Shown: piece by piece, positions 1 through 57,469 of the stretch | Position numbering within the stretch: position 1 is the stretch's first letter | Layout of the letters: every line of letters starts with the position of its first letter | Position numbers and translations under genes: made by a program | Notes under the pieces: model-generated | Databases searched by the model: none | Told to the model about the DNA's origin: nothing | The model's input: the letters and a program-made list of their open reading frames with translations, nothing else | Virus record (IMG/VR): IMGVR_UViG_3300030102_005019 | Coordinates: 1 to 57,469 of that record | Direction: 5' to 3' (one strand) | From: a virus | Length of the DNA stretch: 57,469 bases

Positions 1-1623
1 AACTAAATCTGCATCACTTGTACTTTCGACTTCTAATTTATAATCAGGCGAATCTGTTCCGATACCTAACTTGCCATCAATAGATACATTAGCAACATTA
101 TTATCTGCATTTGCACCATTAGTATTTCTAAACCTAAAAAAAGTATTTACAGTTCCAGAGCCAGGTGTTGTTAATGGCATAAATACCATTTCCGGTGATC
201 CACTATTATATCCTGAATAAGTTATTCTGGTTTGATCATAAGCTGAGCTATCCCCAGCATTTGTTATTCTTAATCCTAAAGTTGTGCCACCAGCAACCTC
301 AAGTTTACCATCAGGCGTTGTCGTCCCAATTCCTACTCCTGTATTGTTTATAATCATTCTATCAGCAGAACCAGTTCTAAATTGTAATTTATTACTAACT
401 GTACTTCCTTCTATACTTGTTTGACCAACACCGCCCCAAGATATGTACTCACCACTTGCGACTAATACATCACCAGCTACCTCAAGATTAGCACCAGGTG
501 ATGTTGTTCCGATTCCTACGTTTCCTCCATTAAACGTTGTATAACCTGTGAAATTAAAAATTATATTATTCCAATCATAACCATCAGCACTATAACCAAA
601 ATACATATTATGAGTTCCATCAGCTGTGGGTCGTATGTATGAAGCTGTCCTATTAAACAAAATTCCATACCCATGTAAATCTATATATGACCCATCACTA
701 TGATATGCCCTAAATTTTTTACTTGAACTTGATGACCCAGCAGTAACATTACCTGAAAAAGTTGCTCCGCTAGAATTAAGTGTTAAAAAATTTGTACCAT
801 GATCACCTGATTCTAAACCAATTGTATCAGCACCTATATATAAACCACCTGATCCTGTGTGAGAAAATTTTGTATTGTTACCATCATGCCTAATATTTGC
901 GTCAGTTCCCGTGCCAAATCGTATTTCTTTACTATCTGGTAAAATAATGTGACCTTCAAAAGATGCGTTTAAAGTATTATGATGAAGTCTTAAAGCTTGA
1001 ACAGCATTAGAAGTAGAAGTACCAACTTTAAAATCTAAATGACGGTCTGTGCTTGAGGCTATTGCAATTTCATAAGAAGTTCTGCCCTCAGGCATTATTT
1101 TTAATTGAGCTTTAGTAAGAAGATTATTATCTGTTTCTATATAAGAAGTGGCTTGTATATTACCTGCAAAAGTTGCATTGTTACCAGAAATAGCAATAGG
1201 TGCATCAGTTAGAGTATCACTATCTGACCACATAGCTATATCGTTTGCAGTACCTGTGCCATCTACAGTGTTACTTGTAACAGATGCAAATGATATGATT
1301 TCTATATCGCTTGAATTTGGAGGTGCGGTGCTAAAGGTAAGAGTTGTTCCACTTAAAGAATATGTATCTTTATGTTGGTATACACCGTCTATATATACTT
1401 GTGTTTTATTTTCGTTGTCTATGGTATTTGAAAGAGTAAAAGCAGTTGTACTGCCATTACCTGTAAAACCATCTTGATATATTACTGTAGATCCAGTTTG
1501 ATTTGTTATCCAATTTAAACCTGAACCAGTAGAAGACAATACTTGTCCTGAAGTACCTAAATCACCAGAAGAGTCTTTTAGGCCTCGCGTAAGTTCTATG
1601 TCGGTTAGAAACTTTTGCGCCAT
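1..1623 (-). CDS. Tail fibre protein, 3' end cut by window edge
   Basis: The frame opens at an ATG at 1623 (MAQKFLTDIELTRGLKD) and is open for all 541 codons to base 1, so the C-terminus is missing. It is low in Cys and rich in Gly, Ser, Thr and Asn. It carries a segment of the kind common in marine phage fibres (FTGNGSTTAFTLS, then QVYIDGVYQHKDTYSL) and two or more GIGTTSP-x-LEVAGD repeats, typical of trimeric beta-helical fibres that end in an intramolecular chaperone. It probably acts outside the virion in host adsorption. It is the last of a run of fibre genes, 11 nt after its neighbour. The missing end may carry an S74-type chaperone domain; if the genome is circular it would continue in frame at 57469. 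Confidence 0.8.
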   Translation of the reverse strand, partial: MAQKFLTDIELTRGLKDSSGDLGTSGQVLSSTGSGLNWITNQTGSTVIYQDGFTGNGSTTAFTLSNTIDNENKTQVYIDGVYQHKDTYSLSGTTLTFSTAPPNSSDIEIISFASVTSNTVDGTGTANDIAMWSDSDTLTDAPIAISGNNATFAGNIQATSYIETDNNLLTKAQLKIMPEGRTSYEIAIASSTDRHLDFKVGTSTSNAVQALRLHHNTLNASFEGHIILPDSKEIRFGTGTDANIRHDGNNTKFSHTGSGGLYIGADTIGLESGDHGTNFLTLNSSGATFSGNVTAGSSSSSKKFRAYHSDGSYIDLHGYGILFNRTASYIRPTADGTHNMYFGYSADGYDWNNIIFNFTGYTTFNGGNVGIGTTSPGANLEVAGDVLVASGEYISWGGVGQTSIEGSTVSNKLQFRTGSADRMIINNTGVGIGTTTPDGKLEVAGGTTLGLRITNAGDSSAYDQTRITYSGYNSGSPEMVFMPLTTPGSGTVNTFFRFRNTNGANADNNVANVSIDGKLGIGTDSPDYKLEVESTSDADLV

Positions 1624-1634
1624 TTAATTTTATT

Positions 1635-2654
1635 TTATCCTATTTTAGTAACTAAAACTCTAATATCATTTGTTGAAGGAGCTGCTCCAAAAGCAATAGT
1701 TAAAGTGTTAGTGTTTGTTCTTGTAACATCAGCAAAGACCGTGTCATAACTACTATTGTCATAAAGTTGTACTACAACATCTCTAGATCCTAAGTTATGA
1801 GTAACAGTATATGAGGTTGCTGATCCATCTCCAATAGAAGCAGCAAACGTGCTTTCTTGTATATTTTGAATTGTTTTATAATTAGAACCATCTTTTGTTA
1901 GTTCCCATACATCATTTGTTTCATTCCACCTTAATGACACATTGGTTGAATCGCCTCTTTCAACTTCAATACCAGCGTTTTCACTTGGAGATCCAGTTGC
2001 ATTACTGTTTAATGTAATTATATTATCAGCTAGGTTTATTGTTTCAGTGTTTACAGTAGTAACAGTTCCTGAAACAGTTAAATTTCCACTAACAATTAAA
2101 TTACCAGATATAGTAGGATTTGCTACTAAACCAATTTGTATTTGATTATTAGATACTGTTGTATCTATTTCATTAGATGTACCAGCAAATGTTAAAGTAT
2201 CAGTACCAATGCTTACAACATCATTTGAACCAGAATCAGCAGCTATAGTTAAATCTGTACTTATTGCAGCTGTACTAGCAGCTGTTATTTGTCCTTGCGC
2301 GTTTACAGTTAAAACAGGTATTGCAGTGCCAGAACCATAAGATCCAGCTGAAACACCAGTGTTTGTAATTGCAATATCATTTGCATTAGCTGTAATACCA
2401 GTACCACCAATAACATTAAGTGTTACTGAACCAGTATCACCTCCACCGGTTAAACCCGATCCCGCTACAACTTCTGATATATCACCCGTTAAATCTATCC
2501 ATGATGAACCACTATATACGAACAACTTATCGCTAGAGTTGTTAAAATATACTTGTCCTTCAACAGGAGAAGATGGCGCCGTACCCGTTGGGTGTAAAGA
2601 TGCATTTTGTAATTGATTATTTGCTAAATCAATATTAGATAAATATCTTGCCAT
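1635..2654 (-). CDS. Tail fibre / receptor-binding structural protein
   Basis: This is 339 aa, starting MARYLSNIDLANNQLQNAS, followed by a SPVEGQVYFNNSSDKLFVYSG segment of the kind found at the base of many marine phage fibres. A long Thr/Asn/Gly/Ser-rich middle (about 60-250) alternates hydrophobic and polar residues as in beta-helical or beta-prism fibres. The C-terminal ~70 residues (TVTHNLGSRDVVVQLYD) match a small beta-sandwich seen at the tips of phage appendages. No enzymatic motif is visible. It lies 9 nt from the next fibre gene and is probably co-transcribed with it. The appendage class is well supported; the receptor is unknown. Confidence 0.75.
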   Translation of the reverse strand: MARYLSNIDLANNQLQNASLHPTGTAPSSPVEGQVYFNNSSDKLFVYSGSSWIDLTGDISEVVAGSGLTGGGDTGSVTLNVIGGTGITANANDIAITNTGVSAGSYGSGTAIPVLTVNAQGQITAASTAAISTDLTIAADSGSNDVVSIGTDTLTFAGTSNEIDTTVSNNQIQIGLVANPTISGNLIVSGNLTVSGTVTTVNTETINLADNIITLNSNATGSPSENAGIEVERGDSTNVSLRWNETNDVWELTKDGSNYKTIQNIQESTFAASIGDGSATSYTVTHNLGSRDVVVQLYDNSSYDTVFADVTRTNTNTLTIAFGAAPSTNDIRVLVTKIG

Positions 2655-2663
2655 AATTTTTTT

Positions 2664-3365
2664 TTAGTTTAAATATGCTTTGCCAGATTGTGCAGAGCTA
2701 AAGTGTATTTTTAATCTTGATGTAGATATGTATTCTACATCACCGTATATAATATTATTACCGCTATCAACAACGGAAACACTTGGATATTTGTTAAGTG
2801 TGTGTGTAAAGTCCCATGTTGGAGCATTTGATGTTTGTGTTTTTATTTCATGTTTATCAGCGTTTGCATAAACAGATGTTGTATTAAGTGTTGTTCCGTC
2901 TGTAATTGTTCCATTATCAGACAACACATCTACACTTAATTGTATTACATCAGAAGTTAAATTATTAAGTGTTTGTATTCTAAAAACACCAAAGTTTAAA
3001 ACGTTGCTAGAATTGTACAAAGCTAAAACACCATCTTTGTCTTTTATTTTTTGTAAATAGTTTTCTATGTTTTCACCTTCATTATTTAATTTATTAACGT
3101 ATATGTCTGTAATACCAGAAAAAGGTGTTGAACTTACATTGTTGTTATTAAAAGACATATTACCTTGTGCTAAATTTGCATATGAAGTACTTCGATCATA
3201 AGATAAAGCAAATAAAGTACCCTGTATAGATTGTTGTTTTGCTAAATAAGCTGTTATAGCTTCAATAGAAAAATTTCTTGTTTGCTTTGATGCAAAGTCA
3301 GTACCTAATAAAAAATCTTCTTTTACTATGTTGTTGTCATATGTATATTTACTAATTCTAGCCAT
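2664..3365 (-). CDS. Tail fibre-associated protein with MARIS-type N-terminus
   Basis: This is 233 aa. Its first residues (MARISKYTYDN..KEDFLLGTDF) parallel those of the 1240-residue fibre at 3632-7354 (MARISSYRTDT..KDRLVVSSYEG), suggesting a shared virion-attachment segment. The C-terminal ~60 residues (WDFTHTLNKYPSVSVVDSG) resemble the tip domain of the neighbouring 339-residue fibre (TVTHNLGSRDVVVQLYD). The middle contains a short helical stretch (YLQKIKDKDGVLALYNSS) between beta-rich regions. It is probably a short fibre or adaptor in the fibre cluster. No enzyme signature is seen. Confidence 0.65.
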   Translation of the reverse strand: MARISKYTYDNNIVKEDFLLGTDFASKQTRNFSIEAITAYLAKQQSIQGTLFALSYDRSTSYANLAQGNMSFNNNNVSSTPFSGITDIYVNKLNNEGENIENYLQKIKDKDGVLALYNSSNVLNFGVFRIQTLNNLTSDVIQLSVDVLSDNGTITDGTTLNTTSVYANADKHEIKTQTSNAPTWDFTHTLNKYPSVSVVDSGNNIIYGDVEYISTSRLKIHFSSAQSGKAYLN

Positions 3366-3396
3366 AATATATTTTATTACTTGTTTTTATGTTATT

Positions 3397-3648
3397 TTAA
3401 GGTCCGCCGCCGTCGCCAGGAGGAGGGGCACCACCACCGCCACCACCACCAACGTGTGTATAACCGTGGAACTCACTCATTTTATGTGGAGCAGTTTTAT
3501 TTACAGCACTAGATGCAAAACCAAATAAACTAGATGACGTAGGTGTTGAACTACCAGCTAAATCAATTTGGCTTGTATTAGGATTAGCGTCGCCTAATTC
3601 AGTATTTATATCACCCATAGATATTTCACCACTACTTGGTAAGCTCAT
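3397..3648 (-). CDS. Small glycine-rich tail tip/adhesin-like protein
   Basis: This is 83 aa. The N-terminal MSLPSSGEISMGDINTELG follows a pattern common in small proteins of marine phage tail-fibre clusters. The C-terminus is an uninterrupted Gly run followed by a Pro/Gly tail (HVGGGGGGGAPPPGDGGGP), as in poly-Gly adhesin tips. Its start overlaps the end of the long fibre gene by 17 nt, implying translational coupling. A role as a detachable adhesin or tip cap is inferred. The GC-rich Gly stretch stands out in this AT-rich genome. Confidence 0.6.
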   Translation of the reverse strand: MSLPSSGEISMGDINTELGDANPNTSQIDLAGSSTPTSSSLFGFASSAVNKTAPHKMSEFHGYTHVGGGGGGGAPPPGDGGGP

Positions 3649-6600
3649 CTTCTAATTTTTTAACTTTGTTATTTAATTCTTTTATAGACTCGATTAATAA
3701 TGCTGTTAATTTAGGATAATCAACTGCTTTATAACCGTTATCTCTTGTTTCTACAATTTCAGGAAAAACTTCTTCTATTTCTTGTGCTATAACACCAATA
3801 TCTTTTTTACCTGTTTCTTTATGTGATATTTCATTCCAAGTAAATGATACACCATTTATTTTATTTAATTTATCTAAAGGATTAGATATATTAACTATAT
3901 TATCTTTATATCTTTTATCTGAAGATACATAAGCAACTACGTCACCTGCTACTTTTAATGAATCACCTGTATTACCAAAATCAAGAAATAAGTTTGAATT
4001 ATCAATATCGTATACTTCTGCAACATGTAAATGTTCGTTTGTATCCATATACATTATTTCACTAGAATACCACGTGCCACTTGTTGATCCAGCTCCACCT
4101 GTATTTTTTCTTGTTCTTATTGAAAAATGTCTATTATTATAAGTTGTACTACCTGAACTATGTGATGCACCGTGTGGTACGTCTAAGAAAAATGTATTAT
4201 AATATTCATTAACGTGCATCCTTGCGTAACCATATTTATTAGTAGCTGCATTATTGCTATTAAAAAATATATTTGAACCATACTGAAAATCTGCGCCTGA
4301 AGTTGCGGGATTATAATTTGAAGGTGCATTTTCTGCTACATCTGGAATAATTAATCCACCACCGTTAAGTATCATTTTAACTGTAGAATAATTATCATTT
4401 TCATTTCCTGCTACAAGTGATTTACCTAATCTATATTGTGCACTAAGATCAAAATTACCATCTTGGTCTGTACCACCAAACATTCTTATAACATGATGCC
4501 ATCTTGCTGCTGATTGCAGCTCCATACACACCGCGGCATCATCACCAGAAACAGTACCTAAGTTTTTTAAGAATAAAGCTGTAGGTCTACCATTTAAATC
4601 ATTACCTGTAGCAGTACCACCAATTGTTGCCGCACTTGAAACATTTAAATCCCCGTTTATTTGTACTTTATTTCCTGATACACTAAATGGATTTAAGTTA
4701 CCAGCTGAATCAAATATTTTAAAATCATTAGCATTGATTATAAATTCACTTGCACCTGCTGTATCACCAATTATTCTATAACCTGTAATCGCACCGTTGG
4801 CGTTTATAGTTACACCATACTTAGCTTTTACACCATTTATACTTGAAGCGTTTGTTGTTATACTTGTTGTATTACCATTTACCGTAGATGTTAATGATGT
4901 TATATTACTCGCATTAGATGTTATATTACTTTCAGCTGTATTAAGATCCGTTGTTAATGTTGTTATATTTGTTGAGTTAGCAGATACATTATTATTTGTT
5001 GTTGTTATACCTGTGTTTAATGTAGCTATATTTGTAGCGTTTGTTGATATACGAGTATCTTGTGTTGCGGTCCATGCGTTTGGCGAACCAGCCACTAAAA
5101 CATATGCTTTGTTATCATTGGCTGTATCAAACCACAAAGATCCAACCGGAACAGTAACCGCTGGCGCACTAGTCTGTCTATATACATTTGGTTTACCTGC
5201 AATACTAGTTGTATTACTATTAACAGTAGTAGTTAGGTTAGTTACATTGGTTGCATTACTAGTTATGCTAGCTTCTGCAGTATTTAAATCGTTTGTTAAG
5301 GTTGTTATATTACTTGCATTTGTTGCTATGTTTGTATTTGCAGTAGCAATATCTGTATCGTTACTTGTAATATTAGTTGTATTGGTATTTACAGTTGTAG
5401 TTAAGTTTGTAGTGTTTGTAGCATTCTGAGTAACGTTGGCATTTGTTGTAGCTAGGTTATTTGTTAAAGTTGTTATGTCAGAAGCGTTACTTGTGATGTT
5501 TGTGGTATTATTAGTTATGTTTGTTGCATTAGCAGCAATACCAGCATCTCTAGTTACAGTCCAAACATTAGGGCTACCACTTACTAAAACGTATAATTTA
5601 TTATCATCATTAGTATCATACCATAAACTACCAACCGGAACAGTTACAGCGGGTGCTGCATCCTGTCTGTACACATTAGGCTTATTACTTATGTTAGTTG
5701 TATTCGTGCTTACTGTACTTGTTAGGTTAGTTACATTAGTAGCGTTTTGTGTTATATCAGTTTCAGCCGTGTTTAAATCATTTGTTAACGTAGTTATGTT
5801 ACTTGCGTTAGTGCTTATATTACTTGTATTTGTACTTATACTAGTTGCGTTAGCTGCAATACGTGAATCATCTGTTGCAGTCCATACTTTTGGATTACCT
5901 GCTACAAGTACATATAATTTATTATTGTCATTAGTATCATACCATAAAGAACCCGTTGCACCTGTTACAGCCGGAGCGTTGTTTTGTCTAAACACTTCTG
6001 GCTTTAATGTTATATTTGTTGTATTGGTATTAACAGTACTTGTTAAAGATGTGTGATTACTTGCGTTTTGTGTAATATTTGAATTTGCTGTTGCAAGATT
6101 ATTTGTAAGAGTTGTAATATCGGACGCATTTGCGGCAATATTGGTGTTAGCAGTTGTAATATCTCCATCATTTGACGTTATAGCGGCCGTATTTGATGTT
6201 ACGGTACTTGTAAGATTAGTAACATTTGTAGCATTTTGCGTTACATTGGCGTTTGTAGTCGCAATACTGTTCGTTAATGTAGTAATATCACTAGCATTAG
6301 CTGTTATATTGTTGCTGTTTGTTGTAATACTAGTTGCATTTGCCGCAATTCGCGTATCTGGAATAGCTGTCCACACATTTGGGCTTCCCGATACTAATAT
6401 GTAAGCTTTATTTCCGTCATCTGTGTCAAACCATAACGATCCAACTGGCTCCGAAACCGCGGGAGCTGATGTTTGTCTAAATGTTTCGGGTTTTCCGGCA
6501 ATTGTTGTGGTGTTTGTATTGACTGTGCCGGTTAAAGATGTAACATTACTAGCGTTTTGGTTGATTGATGTGTTAGCAGTAGCTAAATTATTGGTTAAAG

Positions 6601-7354
6601 TGGTAATATCTGATGCATTTGAGGCTATATTTGTGTTTGCTGTAGTAATGTCGGAGTCATTTGACGCTATATTAGTAGTATTTGTAGTAACTGTAGCTGT
6701 TAACGAAGTATGATTAGTAGCATTCTGAGTAACATTCGCGTTTGTGGTTGCTAAACTGCTAGTTAATGCGCTAATATCGCTAGCATTTGAGTTAGCTGTA
6801 TTAGTTACACTTGTTATATTACTATTTGCCGTGCTTATATTATTAGTATTTGTAGTTGTTGACGCTGTTACAGAAGTTATATTGTTAGCGTTTGTAGTTA
6901 TACTAGCTCCTTGATTGTTTACAGTGGCTGTTAAATTAGTTAATTGTGATGCTGTAGCGTAATCTTCACTTGTTGCAGCACTTAATACTGAGTTTGCAAA
7001 TGATTGTGATAATGATGTTATATTACCGTTTGAATCTGCTACACCAAACGATGATGCTACGTTTTGAGAGTATGTTGCGTTTGAAGCTATGTTTGTGGTG
7101 TTTGTTGAAAGACTTGTATTTATCGATGCTATTGATGAAGTGTGACCATTAATAGTAGTATTCATACTATTTAGGTTAAAATTGACATCGTCTACTGAAA
7201 AATTAAGATTTAAAAAATCAGCAAGTCTGCTTAATAATACATTATTAGTAACATAAATAGGACCGGATTGCCCCTCACCCTCATAAGATGAAACGACTAA
7301 ACGATCCTTATCGTGTAAAACTGTATCAGTTCTATAACTGCTTATTCTAGCCAT
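3632..7354 (-). CDS. Long tail fibre with four tandem repeats and C-terminal S74 chaperone domain
   Basis: This is 1240 aa. Residues ~60-850 are dominated by short periodic Asn/Thr/Ser units (NATNVTNLTSTV-like), suggesting a trimeric fibrous stalk. They are punctuated by four copies of a ~50-residue globular insert (RQTSAPAV..VGSLWFDT..NKAYVLV..PNVWTA). A beta-rich region follows (~870-1140). The C-terminal 96 residues are a Peptidase_S74 intramolecular chaperone: SDKRYKDNI from Ser1145, then IGVIAQEIEEVFPEIV and a terminal helix. In this family the chaperone trimerises the fibre and usually cleaves itself before the Ser. The start overlaps the stop of the upstream 39-aa gene (TAATG). It is the main host-recognition fibre candidate. 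Confidence 0.88.
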   Translation of the reverse strand: MARISSYRTDTVLHDKDRLVVSSYEGEGQSGPIYVTNNVLLSRLADFLNLNFSVDDVNFNLNSMNTTINGHTSSIASINTSLSTNTTNIASNATYSQNVASSFGVADSNGNITSLSQSFANSVLSAATSEDYATASQLTNLTATVNNQGASITTNANNITSVTASTTTNTNNISTANSNITSVTNTANSNASDISALTSSLATTNANVTQNATNHTSLTATVTTNTTNIASNDSDITTANTNIASNASDITTLTNNLATANTSINQNASNVTSLTGTVNTNTTTIAGKPETFRQTSAPAVSEPVGSLWFDTDDGNKAYILVSGSPNVWTAIPDTRIAANATSITTNSNNITANASDITTLTNSIATTNANVTQNATNVTNLTSTVTSNTAAITSNDGDITTANTNIAANASDITTLTNNLATANSNITQNASNHTSLTSTVNTNTTNITLKPEVFRQNNAPAVTGATGSLWYDTNDNNKLYVLVAGNPKVWTATDDSRIAANATSISTNTSNISTNASNITTLTNDLNTAETDITQNATNVTNLTSTVSTNTTNISNKPNVYRQDAAPAVTVPVGSLWYDTNDDNKLYVLVSGSPNVWTVTRDAGIAANATNITNNTTNITSNASDITTLTNNLATTNANVTQNATNTTNLTTTVNTNTTNITSNDTDIATANTNIATNASNITTLTNDLNTAEASITSNATNVTNLTTTVNSNTTSIAGKPNVYRQTSAPAVTVPVGSLWFDTANDNKAYVLVAGSPNAWTATQDTRISTNATNIATLNTGITTTNNNVSANSTNITTLTTDLNTAESNITSNASNITSLTSTVNGNTTSITTNASSINGVKAKYGVTINANGAITGYRIIGDTAGASEFIINANDFKIFDSAGNLNPFSVSGNKVQINGDLNVSSAATIGGTATGNDLNGRPTALFLKNLGTVSGDDAAVCMELQSAARWHHVIRMFGGTDQDGNFDLSAQYRLGKSLVAGNENDNYSTVKMILNGGGLIIPDVAENAPSNYNPATSGADFQYGSNIFFNSNNAATNKYGYARMHVNEYYNTFFLDVPHGASHSSGSTTYNNRHFSIRTRKNTGGAGSTSGTWYSSEIMYMDTNEHLHVAEVYDIDNSNLFLDFGNTGDSLKVAGDVVAYVSSDKRYKDNIVNISNPLDKLNKINGVSFTWNEISHKETGKKDIGVIAQEIEEVFPEIVETRDNGYKAVDYPKLTALLIESIKELNNKVKKLEDELTK
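5045..6510 (-). repeat. Four diverged coding repeats within the long fibre gene
   Basis: Four copies of a module encoding (F/Y)RQxxAPAVxxxxGSLW(F/Y)DT then (Y)VLVxGxPxxWT lie near 6360-6490, 5870-6000, 5560-5680 and 5065-5190. They are separated by Thr/Asn-rich stalk units. Copies differ at many third positions, so they are old duplications kept for protein structure and not a recent DNA expansion. Confidence 0.75.
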
Positions 7355-7473
7355 TATTTAGGTTTTTTATGTCCGCAGCCTTTTTTCTTTAATTTTAAGT
7401 GTTGTTGATATGTATTTGCCATAAAAGCTTTGCCTTTACAATACATTTTATGTGGTTTGAATTTTTCTGCCAT
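7354..7473 (-). CDS. 39-aa basic protein
   Basis: This small gene reads MAEKFKPHKMYCKGKAF and ends in a Lys-rich tail (HLKLKKKGCGHKKPK). It is joined to both neighbours by TAATG stop/start overlaps (7473 upstream, 7354 downstream), the strongest evidence that it is real. It contains two Cys and three His that might bind a metal, but no known domain is recognised. Similar tiny basic proteins occur beside structural genes in marine phages (memory). Function is unknown. Confidence 0.7.
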   Translation of the reverse strand: MAEKFKPHKMYCKGKAFMANTYQQHLKLKKKGCGHKKPK

Positions 7474-7715
7474 TATGTAGTGTTGTATTTTTTGGTACCT
7501 CTACCGTGCCCGCCACGGTTTTTTTTCCTGGAAATGAATTTTCTGGTATTATGATCGTAATCTTTACCCTTTATATTTTTACCTGCTTTCTTTGCAGCAC
7601 GTCTAAGCCTTTGGTTTTCGGCTTTCATTCTACGCCTTCTCGGGGTCTTAGCGTATGCTAGATCTCTTTTAGCTTTAGCTGCCTTTGCCTTCTTGCTTAG
7701 TTTCTGTTTTGCCAT
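7473..7715 (-). CDS. Small Lys/Arg-rich protein, possible nucleic-acid binder
   Basis: This is 80 aa and extremely basic (MAKQKLSKKAKAAKAKRD, then TPRRRRMKAENQRLRRAAKK). It has a predicted helical N-terminal half and a Gly/Arg-rich end. It is the first gene of the leftward (late) block, just inside the divergent control region, and overlaps the next gene by TAATG. Composition suggests DNA or RNA binding, perhaps DNA condensation in the virion. This is inference from charge only. Confidence 0.7.
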   Translation of the reverse strand: MAKQKLSKKAKAAKAKRDLAYAKTPRRRRMKAENQRLRRAAKKAGKNIKGKDYDHNTRKFISRKKNRGGHGRGTKKYNTT

Positions 7716-7819
7716 AACTTTTATATTACATAGATTTTTAGATTGTTAAGATACATAGGGGTAAAGTGTTATATATACATTTTACGTTACAGTACCGAAA
7801 AGGAAAACAGCTTGTAAAA

Positions 7820-7831
7820 GCCCCACGGGGC
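7820..7831. promoter_or_regulatory. GC-rich hairpin GCCC-CACG-GGGC
   Basis: A perfect 4-bp (5 bp if the loop tightens) GC stem with loop CACG sits in the centre of the divergent region, flanked by AT-rich DNA. There is no T-run on the plus side, so it is not a classical terminator in that direction. It could be an operator or an RNA leader structure. Confidence 0.35.
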
Positions 7832-7970
7832 CTGAGTTTGTATTAATTCTTGTAAATGTTTTAGGTTTTTGCTAGTACAGGCTGCGGCTGTGTGTATAGC
7901 ATCTGTCTGACTATTCTAAGAACAGACCAGTAACGAGGTTTGTAAATCAGACTTATAACGAGTATATATA

Positions 7971-7980
7971 TATAATATTA
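7971..7980 (+). promoter_or_regulatory. TATAATATTA promoter-like element before first early gene
   Basis: TATAATATTA sits 23 nt before the ATG at 8004 and follows an alternating TA tract. No clear -35 box is visible. It is one of at least eight similar elements placed before small plus-strand genes. Confidence 0.4.
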
Positions 7981-8003
7981 ATAACTTTAAAAATAAATAT
8001 AAT

Positions 8004-8267
8004 ATGAAAAATAATTCAAAGTCTTCTGACTCTAAACAAAAAGCTTCTACACTTACAACTAAAAGATTTGTAATTAGAAAAAACTTAATTGGTAAAAATG
8101 TAACAATTAAATTTACTACTAAAGATAACAAGACATATACTTACAATCATGACAAAGTATATAGTGCAAACAAAGAAAGATTTGAGAATATGAATTGTTT
8201 CAAGAAGTATAAATCTTACACTGCTACAAACAATGTACCAACATTTGCAAGAGAGTTCACTTCATAG
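8004..8267 (+). CDS. Early protein, paralogue of 8429-8665
   Basis: This is 87 aa, basic and unrecognised. After a Lys/Ser-rich start it shares most of its length with the protein at 8429-8665: TKRFVIRKNLIGK, then NMNCFKKYKSYTATNNVPTF against AMNCFKKYKSYTATNNVPTF. It is the first rightward gene, likely transcribed immediately on infection from the element at 7971. Leader AACTTTAAAAATAAATATAATATG lacks a Shine-Dalgarno site, as usual for Bacteroidota. A host-takeover role is inferred from position only. Confidence 0.75.
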   Translation: MKNNSKSSDSKQKASTLTTKRFVIRKNLIGKNVTIKFTTKDNKTYTYNHDKVYSANKERFENMNCFKKYKSYTATNNVPTFAREFTS

Positions 8268-8292
8268 TGAGCTTTCTTAGCAGCGAGTGAAG

Positions 8293-8319
8293 CAAAGGGG
8301 AGTGTAATGCTCCTCTTTG
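8293..8319 (+). terminator. 10-bp hairpin after first early gene, possible terminator/attenuator
   Basis: CAAAGGGGAG (8293-8302) pairs with CTCCTCTTTG (8310-8319) with one G-T wobble and a 7-nt loop TGTAATG. It lies 25 nt after the stop of the first early gene and runs directly into a GTGTATAGCA copy. The only T-run is inside the 3' arm, so termination is possible but unproven. Confidence 0.45.
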
Positions 8320-8397
8320 TGTATAGCATTCTGTCTGTAGTGTATAGCACAGACACTCTACGAGCGAAGTGGAACAGACAAAGCACGTAAGTGACAG

Positions 8398-8406
8398 TAT
8401 AATATT
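8398..8406 (+). promoter_or_regulatory. TATAATATT promoter-like element
   Basis: It lies 22 nt before the ATG at 8429, almost the same distance as the copy before the paralogous gene at 8004. The leader that follows (AACTTTAAAAATTAT) is also nearly the same, so promoter and gene appear to have been duplicated together. Confidence 0.4.
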
Positions 8407-8428
8407 CATAACTTTAAAAATTATAATT

Positions 8429-8665
8429 ATGACTAAAATTAATACTCTTAAAACTAAACGCTTTGTAATTAGAAAAAATCTAATAGGCAAAGGTGTTATT
8501 ATTAACTTCACTAATAAAGAAGGTAAATCATTCAAGTATAATCACGATGAAGTATTCAAAGTGAATAAGCAAAGGTTTGAAGCAATGAACTGTTTCAAAA
8601 AGTATAAGTCTTATACTGCTACTAATAATGTTCCTACTTTCGCTAGAGATTTAATAATCCAGTAA
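8429..8665 (+). CDS. Early protein, paralogue of 8004-8267
   Basis: This is 78 aa from the ATG at 8429 (MTKINTLKTKRFVIRKNLIG). The upstream extension of the frame is rejected because it crosses the repeat and promoter-like DNA. The near-identical C-terminal half to the preceding gene indicates a tandem duplication; the N-termini and the middle have drifted. The protein is small, basic and probably a mixed beta/alpha fold. No domain is recognised. Confidence 0.75.
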   Translation: MTKINTLKTKRFVIRKNLIGKGVIINFTNKEGKSFKYNHDEVFKVNKQRFEAMNCFKKYKSYTATNNVPTFARDLIIQ

Positions 8666-8961
8666 TTACACTTGCATGCTCCGCTTAGTCGGAGTGTGTA
8701 TAGCAAAAATAGTGAAGCAAAGCATTATTCTAAGAGAAATGCATGCAGAGCAAAGCAAAGCGCCCTATATTCTAACAGAAAAGTGTGACACTAGCCTCTA
8801 CTCTACTTTAGTATACTACCTATTGTCACCTTTTTTAATTTTCTTGCACACAGTGAGGTATTGATTTATACCTCCCTACTATTTTTATACACTAAACTAA
8901 TAATCCACCTTAACAGACATAAAACAAAGGATTTTATATAATATATATAACTTTAATAATT
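8666..8961 (+). other. Gene-free gap with hairpin, repeat and possible terminator
   Basis: These 296 bases hold a CTCCG/CGGAG hairpin (8679-8694), the fourth GTGTATAGCA copy (8696-8705), and direct copies of GCAAAGC-type words (about 8715-8762). A GTGACA/TGTCAC inverted repeat (about 8785-8827) is followed by six Ts, resembling a loose terminator. The TATAATATAT element for the next gene comes last. A 62-codon open frame here overlaps the repeats and is not considered a gene. Confidence 0.5.
8937..8946 (+). promoter_or_regulatory. TATAATATAT promoter-like element
   Basis: It lies 15 nt before the ATG at 8962, at the head of the longest run of closely packed small genes (8962 to 10772). Confidence 0.4.
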
Positions 8962-9144
8962 ATGAAAAAAGAATTAATAAAAGATTTACCTCAACTACTA
9001 AGGTTTATAGAATCTCATGATTTAACTCCTGAGGAAAAACTAGATAAAGAGTATATATCTACTCTAATTGAAAACTTTTATGAAAATAGAGAAAAAAAAA
9101 GAAAAAAAATAATAGAAGGTTTAACTAAAATATTAGAAGAATAA
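8962..9144 (+). CDS. 60-aa charged helical protein, unknown
   Basis: MKKELIKDLPQLLRFIESHD leads into a Lys/Glu-rich, predicted all-helical chain ending KIIEGLTKILEE. It is followed after 2 nt by the next gene, so translation is probably coupled. No family recognised. Confidence 0.65.
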   Translation: MKKELIKDLPQLLRFIESHDLTPEEKLDKEYISTLIENFYENREKKRKKIIEGLTKILEE

Positions 9145-9146
9145 TT

Positions 9147-9386
9147 ATGAATAGAGAAGAAATATATAACCAAGTAATACAAGAATATTCAGAAGTTCAA
9201 CACTTTAACTGTAGTGAAGACAATAAAATGAATATAATAGACAATATAGTAGACTTAATTGAAAACTATGGTGAAGATGTTTATAAAGTAATAAACTTAA
9301 ATGATTATGATTGGAACCACCTATTAGACTATGAATACTTAGAAATTCAAATGACTGATTGGATAAGGGATTACTTAACAAATTAA
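9147..9386 (+). CDS. 79-aa acidic early protein, unknown
   Basis: It is acidic and helical (MNREEIYNQVIQEYSEVQHF, ending QMTDWIRDYLTN), rich in Asp, Asn and aromatic residues. It follows the previous gene by 2 nt. Small acidic early proteins are often inhibitors of host nucleic-acid-binding proteins, but nothing here identifies a target. Confidence 0.65.
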   Translation: MNREEIYNQVIQEYSEVQHFNCSEDNKMNIIDNIVDLIENYGEDVYKVINLNDYDWNHLLDYEYLEIQMTDWIRDYLTN

Positions 9387-9399
9387 ATAGTGTATACCA

Positions 9400-9591
9400 A
9401 TGAAAGGATATAGTTACCACATACATTACTCAGAAGAACATAAAATGTATGATTTAGTGATCAAGCAACGCGGATGGTTTCTAAGTCAATACCATGTTAA
9501 ATCTAAAGAAGAGTTAATAAACTTAATTAATAACAAGAATTATAACTATAAAAAAGATAGAGGTAAAAGTTATGAATTACAGACAGATTAA
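9400..9591 (+). CDS. 63-aa early protein, unknown
   Basis: MKGYSYHIHYSEEHKMYDLV begins a short beta-like segment followed by a basic helix (KSKEELINLINNKNYNYKK). It lies 13 nt after its neighbour in the same run. No family recognised. Confidence 0.6.
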   Translation: MKGYSYHIHYSEEHKMYDLVIKQRGWFLSQYHVKSKEELINLINNKNYNYKKDRGKSYELQTD

Positions 9592-9602
9592 CACAAGTGT
9601 TA

Positions 9603-9615
9603 TATAATATTATAA
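9603..9615 (+). promoter_or_regulatory. TATAATATTATAA element
   Basis: This is the clearest copy of the recurrent element: TATAATATTATAA, whose core ATAATATTAT is a perfect palindrome. It lies 10 nt before the ATG at 9626. It could be a -10 region (TATAAT) or, through its dyad symmetry, a protein-binding site; the sequence cannot decide. Confidence 0.45.
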
Positions 9616-9625
9616 AATTTAAATT

Positions 9626-9844
9626 ATGAATAAAATAATAAAACGCTCATCAGTATCTAAAAAACCTTACATTAAACATAACCATACTGTTTACTTCGGT
9701 TTTAAAATAGGTAATTTACCTAATAGATTTCAGAATTTAAGCTCTCAAGTAAATATTACCTCGTGGTTCAACCACCGTGGCTTTACATTTATTGACAGAG
9801 AATATTTCAAGAACCAAGTAACTAACGAGTATACAATAGAATAA
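9626..9844 (+). CDS. 72-aa basic early protein, unknown
   Basis: MNKIIKRSSVSKKPYIKHNH is followed by a beta-rich segment (VYFGFKIGNLPNRF, GFTFIDREYF). The chain is basic and rich in aromatic residues. It has its own promoter-like element and A/T leader, and is followed by the next gene after 2 nt. Confidence 0.65.
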   Translation: MNKIIKRSSVSKKPYIKHNHTVYFGFKIGNLPNRFQNLSSQVNITSWFNHRGFTFIDREYFKNQVTNEYTIE

Positions 9845-9846
9845 TT

Positions 9847-10089
9847 ATGAGAGACTCAGTAAGTCTTGTGGAGTGGTATTATGAAAGATTAATGTCAGAA
9901 ATACAATTCCAACTTATAATGCTAAACAAAGGTGATATTGATAGAGCAGATTTTTGTAATGCAATTGCAGAAATAGTTTTTCATGAAGATGCGGTGTACA
10001 AAGAGCATATGATTAAGAAATACGGAAAAGACGCATTAAAAGATGAAGCATATTTTAATATTGATAGCAAATACAAGAAAAAATTATGA
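9847..10089 (+). CDS. 80-aa helical early protein, unknown
   Basis: It is predicted mostly helical (SLVEWYYERLMSEIQFQLIM, then AIAEIVFHEDAVYKEHMIKK) with a basic tail. Its stop overlaps the next start by 4 nt. No family recognised. Confidence 0.65.
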   Translation: MRDSVSLVEWYYERLMSEIQFQLIMLNKGDIDRADFCNAIAEIVFHEDAVYKEHMIKKYGKDALKDEAYFNIDSKYKKKL

Positions 10090-10349
10090 GTAAAAAATAT
10101 TTAAAACTAAGCATAGATGGCTGGTGGACACAAGACCCAGAGCATCAGAAAAGATTTAATAACTCTTTAATAGATAAAGAAGCTATATATCACGAAATAG
10201 CACGCTGTTATATGTTAAGTATGAGTGATAAGTATAAACCATCATTTTTCGATTCTAATCTTTCGCTAGATGAATATCTAGTACAATACGGAGATAAAAT
10301 TGAACGTGTAGATCTTAAACTAGGAGAAGAAATTTTACAACTATTTTAA
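10086..10349 (+). CDS. 87-aa early protein, unknown
   Basis: MSKKYLKLSIDGWWTQDPEH precedes a helical stretch (KEAIYHEIARCYMLSMSDKY) and an acidic end. It overlaps the preceding gene by 4 nt and is followed by the next after 2 nt. No family recognised. Confidence 0.65.
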   Translation: MSKKYLKLSIDGWWTQDPEHQKRFNNSLIDKEAIYHEIARCYMLSMSDKYKPSFFDSNLSLDEYLVQYGDKIERVDLKLGEEILQLF

Positions 10350-10351
10350 TT

Positions 10352-10489
10352 ATGAGATTTTTAAAAGAAGGTAACTTTAATGGATTAATATTTAGAAATG
10401 ATATGGTGTTTGTATCAGATATAGATAAATGGATAACTAAAGAGGAGTTCCAAAAATTAATAAATAAAAAAGCAAATGAAAAAAAGTAG
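10352..10489 (+). CDS. 45-aa early protein, unknown
   Basis: The protein runs MRFLKEGNFNGLIFRNDMVF and ends in a Lys-rich helix. It is supported by its fit between neighbours: ATG 2 nt after the previous stop, and 14-nt overlap with the next start. It may be a small beta-hairpin plus helix; no function is suggested. Confidence 0.55.
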   Translation: MRFLKEGNFNGLIFRNDMVFVSDIDKWITKEEFQKLINKKANEKK

Positions 10490-10772
10490 AATAAACATAT
10501 TTCTAAATTTAGAAGATATATACAATCCTAAACTAGAAGTAACTGAAGACGAAAAGTTTCCTACACAAGAATACTTTTGGGACCCAGCAACTATAGAGTA
10601 TTATTCTCAATATGCGGGTGAAAAATTTAAAGACGGAAGTTGTAAACTTAAACGAAAGGTAGAGGATTATGTAGCATATGAATGTGATTTAGAAGATGGT
10701 GATATTTATGAAAATGTAGTAAATGATTTATATCAAAGGTGTTTAGGTATCAAAAAACAGACTAATAAATAA
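10476..10772 (+). CDS. 98-aa acidic early protein, unknown
   Basis: It starts MKKSRINIFLNLEDIYNPKL and is markedly acidic in its C-terminal half (YECDLEDGDIYENVVNDLYQ). The frame overlaps the preceding small gene by 14 nt. No recognised domain. Confidence 0.65.
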   Translation: MKKSRINIFLNLEDIYNPKLEVTEDEKFPTQEYFWDPATIEYYSQYAGEKFKDGSCKLKRKVEDYVAYECDLEDGDIYENVVNDLYQRCLGIKKQTNK

Positions 10773-10780
10773 GTGGTTAA

Positions 10781-10790
10781 TATAATATAT
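10781..10790 (+). promoter_or_regulatory. TATAAT element 6 nt before an ATG (possible leaderless promoter)
   Basis: TATAATATATAC runs straight into the ATG at 10793, so a TATAAT -10 box would put transcription start at or within a base or two of the ATG. The element at 13388 is the same with one base changed, including its distance to the start. Confidence 0.45.
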
Positions 10791-10792
10791 AC

Positions 10793-10990
10793 ATGACAAA
10801 TAAATTATTTATATCAAAGCTTGCTGATACCCTTGGCGAAGACTTCATGTTAAGCGACATGCTACATCAAGAAGACTTATTCAAGAAGCAAGATGAAGTT
10901 GCTCGAATAATAGTAGACGCAGCAAACAAAGGCAATGACCTCGCACACGTATTTGTTACAAAGTGGCCTCGTTGCTTTTCAAATAGATAA
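10793..10990 (+). CDS. 65-aa early protein, unknown
   Basis: MTNKLFISKLADTLGEDFML leads a helical chain (KKQDEVARIIVDAANKGNDL) ending in WPRCFSNR. It may be translated from a leaderless mRNA. It is followed after 3 nt by a membrane microprotein gene. No family recognised. Confidence 0.65.
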   Translation: MTNKLFISKLADTLGEDFMLSDMLHQEDLFKKQDEVARIIVDAANKGNDLAHVFVTKWPRCFSNR

Positions 10991-10993
10991 ACT

Positions 10994-11101
10994 ATGAATA
11001 AAACTATTTTAATAAACCTGTGGATATCAACACTAGTTGCTAGTATTATATTAGGCGTAGTTGTGTTGCTATACACACTATTGCTCAGCCATGCGGTGTA
11101 G
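10994..11101 (+). CDS. 35-aa single-pass membrane microprotein
   Basis: After MNKTILINLW comes an almost unbroken hydrophobic stretch (STLVASIILGVVVLLYTLLL), long enough to span the membrane, then SHAV. It lies 3 nt after the preceding gene, and its last 11 nt overlap the zinc-ribbon gene, so it is well embedded in the operon. Early phage membrane microproteins can act in superinfection exclusion or membrane modulation; here that is only a possibility. Confidence 0.6.
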   Translation: MNKTILINLWISTLVASIILGVVVLLYTLLLSHAV

Positions 11102-11279
11102 TTGTGGCGATCAAATACAAGCGGGTAGATTAGCTCTTGGCTATTATACCTGTGTAAATTGCTCAACAGCAAAAAAGTACAGTTATGTACCTATTATTGC
11201 TAACAAGCAAGTACTTGAGGTTCAAGTAGTTAGCCAAGAATTAAGTGATATAGTTCACAAATCTTGGCGTAGAAAATAA
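11091..11279 (+). CDS. DksA/TraR-like C4 zinc-ribbon protein
   Basis: This is 62 aa from the ATG at 11091; the longer frame starting at TTG 11061 is not needed. It has four cysteines in C3-x-C5...C21-x2-C24 with GDQIQAGRLAL between, the layout of the zinc finger of DksA/TraR proteins (C-C-G-x2-I-x3-RL...C-x2-C). The coiled-coil arm and acidic tip that act in the RNA polymerase channel are absent, so it is at most the zinc-finger part. A role in modulating host transcription is plausible from family and early position. Any small zinc ribbon is the alternative. Confidence 0.6.
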   Translation: MRCSCGDQIQAGRLALGYYTCVNCSTAKKYSYVPIIANKQVLEVQVVSQELSDIVHKSWRRK

Positions 11280-11280
11280 T

Positions 11281-11570
11281 ACAGGACGAGTAGCTTAATT
11301 AGGTAGATTTGAAGCTAACTAAAAAATGTATGTGGTGCTAAACAGCGGGGCCTGATAAATCATTGCTGCAGTGCGTACGGAAGTGTATTACATTTATTAG
11401 TTATTTGATGGATTTCTACACATAAGTGAATTGCCTGATAGGTGGGTAAGAAATAGGAGATTTTGTAAGTCGTTCCCGCAAACCGGTAACAGTAGAAAGG
11501 TCCTGATTACAAATCCTTTTGAATCTAACCGGAAATCGGGGCATAAATCACACTAACTTGCCCACCTTTT
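11281..11570 (+). ncRNA. Gene-free structured RNA candidate, ~290 nt
   Basis: No reading frame is seen, and the sequence is more GC-balanced than its surroundings. Visible pairings: TAGCTT 11291-11296 with AAGCTA 11312-11317; AAATGTA 11324-11330 with TACATTT 11389-11395, enclosing CAGC 11343-11346 with GCTG 11365-11368. Then a long domain is closed by AGGTGGGTAA 11440-11449 pairing with TTGCCCACCT 11558-11567 (one G-T), enclosing TTTGTAA with TTACAAA 11507-11513. The closing arm ends in TTTT (11567-11570), as at a terminator. Two domains plus a terminator-like end suggest a discrete transcript. No known RNA family is recognised. Confidence 0.6.
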
Positions 11571-11582
11571 ATATTAAAAGTT

Positions 11583-11843
11583 ATGACAAAAATTAGAACA
11601 AACCATCCTCCTGAAATAAGTAAAATTTTAGAGGATATACAAGAACAAGCTGAAGCCGCTGCAACAAAGGCAGCCGAGTGGTCAGTTGCAGAGTGTAAAT
11701 ACGAAGGTGATAAGTATAATCAATATATAGATTTGCTATTAAAAGATTCTTTTGGCCTTTTATATAAAAAATACACTAATAAAATATATAGACTTGGAAC
11801 ATATAGCCAAGTTAATACTAAAAATAAATATACTTTAAAATGA
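11583..11843 (+). CDS. 86-aa early protein, unknown
   Basis: MTKIRTNHPPEISKILEDIQ is followed by an Ala/Glu-rich helix (EQAEAAATKAAEWSVAECKY) and a basic end. It begins 13 nt after the T-run that ends the structured region. No family recognised. Confidence 0.65.
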   Translation: MTKIRTNHPPEISKILEDIQEQAEAAATKAAEWSVAECKYEGDKYNQYIDLLLKDSFGLLYKKYTNKIYRLGTYSQVNTKNKYTLK

Positions 11844-11974
11844 GTAGATTAGATAGACACACAGAAGCTTTGCTTCGTATAGAAATTATTATTAATAAAA
11901 AGTTTTCTGATGATATATTTTTATTAAAAGACGAAATCCAAAGAGAAATTAATATTGCATTACAAAATGAGTAG
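11840..11974 (+). CDS. 44-aa early protein, unknown
   Basis: The chain runs MSRLDRHTEALLRIEIIINK and ends IQREINIALQNE, predicted helical. It overlaps the previous gene by 4 nt and the next by 8. Its first ~20 bases are almost identical to the start of the next gene (11967), so the initiation region has been duplicated. Confidence 0.55.
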   Translation: MSRLDRHTEALLRIEIIINKKFSDDIFLLKDEIQREINIALQNE

Positions 11975-12191
11975 ATTAGATAGATACAAACAAAATTTAA
12001 AAGTAATTGGTAATGATGTATATTCATACGATACTCATGTTGCTGAAATAGAAGGTAACAAATTATATAAATTAAAATGGAGAGTTAATGGTATGTCCTC
12101 TTCTGTTACTACTACAAAGCATATAAACTATGTTGCAAAAGAATTAGGATTAACAATACAAAACGAAATAAAAGAATACGATACATTATGA
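11967..12191 (+). CDS. 74-aa early protein, unknown
   Basis: I choose the ATG at 11967 (MSRLDRYKQNLKVIGNDVYS) over an in-frame ATG 12 nt upstream, because MSRLDR repeats the start of the preceding gene with its leader AAAATGAG. The protein alternates beta-like segments (YKLKWRVNGMSSSVTTT) with a C-terminal helix. It overlaps the next gene by 4 nt. No family recognised. Confidence 0.6.
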   Translation: MSRLDRYKQNLKVIGNDVYSYDTHVAEIEGNKLYKLKWRVNGMSSSVTTTKHINYVAKELGLTIQNEIKEYDTL

Positions 12192-12400
12192 GTAAAAATC
12201 AAGAACCAACCACTGATCTTGGCAAAGCCAGGAGATGGTTTAGACAAGCTGGTTTAGAGCTTGAAAAAGAACGTGGCGCAGTCTACGTTAAATTTAATAA
12301 GTATCTCAGTCTACAAATAACTGAAGAAGAGGTAACTTATAGGGCAAGGATGTATGACTTAGATAACACATACAGACTTAACACAGAAGAAAGTGTATAA
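12188..12400 (+). CDS. 70-aa early protein, unknown
   Basis: MSKNQEPTTDLGKARRWFRQ then AGLELEKERGAVYVKFNKYL suggest a helix followed by beta strands. It overlaps the preceding gene by 4 nt. No family recognised. Confidence 0.65.
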   Translation: MSKNQEPTTDLGKARRWFRQAGLELEKERGAVYVKFNKYLSLQITEEEVTYRARMYDLDNTYRLNTEESV

Positions 12401-12408
12401 TATTATAA
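12396..12408 (+). promoter_or_regulatory. TATAATATTATAA element overlapping a stop codon
   Basis: It is identical to the 13-mer at 9603 and ends 9 nt before the ATG at 12418. Its first bases contain the TAA stop of the previous gene, so it would add transcription in the middle of a packed operon. Confidence 0.45.
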
Positions 12409-12417
12409 AAATTAATT

Positions 12418-12660
12418 ATGACTAAAATAAATACTATTTACGATAACCTACGCTCAGATGTAAAAAAACAGCTTAGGGATAGTGCTACAAAATATGATAG
12501 CGCTAAAAGACTAAAATATAGATTAATGAGTAGTACATGTTGGCACGACTTAACCGTTGGTGACATTAGCTCTTTAATGAGTTACGCGGGGCTTTATTCT
12601 TATGAATTAACTAGTCATGATTTATTATATGGAACTAAAAAGTTTTTAAAAGATGAATAA
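12418..12660 (+). CDS. 80-aa early protein, unknown
   Basis: MTKINTIYDNLRSDVKKQLR is the start of a basic helical N-terminal half. The second half (CWHDLTVGDISSLMSYAGLY) has two aromatic-rich helices. It has its own element and A/T leader, and overlaps the next gene by 8 nt. No family recognised. Confidence 0.65.
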   Translation: MTKINTIYDNLRSDVKKQLRDSATKYDSAKRLKYRLMSSTCWHDLTVGDISSLMSYAGLYSYELTSHDLLYGTKKFLKDE

Positions 12661-12901
12661 AACAATAGAACAAACAAAACCAGAATGGTTTAAAGGTACT
12701 TGGTACAGTATAGGTGCTGATGTACAGAATCCGTTTAGCGGCGAAAGCTATACGTTAACCGGTCCTGAACTTAGCATGTACGATTTTATAGTAGGTGCTC
12801 AAGTGTTACCGATGTCTGACAAGATGATCGGCGATGTACAAAAAGGTTTAGCTTGGTTTAGAAATACTAATCCTGAAGCTTATATGGTATTATTAGACTA
12901 A
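12653..12901 (+). CDS. 82-aa conserved-looking phage protein, unknown
   Basis: MNKTIEQTKPEWFKGTWYSI is followed by PFSGESYTLTGPELSMYDFI and a C-terminus MIGDVQKGLAWFRNTNPEAY. I recall similar short proteins in marine phages, always without assigned function. It overlaps the preceding gene by 8 nt and shares one base with the next start. Confidence 0.65.
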   Translation: MNKTIEQTKPEWFKGTWYSIGADVQNPFSGESYTLTGPELSMYDFIVGAQVLPMSDKMIGDVQKGLAWFRNTNPEAYMVLLD

Positions 12902-13134
12902 TGAAAAAATTTGTAGATTATAAACCAGAGGTATTAGCAAAAAAGCTTAAAGACGTTGAAGAGTACGAAAAAAATGTAGGCGTAGACGATCGTAGTAAAG
13001 CTTGGCGTAGATGGCTTGAATCAAAAGAATATAGAGAACGTGAGTGGCAATGGCGTCAGTCCCTTGCTGCTATACACGCCACCTTTGCAATACCTCATGA
13101 CATGAGAACTTTTCATGAGAGTCAACAGAAATAA
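12901..13134 (+). CDS. 77-aa charged early protein, unknown
   Basis: It is highly charged and helical (VLAKKLKDVEEYEKNVGVDD, then Trp/Arg-rich KEYREREWQWRQSLAA). A start/stop overlap links it to the preceding gene. An antisense copy of the GTGTATAGCA repeat lies inside it (13068-13077). No family recognised. Confidence 0.6.
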   Translation: MKKFVDYKPEVLAKKLKDVEEYEKNVGVDDRSKAWRRWLESKEYREREWQWRQSLAAIHATFAIPHDMRTFHESQQK

Positions 13135-13150
13135 CCCTGAACTATATATA

Positions 13151-13387
13151 ATGGATAATAAAGAAAAAACAAAAATACTGTTTGTATTAGATTTTACAGA
13201 CAGCAAGGTGTATCGTTATTACGCGCCAGCAGCAGAACAAAAAGAAAATAAAGTTTCTGCGCATAATCATACTTGGGTAGACATAGATGAATATCCAAAC
13301 TATGAAGATTTCATAATGGAAAAAGGTCACTCCCTTAGTAATTGTGAGTGGATGGTGTCAAACACAGACAGAATATATGGTGATTAA
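13151..13387 (+). CDS. 78-aa acidic early protein, unknown
   Basis: The ATG at 13151 (MDNKEKTKILFVLDFTDSKV) is preferred to an earlier in-frame start that overlaps the upstream gene. The protein opens with a beta-like strand, has two His (SAHNHTWVDIDEYPNY) and an acidic end. No family recognised. Confidence 0.6.
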   Translation: MDNKEKTKILFVLDFTDSKVYRYYAPAAEQKENKVSAHNHTWVDIDEYPNYEDFIMEKGHSLSNCEWMVSNTDRIYGD

Positions 13388-13397
13388 TATAATATAT
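13388..13397 (+). promoter_or_regulatory. TATAAT element 6 nt before an ATG (possible leaderless promoter)
   Basis: TATAATATATATATG differs in one base from the sequence at 10781-10795 (TATAATATATACATG) and has the same spacing to the start codon. The mRNA would begin at or near the ATG. Confidence 0.45.
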
Positions 13398-13399
13398 AT

Positions 13400-13777
13400 A
13401 TGAATAAAATTACAACATTAAAAGCTGATGATAACCTGCGTGAAACAACAGGTAGTTACAAAATAGGTTCTTTAGACAATGTACACTTTAAAGATCTAGT
13501 AAACATGTTGGGTGAACCAACGTTATCAGGTGAATCTGGCGACGGTAAAGTTCAGTTTGAATGGGTGCTAGAGCATGACAATAGGCTCTATACAATATAT
13601 GACTGGAAAACATACGACGCAGAGTACACATTAAACGAGTTAACAACCTGGTCTGTAGGTGGTAAAGAATATATAGACAATGATTTTGTAACAGAAATAT
13701 TCAGGTTGTGTGAAGAAAATTGTCCAGAAAACGTAGCTGAAAGTATTATGTTTTATAGTGGATCTGGATTTAAGTAG
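13400..13777 (+). CDS. 125-aa acidic early protein, unknown
   Basis: MNKITTLKADDNLRETTGSY begins an acidic mixed alpha/beta protein with a beta-rich core (VQFEWVLEHDNRLYTIYDWK) and a helical end (FVTEIFRLCEENCPENVAES). It is the largest gene in this part of the early region. It stops exactly where the large structured region begins; the final G of its TAG is the first base of that region's closing stem. No family recognised. Confidence 0.7.
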   Translation: MNKITTLKADDNLRETTGSYKIGSLDNVHFKDLVNMLGEPTLSGESGDGKVQFEWVLEHDNRLYTIYDWKTYDAEYTLNELTTWSVGGKEYIDNDFVTEIFRLCEENCPENVAESIMFYSGSGFK

Positions 13778-13913
13778 GCGGCGGCATACTGGTCACGTTA
13801 GCTTTATACCCGTTAGAAACAATGGTTGAATCCATGACGGTCGTCAAAGCAAAACAGAAAGAGCGGATAAATGATAATACTAGTTAGCTACCAGTCCGCA
13901 ACTGCTGCCTTAT

Positions 13914-14018
13914 TGGCATGATATGGTATTAAAGAGATAACACTAATGATTAGCTGGAACATAAGAAACACGCTGTCGCATAAGAACTCTTACGAAGGTT
14001 CGACTCCTTCCATGTCAA
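13914..14018 (+). other. tRNA-like element (acceptor stem plus T-arm) inside the large RNA
   Basis: TGGCATG 13914-13920 pairs with CATGTCA 14011-14017 over 7 bp (one G-T). The 3' strand is directly preceded by a canonical T-arm: GAAGG, loop TTCGACT, CCTTC (13994-14010), followed by discriminator A. CCA is not encoded. The 73 nt between acceptor and T-arm exceed those of a normal tRNA and fold into no clear D-arm or anticodon arm; only a short TAAG/CTTA arm precedes the T-arm. It is therefore tRNA-like (or a decayed or interrupted tRNA), not a callable tRNA. Confidence 0.6.
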
Positions 14019-14020
14019 CT

Positions 14021-14090
14021 AAGTTATGGCCGAGGATCCATATTAGGTTTTTATTATTTTTATTTTTCATATTTACCTTGGTCATAACTT
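14021..14090. promoter_or_regulatory. 15-bp hairpin with AT-rich loop inside the large RNA
   Basis: AAGTTATGGCCGAGG pairs with CCTTGGTCATAACTT over all 15 positions (two wobbles), starting 2 nt after the tRNA-like element. The 40-nt loop is mostly T on this strand. It may separate RNA domains, act as a processing site or terminate transcription. Confidence 0.6.
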
Positions 14091-14536
14091 TAATATAGCT
14101 GTAGGTGGGGTTGCAAACCCACTGAAGAGTTAGTACCCAACAACGCCTTGCGGGAACAAGGGGTAGGGGGTTGCTCAGTCATCTAGACGACATGCTTATA
14201 AATATAAGTATGATAATCAGAGATATACTGAGAGCGATTAAGATCTATTACAAAGGAACTATATAGATTGTTCCATGATAGGTATGAAGCTGGCTGATAA
14301 TTAAGGAACACCTCACGCTATTGAGGTTAGCCAGACTGTTGTAATCAGATATGATTATTCAATGAGTAGTAATACTTAAGAATAGTGGTTGAACACTGCA
14401 ACAAGCTATCAAGATTAAGCGGGTAAACCGATTAGCTAGGTCTTATGGTGTCTATACGCCGTCTAACTCGCGCTTAATGTAGCCAACGACGGTCACAAGC
14501 CCGTGTAAATACAGAGTGAGCGCAAAATTATAAATT

Positions 14537-14707
14537 ATGGGAATTACAAAAAAACAATTTAATTCGTACGTAACAGTACAAGAATCAGGTATTACTAATA
14601 TGTTCAACGTATCATTAGTAACTGACTTGACAGGGCTGACAAAAGATCAGTGTATTGACATAATGAAAAATTATGAAGAATACAGTAAAAAGTTTTCGAG
14701 TGTATAG
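14537..14707 (+). CDS. 56-aa early protein, unknown
   Basis: MGITKKQFNSYVTVQESGIT opens a short protein with helix-rich end (LTKDQCIDIMKNYEEYSKKF). The leader AAAATTATAAATTATG is typical of this genome. It starts immediately after the large structured region, and its last codons lie within a GTGTATAGCA repeat (14700-14709). No family recognised. Confidence 0.65.
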   Translation: MGITKKQFNSYVTVQESGITNMFNVSLVTDLTGLTKDQCIDIMKNYEEYSKKFSSV

Positions 14708-14709
14708 CA
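14700..14709 (+). repeat. GTGTATAGCA repeat at a gene end
   Basis: An exact copy; its TAG is the stop codon of the preceding gene, and CAGAC follows within 15 nt as in the 7892-8349 copies. Confidence 0.6.
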
Positions 14710-14740
14710 ACAGCGTACAGACACAAAACAAGTTCTTGCG

Positions 14741-14750
14741 TATAATATAA
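14741..14750 (+). promoter_or_regulatory. TATAATATAA promoter-like element
   Basis: It lies 21 nt before the ATG at 14772, about 30 nt after a GTGTATAGCA copy, repeating the order repeat - element - gene seen at 8319-8429. Confidence 0.4.
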
Positions 14751-14771
14751 TAAACATAAAAAAATAAAATT

Positions 14772-15020
14772 ATGGGAAACATGAGTTATTGCCGCTTTGA
14801 AAATACAGCGGGAGATTTAGAAGATTGTGTACACGCAATCGAAAACGGCGAGATGACAGTAGAAATGTCAGATTACGAAGTTGATGCTTTACAAGATCTG
14901 TTAAACCACAGCTTAAGCATTGTGGCTATGAGAAGAGAAATTGAAAGAGCTATAGATGCGTGGCATGAGCACGAGGCAGAAATGGAAAGACAAGAGGAAG
15001 AAGAGGAAGAAGAAGAATAA
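14772..15020 (+). CDS. 82-aa acidic protein of a widespread phage type
   Basis: The N-terminus MGNMSYCRFENTAGDLEDCV is a pattern I recall from many short, uncharacterised phage and bacterial proteins. A helical middle follows, and the C-terminus is an uninterrupted run of Glu. The acidic tail suggests binding to a basic partner or DNA mimicry, unproven. It shares the A of its TAA stop with the next ATG. Confidence 0.7.
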   Translation: MGNMSYCRFENTAGDLEDCVHAIENGEMTVEMSDYEVDALQDLLNHSLSIVAMRREIERAIDAWHEHEAEMERQEEEEEEEE

Positions 15021-15094
15021 TGAAAATAGTTTACTTAACATCAACCCTTACAATATTACTAATAATTTACTTTATATATAAATTACAACAATGA
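15020..15094 (+). CDS. 24-aa membrane microprotein
   Basis: MKIVYLTSTLTILLIIYFIY then KLQQ: one hydrophobic helix and a short polar tail. It is linked to both neighbours by stop/start overlaps (TAATG at 15020, ATGA at 15091-15094), which argues that it is translated. Function unknown. Confidence 0.5.
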   Translation: MKIVYLTSTLTILLIIYFIYKLQQ

Positions 15095-15456
15095 AAAACA
15101 ATTATAAAAAAACAGTTTTAAATCATTATCAATGTAGATATGATAGTGATATAAAAGCTTATGCGGGTTATGACAACACCTACGAGGTAATGTACACTGC
15201 AGACAGCTATGACATATTTGTTAAAATGCCAAATGCATCTTGGGATAAAGTAGAGCCAGATTATTGCATATTTTATTATTCTGAAGGCTTGTTAGAAGAC
15301 ATTAGACAAGATGTTCTTGATGGTAATTACATATACGTAGATCAGACAATTCAGGACGAGCTTTATATGACCGAAATTGACGATGAGTTTTGGCGAGATA
15401 TGTACATGGAAATAGAAGACGAAGCACAATTAATAGTTGAGCCAAATGAGGCATAG
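15091..15456 (+). CDS. 121-aa acidic early protein, unknown
   Basis: It is acidic and rich in Tyr and Asp (KNNYKKTVLNHYQCRYDSD, then EFWRDMYMEIEDEAQLIVEP). It is coupled by an ATGA overlap to the upstream microprotein. No family recognised. Confidence 0.65.
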   Translation: MKNNYKKTVLNHYQCRYDSDIKAYAGYDNTYEVMYTADSYDIFVKMPNASWDKVEPDYCIFYYSEGLLEDIRQDVLDGNYIYVDQTIQDELYMTEIDDEFWRDMYMEIEDEAQLIVEPNEA

Positions 15457-15748
15457 AATCGAAAGACAATGGCTTCACCACATAGAAAAGAGAAGAGAAG
15501 AAAGAAAATTTAAAATTATGACAATACAAGAGATAAAGAAAAGGACAAAGAAAAAAGCTCCGTATTTTTTTAGCAAAGACACGATGAACTTTTTTAATCA
15601 AAAGCTTTCTGACTTTGAAGTTAAAAAGCTATCAGATACAGAATATTTAATAACAGCACCAAGCTATTGGGGTGGTAAATTAATGGGTTACACAAAACGT
15701 ATATTTAACACTGAAACAAACGACTTACATGATGCGGAATCTAGATGA
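15446..15748 (+). CDS. Basic early protein, start uncertain
   Basis: This is 100 aa from the ATG at 15446, overlapping the previous stop by 11 nt. A second ATG at 15518 (MTIQEIKKRTKKKAPYFFSK) follows a typical A/T leader (AAATTTAAAATT) and would give 76 aa. The N-terminal half is strongly basic; the second half is beta-like (EYLITAPSYWGGKLMGYTKR). No family recognised. Confidence 0.6.
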   Translation: MRHRIERQWLHHIEKRREERKFKIMTIQEIKKRTKKKAPYFFSKDTMNFFNQKLSDFEVKKLSDTEYLITAPSYWGGKLMGYTKRIFNTETNDLHDAESR

Positions 15749-15983
15749 AATAATGAAAGATCAAGATAAAAGACAAGGAACAAAGGGTAAAGCTTGGAAC
15801 CACGTGTTTGCTAGGTATTTAAGATGCAACGCAAAAGTTAGAAGGCTTACAGATCAAATAGAGGGTAGATTACCTTTTGACACATTTATAAGTAAAGAAC
15901 TACACGCAAAAATGTTATCAGCAGAACGTGAAAACCTTAAAATGTATGATTACATGCTGCGTATAATAGATATGGACCAATGA
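15729..15983 (+). CDS. 84-aa basic helical protein, unknown
   Basis: MMRNLDEIMKDQDKRQGTKG starts a chain predicted to be mostly helical (ARYLRCNAKVRRLTDQIEGR). An adjacent second ATG makes the start ambiguous by one codon. It overlaps neighbours by 20 and 4 nt. No family recognised. Confidence 0.65.
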   Translation: MMRNLDEIMKDQDKRQGTKGKAWNHVFARYLRCNAKVRRLTDQIEGRLPFDTFISKELHAKMLSAERENLKMYDYMLRIIDMDQ

Positions 15984-16462
15984 AAAAAATAATCAGAACA
16001 ATTGAAATAATAATAATATTGCTTTTATTTGTACAACAAACTTTTTCACAAAAAAGAAAAATACAAGCTACAATATATCACCCAGTTGTTGGTCAAACTG
16101 ATGACACACCTTTTATAACAGCAAACGGTGGTATTATAGATCCAGATAACCCGGGTAAACATAGGTGGTTAGCTGTATCAAGAGATTTAGAAGAAGTGGG
16201 TTTAACAATGGGTACTATAGTTTGTATTGATAATGCGGGTGATATGAACGGAGACTGGATTGTAATGGATAGAATGAATAAAAGATGGACCGGTAAAATA
16301 GATTTTTTAGTTGATTACAGTGTTAAAGGTGGCAAATGGGAAGATGTTAAAATACAAGTAATAGGTGTTGTATCAGAAGATTGCATGTGTGGTACACCGT
16401 TTTATTATACCGGAATAAAATGTGAAACATACAAGCAATTAAAAATAAATAAAGTAAATTAG
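15980..16462 (+). CDS. Exported protein with RlpA/3D-type double-psi beta-barrel
   Basis: This is 160 aa. A basic start and hydrophobic core (IEIIIILLLFVQQTFS) form a signal peptide ending near residue 23. The mature part reads ATIYHPVVGQTDDTPFITA, then HRWLAVSRDLE, GTIVCIDNAGDMNGDWIV and DRMNKRW. This fits the layout of 3D/RlpA-like double-psi beta-barrels, whose Asp residues (D100-A-G-D103 and D113 region) are the catalytic set in lytic transglycosylases. Two Cys pairs near the end could form disulphides in the periplasm. It is unusual among early genes because it is exported; roles could be wall remodelling or entry exclusion. The fold call is moderate. Confidence 0.6.
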   Translation: MKKIIRTIEIIIILLLFVQQTFSQKRKIQATIYHPVVGQTDDTPFITANGGIIDPDNPGKHRWLAVSRDLEEVGLTMGTIVCIDNAGDMNGDWIVMDRMNKRWTGKIDFLVDYSVKGGKWEDVKIQVIGVVSEDCMCGTPFYYTGIKCETYKQLKINKVN

Positions 16463-16463
16463 C

Positions 16464-16473
16464 GTGTATAGCA
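16464..16473 (+). repeat. GTGTATAGCA repeat
   Basis: An exact copy, 2 nt after a stop codon, followed by CAGAC within 20 nt. Its GTG is an in-frame possible start of the next gene, but a true ATG lies downstream at 16503. Confidence 0.6.
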
Positions 16474-16502
16474 ATACTGTAACTACAGACATACAACGCG
16501 AG

Positions 16503-16787
16503 ATGGAATATAATATTAACGATGAACAATTAAACAAACTAGCAGATTTGATTGTAAAAAAAATTATAGCAAAACAAAACCACGTATATCTATTAGCCCT
16601 TGAAGAAGAAGATTTACTAGGTGAACTTGCAAGATTAACTACAATGTTACAGTTGTATGAAGACGGTGAAAAATACGAAAAAGCTCAAATTATTAAACGC
16701 AAAATGGATATTTTGAGTATCAAAATTAATAAGATAAATATTAAAATCAAAGATCACGACAAGGGGAATGATGATGATGATATTTAA
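16503..16787 (+). CDS. 94-aa helical protein with UVR-motif-like segment
   Basis: MEYNINDEQLNKLADLIVKK opens an all-helical protein. LQLYEDGEKYEKAQIIKRKM resembles the UvrB/UvrC interaction motif (L-x-DFExAAxxRD), a helical-hairpin protein-binding element; the match is loose. The C-terminus is a short run of Asp. It is the last gene before the hairpin at 16805 that closes the early cluster. Confidence 0.55.
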   Translation: MEYNINDEQLNKLADLIVKKIIAKQNHVYLLALEEEDLLGELARLTTMLQLYEDGEKYEKAQIIKRKMDILSIKINKINIKIKDHDKGNDDDDI

Positions 16788-16804
16788 TTTGAATTATTAT
16801 AATT

Positions 16805-16859
16805 TTTTAGTTGTTTGAAATGTTCAGGGGTTTGATCTTTGACCTGAACGCAACTAAAA
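16805..16859 (+). terminator. Two-tier hairpin closing the early cluster
   Basis: TTTTAGTTG 16805-16813 pairs with CAACTAAAA 16851-16859; inside it GTTCAGG 16822-16828 pairs with CCTGAAC 16843-16849 around a further GGT/ACC. No T-run follows, so it may be a processing or attenuation structure separating the early genes from the replication operon that begins at 16899. Confidence 0.5.
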
Positions 16860-16898
16860 CTATGACAATAGGTTATAAGATATATATATTACAGGCTA

Positions 16899-17561
16899 AT
16901 GTCACACAATAGACTAGATTATTTAAATAATAATAGAATCATATACAGAAGGTATCCTGTAAATGATAAACCTACACATGATTTTGTGTGGGGTTGGTTT
17001 TATGAACAAGGCACGCATGAGTACTATTATTTATTTCATAGTGCATCTATGATAACAACGTACAGATCATTAAAATGGCATATGCTTGTTTTATCATACC
17101 TCAATACCGAAATGACAAATGATAATTTTAAAAAACTATACAAATACATAACTAATAGAGATAATGGATTTACAACTTTTAGTATTAATAATAACGATAG
17201 CAGCCGTATTTTTAAGGAAATATTAAATTCAGACTTTGAACGAGCACCAAAAAATAAAGCTAGAAAAGTCATATTTAAAATGGGTTGCGGATTAACAAAA
17301 ACAGAAAAATTAAAAATAACAGGAAGTTTAATAGGTAGAAAAAACAGTGTTACAAGTAGTGATTTATATGAAATTATGTTATATATTCATGATACAAGCG
17401 AAAAAATTACGATAAAAAAGATTGCGACTATATTAAAAGTTTCAACTCGTACTATATTTCGAAACATGAATAACCAACTTAATAAAGAAAAGAAATTACT
17501 TAATGAAGAGTTACAACGTACCAAATTACGTACGTTACAAAAAGAGTTTAGCGGAACGTAA
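16899..17561 (+). CDS. Putative DNA-binding protein with C-terminal helix-turn-helix
   Basis: This is 220 aa. The N-terminal ~110 residues are aromatic-rich (DFVWGWFYEQGTHEYYYLFH) and unrecognised. Around residues 170-195, ITIKKIATILKVSTRTIFRN fits a helix-turn-helix, followed by a Lys/Glu helix. It is the first gene after the early-cluster hairpin, and its end overlaps the sigma-factor gene by 59 nt, so the two are co-expressed. A transcriptional regulator is the best guess; no known family is assigned. Confidence 0.55.
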   Translation: MSHNRLDYLNNNRIIYRRYPVNDKPTHDFVWGWFYEQGTHEYYYLFHSASMITTYRSLKWHMLVLSYLNTEMTNDNFKKLYKYITNRDNGFTTFSINNNDSSRIFKEILNSDFERAPKNKARKVIFKMGCGLTKTEKLKITGSLIGRKNSVTSSDLYEIMLYIHDTSEKITIKKIATILKVSTRTIFRNMNNQLNKEKKLLNEELQRTKLRTLQKEFSGT

Positions 17562-18258
17562 AATTGAAAATAAACCTTGGAAAGAATATACAAGAGAAGA
17601 ATTAATAATAAAGCTTATGCCATACGCAGAACAAATATCACATAGTTTTTCTACAGCTGATAAAGCTTCAGGTGTTATGAGCATGTTAGACATTATGCAA
17701 GAATCTTTCTATGGTTTAATTGCAGCTGTGGATCGTATAGACTGGAACATTATAGTTCAGGGTGATGAAGATGAAGTATTAAAACAAATAAAAGGCTTTG
17801 TTAAAAAAAGAATTAAAGGGTCAACAAGAAGACACATAGACATGAACAGAGGAGATATACGTATACCAGAACATAAGCTTAACGAAATACGTAGAAATAA
17901 TGGTGAAGATAAAAAAATGATTAAGATGTTTTTTAACTCAATTTTTCTAAGCATTGATGATGATGATGACAGAAAAACAAATTATGAGTTCGAAGACAAA
18001 TCAAAACAATATAATATTAATATTCTTAATAAATATATATTATCTTTGATGAAGACTCATTTAAATGATAAAGAATATGAAGTATTAAGAATGAGCTATG
18101 GTTTAGACTGTGATAAATTACAGGCAAAAGAAATAGCAGCAATACTCAATATAACAGGAGTATCAGACTTTGTGAGAATATCACAAATAAAAAGAGAAGC
18201 TCTGGATAAACTTATTGAAAAGGTAGATCCAGACAGTATTATAGATTTTTTAAACTAA
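17503..18258 (+). CDS. Phage RNA polymerase sigma factor (sigma-70 family)
   Basis: This is 251 aa. Residues ~38-84 (LMPYAEQISHSF, then DIMQESFYGLIAAVDRIDW) match region 2, which binds core polymerase and melts the -10. ~150-240 holds a region-4-like HTH: LNDKEYEVLRMSYGLD, QAKEIAAILN, then RISQIKREALDKL. The loop between helices carries an insertion (NITGVSDFV). It directs host RNA polymerase to phage promoters, probably the middle or late ones. It starts inside the preceding HTH gene. Identification as a sigma-like factor is good; its promoter specificity is unknown. Confidence 0.8.
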   Translation: MKSYNVPNYVRYKKSLAERKIENKPWKEYTREELIIKLMPYAEQISHSFSTADKASGVMSMLDIMQESFYGLIAAVDRIDWNIIVQGDEDEVLKQIKGFVKKRIKGSTRRHIDMNRGDIRIPEHKLNEIRRNNGEDKKMIKMFFNSIFLSIDDDDDRKTNYEFEDKSKQYNINILNKYILSLMKTHLNDKEYEVLRMSYGLDCDKLQAKEIAAILNITGVSDFVRISQIKREALDKLIEKVDPDSIIDFLN

Positions 18259-18271
18259 TAAAATTAAACAT

Positions 18272-18688
18272 ATGAATACCACAAAAACCAGAACCGAAAT
18301 TTTAAATGAGTTATATAAGAAATATAACTTACACAAAGAAGACACGTTTAAATCCCCTCAAGGTTGGACTATTATAACAAGATCAGGTATAGATAAAATT
18401 CAAGCTGTAGCTGATATTAATATAGATTACGACGTTGTCGAATATACACCAGGTGTTTCAGCAGCTGTTAAAGCTAGTTCAGTTTGGAACGACAGGCCAC
18501 TGACTACGTTTGGCGAGGCTAATGAGAAAAACTGTAGACAAAGTTACGTTTTAGCTATGGCTGAAAAAAGAGCTATGTCTCGTATCGTGTTAAAATACAC
18601 GGGTTTTTATGCGTTGGGTGTATTTGGTCAAGACGAATCAGAAGACTTCGTAGATGAAAAAAAATATACGTTAAAACGAACATTATAA
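18272..18688 (+). CDS. Replication/recombination-linked conserved phage protein
   Basis: This is 138 aa. The recognisable stretch is TTFGEANEKNCRQSYVLAMA followed by EKRAMSRIVLKYTG. It resembles proteins found beside RecE-like nucleases and SSBs in Bacteroidota phages. It sits directly upstream of such a nuclease (2 nt) and an SSB. By context it may be a single-strand annealing or recombination mediator. I cannot tie it to RecT, Erf or Rad52 from sequence alone. Confidence 0.5.
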   Translation: MNTTKTRTEILNELYKKYNLHKEDTFKSPQGWTIITRSGIDKIQAVADINIDYDVVEYTPGVSAAVKASSVWNDRPLTTFGEANEKNCRQSYVLAMAEKRAMSRIVLKYTGFYALGVFGQDESEDFVDEKKYTLKRTL

Positions 18689-18689
18689 C

Positions 18690-19445
18690 ATGAACAAAAA
18701 ACAAAAAGCTGAATGGTTAAAGCTTTTAGAAGATGATAATCATTATTATGGTGACTTCGGACAAAAGTTTTTATCATACAGTAAAATAGGTACGTTATTA
18801 AATAATCCTGCAGGTTTTATGGATCAACAAGATCAGAATGTAAACATGCTTATAGGTGGATATTTACACACAATAATATTAGAACCTGAAAAAATTAATA
18901 CGTACAAGGTTATAGAGGCTAGCACGCGAAACACAAAGGTATATAAAGAGATGTCAGATGGTGAGCTGTGTTTATTACAACATGAGGTTGATAAAATTGA
19001 ATTACTAAGAGATAAACTTTTAGCTAATGAAGTTTGTGAAAACTTAATACATGGTAATAAAAAAACAGAACAAAACATAAGTTATGAAATACCAGGTATT
19101 GCTGAAATATATGGAAACTTATGGAAAGGCAAGGCCGATATAATAAATAAAAATGAAAATTTAATCATTGACATTAAGACAACTTCCGATGTTGATGGTT
19201 TTCGTTATAGTGCAAGGAAGTTTAATTACGATTGTCAAGCTTATATTTATAGACAACTATTTGATCTTGACATGATGTTTATGGCTATAGACAAGAGTAC
19301 ACATAAAATAGCTATATTTGAATGTTCTGAAGAGTTTTACGACTCAGGACAAGATAAAGTTATGCGTGCAACAGACATGTATAACTTGTTTTATAAAACA
19401 GAAGGCTTTGATCCTTCACAATATTTTGAATCTAAAATTTTATAA
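18690..19445 (+). CDS. RecE/Cas4-like PD-(D/E)XK exonuclease
   Basis: This is 251 aa with the order expected for RecE-like/Cas4-like nucleases: H60 in GGYLHTIILEP, then WKGKAD with D150, IIDIKTT with D161 and K163, and QAYIY with Q183 and Y185. These residues bind metal and cleave DNA, usually 5'-to-3', producing 3' single strands for annealing. No Cys cluster of Cas4 is seen, favouring the RecE/lambda-Exo type. It is flanked by a putative recombination protein and SSB, a coherent recombination cassette. Confidence 0.82.
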   Translation: MNKKQKAEWLKLLEDDNHYYGDFGQKFLSYSKIGTLLNNPAGFMDQQDQNVNMLIGGYLHTIILEPEKINTYKVIEASTRNTKVYKEMSDGELCLLQHEVDKIELLRDKLLANEVCENLIHGNKKTEQNISYEIPGIAEIYGNLWKGKADIINKNENLIIDIKTTSDVDGFRYSARKFNYDCQAYIYRQLFDLDMMFMAIDKSTHKIAIFECSEEFYDSGQDKVMRATDMYNLFYKTEGFDPSQYFESKIL

Positions 19446-19447
19446 TT

Positions 19448-19756
19448 ATGGCAGGACTTATAAACGCAAGTTTAAATCTTACAGAAATACCTAAAGACAG
19501 AATTGTTAAAGGTAAAAAAGGTCAATACATTAACGTTACAATAGCTGTTAATGATGACCCAGATCAGTTTGATCAGCATTGTTCAATTACAGTGCAACAA
19601 ACTAAAGAAGAAAGAGAAGCTAAAGAAAAAAAGCTTTATCTAGGTAACGGAAAAGTTGTTTGGTCAAATGGTGTTTTTCCAGACAAACCAGCTTTTGTAG
19701 AAAAAACTCCAATAGCTCCTGAAGCTAAAGTACAAAACGACGACTTACCATTTTAA
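19448..19756 (+). CDS. ssb: Single-stranded DNA-binding protein
   Basis: This is 102 aa, starting MAGLINASLNLTEIPKDRIV. The OB-like strands (GQYINVTIAVNDD, HCSITVQQTKEERE) are followed by a flexible linker and the acidic-hydrophobic tip DDLPF. That tip is the hallmark of SSB C-termini that recruit replication and repair proteins. It is shorter than E. coli SSB (178 aa), as in many small phage SSBs. It lies between the RecE-like nuclease and the primase-helicase. Confidence 0.78.
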   Translation: MAGLINASLNLTEIPKDRIVKGKKGQYINVTIAVNDDPDQFDQHCSITVQQTKEEREAKEKKLYLGNGKVVWSNGVFPDKPAFVEKTPIAPEAKVQNDDLPF

Positions 19757-19769
19757 TTTAATATAATAA

Positions 19770-21497
19770 ATGCACGTTAACGACGTAGAGATCAATGGCT
19801 TTGCAATAGACGAATTTAATGTCTATAAGCTTGAGGTGGGTAAAACACAAGGTATTTGCCCACTTTGTTCTCACGATAGAAAACCTAAAAATAGAAAAGC
19901 AAAATGTGCAAGCTATGATTGGGAAAGAGGTTTGGGTACATGTCACAACTGTAATAACACTTTTCAATTCCATACATATAAACGTAAAGGCAATAAAAAC
20001 AAAGATTATGTTTTGCCTCAATATTCAACTAAAACACACGCGCAACCTGGTGAACGTTTGTTACAATGGTTTAACAAGCGTGGTATAAGCCAAAAAACAT
20101 TACAAGAGTTAAATGTCTCTCAAGGTCCAGAATATATGCCACAAACTGGTAAGGAGGAAACAACAATTAAATTCAATTATATTGTTGGTGGTAAATTAAT
20201 AAACATTAAATATAGAGACGCTAGAAAAAACTTTAAACTTTATAAAGGCGCTGAAAAAGTATTTTATAATATTGATAGCATTGTTGGGTATGACACTTGC
20301 GTTATAACAGAGGGTGAAATGGACGTTTTAGCTTTTCATGAGGCAGGAATAAAAAACGTAATATCAGTACCTAATGGAGCAACCATAAACAATAATAATT
20401 TAGATTATTTAGATAATTGTATAGATTATTTTGATGATAAGAAAAAAGTTATTATTGCTGTAGACGCAGACGTTGCTGGTCAAGCTTTACAACAAGAACT
20501 TATACGTAGGCTAGGTCCAGAAGTTTGCTATACACTTTCGTTTACCGACGTTAAAGATCCAAACGAATACTTATTAAAACATGGTAAAGATGAATTAAGG
20601 TCTATAGTTAGTAAAGCTAAACCTGTACCGCTAGAAAACGTTACAACATATAAAGATATAGAAGCTGATGTAGAAGAGTTTGTTAAACATGGTTTCAAAC
20701 CTGGTTATCAAGTTGGTTTGTCTAATTTTGATAATATTTTTAGTACATACACAGGTCAATTTATTACTGTAACAGGTATACCAAGCAGTGGTAAATCAGA
20801 CTTTGTAGATCAAATGTGTATTGGTTATAATAAAAATTATGGTTGGAAAACAGCCTTTGCGTCACCAGAGAACGCACCAACATATTTACATATTCACAAG
20901 CTAATACGTAAGGTCTGGGAAGGTATGCCAAGTAAAAACGACATACACGGTGACAAATGGAAAAGTGTTACAAACCACATTAACGATAATTTCTATTTTA
21001 TTGATTTAGAGCGGTTTACGTTAGAAAGTGTGTTACGAAAGGGTGCAGAACTTGTTAAGCGTAAAGGTATTAAATGTTTGGTTATAGATCCTTTCAATAA
21101 GATAAGAGATGTAGATTCAAACACTGATGACATAAACAGGTACACAATGGAATATCTTACAAAAATTGAAACTTTTTGTAAAAAATATGATACATTAGTG
21201 TTTATAGTTGCGCATCCTACAAAAATGTACAAAGACAGCAATGGTAATATAGAAGAACCAACAATGTATAATATTAAAGGCGGTGGTGAATGGTATGATG
21301 CAAGCTATCACGGTTTATTAATTCATAGAAACTATGAAGAAAAAACTGTAAAAGCAAAAATATTAAAAGTTAAATTTCAAAACTTAGGTGAAAATGGAGC
21401 TGAAGCACATTTTAGGTGGGATCGTAGATCAGGTTGTTTTATACCTATAATAACTGATACAATAAATGAAGAAGAGGCGTTACCCTGGGAAAAATGA
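19770..21497 (+). CDS. Primase-helicase (T7 gp4/Twinkle type)
   Basis: This is 575 aa. The zinc-binding domain has C30-x2-C33 and C58-x2-C61. The Toprim primase domain has E181 in ITEGEMDVLAF and D232-x-D234 in AVDADVAGQ. The RecA-fold helicase has Walker A GIPSSGKS at 336-343, a Walker B-like LVIDPFN, and IVAHPTKM further on. It would unwind DNA at the fork and lay down primers as a hexamer. The C-terminal acidic end resembles the polymerase-contacting tail of T7 gp4. No DNA polymerase is seen in the window, so the host enzyme or an unseen gene must extend the primers. Confidence 0.88.
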   Translation: MHVNDVEINGFAIDEFNVYKLEVGKTQGICPLCSHDRKPKNRKAKCASYDWERGLGTCHNCNNTFQFHTYKRKGNKNKDYVLPQYSTKTHAQPGERLLQWFNKRGISQKTLQELNVSQGPEYMPQTGKEETTIKFNYIVGGKLINIKYRDARKNFKLYKGAEKVFYNIDSIVGYDTCVITEGEMDVLAFHEAGIKNVISVPNGATINNNNLDYLDNCIDYFDDKKKVIIAVDADVAGQALQQELIRRLGPEVCYTLSFTDVKDPNEYLLKHGKDELRSIVSKAKPVPLENVTTYKDIEADVEEFVKHGFKPGYQVGLSNFDNIFSTYTGQFITVTGIPSSGKSDFVDQMCIGYNKNYGWKTAFASPENAPTYLHIHKLIRKVWEGMPSKNDIHGDKWKSVTNHINDNFYFIDLERFTLESVLRKGAELVKRKGIKCLVIDPFNKIRDVDSNTDDINRYTMEYLTKIETFCKKYDTLVFIVAHPTKMYKDSNGNIEEPTMYNIKGGGEWYDASYHGLLIHRNYEEKTVKAKILKVKFQNLGENGAEAHFRWDRRSGCFIPIITDTINEEEALPWEK

Positions 21498-21744
21498 TAA
21501 TGTTATACGGTATGGTAAATATAATCCTACAGACAAAGAAATTGAAGCTAGAAATTGGTGTATCAATAATAGAATTATTATTTGGCCAGAAACAAAGCTT
21601 GCTAATTCTTGGAAAATTGAAATAAGAATAAATGGAAAAAGTTATAAATCACCTGAAGAATACCGCAGAGATGTTGTATGGCAAAAAATGTATGAGTTCT
21701 ACGGGTATTATTACAAAAAATATAGAAATGAAAACAGTATTTGA
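21466..21744 (+). CDS. 92-aa protein, unknown
   Basis: It starts inside the end of the primase-helicase gene (32-nt overlap). The clearest part is TDKEIEARNWCINNRIIIWP, then SWKIEIRINGKSYKSPEEYR. The chain is basic and aromatic. Placed between replication and nucleotide-metabolism genes. No family recognised. Confidence 0.6.
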   Translation: MKKRRYPGKNDNVIRYGKYNPTDKEIEARNWCINNRIIIWPETKLANSWKIEIRINGKSYKSPEEYRRDVVWQKMYEFYGYYYKKYRNENSI

Positions 21745-22372
21745 TAACGCAAACGAAGCTTACGAATATTTTTTAGATAAAATAATATTAGAAGGTAAAG
21801 ACTTTGATAATACAAAGGCTTTATTTAATGTTGGTTTTACAATTTTAAATCCAGAAAAAAATATTATAAAAAACAAAGAACGAAATTGGAAAATAGACTA
21901 CGCTGAAGCTGAATGGAAATGGTATGTGTCTGGTGATCGTAATATAAAAAAGCTTGGAGAGCTTTATGGCAAAATACCTGCTATTTGGAAACGCATGGCT
22001 TTTCCCAACGGTAACGTAAACTCTAATTATGGTTGGCAATGGAGAAGAAACGATCAATTAAACATGGTTATAAATTTATTACGCAACTCGCCTAACACAA
22101 GGCAAGCTGCAATAAGTATATACGATGGTAAAGAGATGTTAGATTATGATTATGACACGCCTTGTACGTATGCTGTTCAGTTTACAATATTAGATAATGA
22201 GCTAAATATGTCAGCTATAATGCGTTCTAATGATCTCTGGTACGGCTTTTGTAACGATCAGTACTGTTTTAGTCAATTACAAAAATATGTTGCAGAGAGA
22301 TTAAATTTACGGGTTGGTACATATTATCATTTTGCACACAACCTGCATTTGTATAACGATAAAATAAATTAA
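21728..22372 (+). CDS. Thymidylate-synthase-fold enzyme, possibly a dCMP hydroxymethylase
   Basis: This is 214 aa from the ATG at 21728 (MKTVFDNANEAYEYFLDKII). ThyA signatures fall at the same numbers as in E. coli ThyA: nucleophile C146 in TPCTYAVQF, R166-S167-x-D169, H207 and Y209. Folate/pyrimidine-pocket elements WKWYVSGD, IW and YGWQWR are present. The residue that reads the base, Asn177 in thymidylate synthases, is Asp177 here (GFCND), as in T4 dCMP hydroxymethylase. The N-terminal phosphate-binding Arg segment is shortened. It may make hydroxymethyl-dCMP, or be a variant thymidylate synthase. Confidence 0.75.
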   Translation: MKTVFDNANEAYEYFLDKIILEGKDFDNTKALFNVGFTILNPEKNIIKNKERNWKIDYAEAEWKWYVSGDRNIKKLGELYGKIPAIWKRMAFPNGNVNSNYGWQWRRNDQLNMVINLLRNSPNTRQAAISIYDGKEMLDYDYDTPCTYAVQFTILDNELNMSAIMRSNDLWYGFCNDQYCFSQLQKYVAERLNLRVGTYYHFAHNLHLYNDKIN

Positions 22373-23233
22373 ATGTATTATATTTATCATATACCAGGCC
22401 AAAAAATAGGCGTAACAACTAACCCAAAAATAAGGGTTGAGAAAATACAAGGTTATAAACCTAGTGAATATGAAATATTATTAGAAACTGAATGTATAAA
22501 CGAAGCTTCTGAAAAAGAAATATTATATCAAAAAGAATATAGATATAGAATAGACAGAACTTTATATAAAAATTTAACGGTAAATAAAATGAAATTAAAC
22601 ATAACAGAACAAACAACTACTTTTCCTGTGCCAAGGAAATCATTAAACAAGTTACTGCAGGGAAATATAGGTTTTTCATGGCAGACTAAATACGGTAAAG
22701 TTGCGCTTGATGTTCCTACCGCATCTTGGATCGTAAACAACTCACATAATTCTCAATTCAGTAAAGATCGATGTTATGTTTACAACAAAGCTTTATATGA
22801 GTTTTTCTCAGATGAAAACAGTTTAGAAAGTTTGCAGAAATACATGAAGGAACAAAAACTTAAAGAACATATAAACGAAGTAAGCGAAAAGGTAAAACAA
22901 ATAAATGTTGTAGACATGGAAATGGTTATACCAACTTCAGATCTTTTTCCTTTAATTAGACAGTGGGCAAGAGAAAGAAAATTATATGAAAAGGGTGATT
23001 CAAAAACACAATATGTAAAGCTTCAAGAAGAAGCAGGTGAACTAGCTAAAGCTTTATTAAATAATAACAGAGCTGAAATAGATGATGCGATTGGTGATGT
23101 TGTTGTTGTGTTAACTAATTTAGCACACTTAGAAGGTTTAACTATAGAAGACTGTATTAGGAACGCGTATAACGTTATAAGTAAACGAAAAGGTAAAATG
23201 GTAAACGGTACATTTATAAAAGAAAAACTATGA
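22373..23233 (+). CDS. Fusion of GIY-YIG-like nuclease domain and MazG-type pyrophosphohydrolase
   Basis: This is 286 aa. Residues 1-60 fit a minimal GIY-YIG domain: YYIYHI, KIGVTTN, R21 and a helix with Glu (ASEKEILYQKEY). A linker region (75-180) is unrecognised. Residues ~188-280 are MazG-like: LQEEAGELAKAL with E219/E220/E223, then EIDDAIGDVVVVL with D238 and D242, the Mg-binding set. MazG enzymes hydrolyse (d)NTPs or (p)ppGpp. The gene directly follows the TS-fold gene and overlaps the next by 4 nt, so nucleotide-pool control fits; what the nuclease part contributes is unclear. Confidence 0.65.
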   Translation: MYYIYHIPGQKIGVTTNPKIRVEKIQGYKPSEYEILLETECINEASEKEILYQKEYRYRIDRTLYKNLTVNKMKLNITEQTTTFPVPRKSLNKLLQGNIGFSWQTKYGKVALDVPTASWIVNNSHNSQFSKDRCYVYNKALYEFFSDENSLESLQKYMKEQKLKEHINEVSEKVKQINVVDMEMVIPTSDLFPLIRQWARERKLYEKGDSKTQYVKLQEEAGELAKALLNNNRAEIDDAIGDVVVVLTNLAHLEGLTIEDCIRNAYNVISKRKGKMVNGTFIKEKL

Positions 23234-23490
23234 AAATCAAAACACAAGACAAAGTAGTACGAGCAGTACTCAGAAAAATAGATGAACGAAGTTTAAAAGG
23301 TCAGGCTAAATACGGGGCTATGATGCACGAAGAGGTTGATGGTGGTGATAAAAATTTAATGGACTTTTTAATTGACGTTCAAGAAGAAATAATGGATGCG
23401 TTATTATATATTGAAGCAGCAAAAAGATGTTTGCAAGACGAAGTTGAAGACACGCTGTTAAAACAATATGAAGATCGCTTCGACGATTAA
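23230..23490 (+). CDS. All-alpha NTP-pyrophosphatase-like small phage protein
   Basis: This is 86 aa. DERSLKGQAKYG followed by FLIDVQEEIMDALLYIEAAK is the pattern of short phage proteins placed in or near the all-alpha MazG/dUTPase superfamily, with an E-E-x2-D metal motif. It may act with the preceding MazG domain on dNTPs. Alternatively it is a regulatory relative without activity. It overlaps the fusion gene by 4 nt. Confidence 0.5.
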   Translation: MKIKTQDKVVRAVLRKIDERSLKGQAKYGAMMHEEVDGGDKNLMDFLIDVQEEIMDALLYIEAAKRCLQDEVEDTLLKQYEDRFDD

Positions 23491-23491
23491 T

Positions 23492-23938
23492 ATGAAAAAA
23501 AAATATTATAAAAAGAAAAAAAGAGGACCAGTTAGGTCTAAAAAAGTAGAATATGATGGAATATTATTTGCCTCAGGCCTTGAGAAATACATGTATTGTG
23601 CATTAAAAAAGGCTAATATTAAAGTTAAGTATGAAGGAGAAACATTTGTATTAATAAATGGTTTTCATTTTGAAAACGAATGTTTTGAACGTATGTCTAA
23701 CGGTAAAGGTGTTTTTAAAGATCGAGGAAAAAAAAGAATATTACCTATTAAATACACACCTGATTTTATAGGTACAGATTTTATTATTGAATGCAAGGGT
23801 AGAGCCAATGAGTCTTTTCCCATGCGTTGGAAGTTGTTTAAACTATTAGTTAGCAAACAGTTTCCGGGTTATAAATTGTTCAAACCTCAAAATCAGTTAG
23901 AATGCGATCAGGTAATACAAGAAATACAAAGGGCTTAG
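23492..23938 (+). CDS. DUF1064-like PD-(D/E)XK nuclease
   Basis: This is 148 aa from the ATG at 23492; a longer frame from 23468 overlaps the previous gene. A Lys-rich start is followed by ASGLEKYMYCALKKANI (E in the first helix), then YTPDFIGTDFIIECKGRA with the P-D, E-x-K catalytic pattern. This resembles DUF1064 phage nucleases and T7 endonuclease I. Likely roles are junction resolution or host DNA degradation. Confidence 0.72.
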   Translation: MKKKYYKKKKRGPVRSKKVEYDGILFASGLEKYMYCALKKANIKVKYEGETFVLINGFHFENECFERMSNGKGVFKDRGKKRILPIKYTPDFIGTDFIIECKGRANESFPMRWKLFKLLVSKQFPGYKLFKPQNQLECDQVIQEIQRA

Positions 23939-24066
23939 CTAGAAGAAAATACGCAGAAAGGCAGATAAACAAATATATAAGATGGTCAATGGAAACAAGA
24001 GGTTGTCTTAGATATAAAGACTTAGAATATCAATATAAAAAGTATAACATAAAATGTTATGGCTAA
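23902..24066 (+). CDS. 54-aa basic protein, unknown
   Basis: MRSGNTRNTKGLARRKYAER begins inside the end of the nuclease gene (37-nt overlap); the frame ends 8 nt inside the next small gene. It is very basic and helical (KYIRWSMETRGCLRYKDLEY). Overlaps on both sides support it. No family recognised. Confidence 0.55.
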   Translation: MRSGNTRNTKGLARRKYAERQINKYIRWSMETRGCLRYKDLEYQYKKYNIKCYG

Positions 24067-24199
24067 AAAGATTATAAACTATAATAAACTATATAAAAAG
24101 AAAATACGCAGGCCAGGTGTGCATGCGAAATCTAAAACAAGTAATTTAAAAAGCAGTAAAAACTATGTCAAAAAATACAGAAAACAAGGCAGAATCTAA
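24059..24199 (+). CDS. 46-aa Lys/Arg-rich protein
   Basis: MAKKIINYNKLYKKKIRRPG followed by HAKSKTSNLKSS and a KKYRKQGRI end. It overlaps both neighbours (8 and 35 nt). The composition suggests nucleic-acid binding. The sequence recalls short conserved basic proteins of Bacteroidota phages (memory). Function unknown. Confidence 0.6.
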   Translation: MAKKIINYNKLYKKKIRRPGVHAKSKTSNLKSSKNYVKKYRKQGRI

Positions 24200-24332
24200 C
24201 TGGGAAATAAGTGTTGGCACTTATAACGGTTTTTTATTTGGTATCAGAAGATACGAAGACGAAGAAAACAACATTAACAACTATGTTTTATATATACCAT
24301 TTGTGGATATATGTTTAACAATACAATATTAA
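24165..24332 (+). CDS. 55-aa protein, unknown
   Basis: MSKNTENKAESNWEISVGTY then GFLFGIRRYEDEENNINNYV and YIPFVDICLTIQY: an acidic, beta-rich chain. It ends 1 nt before the NrdB start and overlaps the basic protein upstream. No family recognised. Confidence 0.55.
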   Translation: MSKNTENKAESNWEISVGTYNGFLFGIRRYEDEENNINNYVLYIPFVDICLTIQY

Positions 24333-24333
24333 T

Positions 24334-25293
24334 ATGGGGCTATTTGATCAGCGAATACCATACAAACCGTTTGAATATCCAGAATATTACACCGAAGGTT
24401 GGTTAAAACAAGCTCAGGCGTTTTGGTTACACACTGAAATACCTATGAGTGGAGATGTAAAAGACTGGAAAGAAAAACTAACACCTGAAGAAAAAAACTT
24501 GGTAGGTAATATATTATTAGGTTTTGCGCAAACAGAATGTGCTGTTTCTGATTATTGGACACAAAAGGTTGTTGGTTGGTTTCCTAAACACGAGATACAA
24601 CAAATGGCTATGATGTTTGGTTCACAAGAAACAATACATGCTGTGGCTTATAGTTATTTAAATGAAACGTTAGGTTTAGAAAATTTTGAAGCTTTTTTAC
24701 AAGATGAAGCTACAATGGAAAGATTTGATAATTTAGTAGCATATGAAGGAAATGATAAAAAAGAAATTGCAAAAAGCTTGGCGGTCTTTTCTGCTTTTGC
24801 AGAAGGCGTTTCTTTATACTCCGCGTTTGCAGTTTTGTATAGCTTTCAAATGCGAAACTTATTAAAGGGTATAGGACAGCAAATGAAATGGTCTGTTAGA
24901 GACGAATCATTACACAGCAAAATGGGTTGTCATTTATTTAGGCATATGTGCAAAGAAGATGATACTTTATTAGATGATTGTAAACAAACTATTTTAGACG
25001 CAGCTAATTCAATGCACGACGCTGAAATGAAATATATTGATAAAATGTTTGAAATGGGTGATATTGAAAATCTTAAAGCAAACGATCTAAAACAATTTAT
25101 AAAAAAAAGATTAAATGAAAAACTTATGGAACTTGGCTATGAAGGAGTATTCGAGTATGACGAGGCTTCAGCAGATAATCTTAATTGGTTTTACCATCTT
25201 ACCGGCGGGCACACTCATACTGATTTTTTCGCTATACGCCCGACAGACTACAGTAAAGCAAATGAAGGAGAAGATTTTGAAAATATTTGGTAA
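24334..25293 (+). CDS. nrdB: Ribonucleotide reductase class I, small (beta) subunit
   Basis: This is 319 aa. The ferritin-like metal site is complete: E68, E99-x2-H102, E157 and E191-x2-H194, and the radical Tyr is kept at Y106 (ETIHAVAY). The first ligand is Glu where E. coli NrdB has Asp84. The acidic end ENIW-type tail may dock on the large subunit. It makes the radical needed to reduce ribonucleotides. NrdA follows after 9 nt. Together they supply dNTPs for phage replication. Confidence 0.9.
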   Translation: MGLFDQRIPYKPFEYPEYYTEGWLKQAQAFWLHTEIPMSGDVKDWKEKLTPEEKNLVGNILLGFAQTECAVSDYWTQKVVGWFPKHEIQQMAMMFGSQETIHAVAYSYLNETLGLENFEAFLQDEATMERFDNLVAYEGNDKKEIAKSLAVFSAFAEGVSLYSAFAVLYSFQMRNLLKGIGQQMKWSVRDESLHSKMGCHLFRHMCKEDDTLLDDCKQTILDAANSMHDAEMKYIDKMFEMGDIENLKANDLKQFIKKRLNEKLMELGYEGVFEYDEASADNLNWFYHLTGGHTHTDFFAIRPTDYSKANEGEDFENIW

Positions 25294-25302
25294 ATAAAAA
25301 CT

Positions 25303-27024
25303 ATGTGGAATAAAGACTGGAAAAAAGGAGAAGACTACCCTAGCTGGGGTGAAACTGATGTTTATAAAAAAACAATTGGTGGTGGTTACCTGCTTAATGG
25401 TGAAACACCTAAAGACGCGTATATGCGCGTGTGTACGAATGTGGCTAAACGTTTAGAACGACCAGAAATGGCTGAAACATTTTTTAAATATGTTTGGAAA
25501 GGTTGGCTATGTTTAGCTTCACCTGTATTGTCAAATACTGGTACAGATCGCGGTTTACCTATATCCTGTTTTGGTATAGATGTAGGAGACAGTGTTTATG
25601 AAATAGGTATAAAAAACCTAGAAATGATGTTACTCGCAAAGCACGGCGGCGGAGTTGGCATCGGTATAAATATGATTAGGCCGGCCGGAGCAAAAATAAA
25701 AGGAAATGGAACATCTGATGGAACTGTGCCGTTTTGTAAAATTTACGACAGCACAATACTCGCAACGAATCAAGGATCTGTCCGAAGAGGAGCTGCAAGC
25801 GTTAACATTAATATTGACCACCCCGATTTTGAAGAGTGGTTGGAAATACGCGAACCTAAAGGAGACGTTAATCGTCAATCGCTCAACCTACACCAGTGCG
25901 CTGTGGTCGGCGATAAGTTCATGCGAAAGCTTGATGCAGGAGATAAAGACGCAAGAAGACTATGGGGAAAGCTATTACAAAAGCGAAAAGCAACTGGAGA
26001 GCCTTATATCTTATTTAAGGGAAATACAAACAAGGGTAATCCAGCAGCTTACAGAAAACACGGTTTAAAAGTGCACATGACAAACATATGCTCTGAGATA
26101 ACATTACACACTGATGAATCTCATAGTTTTGTTTGCTGCCTTTCATCATTAAATTTAGCCAAATATGATGAATGGAAAAACACTAATCTAGTATATGATA
26201 GTATATGGTTTTTAGATGGAGTGTTAGAAGAGTTTATACAAAAATCAAAAGGTAAAGTTGGCTTTCATAATTCTGTTAGATCTGCTGAAAAAGGTAGGGC
26301 TTTAGGATTAGGAGTTCTTGGTTGGCATACATATCTACAAGAACAAGGTTTACCATTTGAAGGTTTATTATCACAATATGAAACGAGAAGAATATTTAGT
26401 CAAATTAAGATTGAAAGCGAGCGAGCCTCTATGGCATTGGCTGAGGCGTTCGGAGAACCCCTTTGGTGTCGTGGCTCTGCTATGCGTAACACTCATTTAC
26501 GCGCTATTGCTCCTACTGTCAGCAATAGCAAACTCAGTGGAAACGTTTCACCCGGCATTGAGCCGTGGGCTGCAAACGTATTTACTGAACAAAGCGCAAA
26601 GGGTACGTTTATACGGAAGAATCCTACGCTTCAAAAGGTATTAAAGAAAAATAAAATAGACACACAAAAAGTTTGGAACAAGATACTAAAAGATGGTGGA
26701 TCTGTTCAGGGTGTAAAAGAATTAGAAAAAGTTACTGTAGGTAAATTTGATACACCAGCTAAAGAAGTATTTAAAACGTTCAAAGAAATAAATCAACTAG
26801 AGTTAGTTAATCAGGCTGGTATAAGACAACAATATATAGATCAGTCTGTTTCTTTGAACTTAGCTTTTCCGTCCGTAGCTACGCCAAAATGGATTAATAA
26901 AGTCCACATGGAAGCTTGGAAAAAAGGTATTAAGACTTTGTATTATATGCGTACTGAGTCAGTACTTAGGGGAGATATTGCTGAACAAGCAATGGATGAA
27001 AACTGTTTAGCGTGTGACGGGTAA
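25303..27024 (+). CDS. nrdA: Ribonucleotide reductase class I, large (alpha) subunit
   Basis: This is 573 aa, short against ~760 in E. coli because the N-terminal ATP-cone is missing; allosteric activity control by that domain is therefore absent. Active-site features: C89 in LPISCFG, TNICSEITL with the thiyl Cys and Glu, NSKLSGNVSPGIEPWAANVF, and the radical-path Tyr pair in LYYMRTESVLRGD. The C-terminal shuttle is C568-x2-C571 in ENCLACDG, which needs a thioredoxin or glutaredoxin for re-reduction. It is the last rightward gene before the convergent hairpin. Confidence 0.92.
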   Translation: MWNKDWKKGEDYPSWGETDVYKKTIGGGYLLNGETPKDAYMRVCTNVAKRLERPEMAETFFKYVWKGWLCLASPVLSNTGTDRGLPISCFGIDVGDSVYEIGIKNLEMMLLAKHGGGVGIGINMIRPAGAKIKGNGTSDGTVPFCKIYDSTILATNQGSVRRGAASVNINIDHPDFEEWLEIREPKGDVNRQSLNLHQCAVVGDKFMRKLDAGDKDARRLWGKLLQKRKATGEPYILFKGNTNKGNPAAYRKHGLKVHMTNICSEITLHTDESHSFVCCLSSLNLAKYDEWKNTNLVYDSIWFLDGVLEEFIQKSKGKVGFHNSVRSAEKGRALGLGVLGWHTYLQEQGLPFEGLLSQYETRRIFSQIKIESERASMALAEAFGEPLWCRGSAMRNTHLRAIAPTVSNSKLSGNVSPGIEPWAANVFTEQSAKGTFIRKNPTLQKVLKKNKIDTQKVWNKILKDGGSVQGVKELEKVTVGKFDTPAKEVFKTFKEINQLELVNQAGIRQQYIDQSVSLNLAFPSVATPKWINKVHMEAWKKGIKTLYYMRTESVLRGDIAEQAMDENCLACDG

Positions 27025-27031
27025 TAAATAG

Positions 27032-27096
27032 AGTGTGGCATGGGTTTTCGTTACTTGGTAGAGCGCACGAGGCGTTCGGGTAATTTTTGTCACACT
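27032..27096. terminator. Convergent hairpin with tRNA-like core
   Basis: AGTGTGGCA 27032-27040 pairs with TGTCACACT 27088-27096 (9 bp, one wobble). Nested inside are TTAC/GTAA and GAGCG 27061-27065 with CGTTC 27073-27077 around a 7-nt loop. T-rich tracts flank the 3' arm. It lies between the ends of the rightward and leftward operons, so it can stop both. The core TTGGTAGAGCGCACG (27055-27069) reads like a tRNA D-loop and stem. Confidence 0.65.
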
Positions 27097-27100
27097 TTGT

Positions 27101-27499
27101 TTATTTTCTTGGTTCTTTAATAGTTGCTGAATTAGAGGATCTATCTGAGCTTGGAACAGATTTGGGATTAGGCGTTTGACCATAGCTGTTTTTACTACTA
27201 CCAGCACTACTACTACTATTATTACTACCTCTATAAGAAGATCCGCTGTAACTATAATCATAACTCCTTACATGATTATGTGGATATGGATGATAGTAGG
27301 GGTACCAACTACGACTGTATCCATAATTTATAATCCTGTAATTAATAGGCCTTACAACATCAATAGGTAATTTTAAAGTATCACCTTCTTGTGTTACAGC
27401 TAATACGTGTGTTATTTGTATTTTAGGTTTTGGTTGTTGTACTACGCAACTAGTGACAAGTACAGCTACCGCAAAAAGGACAATTTTCCATATTTTCAT
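27101..27499 (-). CDS. Lipoprotein, Tyr/Ser-rich
   Basis: This is 132 aa. MKIWKIVLFAVAVLVTSC is a lipoprotein signal peptide with Cys at residue 18 for lipidation. The mature chain is short, then rich in Tyr, His and Ser (SWYPYYHPYPHNHVRSYDYS, Ser/Asn linker). Placement 3' to an M15 lysin would suit an outer-membrane spanin, but no coiled coil is visible, so this stays a guess. It is the last gene of the leftward block. Confidence 0.65.
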   Translation of the reverse strand: MKIWKIVLFAVAVLVTSCVVQQPKPKIQITHVLAVTQEGDTLKLPIDVVRPINYRIINYGYSRSWYPYYHPYPHNHVRSYDYSYSGSSYRGSNNSSSSAGSSKNSYGQTPNPKSVPSSDRSSNSATIKEPRK

Positions 27500-27756
27500 T
27501 TTTTATTTTTTTCTACTATAGATTTTATAGTATCAAGTAAACCTTTTTGAAAAGCCGCCATAGGAGCATCTGCTGTTTTGAAAAACACAGGTAGTTTACC
27601 ATAAGATTTTTGTGACATAGTGTCAATTTGTGCTTGTGTAAATTTTATTCTAGGAACATCACCTGGCCCTTTAAATCTTTTATTTACAATACTGTCACCT
27701 CTAAAAGGCCCTATAGTATCATTTTCTCTAGAACCCTGTTTCATTTTATAATTCAT
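27496..27756 (-). CDS. 86-aa protein of the lysis region, unknown
   Basis: MNYKMKQGSRENDTIGPFRG then KFTQAQIDTMSQKSYGKLPV; a basic protein with a helical end (FQKGLLDTIKSIVEKNKK). No signal peptide. It overlaps the lipoprotein and the M15 peptidase genes by 4 nt each. No family recognised. Confidence 0.6.
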   Translation of the reverse strand: MNYKMKQGSRENDTIGPFRGDSIVNKRFKGPGDVPRIKFTQAQIDTMSQKSYGKLPVFFKTADAPMAAFQKGLLDTIKSIVEKNKK

Positions 27757-28217
27757 ATAACTTTGTATTTTGTTTTATTATTTTCGTCTTTATATGCTAA
27801 CAAACATCTATTTCTATTAGCTTCTTCGTTTACATAACTTACATGTACCCAGTCAGGGTTATCAGAGTTTCCAAACTCCCATATCATTTGGTCGAACGAT
27901 AAGTTATTTTTTATATATTCAAACATTTGAGCGTTTGTCATATATCCATAATTATCGTCAATATCCATTGCTCTTCCTTCACAATGTTGTGATTTACTAC
28001 TTCCGCCAATTGCTTTATTAAGTTCGGGTCCGCGATAAAACGAATTAATTTTTATAGGACCGTTTACGTGCTTTCTAAGAGGTTCAAATATTTTTTCTGC
28101 TAATAATTCCATGTTAGCTAAATGATTCTTTGTAGGATCATTATTTAAACCTAACCGCAAAGCAGTTATGCTGTACACACCTTCCTTGTATGTAACATGT
28201 TCACTTATATTTTTCAT
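27753..28217 (-). CDS. Peptidase M15A endolysin
   Basis: This is 154 aa. Zinc ligands fit the M15/VanY-like set: H78 and D85 in SQHCEGRAMDID, and H125 in PDWVHVSY. R62 in NSFYRGPELN fits the substrate-binding Arg. These enzymes cut peptide bonds in peptidoglycan, usually at D-Ala ends. The N-terminal part (THE region SITALRLGLNNDP) is short and there is no signal peptide, so release needs a holin. Placed in the distal late operon near lipoprotein and membrane genes, it is the likely lysin. Confidence 0.85.
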   Translation of the reverse strand: MKNISEHVTYKEGVYSITALRLGLNNDPTKNHLANMELLAEKIFEPLRKHVNGPIKINSFYRGPELNKAIGGSSKSQHCEGRAMDIDDNYGYMTNAQMFEYIKNNLSFDQMIWEFGNSDNPDWVHVSYVNEEANRNRCLLAYKDENNKTKYKVI

Positions 28218-28220
28218 TTA

Positions 28221-28547
28221 TTATTTGTTTTCAAATAATACTTGATTAATTCTATTTTGAATTACTTCTTTTTCTAGAATTAATTTAAAATTTAACCCAG
28301 CTGCCCATTGGCCTAGGGGTCTACCGTTTTTGTCTAATAACACAACGGTTGGAACTGATCTAATGCTTTGTTTTAAACTTGCTTTTTGATCTTCTAATCT
28401 TGCCATAATTACTTTAGCATGACGAATACCTCTTAAGTCGTAATCATTTGATTCATTCCATTTTGCATTAACATGTAATAATGTTAATTCTTGTGAGCTT
28501 GCTGTAAAAGCAAACATCAATAATATAATTGTAATTAAATTTCTCAT
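28221..28547 (-). CDS. Exported thioredoxin-fold protein without CxxC (copy 1)
   Basis: This is 108 aa. MRNLITIILLMFAFTASSQE is a signal peptide. The mature chain has a thioredoxin-like layout: strand LLHVNAKWNES in place of the WCxxC helix, then SVPTVVLLDKNGRPLGQWAA with the cis-Pro loop. The redox Cys pair is missing, so it is not an oxidoreductase of the usual kind. It is paralogous to 30048-30383. It overlaps the next gene upstream by 4 nt. Confidence 0.6.
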   Translation of the reverse strand: MRNLITIILLMFAFTASSQELTLLHVNAKWNESNDYDLRGIRHAKVIMARLEDQKASLKQSIRSVPTVVLLDKNGRPLGQWAAGLNFKLILEKEVIQNRINQVLFENK

Positions 28548-28849
28548 CTTGTGATTTCGTAAATTTTATCTGAATTCTTTTTTATTTCTTCTCGGTTTTC
28601 TTTTATATCTTCTTTTAGCAGTTCTGTAGACGCCTCTATCTGTATAATGGTCGAGCGAATCAACTCGTCTTTAAGTTTGAATTCCATTTGCTTTACAAAC
28701 TCCTCAGGATTATTCTGATTTTGTAATTCTTTTATATCTGCTTGTAAAGTAAACCACATACCCGCTAAAGCTATTGCTCCTCCAACGATCATTCCAATCG
28801 TTTTTAGGTCTAATTGTACTTGAGTATCTTCTCCAATTTGTGTTGCCAT
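28544..28849 (-). CDS. Membrane-anchored coiled-coil protein (copy 1)
   Basis: This is 101 aa: MATQIGEDTQVQLDLKTIGM, one transmembrane helix (IVGGAIALAGMWFTLQA), then a long Glu/Lys coiled coil to the end. It is paralogous to 30383-30685. Single-span proteins with a long soluble helix in lysis regions can be holins or inner-membrane spanins; which applies here is unclear. It is coupled to a thioredoxin-fold gene in both copies. Confidence 0.65.
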   Translation of the reverse strand: MATQIGEDTQVQLDLKTIGMIVGGAIALAGMWFTLQADIKELQNQNNPEEFVKQMEFKLKDELIRSTIIQIEASTELLKEDIKENREEIKKNSDKIYEITR

Positions 28850-28853
28850 ATTT

Positions 28854-29510
28854 TTATCTAAATGTAAAGTTTACGCCTACAGAAGAATTATAAATTTCTG
28901 AATCCCAGAATTTAGTATATTCTCCTTCGGCAAATATTCCTATTGCTTTGCTTAATTTCCAGCCAAATATTATTCCAGCTTGGTAATCGTCCCATTGTTC
29001 TAGTTCTGAATCTTTTTTCAAACCACCTTTACCCCAATTGTTACGATTTAAATAACTTACGTTTTCATCACCAACAACGTATTTGTGATAAGGTAATATA
29101 TAGTTACCATAAGCGTGAAGCCAAAAGTTAGATCTATAGTGGTAAAAATCAAAACCAACAACAGGTGCAACCTCACCAAAAGCATCTAATAAATCCCACT
29201 GTTCTCTGTTATATAAGTTCATAAGATCGCCAAATATAGAGTTTCTAAAATCTCTATCACTCCAAGCTACAACCTTGCCATTACTATCTTTCCATATCCA
29301 GTCATATCTTTCTTCACCCGTGTTTATATCTGTGTATTTTGTAAAATTATCAGTATAACCATATTCATATCCTAAACTATACCATGGATTTTTTGGGTAT
29401 TCATTACCAAAGTCATCAACTTCAGTTTCATTTAACCATATTTCTATAGGGTTATATCCATAAGGTGTTTGATGTGTACGGTATATTGCTCCTGCAGATA
29501 AGCTGAACTT
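28854..29510 (-). pseudogene. C-terminal part of the beta-barrel-like gene, beyond an in-frame TAA
   Basis: It continues the frame of 29511-30044 directly after the TAA: KFSLSAGAIYRTHQTPYGYN, then a run of aromatic, alternating strands to the terminal SSVGVNFTFR, whose final Phe-Thr-Phe-Arg pattern resembles the last strand of an outer-membrane barrel. It spans 218 codons without another stop, so it has been under coding constraint. It could be reached by readthrough or re-initiation (an ATG at 29222 gives 122 aa), or the TAA is a recent mutation. Confidence 0.6.
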
Positions 29511-30044
29511 TTAACCTATTGGTAATCTAGCCCTAACTTCTGCTGATTGATATTTAAAACCAACATTACCCTGTTCTCTTTGTTCTAATTTTACAATGTG
29601 ATATTTACCCACATGTCTAATAAAAAATCTTGAATTAAAAAATTCTTCACCCCTATCACGTTCTTTTTCATAATGAAATAAATATTCTAAACCTTTTACA
29701 GATGATGTTGGCGCTGATAATGATTTGTTGTTTTCAGTACCATCATAATAGCTTTTACCTTTCACCTCATACCCAAATCTCGCTAGTTTTCTAAAACCAA
29801 CACCAATACGGTAATCCATTGGATAATATTCTGTTACATCAATAACTCTAGGTATACTATATAGATCTCCATCAGCCGGTCTTTCAACAAAGTAATCTTT
29901 ATATGTTTGTTCGTACGCGTTAGAAGCATCACCTGCTACATAAAACGTTCCGTATTTTAAAAAGTCTTTATATAACTCTTTTAAAAACTGTGCATTTGAA
30001 TTAAATGAAATTAATAAACAAAGTACTAATAATAGTTTTTTCAT
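29511..30044 (-). CDS. Exported beta-barrel-like protein, N-terminal part
   Basis: This is 177 aa. MKKLLLVLCLLISFNSNAQ is a typical Bacteroidota signal peptide. The mature part alternates hydrophobic and charged residues (FFIRHVGKYHIVKLEQREQG, SAEVRARLPIG) like outer-membrane strands and stops at TAA in the middle of the pattern. With the downstream frame the protein would be 395 residues plus the stop position. A phage-encoded outer-membrane protein may alter the host surface or help lysis; both are inference. Confidence 0.65.
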   Translation of the reverse strand: MKKLLLVLCLLISFNSNAQFLKELYKDFLKYGTFYVAGDASNAYEQTYKDYFVERPADGDLYSIPRVIDVTEYYPMDYRIGVGFRKLARFGYEVKGKSYYDGTENNKSLSAPTSSVKGLEYLFHYEKERDRGEEFFNSRFFIRHVGKYHIVKLEQREQGNVGFKYQSAEVRARLPIG

Positions 30045-30047
30045 ATG

Positions 30048-30383
30048 TTAAAATGTGTTTTCTAAAATTTCGTTAATAGCGTTTTCTATTTTATCTATTG
30101 TATTTTCAGGTAGTTTTAATGTAACACCTGATTCTATTTTTAATATTTCTTCACCATTATGAAACAATATAATAGTTGGTATGTATATTATCTCTTCTTT
30201 TGTAAAATGATCACTGTGTTTGCTTAAGTAAAATAAATGTGTATTATGATCATCAAACTTTTTTAATGATATTTCATTGTCTTTTACAAACTCAGCGCTA
30301 AATTGTACTACTGATATACCGTCTTTATATTGTGAATAACCTGTTAGTGTAAATAATAATAATAGTATTTTTAAATATTTCAT
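30048..30383 (-). CDS. Exported thioredoxin-fold protein without CxxC (copy 2)
   Basis: This is 111 aa. MKYLKILLLLFTLTGYSQ is a signal peptide. VVQFSAEFVKDNEI replaces the catalytic helix start and carries no Cys. YIPTIILFHNGEEILKIESG is the cis-Pro strand and hairpin of a thioredoxin. It parallels 28221-28547 in length and order, with much drift. It shares a base with the upstream membrane-protein gene. Its partner may be periplasmic; function unknown. Confidence 0.6.
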   Translation of the reverse strand: MKYLKILLLLFTLTGYSQYKDGISVVQFSAEFVKDNEISLKKFDDHNTHLFYLSKHSDHFTKEEIIYIPTIILFHNGEEILKIESGVTLKLPENTIDKIENAINEILENTF

Positions 30384-30685
30384 TAGTTACGAGAAATTTC
30401 ATAAAGTCTTTCATCTAACTTTTCTAATGTTATTTTCATAGACTCTACATCAGATTTTATTGCCTCTACATCCTTTTGAGTTAATTCAATTGTTTTACGT
30501 ATCATTTCGTCTTTATATTTGAATTCAACCTCACTTACAGGTGCTTCAGGTAGTTTTTTAGCTTCTTCTATATCAGCAGCCATAACAAAATACATGCTAG
30601 CTAAAGATATCGCACCGGCAACAATTATTCCTATTGTTTTAAGATCTAATTTTAATTGAGTGTTTTCGGATATTTCTGTTGCCAT
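30383..30685 (-). CDS. Membrane-anchored coiled-coil protein (copy 2)
   Basis: This is 100 aa: MATEISENTQLKLDLKTIGI, transmembrane helix IVAGAISLASMYFVMAA, then a charged coiled coil ending LDERLYEISRN. The N-terminal 35 residues match the copy at 28544-28849 almost throughout, while the coiled coils have diverged. Holin or spanin-like roles are possible for one or both copies. Confidence 0.65.
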   Translation of the reverse strand: MATEISENTQLKLDLKTIGIIVAGAISLASMYFVMAADIEEAKKLPEAPVSEVEFKYKDEMIRKTIELTQKDVEAIKSDVESMKITLEKLDERLYEISRN

Positions 30686-30730
30686 GCTTTATACTTGTAT
30701 AATATATTGATTACTTATTTTTGTGTTTTT

Positions 30731-33700
30731 TTAATTATTATATTTTCTTTTGTTATATGGGCTTTTGTATCCCTTATTAAGATTATAAGTAGGTCTTTTA
30801 GGTTTACCTTTTGATTTTTTCTTTTTTAAAGCAGCAACAGAATCATCTGGTTCAAAATCTATATTCCACCTATTCCAACCACCTAATAAAGCTATTTTTT
30901 GCCAAATTTCAGTTTCACTATCAAGAGCGTCTTTAATGTTTCTAACTTTATTTAATAACCTATCAGCAGGAATATTAGCAAAAGAACCAGCCGCTGTTAC
31001 AACGTCTAGCGCTGGGTTTTCAACAGATAATCCCATTTCTTTATAATATTTCCAATTATATTCATGACCTCTTGCTGCTCTAATAAATTGATTTGATTTT
31101 ATACCTATTGCAGGAGAAACGTTTAGTGCTTCTATTAATAATCCTGATCTATCAAATCTACCCTCACCTGATCTCATTTTTTGATCTTCTTGTATAAACT
31201 TTAAAGCAACGTTTTTACCTGTAGCTAAAATTGCCCCATATATACCTATACCTCTTAAAAATGTATCTACCATCCTATTTCCAACTGTCGTCAATTGTTT
31301 TTGTTCTCTTTTCTCTTCCTCTTCATTTTTGTCATCATCTTTAGGGAATAGTTGTGAAAATAAAGCGTTTTGTAAAGCATTAAACATTACGTTTTGTAAA
31401 ACAACATAATACATTATTATTGATAGATTTTTTCTTTTACTTCCTCTACCAGCTCTAAAATCTTGTAATGCTTTTACTGTTTTTCTAGTATACTGCATTG
31501 GTGTGTTTTGAAAAGCTAAAAATATTCTACCAACAACATCAGTTTGTTGTTTTGACAATCTATCAGCTCTGGCAGACTGTTGTGTTTCTTCTGTTATTTC
31601 TTGAAAATCACTAAAAGCAAGTTCTTCAGCTACTTTAGGGTCTTTTCCTTTTTTAATATAACTGTTAACTCTGTTTCTAAAAAAAGTAGCACCACCAGCT
31701 GATATTGCAAAAGCATCACCAGCTCTTGTAAATGCAAAACCTTTTTGTAGCATAGTACCTAATAAACTTTGGAAACCTGTTTTATTTCTAATAGCTTCAG
31801 CTATTTCAGCTTCTTGTACATCGGTCCTAAGACCACCTCTTCGTTCTTTTAAGTAATCTGAGTTATATAAATATAAAAAGTCTTTTGCCCATTGTTTTGT
31901 ATCTGCAAAAGCAGCAGAAGCTTTAAATATATTATTATCTGAAAAGTTTATATAGTTAAAAGTAGATATTGTTTGTAGTAAAGCTGATCTTGTGTTAAAA
32001 AACATAGTAACAGCAACAGATCCTCTAATCCAGTTTAAAAAATTATTTATGGTTTTATTAGTACCAACAGGCCTTGATCTTCCAGTTTCCATCCTGTTTA
32101 GTATATCTTTTAATGCGCTTACATAATCGTTACCAAATGTAGCTCTAATTTTATTCATATTGTTTTTAGAAAATATTTGTTCTTTATTTTCTATCCACTC
32201 TTTTAAATATAATTTTCTCGATGTTTCATCTATAGATCTTAAAAAATCTTGTTGTACACTTCCTGCTAACCAACTTTTATCATCAGGGTTTATCCACGTA
32301 TCACCTTGTGGATGTTGCATTATACTACTTAATTGACTTGCATACTTTAAAAGCGTTGGATCACCTAAAACAACACCTTGTAGCTTAGCAACTGTTTGTT
32401 CGTTTTCTATACCAGGTATTTTATAACCTGATTTTGTATATAAATAAACTCGTAATGCTTGATCTTTATTATACCCTAGAACACCGGAGTCTTCGTTTAA
32501 TGTTTTTTGAAAACCTTTGTTGTCTTTTAAAAACTGTTTATACTTAGCACTTTTAGCTTGTCTTGACGTATTTAACATCATAATAGCTTTACCAAAAGGC
32601 CTTACAAGTTTTTTGTCGAAAAAGTCTAATTGTCTTTCGCCTAATGAACCTTTACCTAGCATTGAATATAATAAACCTAAAAAGTCATTAGCGCTAGGTG
32701 GTATAATGTTTCTTATTTTCTTTCTTGTAACTGCAAGGCGAGAAGAAGTAGCTGTATCAATAATATCTCCTTTTTCATATCTAGTATCTTTCAAAGATAA
32801 TATTTCAGCCATCTTTTCTTCTAAAGGTGTTTTCTCTATATCAAAATCATCTTTTACTTTACTAAATTGTTCGTCAGGATTTGTATTTTTCTTTACATTA
32901 TCAATTGATTCTTGTTGTGATATGTTTGGTGCTTGTTGTAGCATGTTTGTTGGTACAAAGCCAGCTTTATAGGCATCACTATTTAAAATTGTTTCTTTAC
33001 CAGATAAAATATCAAATATTAATTGTTTACCTAGGTTGCTATTAGTTTTGTAGCTTTCTAAAGAATATCTTGTTTTTTCTTGTTTTAATATTGTTAGATC
33101 TAATGAAGCTAAACTATTTATACCACCTATAGACGATGTATCGAAATCAGTTGTTTTAATTACAAATAACAATCTGTTTTTTCTTTCTTGTTTAGTATCA
33201 CCAGCTTTTATAAATGCCATTTTATATAAATTAATAAGGTTAAACAAGGCATTGTTTTGTTCTCTTATTTTAGCATCTTTCTGTTTTACTATTGCAGCAA
33301 GTTTTTTATCGTAACTTATCTTATCGTTATTTAATACTTTTCTTATATCATTTAATGTTGTAATATTACCTTCGCCTTTTACCCAATCATTTAATCTATT
33401 TATAAAATTAACTTGGTTTTGATCTAAATTACCTTCAGCTTTTAATTTATTCTTTGAAATAAAATTATCAACTTGTTGTTCAGATAAAGTTATACTTTCA
33501 ATACTTTTTCTATCTCTTAGTATTTTACCGTTTTTATCAACAAGTACTTTGTCATCTGATATATATAGATCATGTGTAACTTGATATAAAGAGTTTATAC
33601 CTTGAAAACCTGTTATTGCTTTAGCTAATCCTTTGTTGTCTTTAAATACATCTGGTAAACTATTTAAAAACTTTTCTTGATATTTTTGTGTTTTAACAAG

Positions 33701-36700
33701 ATTATCATAATCCCACTGTTGTGAGTTGTTTTTATATTTATAAGACATAAAAGCTTTATAATCTTCTCTATTAAGAGTTATGTCATATATTTTATTTGCA
33801 GCGTCTAAAAGTTCTTCATTTTCAAACATGGTTTTTGTAAACCTTTTTAGTTCTGATTTTTCAAAAATCATTTTTTGTAACTCAGGTAATACAAAATCAA
33901 AATCACCTTCTTGACTAAACTGATATTGTGATTTACCTGCAGAAATATTATTTATTGCATTAGGATTTATACCTAACTCTTGCATACGTATTCTTACTTC
34001 TGTATTTATAGCTGCTCTTATAGCAAAGTTTAATATACCTTTTAATCTTTGTGCTTCTGGACTTTGACCATCAAAAAGTTTACCTCTTGCGTCAACTGAT
34101 ATAGGACTGCCATCTGGATTCATACCTGCAACCCTAAGATATTTATTTCTAAACGATTCACTAACAACCGTTTCACCTTGTTCATTTACCTCAAAAGCAT
34201 TATCAGGTAAAACGTATTGTGGATTACCTTGTGCATCTTCAACTCTTCCTGTGCCTAATCTATATGCAACATACAGGTCTAATCCAAACTTTTTATCATT
34301 AATTATTTTAGTAGGTATTCTAACAGATTTACCTTGTACACCAAGATCTGCGTCTTGTACAACACTAGTATATTTAGGTAAAAGTTTTATAAATGAATCT
34401 ACTATAGGGTATATAAACTCTTGTATTTTTATAGCTTCACCTTTACCTAAGTTATCTTTAAAATTTGTTATTTTATTTGGCTTTATACCTATTTTTTGTG
34501 CAAAAGAATTTACAACCTCTTCTAATAATGGTACTTTAGAATATGTTAATTGACTAACGTTCATGTTGTCAATATTATCTACAACTGCTTTTTTAGTCTC
34601 TTTTTGAACATTTAAAAGCTTTGATGGTATTATTGAATCAGGATCAATCTCTTCTACACCTCTTTTAGTATCAAACTCAGAAAAATCTTCTTCAGTTCTA
34701 GCTTCATTAGCAACAAATCCAACTTCACCAGCTTCTATATCTAACCTATTAGCGGCGGTTTTTTTGTATTGTTTTGTTATTTTACCTTTATTATAGTTTA
34801 GGTTAGCGTTAATCCAACCCATTAAACTATCATTTTGTTCAGGATTAAAACGCATTAATACCCCAGTCATTTCTAATTTAACATCTTCAACAAATGTTTC
34901 TATAGGTTTACCATGTACGTTTTTGCCTATAATACCACGTTTTATTAAATGATCTAGTTTATTACCTTGTATTATAGCGTTATAAGCTTTACTAATACCA
35001 CCTTCATCCCACTCTTTTTTACTTACAACATATGCACCGCTACCGTCTTTTTCACCAACCAAATCATCTATTACTTTATTAGCCTGTTCGTAGTCAAAAC
35101 TACCATCTTCTAATTCGAACTCATCTCTTACTTCTGAAAACTGTTTTCTTTTCTTTTTAAGCTCTTTTGCAAGTTTTGTTTTATCAATAGCATCCAAAAC
35201 TTTTTGTGAAACCTCGTTGTTTTGTGCTGACTTACTATATTCAGTTAAAAAGTTAAATACTTGATCAGAATTAGCAAAACCTATTTCTAAATCGTATTGT
35301 TTAAAGAAACTTTTAATGAAATCATAAAGTTTTTCTAAAACTGTTTTGTCAAGAGATAATTCTTGTTTAGCCAAAGCATCGGTAAAAACGTTAAAATATT
35401 CAGTATCATATTTTCCACTTTCAATACCATAACCCCTGCTCTCCATAATAGCATCCATTTCTGATACTTGCCTAGATGTTAATCTTTTTTTAACACCCTC
35501 AACCATTTTACCTTGTTGTTTTTTATTACCTATTTGTGAGTTTATTATAGGGTGTAGCACTTCATGTGCACCTATATTTATTTGAAAAGTATCTTTAGCG
35601 GCTTGTTTATTAAAATATATTTGACCGTTAACGTATACGCCACCTATATTTTTAACCTCTTGTTCTGTTTTACCAAGTATATCAGCAAACTCTTTGTTTG
35701 TTTCTATATCTTGTGACTTTATACCTAAAGCTTCGCCCATTTTAGCACCAAAGCTTGTACTTTTATCTATTATCATTTCAACACCTTGATCTTCTGATAA
35801 AATACCTTTAATTCTTAAAACATTAGAATTAAATTGATCTTTAGCTGCTTTTAGATAAACGTTATATTCGTCTTTTGTAATTTCTTTGTTTTGAAGTTTT
35901 TGATCAAGTTCTTGTAGTTTTATTACTTGACTTTGTGTTTCTTGATTTATGTCAGATATTCTTTTTTGATTTTCTTCTGACAAGTTATTTATTTTAGCGT
36001 TTGATCTACCAACAAGTATTTCAATATTTGCTTTTGCAGTGTCTATATTGTCTTGCGCCTTTTGTCTAACTGAATTATCTTCAGACTCATTTAACACCCT
36101 GCTATTATAAACTAAAGCATTAAAGTTTCTTTGTATTTCATTTGACTCTTTAGTAGATCGTACAGCCGGTCCAGCTGAAATTAAATTTTTTGATGCTCTT
36201 GCACCTCCACCTCCAACAAAACCTTGTAGTAAATTTTCATAAGCATCTTGTTCAGTCAACATTTTTACTAATGTTTCTTTTACCACTTCACCAGATGATT
36301 TACCTTCTGCTATTAATTTGTTTGCTTCAGTAAGCCCATATTGTTTCCACTCTGTTAAAGCTTCAACTGTTCCAACCTCTGCAATATCTAATATTTTTTT
36401 TGTTAATTTTCCAGCGCCTTTACTAGCTAACATACCAGAACCACCTTTTAGTATTTTTCCAATACCTATGTTTTCAAGTAATGATTGACTAAATCCTATT
36501 ATAGCAGGTGTTTTTGTTTCAGCGTCACCAGATTTTATTAAATCAGATAAAGACATGTTTTTTTGCTTGGCTAACTCTTCATTATAATTCAAATAATTTT
36601 CTGCCATAAAATCAAAAAAGAAACCACTACCAAAAGTTGTTACTCCATATGCTATAGAACCAATAGCGTTTATAACAGCGTCGATACCCGCTGCAACAAC

Positions 36701-37222
36701 GCCAGGAATATCACCTTCTTTAACCGATTGTATGATTTTTTTTGTAGGTAATTTTTGTTGTTGTTCTATTCTAAAAGCTGGTATTGCTTCTAACAGATCT
36801 TGTTCTGTCATACCCTCTAATAACCATGAGTCTTTACCATATTTTTTTTCTAGATTTAATACAGTTTGCCTACCTAATATAGTTTGGGCTAATGCAGAAC
36901 TAGCTAAATCTAAAGCAGGAGATTCACCAGTATAAAACTCACCTATGTCTCCTAATTGTTCTACAAAATTTTTAAAACTATTTTTTATGGATTCACCAAA
37001 GCTAATTCTTGAGTTTTGTGAAACCGAAGAACCATCTACCAAATTTAAGTCCATATTGGGTGCTTTTGACAGCAGAGCAGTCACACCCTGGTCTGCTCCT
37101 TGCAACTTTACTTGTTCTTGATTATCTTGTAAAATTGCGTCTGGGTGTTTTAATAGAAACTCTTGTTTTCTATTTGGGGCAACTTCGAAAAGTTTACCAT
37201 TAACTAAATAAAATTCATTCAT
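30731..37222 (-). CDS. Giant internal virion protein with zincin motif
   Basis: This is 2163 aa from the ATG at 37222, 1 nt after the upstream stop; an in-frame start 42 nt earlier lies inside that gene. N-terminal MNEFYLVNGKLFEVAPNRKQ. Around residue 552, GAHEVLHPIIN contains HExxH, the zinc-protease signature. Long helical regions follow. Near 1930-1960 a hydrophobic stretch (MYYVVLQNVMFNALQNALF) could cross a membrane. The end is Lys-rich. Size and position next to two helical virion proteins suggest an ejected protein like T7 gp16, delivered with the DNA. The protease call rests on the motif and its context alone. Confidence 0.7.
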   Translation of the reverse strand: MNEFYLVNGKLFEVAPNRKQEFLLKHPDAILQDNQEQVKLQGADQGVTALLSKAPNMDLNLVDGSSVSQNSRISFGESIKNSFKNFVEQLGDIGEFYTGESPALDLASSALAQTILGRQTVLNLEKKYGKDSWLLEGMTEQDLLEAIPAFRIEQQQKLPTKKIIQSVKEGDIPGVVAAGIDAVINAIGSIAYGVTTFGSGFFFDFMAENYLNYNEELAKQKNMSLSDLIKSGDAETKTPAIIGFSQSLLENIGIGKILKGGSGMLASKGAGKLTKKILDIAEVGTVEALTEWKQYGLTEANKLIAEGKSSGEVVKETLVKMLTEQDAYENLLQGFVGGGGARASKNLISAGPAVRSTKESNEIQRNFNALVYNSRVLNESEDNSVRQKAQDNIDTAKANIEILVGRSNAKINNLSEENQKRISDINQETQSQVIKLQELDQKLQNKEITKDEYNVYLKAAKDQFNSNVLRIKGILSEDQGVEMIIDKSTSFGAKMGEALGIKSQDIETNKEFADILGKTEQEVKNIGGVYVNGQIYFNKQAAKDTFQINIGAHEVLHPIINSQIGNKKQQGKMVEGVKKRLTSRQVSEMDAIMESRGYGIESGKYDTEYFNVFTDALAKQELSLDKTVLEKLYDFIKSFFKQYDLEIGFANSDQVFNFLTEYSKSAQNNEVSQKVLDAIDKTKLAKELKKKRKQFSEVRDEFELEDGSFDYEQANKVIDDLVGEKDGSGAYVVSKKEWDEGGISKAYNAIIQGNKLDHLIKRGIIGKNVHGKPIETFVEDVKLEMTGVLMRFNPEQNDSLMGWINANLNYNKGKITKQYKKTAANRLDIEAGEVGFVANEARTEEDFSEFDTKRGVEEIDPDSIIPSKLLNVQKETKKAVVDNIDNMNVSQLTYSKVPLLEEVVNSFAQKIGIKPNKITNFKDNLGKGEAIKIQEFIYPIVDSFIKLLPKYTSVVQDADLGVQGKSVRIPTKIINDKKFGLDLYVAYRLGTGRVEDAQGNPQYVLPDNAFEVNEQGETVVSESFRNKYLRVAGMNPDGSPISVDARGKLFDGQSPEAQRLKGILNFAIRAAINTEVRIRMQELGINPNAINNISAGKSQYQFSQEGDFDFVLPELQKMIFEKSELKRFTKTMFENEELLDAANKIYDITLNREDYKAFMSYKYKNNSQQWDYDNLVKTQKYQEKFLNSLPDVFKDNKGLAKAITGFQGINSLYQVTHDLYISDDKVLVDKNGKILRDRKSIESITLSEQQVDNFISKNKLKAEGNLDQNQVNFINRLNDWVKGEGNITTLNDIRKVLNNDKISYDKKLAAIVKQKDAKIREQNNALFNLINLYKMAFIKAGDTKQERKNRLLFVIKTTDFDTSSIGGINSLASLDLTILKQEKTRYSLESYKTNSNLGKQLIFDILSGKETILNSDAYKAGFVPTNMLQQAPNISQQESIDNVKKNTNPDEQFSKVKDDFDIEKTPLEEKMAEILSLKDTRYEKGDIIDTATSSRLAVTRKKIRNIIPPSANDFLGLLYSMLGKGSLGERQLDFFDKKLVRPFGKAIMMLNTSRQAKSAKYKQFLKDNKGFQKTLNEDSGVLGYNKDQALRVYLYTKSGYKIPGIENEQTVAKLQGVVLGDPTLLKYASQLSSIMQHPQGDTWINPDDKSWLAGSVQQDFLRSIDETSRKLYLKEWIENKEQIFSKNNMNKIRATFGNDYVSALKDILNRMETGRSRPVGTNKTINNFLNWIRGSVAVTMFFNTRSALLQTISTFNYINFSDNNIFKASAAFADTKQWAKDFLYLYNSDYLKERRGGLRTDVQEAEIAEAIRNKTGFQSLLGTMLQKGFAFTRAGDAFAISAGGATFFRNRVNSYIKKGKDPKVAEELAFSDFQEITEETQQSARADRLSKQQTDVVGRIFLAFQNTPMQYTRKTVKALQDFRAGRGSKRKNLSIIMYYVVLQNVMFNALQNALFSQLFPKDDDKNEEEEKREQKQLTTVGNRMVDTFLRGIGIYGAILATGKNVALKFIQEDQKMRSGEGRFDRSGLLIEALNVSPAIGIKSNQFIRAARGHEYNWKYYKEMGLSVENPALDVVTAAGSFANIPADRLLNKVRNIKDALDSETEIWQKIALLGGWNRWNIDFEPDDSVAALKKKKSKGKPKRPTYNLNKGYKSPYNKRKYNN

Positions 37223-37223
37223 A

Positions 37224-39038
37224 TTATTGTGCAAAAGATTTATCAACGTCTTCTTGACCTCCAAAAATAGAGATTCTACGTTTTAATTTATCTATTAGTT
37301 CTTTTAATTCAGCTCTACTAATACCATCAAGACCTCTACTTGATCTACTAAATACCTCGCCAGTTTCTTCATTTATGTAATAACGTGATTTATTTGTCTT
37401 ATATAAGTCTTCATATTCTTTAACCTGCATACCCATATCAGTTAACATTTGTTGTACTTCTATAGGATCTAACTCACCTTTATCAATTAAGTCTTGATAA
37501 ACCTCGTTATCGTCCTTAAGTTGTCTTATTAATAATTGTAATGCTCTTTTTGATATTCTTTCACCATCAACTGTTACCATACCAGAAGATGTTTTACTAT
37601 ATAACTCTTCTAATTCAGCTATTTTACTAGTATTAGCTTGAAGTGTTTCGTTTAACGCCTCAGGAGATAATGCTTGCTCAGTTTGTTCAAGTTGTTCTTG
37701 TTTAAGTTTTTCTTGTCTTAGTTTTTCTTTTTCAACCTGTTCTTGAACTCTTAATCTATAATCGTCTCTTAAAAGTCCTTTTGCTTTTTGTAGTTTTCTA
37801 GGATCTGCACCATATCTCATTTCCAACATATAATTAGCTAATTTAAATTGACCAGTTAGTGTCCTTACATCAAATGTTGCTGGTACTATTTCGTTATCTA
37901 TAGTTAATAAACCTGGTATATTAACAACACCTAGCCCAGTGTTTGGATCTACATCTGTCATTGTTACTGGATCATCACCTGCTGTTAAATTAAAATCTAA
38001 CATACTCGGTAGAGTTACCGGATCACTTATGTCAGTGTAAATTTTATTAATTTCACCTATAAGATTTTGTTGTTCAACTAAATCATTTCTTTGCTCAGCT
38101 GTTAAATTATTTAAAGGATTTTGCTGCTCCTCTAAACGCATATTTATTCTATTTACAGTTCTCGAACCGTTTTGTAATTGAAACTTAAGATATTCAATTA
38201 TAGCACCATCTTGATCTTGTATAGCCTTTTCTTTTTCTTCTTGTGTCATGGTATCAGGAAAATCATTATATCTTATAGATATATCTGTTGCTGCTCTAGC
38301 GTAATCGTTAAATAATACCCTTTTTGTTTGATCGTCCATTAAACCAAATAATCTAGTTGCTTCTGCATCTATATCACCCGTTATTTTGTCTTGAATTTTT
38401 AAAGGATCTTCTGCTTGTTGATATCTATAATCTATAGCGTTTATACTGTTTTTTAACATACCATCAAGACCTGTTAATATATCAGTTTTGTTTTTTAATA
38501 AATCTACTTTATCTGGTATTTTATCAGCCATTAGTATTTTAGTAGCACCATTAGGCATTTTAAATGATAAAGCTGGCCCACCGCTATACATAATAACTTC
38601 AAAACCGTTTATTTTATTTGTTAAAAAATCTTTAAACGTACCATCATCTAAACCAAATAAATCTATTTCTGTAGGATCTAATTTTACAGCTGTGCCTAAT
38701 TTCGTTAGCGGATTTAAAATACCCATACCTATTTCATCATATATCTCTTGTCTTTGTTGTTGATTAGCATTAGCAAACATACCGTTTTCAACATATCTTT
38801 CGTTTATAGTTTTTTTGGTAATATCAGCTACATCTTTACCAAAAGTTTTAGCTATAGTAGGATAGTCCATTTCTTTATTGAACTGGGCTAAAGCATAGTC
38901 TAACTGTTGTTTTTCTTTTTCTTCTTTTTCAGATTGTTTTTCATAATAGGCTCTGTGTTTTTCTATAGTGCTTAAAAAGCTTTTTAGAAAAGCATTAGGA
39001 TCACCTACAAATAAATTTCCTGGATTTCTATAACTCAT
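37224..39038 (-). CDS. Putative internal virion protein
   Basis: This is 604 aa, mostly helical and charged: MSYRNPGNLFVGDPNAFLKS, then KQSEKEEKEKQQLDYALAQF. A coiled-coil stretch rich in Gln/Lys/Leu lies around 420-460 (EKEKLRQEKLKQEQLEQTEQ). No enzyme motif. Its position between the giant zincin protein and the Ala/Gln-rich 268-aa protein matches the internal-protein trio of T7-like podoviruses (gp14-gp15-gp16). Assignment is by context. Confidence 0.6.
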   Translation of the reverse strand: MSYRNPGNLFVGDPNAFLKSFLSTIEKHRAYYEKQSEKEEKEKQQLDYALAQFNKEMDYPTIAKTFGKDVADITKKTINERYVENGMFANANQQQRQEIYDEIGMGILNPLTKLGTAVKLDPTEIDLFGLDDGTFKDFLTNKINGFEVIMYSGGPALSFKMPNGATKILMADKIPDKVDLLKNKTDILTGLDGMLKNSINAIDYRYQQAEDPLKIQDKITGDIDAEATRLFGLMDDQTKRVLFNDYARAATDISIRYNDFPDTMTQEEKEKAIQDQDGAIIEYLKFQLQNGSRTVNRINMRLEEQQNPLNNLTAEQRNDLVEQQNLIGEINKIYTDISDPVTLPSMLDFNLTAGDDPVTMTDVDPNTGLGVVNIPGLLTIDNEIVPATFDVRTLTGQFKLANYMLEMRYGADPRKLQKAKGLLRDDYRLRVQEQVEKEKLRQEKLKQEQLEQTEQALSPEALNETLQANTSKIAELEELYSKTSSGMVTVDGERISKRALQLLIRQLKDDNEVYQDLIDKGELDPIEVQQMLTDMGMQVKEYEDLYKTNKSRYYINEETGEVFSRSSRGLDGISRAELKELIDKLKRRISIFGGQEDVDKSFAQ

Positions 39039-39043
39039 AACTA

Positions 39044-39850
39044 TTAATTAAATAAACCTTTCATACCTAAACCTGCCAGATTACCAAAAGCAGTACCTAA
39101 AGCGCTTTGTTGTGCTTGTCTATATTGACCGGCCATATTAGCGTATCGATCTGCCATACCTTGTAATCTATCCATTTTAATGTTATCTCTTTGTTCTCTT
39201 ACGCCAAACATAAATTGCTGACCAGCCACATCTGCGCCTTGTAATCTAATAGCTTCTTGCATACGTTGTTGATTAGCCATCTGTTCACCTCTTGCTCTTT
39301 GTATTGCTATTGCCGCCTCTTGTTGTTGTACATTACCTGCTATTTGTAATTTTGAAGCATTTGCTTGTTGTAAAATTGCGGTAGCTGCTGCAGCTCCACC
39401 GCCAGTTTCTCTCAATGCTTCTAATCCTGTAGCTAAAGAAAGATCTGTTCCTTCCGCTTGTAATTCTGCAGCTCTTGTAGCAACCTGCATGTCTCTTGCT
39501 GGGTTTGTAATCATATTACTAAGATCTTTTACATTTGCGTAAGGATTTATTATTTCTTGTTGTTGAAAATTATCTAGCCTTTGTTGGTACATCCTAGATT
39601 GTCTTTCAGCGTCACGTGCTCTTCTACCTGCACCAAAACTACTAAAAATACCTCCTAGTATACCTGCCCCAGCGGCGGCTATTGCGAATGGATTTGCCAT
39701 ATTTTTTGTTGTATTTGTTGTTGTTGTTGTTGTTGGTCTATTATAATAAGTTAACGTAGTACCTTTTATAGGTGGAAGAGGTGAATAAGCTAAACCCGCC
39801 ATCCTACCTGTACCAACTCTTTTTTGTGGTGTCCTTGATTTAGGATTCAC
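39044..39850 (-). CDS. Internal virion protein, Ala/Gln-rich
   Basis: This is 268 aa with a GTG start at 39850 that overlaps the upstream TAG. An ATG at 39700 (MANPFAIAAAGAGILGGIFS) is an alternative that would drop a low-complexity Thr leader. After a Gly/Ala segment able to enter a membrane (AIAAAGAGILGGIFSSFGAG) the protein is a long Ala/Gln/Arg helix (IAGNVQQQEAAIAIQRARGE). The layout is common for small podovirus internal or ejection proteins. Confidence 0.65.
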   Translation of the reverse strand: MNPKSRTPQKRVGTGRMAGLAYSPLPPIKGTTLTYYNRPTTTTTTNTTKNMANPFAIAAAGAGILGGIFSSFGAGRRARDAERQSRMYQQRLDNFQQQEIINPYANVKDLSNMITNPARDMQVATRAAELQAEGTDLSLATGLEALRETGGGAAAATAILQQANASKLQIAGNVQQQEAAIAIQRARGEQMANQQRMQEAIRLQGADVAGQQFMFGVREQRDNIKMDRLQGMADRYANMAGQYRQAQQSALGTAFGNLAGLGMKGLFN

Positions 39851-41163
39851 TATATTGTTATTTTATTAAAATTCGTTACAGTACCAAACAACTCTTCTTT
39901 TTTTGTTATCGTTTCATTTGTTGGCAAACAAAATGTTGCCTTTAAAAAATTACCTTTTACTCCTGTTACACCTAAATTACTAGATATATCTGCATCGTAT
40001 ACCTCTCCTTCTATACCAGGTGAGTTATTTTGAAAGTCTGCAAAATATCTATTACCTCTTTTGTTAAATATAGATGCATTTATATAAACGTTAGAAACTG
40101 TTGTTTCTGAGTTTGCTATATCTTCAGCTGAATCTAAATAATAATCATCTACTCCATTACTATCTCTATCATCAGTGTTTGTTTTTATATATTTTAATGC
40201 CCATTTTGGCGTTCCTTCATATGAAATATTATAAAATATATTTTCTTCAACTGAGTTTTGATTTACGGAGAAAGTTACAGAACTTTCGTTTGTATTAGAT
40301 CCGTAATATTGCCCATATGTTACACCACCTACTTTATCATAGTGTTTCCATATGTTATTACCACTAAAGGTATAAAAATTATTAGTTAAACTAAAACCTT
40401 GATATGGTTTATAACTATGTCTACTAGTCCAACCATTTATATTATCACTAAAACTTACTGTTTCAAAAGAAGGCCCAGTTTGTGCTGATATAATATAACT
40501 TTGATGATAAGCATCGAAACTACCAACAATTCTTGTAGCTGTTTTTAATTTATCTCTAAAAAAAGATCGCATACCGTAATCTGATATAGGTGTTAGTCCG
40601 TCTCCACCTCCAGTACCACTTGATAATCTTAATACTACACCTCTATTTTTATCAGAAAAATATTTTCTACTGCCATAAACAGCAAAACTTTCAGGATTTT
40701 TTGAAATACCATATCTACCTGTAAAAGGAACTATTTGACCGATAACAAGGTTACTTGATGTTACGGCGCCACCACCTTCTGCATTAAATATAGCGTCTTT
40801 ATCTATTAGTGCTTTACTAACTTTATCTTCTTGAAACACAATTAAATTTGTTTCTTCTGCAAAAAGTTTTTGTATACTACCATTGGCTGAGTTAACAGAT
40901 TTTGTTATTGGCTCTGCCATGGAAAATTGATTAGTGTTATTTATAGCCGTTCTAGAATTAAAAACACCACTATATATTAAAGCATTTTTTCTTCTTTCTT
41001 CTTCAAATGATTCATCTATTATATATGCTTTTACACCAAGGTCTACAGAAACCTCATTAAAACCACCCTTTATTCTACTCTCCTCTATATGCCAAGTTTC
41101 AGATCCCTTACTACTCTTTATATAAAATGAATTAAAATAAGCTATGTCTATAGTTGTTGGCAT
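39850..41163 (-). CDS. Tail/virion structural protein
   Basis: This is 437 aa, beta-rich with many aromatic and Ser/Asn residues (NSFYIKSSKGSETWHIEESR, then AYHQSYIISAQ and GNRYFADFQNNSPGIEGEVY). It is a likely tail-knob or nozzle component in sequence with the 1229-aa protein upstream, 4 nt away. From memory, comparable proteins follow the tail-hub gene in Bacteroidota podoviruses. No enzyme motif; exact place in the tail is unknown. Confidence 0.6.
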   Translation of the reverse strand: MPTTIDIAYFNSFYIKSSKGSETWHIEESRIKGGFNEVSVDLGVKAYIIDESFEEERRKNALIYSGVFNSRTAINNTNQFSMAEPITKSVNSANGSIQKLFAEETNLIVFQEDKVSKALIDKDAIFNAEGGGAVTSSNLVIGQIVPFTGRYGISKNPESFAVYGSRKYFSDKNRGVVLRLSSGTGGGDGLTPISDYGMRSFFRDKLKTATRIVGSFDAYHQSYIISAQTGPSFETVSFSDNINGWTSRHSYKPYQGFSLTNNFYTFSGNNIWKHYDKVGGVTYGQYYGSNTNESSVTFSVNQNSVEENIFYNISYEGTPKWALKYIKTNTDDRDSNGVDDYYLDSAEDIANSETTVSNVYINASIFNKRGNRYFADFQNNSPGIEGEVYDADISSNLGVTGVKGNFLKATFCLPTNETITKKEELFGTVTNFNKITI

Positions 41164-41167
41164 AATT

Positions 41168-44100
41168 TTATGAATAAACTGTTGTTGTTATAGTACTTCT
41201 TCTTACCATTTTTCTTACGCCTGGATATGCGTTATCAGGATCTGCATATAAACCACTGTGTGATCCTACACCTATTATATATTCGTAATCAGCACCACCA
41301 ATAGAAACAATAAAATTACTACTACTATTACCTACATATCCAGCCGCACCAGGAGTATCATTAGCATGCGGTGCTATTCTTATAAAATAATCAACACCTG
41401 ATGTATTAGCAGCATCTAATACTTCTTTTCCAAAAGTTAACTCTGTGTTGTCACTTAAGCTTACTGAAGCTGATAATACAATTACGTTTTGACTTGTTAC
41501 TGTTTGCACTGTAGTATTTGCTGGTATACCAGTACCCGTAACTATCATATTCTGTTCAACGTTAAAATTTGTAGAGTGTCCATCTATATTTATTGTAGCG
41601 CTTGTAACAGCTCCATTTACTAAAGCTTTACCACCTACAAATATTTTTGTAAACCTTTCATTATTTAAGAAATTAGTAACCGCAGCACCTGAGGTAGTTG
41701 TGTCAACCAGTACATTATTACTTAATATATCTTCAAAATCACTGTTACAATGACCATCTACGTTGCTATAAGTTAAATCATCTGGGCAAAAATATTCTTG
41801 ATATTTATCTCCTGGATCTTGTGATCCTTGACCACCATAACACCTGTCGTAATAATTATATTTTGTTCCACTACATGTAGCACTATACGGTACATCAATA
41901 ACATCACCTTGTGCTTGACAAAGTGGAATAGCAAGATCACCGGCACCTCCAGCAGAAGCATTAGTTGTTAAACCACCAGTATCTGTTGCCCTTACAGTAA
42001 TACTAAGACCAGAAGCTGAAGCTGGTATACCAGTATTTATTGATATCACACCTGAAGGACTAACATCTAATCTAGAATCAGCAGTTACTTTAGAAAAAGT
42101 TAAACGTTCTGTTCTTAATGATGTGTTTGCACTACCATTATAAGCATATATAGGTGAGCCACTAGCGTTTATGGTTGCTATGGTACCAGTGGTATTTGGT
42201 GTAAAGCTTACACAGTTACCTGTAGCAAAACCTATTTCTGGGTGATCATTTGTTATTTCTATAGTTTTTTGTATATTATTAGCACCGTCTTGTGTAGTAG
42301 CCCTAAATGTAACATCATACGTGTCTGCTGGTGATAATCTGTATTCTTGTGCGTTTATAAGTTTCATTTTATGAACATCGGTATTACCGATCTGTTCTAC
42401 AGAAAAATCAGATTTTACATCTACTGTTTGACCATCTATTTGCCTCATTACACTATGAATAGTTATATCCAGCGAATGACCTGATGGTGTTAGTTGTGTA
42501 CCATTAACATCAAAAACCTTAACTATAAACATATAGCTATCAGCTGCTAAATCTTCTCTAAAATCATCGTCATCTGCATTATCAGCAAGGTTTCTTAAAA
42601 CTAAACTACTTGGTATTACTCCACCTGCTTTTATTTTAGCGTTAAGATCAGATAAAAGTCCACATGTAGATGTTTCATAAAATATATCAATTTTTGACTT
42701 AAACGGTTCTGTTTCAAAAACAGCTAATGCAGCAGCGTTTGCACCATCATTACCGGCAAGAACACCATAATCACCCTTTATTTGTGAAAACAAATATTTT
42801 TTATCTGGATCATAAAATTCGTTTTTATCAGCATCAGCGGTAATACCAAAATCACTTAAATCACCAATAGCTATAACAGAGTGTTTAGATGTTTGTATAC
42901 CTGTTTGTCCGTTTTGTACTATACCAAATAAATTTACACTACTTGTAGATAAATCAATATTAGAACCTTCAGTAACTTCGTCTCTTGGTACTTTATTTAT
43001 ATTATCACCGTATATTGGAAAATAACCATAACCATCACCAGTTTGTGCTCCTCCTCTTTGTTGAGAATCATACTTTGTAACTCCAGGTGTATAAACGTTA
43101 TAATATTCTTGTAGCGTTTGTTTTACAACTACTCTATATGAATACCAACCTAAAGGATTAGTAACAGACCATAAGTTTTCTTCCATAGGATCATTAAATG
43201 TTATTTTTAATGAATCACCGTTTAAACTTATTTGTGATCTTTTATGTAGTATAGAAGATCTATGATCTTTAGACATTATAACTGGTGATTGTCTTCCATA
43301 CCTATCAGCTAAAACAACTCCAACAACGTATGTTCTATTTTGTTTTAATGTATGTCTAGGTAATTGTTCGTCTAAAAACTCATCTTGTTGATTTTTTGCA
43401 CCAGCACTAAGTTCATAATTTAAACCATTAGATGGTAAATTTTTACCTTGTACAAAATTACCATATATAATTCTGTTTCCTGCTACTTCTTGTGCAAGTG
43501 CTTTTACAGGTACATTATCAAAAACCCTGTTTGTTTGTGAAGCAGGTAGAGTTTTAAATGGTTCTTCAGACCTATAAACGTAATAAAGTTCTTTACGTCT
43601 ATCATTTACTCCACTGCTATACACGTTGTTTATATACGCTTTAAGTTTTGTTGAGCCAACAGCACCATTACTAATTGTTGTAACGTCTTTTCTTAAACCA
43701 TCTATTTTGCTGCTTCTTACATCTATTACGTCTAATACTTTTACAGCAATACTATCAGATTCTTTTAATAATATTTCTATTTCATCTATTAATAAATTAG
43801 CAGATGGATCTAATGTTGGAAGCATTATTTCTAACTCTAATTGGTTTATTTTATTTACAAATGTTGCTACCTCAGCTTCTTTATATGCGTCTGTTTGTAA
43901 ATCATTTGTAAATGTATCTATTCTAGGCTCAAAAGCAACTTGAGTAAATGGTGCAAATATTGAATATGTATTATCATTAAACTTATACCTATAACTAAAT
44001 CTAACAAACTTCTCTTTCATGTACTCATTATCAATAGTTGTATCCGCTGTGTTTTCAATCATTGACCCAGATAATATAGTTAGTTTTTCACCGTTAGCAA

Positions 44101-44857
44101 CAGTAACAGCTTCATCTAAAACTAAAGCTGTTCCAGATAATGATGTTATTAAAACGTCATCGTCTAAAGTATCGTGTCTAACAGTAAATTTTTCTCCATT
44201 ACCTATTGCTGTTTGTAATGCTGAATTTGCAGCACTTATTGTAACGTTTGCACTATTACTAACGGCTCCATTAACAGTTAATATATATCTAGGTTGTAAA
44301 AATTTAGGAGCACAAAAAGGAGCGTATTTAGCAACACTAATTTTATCTTCTAAATATGAATCATCGGTATACCTTGTTGTATCTTGTACGTTAAAAACTC
44401 TAGGTTGATTAAAGTTATCTGTCCAAAACAAATAACCATCTAAAATATTAATACCATAAACAGGAAAAGATTTATTAAAGTTGAATCTGTAACTTTTAAA
44501 AACAACACTTGTTGTCTCAAAATCCTGATCATATTTAATTATTGCACATTTATTTGTGCTAGCTGCCCTACTATTTGTATTTGCATTGTTAAAATCAGTA
44601 ACTAAATAATAAACGCATCTGTTTTCAAAATCAACAACGTGACCAATAGCTGATGTTGTAGATAAAGTTGCATCTTTACCTGAAACATCACTTGCTAATT
44701 TGTTTGATATAACGTTTTCTACTACACCGACATCACCATTTTCAGATCTTGATACTTTTATATTAAGAGCATCTATATACTCTCCAGGGGGTATAATCCT
44801 AGGATCTAAATCTTTATTCATTTTTCCTTGTATAAAGGAATTTTTACTTTCTGGCAT
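41168..44857 (-). CDS. Large tail hub/tubular protein
   Basis: This is 1229 aa. The start MPESKNSFIQGKMNKDLDPR then PGEYIDALNIKVSRSE is a pattern I recall from tail proteins of crAss-like and flavobacterial podoviruses (MNKDLDxRLxPxGEYxDAxN). A beta-propeller-like N-terminal two-thirds is followed by cadherin/Ig-like repeats around 800-980 (LRTERLTFSKVTADSRLDVS; SITVRATDTGGLTTN) and a Cys-containing region near 990-1040. It probably forms the tail tube or hub below the ring proteins. Confidence 0.7.
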   Translation of the reverse strand: MPESKNSFIQGKMNKDLDPRIIPPGEYIDALNIKVSRSENGDVGVVENVISNKLASDVSGKDATLSTTSAIGHVVDFENRCVYYLVTDFNNANTNSRAASTNKCAIIKYDQDFETTSVVFKSYRFNFNKSFPVYGINILDGYLFWTDNFNQPRVFNVQDTTRYTDDSYLEDKISVAKYAPFCAPKFLQPRYILTVNGAVSNSANVTISAANSALQTAIGNGEKFTVRHDTLDDDVLITSLSGTALVLDEAVTVANGEKLTILSGSMIENTADTTIDNEYMKEKFVRFSYRYKFNDNTYSIFAPFTQVAFEPRIDTFTNDLQTDAYKEAEVATFVNKINQLELEIMLPTLDPSANLLIDEIEILLKESDSIAVKVLDVIDVRSSKIDGLRKDVTTISNGAVGSTKLKAYINNVYSSGVNDRRKELYYVYRSEEPFKTLPASQTNRVFDNVPVKALAQEVAGNRIIYGNFVQGKNLPSNGLNYELSAGAKNQQDEFLDEQLPRHTLKQNRTYVVGVVLADRYGRQSPVIMSKDHRSSILHKRSQISLNGDSLKITFNDPMEENLWSVTNPLGWYSYRVVVKQTLQEYYNVYTPGVTKYDSQQRGGAQTGDGYGYFPIYGDNINKVPRDEVTEGSNIDLSTSSVNLFGIVQNGQTGIQTSKHSVIAIGDLSDFGITADADKNEFYDPDKKYLFSQIKGDYGVLAGNDGANAAALAVFETEPFKSKIDIFYETSTCGLLSDLNAKIKAGGVIPSSLVLRNLADNADDDDFREDLAADSYMFIVKVFDVNGTQLTPSGHSLDITIHSVMRQIDGQTVDVKSDFSVEQIGNTDVHKMKLINAQEYRLSPADTYDVTFRATTQDGANNIQKTIEITNDHPEIGFATGNCVSFTPNTTGTIATINASGSPIYAYNGSANTSLRTERLTFSKVTADSRLDVSPSGVISINTGIPASASGLSITVRATDTGGLTTNASAGGAGDLAIPLCQAQGDVIDVPYSATCSGTKYNYYDRCYGGQGSQDPGDKYQEYFCPDDLTYSNVDGHCNSDFEDILSNNVLVDTTTSGAAVTNFLNNERFTKIFVGGKALVNGAVTSATINIDGHSTNFNVEQNMIVTGTGIPANTTVQTVTSQNVIVLSASVSLSDNTELTFGKEVLDAANTSGVDYFIRIAPHANDTPGAAGYVGNSSSNFIVSIGGADYEYIIGVGSHSGLYADPDNAYPGVRKMVRRSTITTTVYS

Positions 44858-44860
44858 TAA

Positions 44861-45979
44861 TTAGTGTTTAATATGTTTAGATTTACCTCTTAAAACTTGT
44901 GTTATCTCTGGTAAATTAATTTCGTATAACCTTAATTTAGCGTGTCTCATCGCGGCTCTTTTGTCTCTTTTATACCTACCAACTATATATTCTGGTATGT
45001 TTGCCATTGTAGATAATATACCAAAAGCCACATGCTTATATATTGCTTCTTCAGCAAACTTATGCACCTTCATTTCTGCATCACTACCCATACTATCAGA
45101 TACATATTTAATATTTACAATTTTCGCATTTAATTCACTACTAAAATTAATAGTCCCTTTGTGTTCATCTATTATATAAATCCCATTACGATTCATTAAG
45201 CTCGGATCACCACCGTATCTTTTACCTTGTTCTAATAATCTTTCTGCTGGAAAATCTTGATTATAAAAATAATCGTCATTACCAAAAGCATGAGTTAGTT
45301 CTTGATTATTAAAATCTTTAAACCTTTCATTTGTTACAGATGTTGTTTTTATTAAATTTCCATTATTATCATAAGTGTAGTTAAACTCGTCATCTTGCGC
45401 TAAAGCTTCTGATGGTTTAGATGTTATACTACCTTTAGGTATAGGATGTTCAACACCGGCATTATCTACCCAACAAGCACCTACCATGCTTATAAAATCT
45501 TTAGGCATTGGTATTGACAATGTGGGACCAACTTCTATTTCTTGTATTTTTTCAACTTTTGTAATATCATAAGCAAACTCTTGTATACCTCTTTTCGTAT
45601 GAAACAAAACATCTCTTCTATTAGCTTTATTTATAATTTTTCCTTCACCTACATAAGAAAACATAAAGTTGTTTACTATATCACTTAATGTTATATACCT
45701 ATAATCTCCGTATAATTTTAACCTTAATTCTACTGTTATAATATCGTTGTTTGCAAATGTATAAGAGTTTATAAAAGTTAAAACCTTTGAAGAATTATTA
45801 TAACTATAATTTGAACTGTCAACTACAGCTCCATTATTATATACAAAAAAATCACCTACACTTGTTGGCATAGGATCAATAGTTGTTATAGTAAAGTTTT
45901 GGTCATCACCTGTATTCCATGTAAAGTTTTGTGAACCCGCATAATACGATTGATCTGTTTTATTGTCTAGGAATCCCAT
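44861..45979 (-). CDS. Head-tail ring/adaptor protein 2 (tail accessory, P22 gp4-like position)
   Basis: This is 372 aa. The N-terminal ~90 residues are a beta domain. Then come YITLSDIVNNFMFSYVGEGK and RRDVLFHTKRGIQEFAYD, a signature I recall from crAss-like neck proteins. A helical end (MRHAKLRLYEINLPEI) fits an adaptor that contacts the portal or first ring. Genes are spaced 3 nt on both sides, in head-to-tail order. Confidence 0.7.
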   Translation of the reverse strand: MGFLDNKTDQSYYAGSQNFTWNTGDDQNFTITTIDPMPTSVGDFFVYNNGAVVDSSNYSYNNSSKVLTFINSYTFANNDIITVELRLKLYGDYRYITLSDIVNNFMFSYVGEGKIINKANRRDVLFHTKRGIQEFAYDITKVEKIQEIEVGPTLSIPMPKDFISMVGACWVDNAGVEHPIPKGSITSKPSEALAQDDEFNYTYDNNGNLIKTTSVTNERFKDFNNQELTHAFGNDDYFYNQDFPAERLLEQGKRYGGDPSLMNRNGIYIIDEHKGTINFSSELNAKIVNIKYVSDSMGSDAEMKVHKFAEEAIYKHVAFGILSTMANIPEYIVGRYKRDKRAAMRHAKLRLYEINLPEITQVLRGKSKHIKH

Positions 45980-45982
45980 TTA

Positions 45983-46741
45983 TTATATATTTTCTTTATT
46001 AAAAGTTTCTTGTTCTATTTTTGCCATACTTTGTATAACAAAAGGATCTTTTATAACAACACCTACATAAGATAAAACTTTTATAATAACGTTTGGCTCT
46101 TCACTCGGGTGTAATTCAAAATTAACACTTGACGCAGAGTCAAATTTTATAGAACTGTTTGGTCCTACTTCACTACTAATGTTCCAAGCTACAATGTCAG
46201 GTTTTTTAATGTAATATAAATTTAAATTACCGGTTAAAGTTGCTGGTAATATTTTTATTGCATTATCTAAATGCGCTGTGCCGCCAGTATTATCTGTTAC
46301 TTGTTGCCTATAAAAAATAGGGTATGTAGTTGTTGGGTTAATAAGTTTTGAAGATATTATATGAGGTAGTTCTGAAATATTTATTTCTTCAATTTCTGTG
46401 GAGTTATCGTCTTTATAAACAGAAACTAATTTATATAGATCTGTAATAGTATTTGTTAAGTTTATTTGATCATTTGTTGTATCTATAGCTACTGTTGCTA
46501 ATTTTAAAAAATGATCTATTTTTTCTTTTATATTTTTAGTTACATCGCCATAATCATCGTTAGAACCTACAACGTTTGATTTGTTTAAGCTCCTATTATA
46601 ATCATAAAATGTTTTTTCTAGTATTTCTAATTGAGCTTGATTAGCTAATTTATTAAATTGTGCAGGAGTTAATTGTCCTCTTTGTTCTCTATTTAATATT
46701 GTTAATACTGTTTTATATACTTTGTCTACGCTTATAGCCAT
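45983..46741 (-). CDS. Head-tail ring/adaptor protein 1
   Basis: This is 252 aa. AISVDKVYKTVLTILNREQR, then GQLTPAQFNKLANQAQLEIL resembles neck proteins of crAss-like phages (memory). The helical N-terminus would pack under the portal; the rest is beta-rich (NAIKILPATLTGNLNLYYIK). A hairpin in the gap upstream (46764-46786) may tune its expression relative to the capsid operon. Confidence 0.65.
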   Translation of the reverse strand: MAISVDKVYKTVLTILNREQRGQLTPAQFNKLANQAQLEILEKTFYDYNRSLNKSNVVGSNDDYGDVTKNIKEKIDHFLKLATVAIDTTNDQINLTNTITDLYKLVSVYKDDNSTEIEEINISELPHIISSKLINPTTTYPIFYRQQVTDNTGGTAHLDNAIKILPATLTGNLNLYYIKKPDIVAWNISSEVGPNSSIKFDSASSVNFELHPSEEPNVIIKVLSYVGVVIKDPFVIQSMAKIEQETFNKENI

Positions 46742-46763
46742 GCTTATTGTATTATTTATATGA

Positions 46764-46786
46764 TTAGGCCACTTTACGCGGCCTAA
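46764..46786. terminator. 7-bp hairpin between neck and head genes
   Basis: TTAGGCC pairs with GGCCTAA around ACTTTACGC. An alternative pairing, CACTTTA with TAAAGTG (to 46798), excludes it, so the RNA could switch between two forms. No strong T-run follows on the minus strand; partial termination or mRNA processing is possible. Confidence 0.5.
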
Positions 46787-46799
46787 CCTTATAAAGTGA

Positions 46800-47540
46800 C
46801 TATTTTAGTCTTTTTTCTATTGTGCTGTAAACTTCTACACCCTCGTCAGTTTTAAACCAAGCGGCTAAAGCTGAATAAGGATTTTCATCAAATGGTACGA
46901 CCATTAATTTTTTACTATTAGATACCCACACAAAAGTTCTTTGATCATCAGAAAGTTTTATAATGTTTTGTTCAACTGCTTTTAATCCAGTGTTTCTAAC
47001 ATGTATATTTTCGTCTTGAGCAAGTTCGAGAAATAAAGATGGATTTTGTTTAGCAAATACTAATAAATCCCTTTTAATTTCTTTTGATGTCATTTGTGTA
47101 ACTTCACTACCTACGTTTACTCTAACTATAGCTTCTGCTTCTTCTACATCCATTTTTTGAGCAATCATTAAAGCTTCAATTTCAAATTCAATATCAGCTA
47201 ATTGATCTTTTGCTTCTTCTACAGCGTCAAACTCTTCGTATACGTTGTTTAAACCAGGGTGGTATAATGAAAGTAATTTTTGTAATGATTGTTTTGTTTT
47301 TGGCACCAGTAATGTTCCATCTTCAAAAGTTATGTGACCAAGTCTAGCATCACCTGCAAATTCATCAACAAAACAAGTTTTTTGATTTACAGCATATTTT
47401 AATTCTCTTTCATATCCTTTTTCTTCATCGAACCAAAATATATTTTTACTTTTTATAGTAAATGTTAAGGGTGTTAAACCTTTTTTTAGGGTGTAAAGTC
47501 TATCCTTTACTTCCCAGTTTGATTTTTGTTTTTTTGTCAT
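46800..47540 (-). CDS. Head-region protein, unknown
   Basis: This is 246 aa: MTKKQKSNWEVKDRLYTLKK, then WFDEEKGYERELKYAVNQKT and SLQKLLSLYHPGLNNVYEEF. The middle is acidic and helical. It follows the capsid gene and precedes the neck genes, each gap holding a hairpin. I recall similar proteins in marine phage structural regions. It could be a capsid-associated protein, but no motif proves this. Confidence 0.55.
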   Translation of the reverse strand: MTKKQKSNWEVKDRLYTLKKGLTPLTFTIKSKNIFWFDEEKGYERELKYAVNQKTCFVDEFAGDARLGHITFEDGTLLVPKTKQSLQKLLSLYHPGLNNVYEEFDAVEEAKDQLADIEFEIEALMIAQKMDVEEAEAIVRVNVGSEVTQMTSKEIKRDLLVFAKQNPSLFLELAQDENIHVRNTGLKAVEQNIIKLSDDQRTFVWVSNSKKLMVVPFDENPYSALAAWFKTDEGVEVYSTIEKRLK

Positions 47541-47553
47541 GATATAATATTAT
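47541..47553 (-). promoter_or_regulatory. ATAATATTAT element before the head-region gene
   Basis: On the minus strand the palindromic element stands 1-2 nt before the ATG at 47540 and just after the capsid terminator, so it may restart transcription downstream of the capsid gene. Confidence 0.35.
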
Positions 47554-47574
47554 TAAATAAAAAAATGTAAAGCA

Positions 47575-47592
47575 GAGGCGCCGAAGCGCCTC
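47575..47592 (-). terminator. Terminator after major capsid gene, UUCG tetraloop
   Basis: On the minus strand the RNA reads GAGGCGC-UUCG-GCGCCUC, a perfect 7-bp GC stem with the very stable UUCG loop. A U-rich tract follows (ACATTTTTTT around 47558-47566). It lies 16 nt after the capsid stop and would limit or protect the abundant capsid mRNA. Confidence 0.78.
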
Positions 47593-47608
47593 GTCTCTAC
47601 GTTATAAA

Positions 47609-49009
47609 TTATGAGAAGTTACCAAAGATTACGAAGTTATTCGCAGCTTGAGTTACTAAACATCTTTCTGATAAATAGTGAACTTCCATTGCATCAAGAT
47701 CGCTAGTAGATGCTCCACCAACTGAACCTGTGATCCAAGTTTTTAGTTTTCTATCATCAGCTTCTGAAGCTCTGTATCTAACATGTAAGAAAGGTCTCTT
47801 GATGTTTTTACCAAGAACTTGATCATACACAGAAGATGTACCAGCAGGTACTAATATACCTTGTACATCAGAAGCAATTTCGCCTCTTGTAGAAGCGTCA
47901 TTTAAATATTTCCAATCAGTTTTGTAGAAGTCATAAGAACCTCTTCTAAATCCGTTGAATCCTAAATTTAATGCCATATCTTCTGAATTATTAAATAATC
48001 CATAATCTAAACCACCAGCAGCGTGAGGGTTTAAACCTGCTAACATGTCATCAAAGTTAAGTGATAAGTCTCTGTTTAAGAACATAACGTTTTCTTCAAT
48101 AGCTCCTTGCTTATCAAGCTTTTTAAGCATATTGTCAAAATCTGTTAAGTCGTCAGATGCAGAAGATCCGTCTAAACCATCTTCGTGAATATGACCTCTA
48201 TCTTTAATAGCAGCAAATAAACCTTCAGAACCTTTAATGCCCGTAAGATTTGTGTTGCTATTTTTTTCGATTTCAACCATAGTCATTTCTAAATAGTCAT
48301 TGAATCTTTGTCTTGTATCACCTTCAGCTTTTAAGTACCATAAGAAACCTCCTTGACCAGACTCACCTGAAACTTCAACCCAACCAATTTGAGCAGCATC
48401 AGATCCTGAGATCTCATACTTATCTTTCATGATAATAGGATTGTTAGTGTAAGACTGGAAACTTGGTGTTACAGCTTCTGACATACCATTTTGTGCTTTT
48501 TTGAATTCTGAACCGAATACAAAAAGTTTAATTGCACCTGATGTTGTCACAATGCTTGAATCTGCTACAAGACCTGTTGCTCCTGCATAACCTTTTACTT
48601 TTATCGAACTCGTGCTTGGTATTGCAGTAACTTGAGCTTTTGCAACATCAGTACCGTCAGATATTACAACTAACTGACCTACTCTAATAGCATGTCCTGT
48701 TAGTCCTGATATTGTGTTTTCACCGCTTGAGTCAGCTGCACAAGTACCTCCTGAATAAGATAAATGTAATCTTCCTTGCTCTGACCATACAACTTGATCT
48801 GAGCTCATAGGCATTTCTGCGCCTACCATTGATAAAAATCCTCCAACCGATCTATTACCGTACTTTTCTACTTCAGCTTCGTAAAGCTCTGGTAGGTATT
48901 GTTGTGCCCAACCAGCAGTAGCAGTCGCAGTAAAATCAACGTAATTAGAGGCTAATGTTTGTTTAACTGGAGCTGGAGTTGTAGTCCCGCTCCCTAATGA
49001 AATTGCCAT
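47609..49009 (-). CDS. Major capsid protein
   Basis: This is 466 aa. It lies between scaffold and a strong terminator, in the canonical place. The N-terminal VDFTATATAGWAQQYLPELY precedes an inserted beta domain (about 90-160: HAIRVGQLVVISDGTDVAKA, Ig-like). The HK97-type core shows GWVEVSGESGQGGFLWYLKA, the long spine-type helix TRQRFNDYLEMTMVEIEKNS, and the C-terminal A-domain-like HYLSERCLVTQAANNFVIFG. Codon use looks more regular and GC-richer than neighbours, as for a highly expressed gene. Confidence 0.85.
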   Translation of the reverse strand: MAISLGSGTTTPAPVKQTLASNYVDFTATATAGWAQQYLPELYEAEVEKYGNRSVGGFLSMVGAEMPMSSDQVVWSEQGRLHLSYSGGTCAADSSGENTISGLTGHAIRVGQLVVISDGTDVAKAQVTAIPSTSSIKVKGYAGATGLVADSSIVTTSGAIKLFVFGSEFKKAQNGMSEAVTPSFQSYTNNPIIMKDKYEISGSDAAQIGWVEVSGESGQGGFLWYLKAEGDTRQRFNDYLEMTMVEIEKNSNTNLTGIKGSEGLFAAIKDRGHIHEDGLDGSSASDDLTDFDNMLKKLDKQGAIEENVMFLNRDLSLNFDDMLAGLNPHAAGGLDYGLFNNSEDMALNLGFNGFRRGSYDFYKTDWKYLNDASTRGEIASDVQGILVPAGTSSVYDQVLGKNIKRPFLHVRYRASEADDRKLKTWITGSVGGASTSDLDAMEVHYLSERCLVTQAANNFVIFGNFS

Positions 49010-49033
49010 TTTTTAAAAATTTTGTTTTAATTA

Positions 49034-50197
49034 TTATTTTCTAAGTTTAATTCTAAGTTTTGAACTATCATCGCCGCCTATTGCTCTTACTCTTAATCCA
49101 CCAGCTTCAATATTCTGTGCACCCTTCCTGGGATCCATGTTAATATTTTTAGCCTGTAAAGACATGCTTTTTACAGCATCAGCTTTACCTTGTTCATAAA
49201 AATGGTTTGCTATAGAATCAGCGTTTCTAGCAACATAAAGCGCCTTATGATACCCTTGGGCATCTTTCAGCATATTATTTTCATCTAAGAACATCTTAAA
49301 CGCTTTTAAAACATCACTTTGGGCTTGCTTTGTCTCATTTACATCTTTTACATTGTATCTGTATCTGTTTTCACCTACTTTAAATTCAAAACCTTTGAAT
49401 TCATTATTAAAAACATTATCAGTTTTACTTAAAAAATGCTCATTTGATTTTTGTTGCAGAGCAGTAAGTTCTTCCTGCTCTTTTTTATAATTACTATAAA
49501 AATCTACAGCTTCTTTAACGTCCGGAGACATTTTAGAACCTGATTTAATATCATTATAGTATTTTTGTTTCATGCTGGTTAAATGATTTTTAGCACCAGC
49601 AACTTGTTCTTTGTAATTAAGTTGTTTTCTCTTAATATCTCTTTCACTATCAACTTCTTCATCAATTAAAAAACTATCTTCCATGAGAAAACTTATTTCA
49701 TCATCACTAAGATGTGGTTTAGTTTGTTTATAATACTCTCTTAATAAAGCATTATCATCTAAATTATTGTAATCTACATTTAACTTTACGTAATCTTCAA
49801 GTGATCCACCTGTTTCAGACATAAAATCAAGTAAATTTTTGACATCTTCAGGATATTCTAGTTTTACTTCTTGTTTTTCTTCAACTTTTTGCTCGACTTG
49901 CTCAACTTCTTGTAAGCTTTCTTGCTCTTGCACTTGTACGCCATCTTGCTCTTCGTCAATTAGTGTTATAGGTTCTTCGACCGGCTCTTGCGCTGTCTCT
50001 TCAACCTTTTCTTCTGTTTTTTCTTCAACTACTGTTTCAACATTTTCTTGTTGAGTTTCGTTAATTTTATCTAGATCAACTTTATAAGTACCGTCATCTA
50101 ATTTAGTACTTACGCCGGCTTTTTCTAATACCGCTTCTTCTTTTTCAGCTACAGAAGGATTTTCATCTGCTACTGGAGTTACTTTTGTTTCTGACAT
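49034..50197 (-). CDS. Capsid scaffolding protein
   Basis: This is 387 aa. The N-terminal ~100 residues are a Glu/Val/Gln low-complexity acidic region (VEEKTEEKVEETAQEPVEEP). It continues as a charged helical chain with coiled-coil character, and ends in a basic tail (SKLRIKLRK) able to bind the inner capsid surface. Acidic disordered start, helical middle and basic end, placed directly upstream of the capsid gene, fit scaffolds. No protease domain is visible. Confidence 0.75.
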   Translation of the reverse strand: MSETKVTPVADENPSVAEKEEAVLEKAGVSTKLDDGTYKVDLDKINETQQENVETVVEEKTEEKVEETAQEPVEEPITLIDEEQDGVQVQEQESLQEVEQVEQKVEEKQEVKLEYPEDVKNLLDFMSETGGSLEDYVKLNVDYNNLDDNALLREYYKQTKPHLSDDEISFLMEDSFLIDEEVDSERDIKRKQLNYKEQVAGAKNHLTSMKQKYYNDIKSGSKMSPDVKEAVDFYSNYKKEQEELTALQQKSNEHFLSKTDNVFNNEFKGFEFKVGENRYRYNVKDVNETKQAQSDVLKAFKMFLDENNMLKDAQGYHKALYVARNADSIANHFYEQGKADAVKSMSLQAKNINMDPRKGAQNIEAGGLRVRAIGGDDSSKLRIKLRK

Positions 50198-50199
50198 AA

Positions 50200-50211
50200 T
50201 ATAATATTATA
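50200..50211 (-). promoter_or_regulatory. TATAATATTATA element before the scaffold gene
   Basis: On the minus strand it ends 2 nt before the ATG at 50197, within the 28-nt gap between portal and scaffold. A promoter here would boost scaffold and capsid over portal. Confidence 0.35.
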
Positions 50212-50225
50212 AAAAATTAAAAAAA

Positions 50226-52643
50226 TTATCTTGGCTCAAATTGTTCTAAACCAAATCCACCTAATGCGTCAAAACCTGCTGACTCAAAATCTTTAGGCGG
50301 TTTACCAGTTTGTCGCTGGTTTATAAGCTCACTTTGTTGTGTAGCTTGTATTTTTGTTCGTTTGTCTTTACGATCTTCTTTGTATTGTTCTTTACTATTA
50401 ATCACCTGTGTTTCCATTTGTTTAAGCCTCATATTAAGCTCAAACTCATGTATCATAAGTTGTTTTTTAAGTTCTGCTTCAGCTTGTAGCTTTTGCATCT
50501 CAAAATTATGCTCAACTTCAGATAACTGTGCTTTACTTTGTGTAGACATTTGTTCTTTTCTCATATCTAGCTCTGCTGCTGCTTGTGCAGCTTGTGTGTT
50601 AGACTGAGTTTGTGCTTGTATATTTTCAAGTTGCATTTGTCTATCAGTTTCTATTTTCTTTCTACGTCTTAGTTTTAATAGTTGATTAGCAAGTTTAAGA
50701 TTTTTTACTTCTCTGACATCTATAGCGTCTTCAAGTTCTATTTGTTGTTGCTGTAGTGCCATTTGAATATTATTTTCTAAAATTTGTTTTTCTTCTTCAT
50801 CTGGTGCTAATTGTAAAAATATACCAAAATCATGCAAATGTAATTCATTTATTTCTTTTAAACTAGCGACATTAAATTTTCCTACACCTTGAACGAAAGC
50901 TTGTGTTGTACTACCATATTCTAAAACATCAGATATTCTTAAAGATATCGCTTCTGCTGTTTTTAATGTTAAATATAAACCTGCTTGTAATACGTGTCTT
51001 GTTGCGGTATTAGAATTAGCCGCTGCTATTTTTTGTAAACCTACTAGCGCATTTTTATCTGGCGTACTACCATCTCTTGCTTCATTTAATCCGGTTACAT
51101 CTCTAATCATTTGTAAATAATAATTATAAGAGTTTATTAAACTAGATATTTTTTGTCCACCGTGGCCTGATTGTAATTCTTGTACAGGAGTTCTGCTATG
51201 GTTATAATCTCCATCTTGTGTCATTGATCTTCCAATTACAGAACCAGTTTGAAAATACATGTTTAATGCTTCTTGTGGGTTGTAATTAGTTCCATTACCT
51301 AAATCTATTTCAGCAATACCGTCAGCATCTAAATAAACACCATCAGGTACCATCCTAGATAAAACTTGTTGTAGTTTTAAATGAGTTAGCTGTATCATAT
51401 CTGCAAAGCTTGTCATTCTACCAACTAAAGACTCTATTTTACCTTTATAAATTCTTGGAGCAACTATATTATAACTCATCTGTACTTTAGTTGTATCAGC
51501 TTTAGGTCTTGTCATATTTTTAGCAAGTTGCCATTTTAACAACTTGTTACTACCTATTATTTTAGCACCTTCATATAAAACCTCTATAGATCTATTTACT
51601 TTTGAAAATCTTGATCTAGCGTCTTTTGGTGGATTAAATGTGTCTGTTTTTTCTATTGCTTTATCTGCGCCAGAAGAAGTTTGTTTTATTTTGTATACTT
51701 GGTTATTATAACTTTTATATTCAAAATATAAAACATAAACATAATTATTATCAGGTGAGTCAGCACTAGCATATGTTTTATTATACATTAAAGCATTACT
51801 ACCTAAACCTTCTATTTCTTTAATATCATCATCAGTTAACTCTGGATATTGTTTTTTTAAGTCAATTAAACTAACTCTTCTAACTTCACCTACATAATAT
51901 ATATCATCAAAATAAGGTGATTCAGTATAAGAATACACTAAATCAGATGGATCAACATATTCTAACTTTATACCCTCAGCTGTATTAAAACTATTTTTTA
52001 CAGCAGCAATACCTATGACAGCTAAATCATAATCTAATCTTTTCTTTAATAAATCATATTTATTGTAATCAAAAACATTATTTATAGCTTCTTCTTCAGC
52101 AATTTCAATACTTTGTTTGTAATCTAGCTGCATGTGTAATTCTAACTCTTCTTGTGTTTCAGGCAAAGTTTCTACTGGGTTATTATACATGTTCAAGCCA
52201 AATTGTTGTTGAACATTATCAAATAACTCTTTGTTTTGCATATCTCTTACTATAGAGTTAACGTAATCAGTTCTTACGTCTATAGAAGCTTGATCTTGTG
52301 AATAAGCTTTTATATCATATAGTCTTTCACCTATACCATTTACAACTATATCTACAAATTTAGGTATAATAGGTACTGGCTTCCAGTCTAAATTAAGATA
52401 AGACAAATCACCATTAATTGATAACTCATCTTTATATTTTTGTATAGATTGCTCTCCTCTAGCATATAATCTTAGTCTGTGAAATTGATCTCTGTTTGCA
52501 TAATATCTAACACTTCCACTTGATCTTTTAAACCATTCTGCTTCTATGCCTTTAGCAATTTCTAAGCCATACACCATTGAAGATTTTTCTTCATCTGTAG
52601 CTGCTTGACTTGGAAAGCGTCCTTTAGGTAATTGTTTTGACAT
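50226..52643 (-). CDS. Portal protein
   Basis: This is 805 aa. It lies directly after the large terminase (adjacent stop and start) and before scaffold and capsid. The N-terminal clip/stem part includes ANRDQFHRLRLYARGEQSIQ and PIIPKFVDIVVNGIGERLYD. YPELTDDDIKEIEGLG is like crAss-type portals (memory). The C-terminal ~200 residues are a long Gln/Lys/Glu coiled coil (KAQLSEVEHNFEMQKLQAEA), as in portals with an extended crown. It forms the DNA-entry ring of the capsid. Confidence 0.85.
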   Translation of the reverse strand: MSKQLPKGRFPSQAATDEEKSSMVYGLEIAKGIEAEWFKRSSGSVRYYANRDQFHRLRLYARGEQSIQKYKDELSINGDLSYLNLDWKPVPIIPKFVDIVVNGIGERLYDIKAYSQDQASIDVRTDYVNSIVRDMQNKELFDNVQQQFGLNMYNNPVETLPETQEELELHMQLDYKQSIEIAEEEAINNVFDYNKYDLLKKRLDYDLAVIGIAAVKNSFNTAEGIKLEYVDPSDLVYSYTESPYFDDIYYVGEVRRVSLIDLKKQYPELTDDDIKEIEGLGSNALMYNKTYASADSPDNNYVYVLYFEYKSYNNQVYKIKQTSSGADKAIEKTDTFNPPKDARSRFSKVNRSIEVLYEGAKIIGSNKLLKWQLAKNMTRPKADTTKVQMSYNIVAPRIYKGKIESLVGRMTSFADMIQLTHLKLQQVLSRMVPDGVYLDADGIAEIDLGNGTNYNPQEALNMYFQTGSVIGRSMTQDGDYNHSRTPVQELQSGHGGQKISSLINSYNYYLQMIRDVTGLNEARDGSTPDKNALVGLQKIAAANSNTATRHVLQAGLYLTLKTAEAISLRISDVLEYGSTTQAFVQGVGKFNVASLKEINELHLHDFGIFLQLAPDEEEKQILENNIQMALQQQQIELEDAIDVREVKNLKLANQLLKLRRRKKIETDRQMQLENIQAQTQSNTQAAQAAAELDMRKEQMSTQSKAQLSEVEHNFEMQKLQAEAELKKQLMIHEFELNMRLKQMETQVINSKEQYKEDRKDKRTKIQATQQSELINQRQTGKPPKDFESAGFDALGGFGLEQFEPR

Positions 52644-54854
52644 TTATTCTATTATTTTTGAAATGTAACCTTTATTATTGTATTTTTTAAACCCAAAATC
52701 CAATTTTTTCACTATTTTTCCTTGTTTTGGCGCATATAAGTGCCTATTACAAGCCATTATTGCTAATCCTGAGCTAATAGTAGCATCAAATTTTGTTCTG
52801 TTTGTAATATTAAACTTTGACCAATCATTAAGAGTTCTATTAAAGTAAATATTACCATATGTGCCGTCTGATTTTAAACCTACATATTGTTGTATATAAG
52901 TTTCTATAGCTGCGGCATGTGCTTGTTTTATATCTTCACCAGTATTAGGTATACCACCTATTTCTTTTTCTGTTGTTGATAATTTATTATGTGTTTTATC
53001 AGGTCTATTCATTGAGTAACCCCTATAACCACGTCTTTTTAAATAATATAACAACCTTGGTTTGTTGTTTTCTGCTAATATAGGCATACCGTAAAACACT
53101 AATGCCATTAATATATCTTCAAAAAATATTTCTGCAGTTTGTGGTCTTGCAATATATTCTAAAAAAAATGTATTAGGCGGTGCATCTTCCATGCTGAATT
53201 TTGTTAATCCATGTAATGAGCCTTTTGATCCTCTACCATCTACAGTGCCTGATATATCGTAACTATCACAGCCAAAAGCACCAATATGTTCGTTACCAGG
53301 GTATTTAAAACCATTCCTTAATAAAACATTGTTTTGTAAATTAGGTGATGGTATCCATGATATTTCAAATCTACCATTTAAATCAGGATAAAAGCTCACT
53401 ATAGTATCTTTAATCCCATTTAACCACTGAAAATTACCTTTAGTGGTATTACCAGAAGATCTCAAACCTTCATTATAGTCAATTTGTTCGTATATCTTGA
53501 CTAAATTAAATATACTATTTTTTGTTTCATCTCTAAATGCATGTTCTTCAGTTCTTGGGAATTGTCTATAAAATTCATTTAAAGCATCGTGACTATTTTT
53601 TAAGCCATCTGCTTCATTTTCCCAATGCTCGATAACTCCGACGTCGATGCTATCATTATAAGGTCCTGCAATTGGTTTTTCTGGTGTATCGAACACAGGT
53701 ATTCCATGAGTATCAATGTATCCCTCGTAGTTCCATTCCATAGGTATGAACAAACTATATAATCCAGAACGAGTTTGTCCGTTTTTATTTCTTTTTGTAA
53801 CGTCTGAATCATAATATAATTGTTTAAAATTTTCACCACCTTTATCCAAAGCGTTAGATGTTGATCCCATCATACACTTACCAATAATCCTACTACCTAA
53901 TCTTAATGTTGTTTTAGTTACTCGCCAGTTATTTAAAATGTTTTCTGGTCTTTCCCATTTACCAGCTTCATCATGTACAAGCAGTTGTAATTTTTCACCA
54001 TCATAACTGTTATCACCTGTATTCTTCCAATCAATAGTTGTGTCTAATCCCGTGAGTTCCTCTGTTTTTTGTTTAGATAATATATTTCTTTTTGTAAACT
54101 TACTAGCTGGTACTCTATAAGCTAATTCTGTTTTTGGCCGATCCATACCATCTTGTATGGGTTTAAAGAAAAACGGGTAGTTGACTGATATTGGTACAAC
54201 TTTATCTGTGAACATTTTTTTTGCGTCTGCACCAGACTTTGATAATATACCAAATCTTGCGTCTGAAGAGATAGTTGCTTGTCCAACTGTTTCTGAGCTG
54301 GCCATAAACGAAAATCCACTTCTTCTGTTTTTAAGGTAACACATCCCATAACATCTATCGTCTGCTTTACAGGCTTCCCAAAAAATAAAGAATAATCTGT
54401 TTGCTTCTCTAAACTCTGGCTTCCCAACATCAATCTTGGTCCATTGCAAGTACATATAATGAGAACCAGTGATATAAGTAATATTATCTTTGTTGCTGAA
54501 CCAATAACCTTCGTCGCGTTTGGTAAATTCTCTATCAATATAAACATACCATTTATTTTTAAAATCATCTGGTAAATCTTTCCAATCAAATATAGTTTTA
54601 ATTTTTTCTAACTCTTTTGGATACTGATTTACCTCCCATTTATTATTTCCTTTTTCAATTTTTTTTGGTTGTTTTGGTAATGCAATTTTTAAATTCTGTA
54701 TGCTATACACATCACCTATTTGTCCGGTTTTACTTATAACAATAACATCATGTTCTTTATTATAACCGTATTTCCAATATTTTTTCTTATTTAACCTATG
54801 TATGGTTGTTTGTTTTATAGGTTTTATAATTTTATATAGGGTTTGTTTGTACAT
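52644..54854 (-). CDS. terL: Terminase large subunit
   Basis: This is 736 aa. ATPase: Walker A variant KNRRSGFS at 175-182 and Walker B LLVHDEAG at 291-298. The nuclease part shows an acidic motif in AFGCDSYDISGTVDGRGSKG and further carboxylates toward the C-terminus. The unusual KNRRSGFS and long N-terminal domain recall crAss-like terminases. It packages DNA through the portal encoded next door. A GTGTATAGCA copy on the coding strand at 54701-54710 encodes Val-Tyr-Ser and may be chance. Confidence 0.88.
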   Translation of the reverse strand: MYKQTLYKIIKPIKQTTIHRLNKKKYWKYGYNKEHDVIVISKTGQIGDVYSIQNLKIALPKQPKKIEKGNNKWEVNQYPKELEKIKTIFDWKDLPDDFKNKWYVYIDREFTKRDEGYWFSNKDNITYITGSHYMYLQWTKIDVGKPEFREANRLFFIFWEACKADDRCYGMCYLKNRRSGFSFMASSETVGQATISSDARFGILSKSGADAKKMFTDKVVPISVNYPFFFKPIQDGMDRPKTELAYRVPASKFTKRNILSKQKTEELTGLDTTIDWKNTGDNSYDGEKLQLLVHDEAGKWERPENILNNWRVTKTTLRLGSRIIGKCMMGSTSNALDKGGENFKQLYYDSDVTKRNKNGQTRSGLYSLFIPMEWNYEGYIDTHGIPVFDTPEKPIAGPYNDSIDVGVIEHWENEADGLKNSHDALNEFYRQFPRTEEHAFRDETKNSIFNLVKIYEQIDYNEGLRSSGNTTKGNFQWLNGIKDTIVSFYPDLNGRFEISWIPSPNLQNNVLLRNGFKYPGNEHIGAFGCDSYDISGTVDGRGSKGSLHGLTKFSMEDAPPNTFFLEYIARPQTAEIFFEDILMALVFYGMPILAENNKPRLLYYLKRRGYRGYSMNRPDKTHNKLSTTEKEIGGIPNTGEDIKQAHAAAIETYIQQYVGLKSDGTYGNIYFNRTLNDWSKFNITNRTKFDATISSGLAIMACNRHLYAPKQGKIVKKLDFGFKKYNNKGYISKIIE

Positions 54855-54857
54855 TAT

Positions 54858-55151
54858 TTAATTGTATTTTTTGAGATCTATTTTATAACTCTCATCTAAT
54901 CCTTGCATATCTATTAATTCGTGGCAAATTTTGGTTACTTCTTTAAAATATTCTTTTTTTGTTTGAAGAATACTTTTTCCATGCATTTTATTTACCCTAC
55001 ATATATCAGGTCTATCATCGTATATAGAACAAATATTACCTATTAAATTTGCACAACTACCATCTTTTTTTGTAGGTAAACCATATTTTGCGCTATCAAT
55101 TTTTCCAATAAATCTACAGCAAGCTCCGCAACTAGAACATAAAAACTTCAT
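54858..55151 (-). CDS. YkgJ-type cysteine-cluster protein
   Basis: This is 97 aa. Cys residues C5, C8, C11, C12, C33, C41 and C51, in CSSCGACCR, GSC, and CSIYDDRPDICR, match the YkgJ family (CxxCGxCC...C...C.IY..RP..C). Such proteins bind zinc or iron-sulphur; the family's biochemical role is unsettled. It lies between the large terminase and a small putative terminase subunit gene, sharing bases with the latter. Confidence 0.7.
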   Translation of the reverse strand: MKFLCSSCGACCRFIGKIDSAKYGLPTKKDGSCANLIGNICSIYDDRPDICRVNKMHGKSILQTKKEYFKEVTKICHELIDMQGLDESYKIDLKKYN

Positions 55152-55423
55152 TACTTTGATCTTCTTTCAGCAAAACCTTTAAATGTGTTTTCTTTTTGTT
55201 CTACTGGTTTATTATCTAATAAAGCTTTTTCAGCCTCAATACGGTTTAATATTTCAAAAGCATCGAATATAGCTAGCTTTTTTGTTGCTGCTGCATTTTT
55301 TAATCTATCAGCTGAAACATCATCTTCTGTATCAACTATTTCTTCTTTAGCAACTTTTATAAGTTCATTAACCGCTCTGTAACCAGCTTGGATTATATTC
55401 TTTTTCGTTTCCTTTATATTCAT
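55151..55423 (-). CDS. Candidate small terminase subunit
   Basis: This is 90 aa, helical: NIIQAGYRAVNELIKVAKEE, then ADRLKNAAATKKLAIFDAFE. It lies upstream of the large terminase, separated by only one small gene. Size, charge pattern and position suit a small terminase subunit or a packaging accessory protein. No clear HTH is visible. Confidence 0.5.
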   Translation of the reverse strand: MNIKETKKNIIQAGYRAVNELIKVAKEEIVDTEDDVSADRLKNAAATKKLAIFDAFEILNRIEAEKALLDNKPVEQKENTFKGFAERRSK

Positions 55424-55961
55424 ATTTAATACAAATTGATTTTATTGGTACTCTATAAAGTCTTTCGTTGTTTATTATAAATTCATATTCACTATCTGGT
55501 GTAAAACCTATAAGATCTTGTTTTTTAATATGTTTATTGTCAACATATTTTATAATACCCGTGTTTTCTTTTTCTTTATTTGTAGAAAACTTATCATCAT
55601 TTGATATCGGTTTAACAAAACAATATTCTTTTATAGGCTTCCATTCCGTTCTATGTCTGTAGGCAAATATTTGATCTAAATAAACAAAATACATACCATC
55701 TACAAAACTACTGCTACTGTCTTTTTCATTACCTCTAATATCATTAAACCTTCTAAAAACATTATGATGTACTATTATTTCATCACCTTGTTTTATAGGT
55801 GATTTAACGTTTATTGGGCAATGTATGACTTTAGCGTTTCTACTAACAAATTTATGATCTTGTATTTCAGTGTTTAATATAAAATCTTTATCACCAATTT
55901 TTTTAGTATTATTATATCTTTTTTCTATAGGTTTTATTATAAAATAATATAAGCTTTGCAT
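55368..55961 (-). CDS. Beta-rich protein, possibly GroES-like
   Basis: This is 197 aa. NVKSPIKQGDEIIVHHNVFR, then YLDQIFAYRHRTEWKPIKEY and CFVKPIS look like the K-x-GD-x-V loop and beta-barrel strands of co-chaperonins. A second half-barrel follows (IGFTPDSEYEFIINNERLYR). Phages such as T4 (gp31) and marine phages carry GroES-like proteins for capsid folding, so the idea is reasonable. No mobile-loop motif is identified, so confidence is low. It overlaps the next gene by 56 nt. Confidence 0.4.
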   Translation of the reverse strand: MQSLYYFIIKPIEKRYNNTKKIGDKDFILNTEIQDHKFVSRNAKVIHCPINVKSPIKQGDEIIVHHNVFRRFNDIRGNEKDSSSSFVDGMYFVYLDQIFAYRHRTEWKPIKEYCFVKPISNDDKFSTNKEKENTGIIKYVDNKHIKKQDLIGFTPDSEYEFIINNERLYRVPIKSICIKYEYKGNEKEYNPSWLQSG

Positions 55962-56179
55962 TAATATTCTAAATTATATTCTATACTTATAGCCATGTTT
56001 TTATTGAAATCTTTCCAAGGTAAAACATCTTGACCTTTTTTAATGAATATACTAAATTTTTCTTCTTTTTCTATTATATCACATATTTTGTGACCACCAT
56101 ATACTTCTTGTCCTACAGAATAATGCATAGCTGAGTCTTTGTAGTCTCTACCTACACTAATTTTTCTAATTAAATTCAT
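55961..56179 (-). CDS. 72-aa protein, unknown
   Basis: MNLIRKISVGRDYKDSAMHY then SVGQEVYGGHKICDIIEKEE: a small beta-rich chain, perhaps an SH3-like barrel. It shares one base with the downstream gene. No family recognised. Confidence 0.55.
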   Translation of the reverse strand: MNLIRKISVGRDYKDSAMHYSVGQEVYGGHKICDIIEKEEKFSIFIKKGQDVLPWKDFNKNMAISIEYNLEY

Positions 56180-56196
56180 ATTCTATTTTATTTGTT

Positions 56197-56658
56197 TTAT
56201 TTTTTTAAAACAGATGTTACTTTTTCTCCACTACGTCCACCAAAATATGCTAATACAACTGCCATCATTACTTTTTCAAACGTGTCGTTCCATGTTTCAC
56301 CTATATGAAATGGTATTGAATCAACACTATCAAGTAATCCAGCTAATGAAAATATAACAATACACCACACTAAAACTAGCGGGCGTACATTTTTAGAAAG
56401 CCACGAGTCTGATTTTGAATCTGCTTCCCATCTTGAAGTTATAGCTTCCATCTCTTTATTTTGTTGCTCGTATATAAGTTGTTGCAATTTTATTTTATCA
56501 TCAGCACTTACATCTGATTTACCTATTGCAGCTATAGCTTCACCTGGTGAAGTTACACCTTTAAGTACATTACCTAATGTTGGGTTAACTATAGAAGCTG
56601 CTCCAAACAAAAGTTTACCAACTGTACTTTCTGCAAATTTTTTCTTTGGCTTTGACAT
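56197..56658 (-). CDS. Holin of the 3TM type
   Basis: This is 153 aa. An amphipathic helical first half (LLFGAASIVNPTLGNVLKGV, then QQLIYEQQNKEMEAITSRWE) is followed by DSWLSKNVRPLVLVWCIVIF and two membrane helices (~108-125 and ~137-150). The SRWEADSKSDSW-LSKNVRP pattern is that of the GTA/3TM holin family. It would open the inner membrane to release the M15 lysin, though it is far from that gene. It is coupled to the upstream gene by TAATG. Confidence 0.72.
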   Translation of the reverse strand: MSKPKKKFAESTVGKLLFGAASIVNPTLGNVLKGVTSPGEAIAAIGKSDVSADDKIKLQQLIYEQQNKEMEAITSRWEADSKSDSWLSKNVRPLVLVWCIVIFSLAGLLDSVDSIPFHIGETWNDTFEKVMMAVVLAYFGGRSGEKVTSVLKK

Positions 56659-56831
56659 TATTTTTTTAATTTAAATTGTTTATCGTATGGTACTAATCTA
56701 TTTAAAGCTTCTCTTCTTCCTTCGCAACCACAAGGTACGTTTAAACCTTTTGAAACTTTATCTACAATGGTTTTAATACCTGTTGCTTTTGTTACTTTAT
56801 GTATTGTGTCTCCTAATCCTTTTGATTTCAT
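56658..56831 (-). CDS. 57-aa basic protein with CGC-RR motif
   Basis: MKSKGLGDTIHKVTKATGIK then GLNVPCGCEGRREALNRLVP and a Lys tail. This is a short protein type that I recall next to holins in Bacteroidota phages. The CGC may bind metal. TAATG and ATGA-type overlaps join it to both neighbours. Function unknown. Confidence 0.65.
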   Translation of the reverse strand: MKSKGLGDTIHKVTKATGIKTIVDKVSKGLNVPCGCEGRREALNRLVPYDKQFKLKK

Positions 56832-57469
56832 TTTATAATTTTTTCTGGTTTAATGTTTTTAAATAAATTACTAAAAAATGTCCTTAATGGATCATTATTA
56901 TCACCGCTTGGATCAGTTTTCCTTGAAGTTGTTGGTATTTCACCTTTTTCATATTTACCTAAATTCTGATAAATATTTTGCATTGACCAAGCACCATATT
57001 CCATGTCTATATCGTGATAAAAATCATCTTTACCTGGTGTTTGAGTTTCTTTTTTAAATGTCATACCTAATATTGCATCTAATGAAGTTAAATAACTTGT
57101 ATTAGCTCTAAACGCTGGGTCAAAAAAAGATCTATTAGGATTTTGTGGTGTACTTAAAATACCTCTATAACCAGTGGCGTGGCCACCCTCGTGAACTAGC
57201 AAACCCATAAGTGACGTATCGCTTTCATCCATTTTACTCGAATATTGACTAATAAAATTATCACCGGTATCAAGAAGCGGGTTCGTTGTATACGAACCAC
57301 CTCTACTTAAATTTGTATAATTGTCATACCTATCTATAGAAATTCTATTGGTATTAGGATCATATTCACCTTGAACACCTCCCCAACCATCTATTCTTCT
57401 TATATTTACGGGTGTTCTATAAGCATTATTAAGCATTTCTAGAACATTATAATTTTGAAAAGATCTTGG
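56828..57469 (-). CDS. Zincin-like protein, 5' end cut by window edge
   Basis: The frame is open to the right edge; 203 residues follow from an internal ATG at 57436, with 11 more codons (PRSFQNYNVLE) before it. SLMGLLVHEGGHATGYRG carries HExxH with a following Gly, a zinc-metallopeptidase signature. Upstream, RRIDGWGGVQGEYDPNTNRI suggests a metalloprotease fold start. A later MEYGAWSMQNIY could supply the third ligand. It could be a tail-associated wall or capsule protease. If the genome is circular, this would be the C-terminal domain of the fibre at 1-1623. Confidence 0.6.
   Translation of the reverse strand, partial: PRSFQNYNVLEMLNNAYRTPVNIRRIDGWGGVQGEYDPNTNRISIDRYDNYTNLSRGGSYTTNPLLDTGDNFISQYSSKMDESDTSLMGLLVHEGGHATGYRGILSTPQNPNRSFFDPAFRANTSYLTSLDAILGMTFKKETQTPGKDDFYHDIDMEYGAWSMQNIYQNLGKYEKGEIPTTSRKTDPSGDNNDPLRTFFSNLFKNIKPEKIIK

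What the first reader, a model, noticed from the sequence alone, without database searches (positions are those of the whole stretch)
13777..14530. Large gene-free, multi-domain RNA-like region in a phage early operon
About 750 nt with no plausible reading frame in a genome where genes otherwise overlap, and with at least six self-closed domains, several GC-rich, that I can pair by eye: 8-bp 13777-13784/13902-13909, 15-bp 14021-14035/14076-14090, a multibranch domain 14247-14345 and a further domain 14414-14478. Size, ornate structure, phage location and embedded tRNA-like part match what is known of GOLLD and ROOL RNAs, reported to assemble into multimeric cages. No primary-sequence match to them is claimed; it may be a new class.
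Basis: partly seen in the sequence, partly recalled or inferred. Interest (0 to 1): 0.92.

Follow-up and report, generated by a model that had tools for sequence, protein, structure and literature searches.

The report
Two structured RNAs in a flavophage
The gene-free stretch encodes two conserved phage RNAs: a shortened tmRNA-like molecule that lacks the message part and carries interchangeable hairpins, and a separate ~430-nt folded RNA that ends in a self-cutting ribozyme; it matters because a message-less tmRNA could block or redirect the host's ribosome-rescue system.

Summary
In detail: 13778-14536 is the largest ORF-free gap of the early operon and is strongly structured. It is not one giant RNA. 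(A) 13776-14017: a pseudoknot domain (31 relatives; covariation in P1, pseudoknot P2 and P4) joined to a tRNA-like domain (13914-14017). Relatives' copies match the Rfam tmRNA model (E about 1e-11, below gathering) at both ends while the whole mRNA-like and pseudoknot part is absent, replaced by a 15-111 nt insert. The alanine-identity G3.U70 pair is kept in 51 of 65 copies, including the window. The inserts and the hairpin of the pseudoknot domain share short RNA modules between phages. (B) 14090-14523: a ~430-nt multibranch RNA (8 members in two unrelated phage groups, flavophages and marine crAss-like phages; 36 of 91 pairs with compensatory change) ending in a type-P1 twister ribozyme. A third module cluster lies at 11280-11575. 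No GOLLD, ROOL, OLE or HEARO match. Best reading: A is a tagless tmRNA mimic, probably antagonising SmpB/AlaRS-dependent ribosome rescue (precedent: TLD-only tmRNA of mycobacteriophage DS6A); B is a self-processed RNA of unknown target. Structure and homology are well supported; function is inferred.

The parts
13776..13913 (+). RNA A, 5' pseudoknot domain: P1 13776-13784/13902-13910, pseudoknot P2 ACUGGU 13788-13793 / ACCAGU 13890-13895, P4 13863-13866/13896-13899
   Evidence: 31 distinct homologues; 89.7% of cells paired vs 80.6% shuffled, slid registers 30-52%; compensatory changes in P1, P2 and P4
13802..13851 (+). variable hairpin P3 of the pseudoknot domain (module site 1)
   Evidence: 12-97 nt and unrelated between phages, while flanks are nearly invariant; 7 of 23 longer P3 inserts share a module with a tRNA-like-domain insert in another phage, 0.03 expected from shuffles
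13914..14017 (+). tRNA-like domain (TLD): acceptor 13914-13920/14011-14017 with G3.U70, D-loop-like AUAUGG, T-arm 13994-14010, discriminator A 14018
   Evidence: model R2, built without the window, finds it at 51.8 bits, E 1.4e-11, and nothing else significant in the window; relatives' copies match Rfam tmRNA ends; Rfam tRNA 22.7 bits, below gathering
13921..13993 (+). insert that replaces anticodon arm / mRNA-like domain (module site 2)
   Evidence: 15-111 nt in 65 TLDs; closing helix covaries
14021..14090 (+). 15-bp stem with A/T-rich loop between RNA A and RNA B; probable leader or spacer of RNA B
   Evidence: stem seen directly; a long stem of different sequence stands at the same place before RNA B in L114 and L117
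14090..14523 (+). RNA B: ~430-nt multibranch RNA, closing helix 14127-14133/14463-14469, then a 3' ribozyme
   Evidence: 8 members; 91 pairs, 94% of cells paired, 36 pairs with changes on both sides, 84 double-change cells vs 32 shuffled
14470..14523 (+). type-P1 twister self-cleaving ribozyme at the 3' end of RNA B
   Evidence: RF03160 55.8 bits, E 7.5e-10 in the whole window (gathering 67.2); helices 100% paired with double changes across 8 sequences
11280..11575 (+). third RNA cluster made of modules that lie directly 5' of the pseudoknot domain in relatives
   Evidence: second largest gap; matches in L007, L037, L070, L076, L137; fold z -2.5; no Rfam match

Best explanation
Shown: the stretch encodes, on the operon strand, two independent conserved structured RNAs. 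RNA A is a pseudoknot domain fused to the tRNA-like domain of a tmRNA whose mRNA-like domain and pseudoknots have been replaced by a short swappable hairpin. RNA B is a large covarying RNA with a 3' twister ribozyme. Inferred: both are co-transcribed in the early operon. The TLD is excised by RNase P and RNase Z, receives CCA, is alanylated through G3.U70 and binds SmpB and EF-Tu. Having no tag message it acts as a tmRNA mimic that titrates SmpB/AlaRS or jams stalled ribosomes, and so inhibits or diverts host trans-translation during infection, while the modules add phage-specific binding parts. RNA B cuts itself from the mRNA at the twister, giving a defined 3' end, and acts as a stable free RNA whose target is unknown.
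For: tmRNA model matched at both termini with ~326 consensus positions absent. G3.U70 in 51 of 65 TLDs although pair 4:69 takes all four Watson-Crick forms; a review states that G-U at this position is completely conserved in tmRNA and directs AlaRS (PMC3985003). Precedent: mycobacteriophage DS6A carries little more than a tmRNA TLD, and a similar molecule strongly inhibits tmRNA, perhaps by titrating SmpB (PMC4131195 citing Mao et al. 2009). Covariation of A, TLD and B. Twister. RNA B in unrelated crAss-like phages.
Against: No transcript, aminoacylation, SmpB-binding or cleavage data. tmRNA scores (33-38 bits) and twister scores (42-56) are below the Rfam gathering scores (47, 67.2). The window TLD itself was reported by Rfam as a weak tRNA rather than tmRNA. 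14 of 65 TLD-like elements lack G3.U70. In some relatives a genuine tRNA-Met stands in the place of the TLD (L047), which suits a processing role as well as a decoy role. RNA B homologues fall into few independent lineages.
Confidence: 0.45

Rival explanations
1. The TLD is only a processing and stability device: a natural tRNA scaffold or tRNA-type punctuation that frees and protects the pseudoknot domain and its cargo modules, with no role in ribosome rescue.
For: A genuine tRNA-Met replaces the TLD at the same position in L047 and follows it in L075 and others; genes start soon after many TLDs; cargo modules are swapped between sites.
Against: Punctuation alone does not explain retention of G3.U70 with free variation at 4:69, nor the resemblance to the tmRNA D-loop rather than a full tRNA.
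Confidence: 0.3
2. The TLD RNAs help the phage rescue ribosomes without tagging: Ala-TLD accepts the nascent chain and releases it or adds a single alanine.
For: Jakobid mitochondrial tmRNAs also lack tag sequence and pseudoknots (PMC3985003), so tagless forms persist in nature.
Against: No release mechanism known; nothing in the sequence points to one.
Confidence: 0.1
3. One reading: one GOLLD/ROOL-like ornate RNA that forms a cage.
For: Size, phage location, tRNA-like part; RNA B alone is ornate.
Against: No Rfam GOLLD/ROOL match at E<=10; A and B occur separately in other phages; no data on multimers.
Confidence: 0.05
4. Cis-acting leaders: the structures regulate the downstream genes, with the twister and TLD trimming the mRNA.
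For: Close spacing to downstream starts in many relatives; intergenic twisters are found in many phage contigs.
Against: Downstream genes differ between phages; no conserved overlap with a ribosome binding site was seen.
Confidence: 0.1

Closest known systems
tmRNA (SsrA), Rfam RF00023
   Same: 5' GGGNGUGA..UGG and 3' T-arm plus acceptor match the model ends; G3.U70; no D-stem; a helix in place of the anticodon arm
   Different: no tag ORF, no PK1-PK4; insert of 15-111 nt in place of the ~326 consensus positions; scores below gathering; extra 5' pseudoknot domain
TLD-only tmRNA of mycobacteriophage DS6A (PMC4131195)
   Same: phage-borne tmRNA consisting of little more than the TLD
   Different: here in many flavophages, joined to a pseudoknot domain, and carrying interchangeable modules; sequence not compared directly
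jakobid mitochondrial tmRNA without mRNA-like region (cited in PMC3985003)
   Same: TLD kept, tag region and pseudoknots lost
   Different: organellar; no modular inserts reported in the text read
twister-P1 ribozyme, RF03160
   Same: full-length model match at 14471-14522, core CGGUCACAAGCCCG, covarying helices
   Different: it is the 3' end of a large conserved RNA; score under the gathering value, with the model's internal hairpin missing
GOLLD and ROOL RNAs
   Same: large ornate phage RNAs near tRNA or tRNA-like genes
   Different: no sequence or structure match; a 3' ribozyme; no evidence of multimers

Membership tests
tmRNA | acceptor with G3.U70 and tmRNA-type T-arm and D-loop | tested here: met
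   51 of 65 TLDs incl. the window; alignment to both model ends
tmRNA | resume codon and tag reading frame | tested here: not met
   inserts 15-111 nt, unrelated between phages; 326 consensus positions unmatched
tmRNA | pseudoknots PK1-PK4 inside the RNA | tested here: not met
   absent from the insert; the only pseudoknot found lies 5' of the TLD
tmRNA | Rfam gathering score | tested here: not met
   33.4-37.7 bits vs 47
tmRNA | alanylation, SmpB and EF-Tu binding | not testable with these tools
   needs biochemistry
twister-P1 ribozyme | conserved core and P1, P2, P4 helices | tested here: met
   full model 1-68 aligned; helices 14-17 fully paired with double changes
twister-P1 ribozyme | Rfam gathering score | tested here: not met
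   55.8 vs 67.2 bits, E 7.5e-10
twister-P1 ribozyme | self-cleavage | not testable with these tools
   needs in vitro assay
GOLLD / ROOL / OLE / HEARO | match to the Rfam covariance model | tested here: not met
   no match up to E 10
GOLLD / ROOL | homo-oligomeric cage | not testable with these tools
   needs cryo-EM
tRNA | four-arm cloverleaf with anticodon | tested here: not met
   ARAGORN none in the window; Rfam tRNA 22.7 bits, gathering 29

The most novel reading that the evidence does not exclude
Flavophages carry a modular RNA system in which tagless, alanylatable tmRNA mimics and a pseudoknot scaffold display a shared, rapidly exchanged repertoire of short RNA modules, delivering them to SmpB, ribosomes or host defences, together with a second, ribozyme-processed large RNA exchanged with crAss-like phages.
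Probability: 0.3. Interest if true: 0.92.

Novelty: new variant of a known kind. Interest (0 to 1): 0.8.

Why it matters
In the literature read here, a tmRNA without its message is noted in one mycobacteriophage and in some mitochondria; a widespread, modular version in marine phages would point to a viral strategy against or through ribosome rescue. The exchange of the same RNA modules between different scaffold sites is an unusual case of RNA parts evolving as interchangeable units. RNA B adds a covarying, ribozyme-ended large RNA family shared by flavophages and marine crAss-like phages and absent from Rfam.

Tried and rejected
Rfam at gathering: nothing in the window. Single GOLLD/ROOL-type RNA: rejected. 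Embedded ordinary tRNA: rejected. A conserved small protein in RNA A (ATGACAATACTAG.. frame): the start is lost in L130 and the frame diverges or ends early in others, so not coding. Cultured phages: blastn of the pseudoknot-domain consensus in INPHARED gave none; the TLD model gave none in elemoA and only what looks like a genuine tRNA in MW202828. Bacterial genomes: one real hit, a probably mis-binned phage contig in an Aliivibrio MAG (L146). The human-gut phage hit MT835475 shares only the twister. First TLD model R1 had the insert helix one base out of register and was replaced by R2. In one search the class 'free' is inflated by contigs fetched twice, so only P3/TLD sharing is counted.

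Full report
Observation. The early operon of this flavophage contig has its largest ORF-free gap at 13778-14536 (759 nt at a 55-aa cut-off) and its second largest at 11280-11582. The gap folds significantly better than shuffled sequence as a whole and over 14090-14523. Terminase and primase relatives are Flavobacterium, Cellulophaga, Tenacibaculum and Maribacter phages, so 'flavophage' is right; the window is one IMG/VR contig.

First clue. Rfam at gathering thresholds finds nothing, but with permissive thresholds a type-P1 twister ribozyme stands at 14471-14522 (E 7.5e-10 in the whole window) and a poor tRNA at 13919-14018. GOLLD, ROOL, OLE and HEARO do not appear up to E 10.

RNA A, pseudoknot domain. 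Relatives fetched through the primase-helicase and by DNA patterns share GGCGGCGGCAUACUGGUCACGUUAG - variable hairpin - AAACAGAAAGAGCGGAUAAAUGACAAUACUAGUUAACUACCAGUCCGCAACUGCUGCC. In 31 distinct sequences P1, a pseudoknot P2 (ACUGGU/ACCAGU, switching to ACAGGU/ACCUGU) and P4 covary: 66 double-change cells vs 23.5 in shuffles, 89.7% paired vs 30-52% in slid registers. Relatedness inflates such counts; P2 rests on one reciprocal exchange seen in 15 sequences.

RNA A, tRNA-like domain. Directly 3' comes a 7-bp acceptor, a short A/U-GG stretch, an insert, a canonical T-arm and the acceptor's other strand. A mechanical census found 65 distinct cases, inserts 15-111 nt. All GGGNGUG acceptors have G3.U70 while pair 4:69 is C-G, A-U, G-C or U-A; G-U occurs at position 3 in 51 of 65, at position 7 in 5, elsewhere never. 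The census did not select for G-U at position 3; alignment A4, used for the model, did. Relatives' TLDs hit Rfam tmRNA at E 1e-9 to 1e-11, covering model ends 1 and 374 with ~326 consensus positions missing. A model built from 22 relatives without the window finds the window TLD at E 1.4e-11 and TLDs at E<1e-4 in 30 of 44 flavophage loci searched, a set chosen partly for long upstream flanks. The architecture is that of a tmRNA from which the mRNA-like domain has been removed.

Modules. P3 hairpins and TLD inserts differ between close phages, yet the same 23-43 nt modules recur in the other site type in other phages: 7 of 23 P3 inserts vs 0.03 for shuffles. Some also stand alone (L099, L105). 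In several relatives a true tRNA-Met takes or follows the TLD position. The window's cluster at 11280-11575 is made of modules that relatives carry immediately 5' of the pseudoknot domain.

RNA B. 14090-14523 is 91% identical to L114, a related phage where it lies apart from the TLD, and has distant homologues in L117, L149-L152 and L220. The L117 terminase is 42% identical to that of gut crAss-like phages; the contigs of L117, L149-L152 and L220 have no TLD match (several are fragments). Eight sequences support 91 pairs: 94% paired, 36 pairs with compensatory change, slid registers at most 44%. A helix closes the whole RNA and is followed at once by the twister, whose helices also covary. Twister cleavage in the conserved UUAA would leave RNA B free of the downstream mRNA (established knowledge of the class; not tested here). 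Other phages have different large gene-free regions ending in the same ribozyme, e.g. L124/L116, about 1 kb, fold z -3.8.

Mechanism. G3.U70 is described as completely conserved in tmRNA and as the AlaRS determinant (PMC3985003). The authors of PMC4131195 note that mycobacteriophage DS6A encodes little more than a TLD and that such a molecule strongly inhibits tmRNA, perhaps by titrating SmpB. I therefore favour antagonism or diversion of trans-translation (0.45), with a pure processing/stability scaffold as main rival (0.3). For RNA B only self-processing is supported; its target is unknown and the cage idea is untested.

Limits. No expression data; homologues are metagenomic and partly redundant; covariation tests are not R-scape; Rfam scores lie under curated cut-offs; no cultured phage carrying the system was found, and the literature search covers open-licence papers only.

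Noticed in passing
window 11280-11575: A second gene-free RNA cluster built from modules (GACGAGUAGCUUAAUUAGG.., AAAUAGGAG../CACACUAA) shared with relatives; no Rfam match.
   Followed up: partly
L109 6884-6947 and 7668-7719: A Pistol ribozyme (above gathering) and a twister-P1 flank a small gene and a ~370-nt gene-free structured stretch.
   Followed up: no
L124 3165-4160 (minus), L116: About 1 kb gene-free, strongly folding stretch with a 3' twister-P1, in a 117-kb phage contig (L116) and a near-identical one; unrelated in sequence to RNA B apart from the twister.
   Followed up: partly
L130 4065 (minus), L131 2211, L133 4975 (minus), L142 6219 (minus): Minimal TLDs of 46 nt (acceptor, CUACGGUACUAAAGU or similar, T-arm), some without G3.U70.
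   Followed up: no
L155 10495-10570 (Flavobacterium phage elemoA): Annotated tRNA-Ala has acceptor UCCAAAG/CUUUGGA with C3-G70, not the alanine G3.U70, so the annotation looks doubtful.
   Followed up: no
L146 (Aliivibrio MAG contig JAAGZR010000458.1): Contig carries the flavophage RNA A and is probably a mis-binned phage.
   Followed up: partly
L002 3001-3052 and 3442-3471: Two twister-P1-like sites in tandem between genes of an unannotated gut phage contig.
   Followed up: no

What the first reader, a model, noticed from the sequence alone, without database searches (positions are those of the whole stretch)
13914..14018. tRNA-like acceptor and T-arm embedded in the large RNA
A 7-bp acceptor pairing, a 5-bp T-stem with TTCGACT loop and a discriminator base sit in exactly the right order, but the intervening 73 nt form no standard D or anticodon arms. 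It could recruit RNase P/Z for end formation, mimic a tRNA, or be a tRNA interrupted by an insertion.
Basis: seen in the sequence. Interest (0 to 1): 0.72.

Follow-up and report, generated by a model that had tools for sequence, protein, structure and literature searches.

The report
Phage mini-tmRNA lacking its tag sequence
The virus carries a small RNA that looks like the tRNA half of a bacterial ribosome-rescue RNA with its message part missing, one of a large family in related phages, and it probably interferes with the host's ribosome rescue.

Summary
Window 13914-14018 holds a 7-bp acceptor, a 5-bp T-arm and discriminator A73 around 73 nt with no D or anticodon arm. It is not an interrupted tRNA and not intrinsic to the downstream large RNA. 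It belongs to a family of tRNA-like structures (TLSs) in related phage contigs. A model built without the window finds exactly 13914-14018 (45.9 bits, E 3e-9, only hit). In 24 aligned relatives selected by the upstream pseudoknot domain, acceptor and T-stem pair in every sequence, with compensatory changes, and G3.U70 plus A73, the alanine identity set shared with tmRNA, never change. Relatives match Rfam tmRNA end to end with the mRNA-like region deleted; three records exceed the curated cut-off. The window itself does not match Rfam tmRNA. Best reading: a tag-less ('TLD-only') tmRNA mimic, alanylated by the host and competing with host tmRNA-SmpB. A comparable RNA is reported for mycobacteriophage DS6A, and such molecules inhibit tmRNA (PMC4131195). 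New here: a family of dozens, a conserved 5' pseudoknot domain, variable arms, and G3.U70 conservation suggesting that charging matters. Function is inferred, not shown.

The parts
13776..13910 (+). 5' pseudoknot domain (PK): P1 13776-13782/13904-13910, P2 13789-13793/13890-13894, P4 13863-13867/13895-13899 (P2 and P4 interleave), variable hairpin between P2 and P4; begins at the stop codon of the gene 13400-13777
   Evidence: covariation in 24 relatives: P1 91.7%, P2 100%, P4 96.6% of cells paired, 7 pairs with changes on both sides; no Rfam match over this domain better than chance
13911..13913 (+). 3-nt linker between PK domain and acceptor
   Evidence: sequence; alignment A2
13914..13920 (+). 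acceptor stem 5' strand TGGCATG, with G3
13921..13926 (+). D-loop-like ATATGG (family A-A/T-A-A/T-GG), no D stem
   Evidence: alignments A2, A3; tmRNA alignment of relative L068
13932..13991 (+). variable arm, closed in the window by AAGAG 13932-13936 / CTCTT 13987-13991; stands where tmRNA has helix P2 and the whole mRNA-like region
   Evidence: stem test over 63 TLS: mean longest stem 5.73 against 4.40 (sd 0.12) for re-dealt arms; the window stem is 5 bp, weak alone
13994..14010 (+). T-arm GAAGG TTCGACT CCTTC
14011..14017 (+). acceptor stem 3' strand CATGTCA, with U70
14018..14018 (+). discriminator A73; no CCA encoded

Best explanation
13914-14018 is a TLD-only, tag-less tmRNA-like RNA: acceptor stem with G3.U70 and A73, D-loop without D stem, one variable arm in place of the anticodon arm and mRNA-like domain, and a T-arm. 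Proposed mechanism: it is transcribed with the upstream pseudoknot domain; host RNase P cuts before 13914 and host enzymes trim after 14018 and add CCA (inferred); host alanyl-tRNA synthetase charges it through G3.U70/A73 (inferred from invariance and from the known identity rule); it binds SmpB and/or EF-Tu and competes with host tmRNA, so that stalled ribosomes are not tagged normally during infection (inferred by analogy with the reported inhibition of tmRNA by TLD-only molecules such as that of phage DS6A). Shown here: the structure, its conservation, the covariation, the tmRNA-type anatomy of the family, and the lack of room for a tag message. My estimates: tmRNA-type TLS rather than degenerate tRNA 0.85; alanylated 0.7; interferes with trans-translation 0.45.
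For: (1) Held-out model R2 finds the window TLS, 45.9 bits, only hit. (2) Relatives selected by the PK domain and a T-loop motif: 24 of 24 aligned have 7/7 acceptor, 5/5 T-stem, G3.U70 and A73, with CG<->AU at 4:69 and CG/GC/AU and AU/CG changes in the T-stem. (3) In a scan that did not require G3.U70, 66 of 72 candidates had it. (4) Rfam tmRNA RF00023 outscores Rfam tRNA (same clan) on 9 TLSs in 12 loci, 33.4-38.2 bits over model 1-374, while tRNA-Met genes beside them score as tRNA; 12 of 12 records hit, 3 over the gathering score 47; L068 aligns as GGGGGUGAUAUGGUUUUGACG...CGGAAGACAGUUCGAUUCUGUCCACCUCCA with a P2 helix and the mRNA-like region missing. (5) Interval 37-111 nt in 63 members leaves no room for a tag-coding domain with pseudoknots. 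(6) Literature: the third acceptor pair of tmRNA is completely conserved as G-U, an identity determinant for AlaRS (PMC3985003, passage); DS6A is 'TLD only', and a similar molecule, chargeable or not, strongly inhibits tmRNA, perhaps by titrating SmpB (PMC4131195, passage; PMC11915505, passage). (7) No SmpB gene in 13 of 13 records searched, so any SmpB used would be the host's.
Against: The window copy itself gives no Rfam tmRNA match at E<=1 and lacks the tmRNA D-loop motif; its membership rests on the phage family. It is the only one of 24 with U1-A72 and A5-U68. In 6 of 37 PK loci the slot after the PK domain holds an ordinary tRNA-Met instead of a TLS, which a pure processing role would also predict. 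The 14 control genomes, archaea included, also give matches to RF00023 (9 over the cut-off), so weak matches of that model alone are not proof; the comparison with the tRNA model and the over-cut-off records carry the weight. TLD-only inhibition is reported to work without charging, so invariant G3.U70 is not required by that mechanism. No expression, processing, charging or binding data exist here.
Confidence: 0.5

Rival explanations
1. Processing signal: the TLS is an RNase P / 3'-end substrate whose job is to give the upstream pseudoknot RNA a clean 3' end (as tRNA punctuation does), with no role for the released TLS itself.
For: It follows P1 of the PK domain within a few nt in 26 of 37 PK loci, and in 6 of 37 an ordinary tRNA-Met occupies the same slot. 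Acceptor plus T-arm is a sufficient RNase P substrate (established knowledge, recalled).
Against: RNase P does not need G3.U70 (recalled), yet it is kept in 24 of 24 and 66 of 72 while pair 4:69 varies freely. TLSs also occur without the PK domain directly upstream (rows, for example L151, L162, L170).
Confidence: 0.25
2. Structural module of a larger scaffold RNA: PK, TLS, tRNA-Met and other hairpins form one long phage RNA in which the TLS is an architectural element.
For: Tandem structured domains with short linkers (L117 7860-8264) and recurrent arm motifs shared among TLS arms and, for two motifs, PK loops.
Against: Does not explain alanine identity; the TLS follows protein-like sequence with no other domain in some rows (L162, L166, L170).
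Confidence: 0.15
3. Degenerate or interrupted tRNA gene (tRNA-Ala remnant, or a tRNA with an insertion).
For: Rfam tRNA is the best clan match for the window copy, 22.7 bits.
Against: Compensatory changes at 5 of 12 pairs in 24 relatives; no D or anticodon arm in relatives; tmRNA outscores tRNA on relatives; ARAGORN finds nothing.
Confidence: 0.07
4. attP-type tRNA fragment: a 3' tRNA-gene end kept as the integration core of a temperate phage.
For: Phage attP sites often carry T-arm plus acceptor 3' end (recalled).
Against: No tyrosine-recombinase match in the window record (the record may be incomplete); the 5' acceptor strand co-varies with the 3' strand; more than one TLS match per record in several relatives.
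Confidence: 0.03

Closest known systems
TLD-only tmRNA of mycobacteriophage DS6A (PMC4131195 and PMC11915505, passages read; Mao et al. 2009 not held)
   Same: Phage-encoded, little more than the tmRNA tRNA-like domain, no tag message; such molecules inhibit tmRNA.
   Different: Different phage group; here dozens of members, a variable arm, a linked 5' pseudoknot domain, and a D-loop GGTWAG rather than the tmRNA motif in most. DS6A's sequence could not be fetched, so the two were not aligned.
Tag-less mitochondrial tmRNA of jakobids and oomycetes (PMC11915505, PMC3985003, PMC4131195, passages read; primary papers not held)
   Same: tRNA-like domain without tag reading frame; one- or two-piece.
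   Different: Organellar, usually permuted genes, partnered with nucleus-encoded SmpB; the phage records searched encode no SmpB.
Canonical tmRNA, Rfam RF00023
   Same: Acceptor with G3.U70, A73, D-loop without D stem, T-arm, connector helix; relatives align 1-374 with the middle deleted.
   Different: No mRNA-like domain or pseudoknots inside; the window copy is not matched.
tRNA-like structures with upstream pseudoknot domain at 3' ends of plant virus RNAs (recalled, lead only)
   Same: Pseudoknot domain followed by a tRNA-like acceptor.
   Different: DNA phage, not a genome 3' end; no homology claimed or tested.

Membership tests
tmRNA (RF00023) | 7-bp acceptor with G3.U70 and A73 | tested here: met
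   Window and 24 of 24 aligned rows, window included
tmRNA (RF00023) | D-loop without D stem, with GG | tested here: met
   ATATGG in the window; family A-A/T-A-A/T-GG; the UUCGAC part is kept (as UUUGAC) only in the L068/L186/L193 type
tmRNA (RF00023) | Connector helix between D-loop and T-arm | tested here: inconclusive
   5 bp in the window; 63-member mean stem 5.73 against 4.40 re-dealt, 48 of 63 at least 5 bp, but so are 40% of mispaired arms
tmRNA (RF00023) | mRNA-like domain with tag reading frame and pseudoknots | tested here: not met
   73 nt in the window, 37-111 nt in 63 members
tmRNA (RF00023) | Curated covariance-model cut-off | tested here: not met
   Window: no match at E<=1. 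Relatives: 12 of 12 records match, 3 of 12 over cut-off
tmRNA (RF00023) | Alanylation and SmpB binding | not testable with these tools
   Needs biochemistry
TLD-only phage tmRNA (DS6A type) | TLD with no tag message in a phage genome | tested here: met
   Family level
TLD-only phage tmRNA (DS6A type) | Sequence homology to the DS6A RNA | not testable with these tools
   The DS6A accessions that I tried are not in the collection
TLD-only phage tmRNA (DS6A type) | Inhibits host tmRNA | not testable with these tools
   Needs an in vivo tagging assay
tRNA (RF00005) | D arm and anticodon arm, cut-off 29 bits | tested here: not met
   22.7 bits; ARAGORN none
This phage TLS family (model R2) | Match to a model built without the window | tested here: met
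   45.9 bits, E 3.1e-9; best score in other loci apart from true TLSs 20.6 bits, an ordinary tRNA-Tyr

The most novel reading that the evidence does not exclude
A large family of phage RNAs has reduced tmRNA to an alanylated tRNA-like domain whose missing message is replaced by an exchangeable arm. Because G3.U70 and A73 are held invariant while the arm turns over, the charged RNA may actively enter stalled ribosomes with host SmpB and EF-Tu and hand over a single alanine, producing a tag-less rescue or a deliberate dead end. The arm cassettes and the 5' pseudoknot domain would tune this to host factors.
Probability: 0.22. Interest if true: 0.82.

Novelty: new variant of a known kind. Interest (0 to 1): 0.62.

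Why it matters
Tag-less tmRNAs have been isolated oddities (one mycobacteriophage, some mitochondria and plastids, per PMC11915505). A family with dozens of variable members in environmental phage contigs suggests that interfering with, or rewiring, ribosome rescue is a recurrent phage strategy, and gives natural variants with which to ask which parts of the tRNA-like domain are needed for charging, SmpB binding and ribosome entry. Standard tools miss it: ARAGORN and Rfam cut-offs report nothing in this window.

Tried and rejected
Rejected: (a) ordinary tRNA or tRNA with insertion. (b) The stretch 13700-14600 as a known Rfam RNA such as a group I intron, GOLLD or ROOL (names recalled): no such match at E<=10; the only strong one is twister-P1. 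(c) attP remnant: no tyrosine integrase in the record. (d) Isolate phages: blastn with the whole region and with the PK-TLS of L075 listed only short matches in the best rows shown (tRNA or twister pieces), none covering 80% of the query, so the family was not found in the phage collection at that sensitivity. (e) Cellular homologues: one genome-contig scan gave two contigs, both of one MAG labelled Aliivibrio Ust_30, one of which (L185) carries the PK-TLS pair of the phages; I read these as phage contigs in the bin, not tested further. (f) Exact shared 13-mers between PK loops and TLS arms: only 1 of 26 loops and 1 of 63 arms, so cassette exchange between the two is weakly supported; motif-level recurrence is, with motifs that I chose by eye. 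(g) A scan for the downstream RNA with the pattern failed because my pattern fixed a length that L091 does not have; the shorter pattern found L091 only.

Rows dropped: A2 uses 24 of the 34 PK loci; I left out 5 with tRNA-Met in the slot (L134, L047, L110, L115, L116) and 5 where the acceptor does not follow directly or no TLS was seen (L135, L138, L139, L140, L141). So the 100% pairing in A2 is for loci already seen to have a TLS directly after the PK; the fair count over all PK loci is the 26 of 37. A3/A4 (30/29 rows) were my choice from the rows plus L185; the rows had been required to have 7/7 acceptor, 5/5 T-stem, G3 and U70, so the 100% pairing and G3.U70 are by construction and are not used as evidence. 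One search dropped the G3.U70 requirement but still required at least 6/7 acceptor pairs, a 5/5 T-stem and a D-loop-like motif. One search lists 58 rows because two seeds hit many loci twice; the 37 are distinct loci counted by name, and three further seed matches without P2' (L144, L148, L149) were dropped. Of the 72, the 6 without G.U are L140, L153 and L133:10516 (chance-like, my judgement) and L038, L045:3297 and L133:14394 (TLS-like with other third pairs); of the 66 with G.U, 64 have A73 by subtraction from that output.

Papers: read only as passages: PMC11915505, PMC3985003, PMC4131195. Others seen only as search listings. I found no description of this phage family in those searches; most subscription papers are not held.

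Full report
What is in the sequence. The noncoding stretch 13778-14540 lies after a gene ending at 13777 and upstream of a small gene at 14772. ARAGORN finds nothing. Rfam at gathering cut-offs finds nothing in the window; loosely, tRNA gives 22.7 bits at this place and twister-P1 55.8 bits at 14471-14522. The 763-nt stretch folds with z -4.0 against 20 shuffles.

Where it comes from. The window is a 57,469-base virus record. Its primase/helicase is closest, 41%, to Cellulophaga phage phi10:1 among isolate phages, so a flavobacterial host is likely (inference). Eighty IMG/VR loci with primases 72-77% identical in the best segment were fetched.

Two modules. BLAST of the stretch against the loci then held showed 13778-13801 and about 13849-13928 conserved in relatives that lack the rest, while L091 holds 14086-14539 at 91% identity. 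In L091 the TLS lies about 680 nt away from that downstream RNA. So the TLS belongs with the upstream domain, and the downstream RNA ending in the twister ribozyme is a separate element that happens to follow it here.

The upstream domain. Alignment and covariation give a closing helix P1 and two interleaved helices P2 and P4, a pseudoknot, with a variable hairpin between. The acceptor starts a few nt after P1. Searching by PK motifs only gave 37 distinct loci, window included: 26 have a TLS directly after P1 with 7/7 acceptor, 5/5 T-stem, G3.U70 and A73; 3 (L135, L139, L141) have the T-arm and 3' acceptor after an extra hairpin; 6 have a tRNA-Met there; 2 (L138, L140) show neither within 260 nt. 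L139 and L141 have the full TLS; L135 gives only a shortened 47-nt match; L138 has a TLS elsewhere.

The TLS family. A scan by pattern found TLSs in 45 viral stretches; a regex over all held loci gave 63 distinct TLSs, window included. The plan is NGGNRTG, A-A/T-A-A/T-GG, a short link, a variable arm, usually AAC, T-arm, CAYNTCC, A. On 24 PK-selected rows, 100% of acceptor and T-stem cells pair, with changes on both sides at three acceptor pairs (1:72, 4:69, 5:68) and two T-stem pairs; G3.U70 is unchanged in 24 of 24; sliding the partners destroys the signal. When G3.U70 is not required, 66 of 72 have it. The arm between is variable (37-111 nt) but tends to be closed by a helix: mean longest stem 5.73 against 4.40 when arms are re-dealt.

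It is of tmRNA type. Rfam tmRNA is the best clan match for 9 TLSs in 12 loci (33.4-38.2 bits; gathering 47), while the neighbouring tRNA-Met genes are called tRNA. In 12 of 12 records searched whole there is a match, over the cut-off in 3; control genomes also ring, so the over-cut-off records and the win over the tRNA model carry the weight. The strongest type, in L068, reads like a tmRNA whose middle was cut out: acceptor, UGGUUUUGACG, connector helix, CGGA, T-arm. The type of L117 aligns too, at 38 bits. The window copy is a divergent member: no Rfam tmRNA match at E<=1, but 45.9 bits with a model that never saw it. R2 finds members in 35 of 80 primase-relative records at E<=0.01 (many records are fragments, so absence means little). 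Ordinary tRNAs in 28 other loci reach at most 20.6 bits.

How it most likely works. tmRNA's third acceptor pair is completely conserved as G-U for AlaRS (PMC3985003). A TLD-only RNA is known from phage DS6A, and a similar molecule, chargeable or not, strongly inhibits tmRNA, perhaps by titrating SmpB (PMC4131195; PMC11915505). The simplest reading is a phage decoy or competitor for host trans-translation. None of 13 records searched encodes SmpB, so it would act through the host's. The invariance of G3.U70 goes beyond what pure SmpB titration needs and suggests that the charged form matters; that step is inference. The main rival is a processing role for the upstream pseudoknot RNA, supported by the 6 loci with tRNA-Met in the same slot.

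Membership. It is not a canonical tmRNA: the mRNA-like domain is absent and the curated score is not met by the window copy. It works like (inferred), and at family level resembles, a TLD-only tmRNA. I file it as a new variant of that known kind.

Noticed in passing
14471-14522: Type-P1 twister ribozyme at the 3' end of the downstream RNA (55.8 bits, gathering 67.2, E 1.2e-11); similar twisters in 27 viral stretches by pattern.
   Followed up: partly
14021-14540: Separate 0.5-kb structured RNA starting with a long hairpin (14021-14031/14080-14090, read by eye) and ending in the twister; a 91% identical copy of 14086-14539 exists in L091, the only stretch found by an exact 27-mer scan. No Rfam family apart from the twister.
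   Followed up: partly
L045:3297, L133 reverse-strand 14394, L038:3576: TLS-like structures whose third acceptor pair is not G.U and whose discriminator is T or C: possibly second TLSs with another amino-acid identity.
   Followed up: no
L021, L186, L193, L192, L140 (sequences shown): Another T-arm-bearing module (AACTAGG...CTAGTTA) beside the TLSs in several relatives, perhaps a second tRNA-like class.
   Followed up: no
L117:7860-8264 and relatives: Array of structured domains after a protein gene: a hairpin domain (GAGTAGCTTAATTAGG...ACATAAGTGAATAGC), PK, TLS, tRNA-Met; other relatives carry further hairpin domains in the same place.
   Followed up: partly
TLS arms and PK loops of many loci: Recurrent arm motifs, for example AAATAGGAG...CACACTAA in 5 TLS arms and 17 contexts; AAAGGCG...GGCTCGATG in 2 TLS arms and 2 PK loops: looks like exchangeable RNA cassettes.
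   Followed up: partly
L187, L189, L191, L194, L195: About 80-nt tag-less tmRNA-like RNAs (GGGGATGATNNGGGTTCGACG...) with different sequence surroundings from the flavophage-like contigs; R2 35.5-40.5 bits.
   Followed up: partly
L184, L185: Two contigs of one MAG labelled Aliivibrio Ust_30 carry the TLS, one with the PK domain; probably phage contigs in the bin.
   Followed up: no
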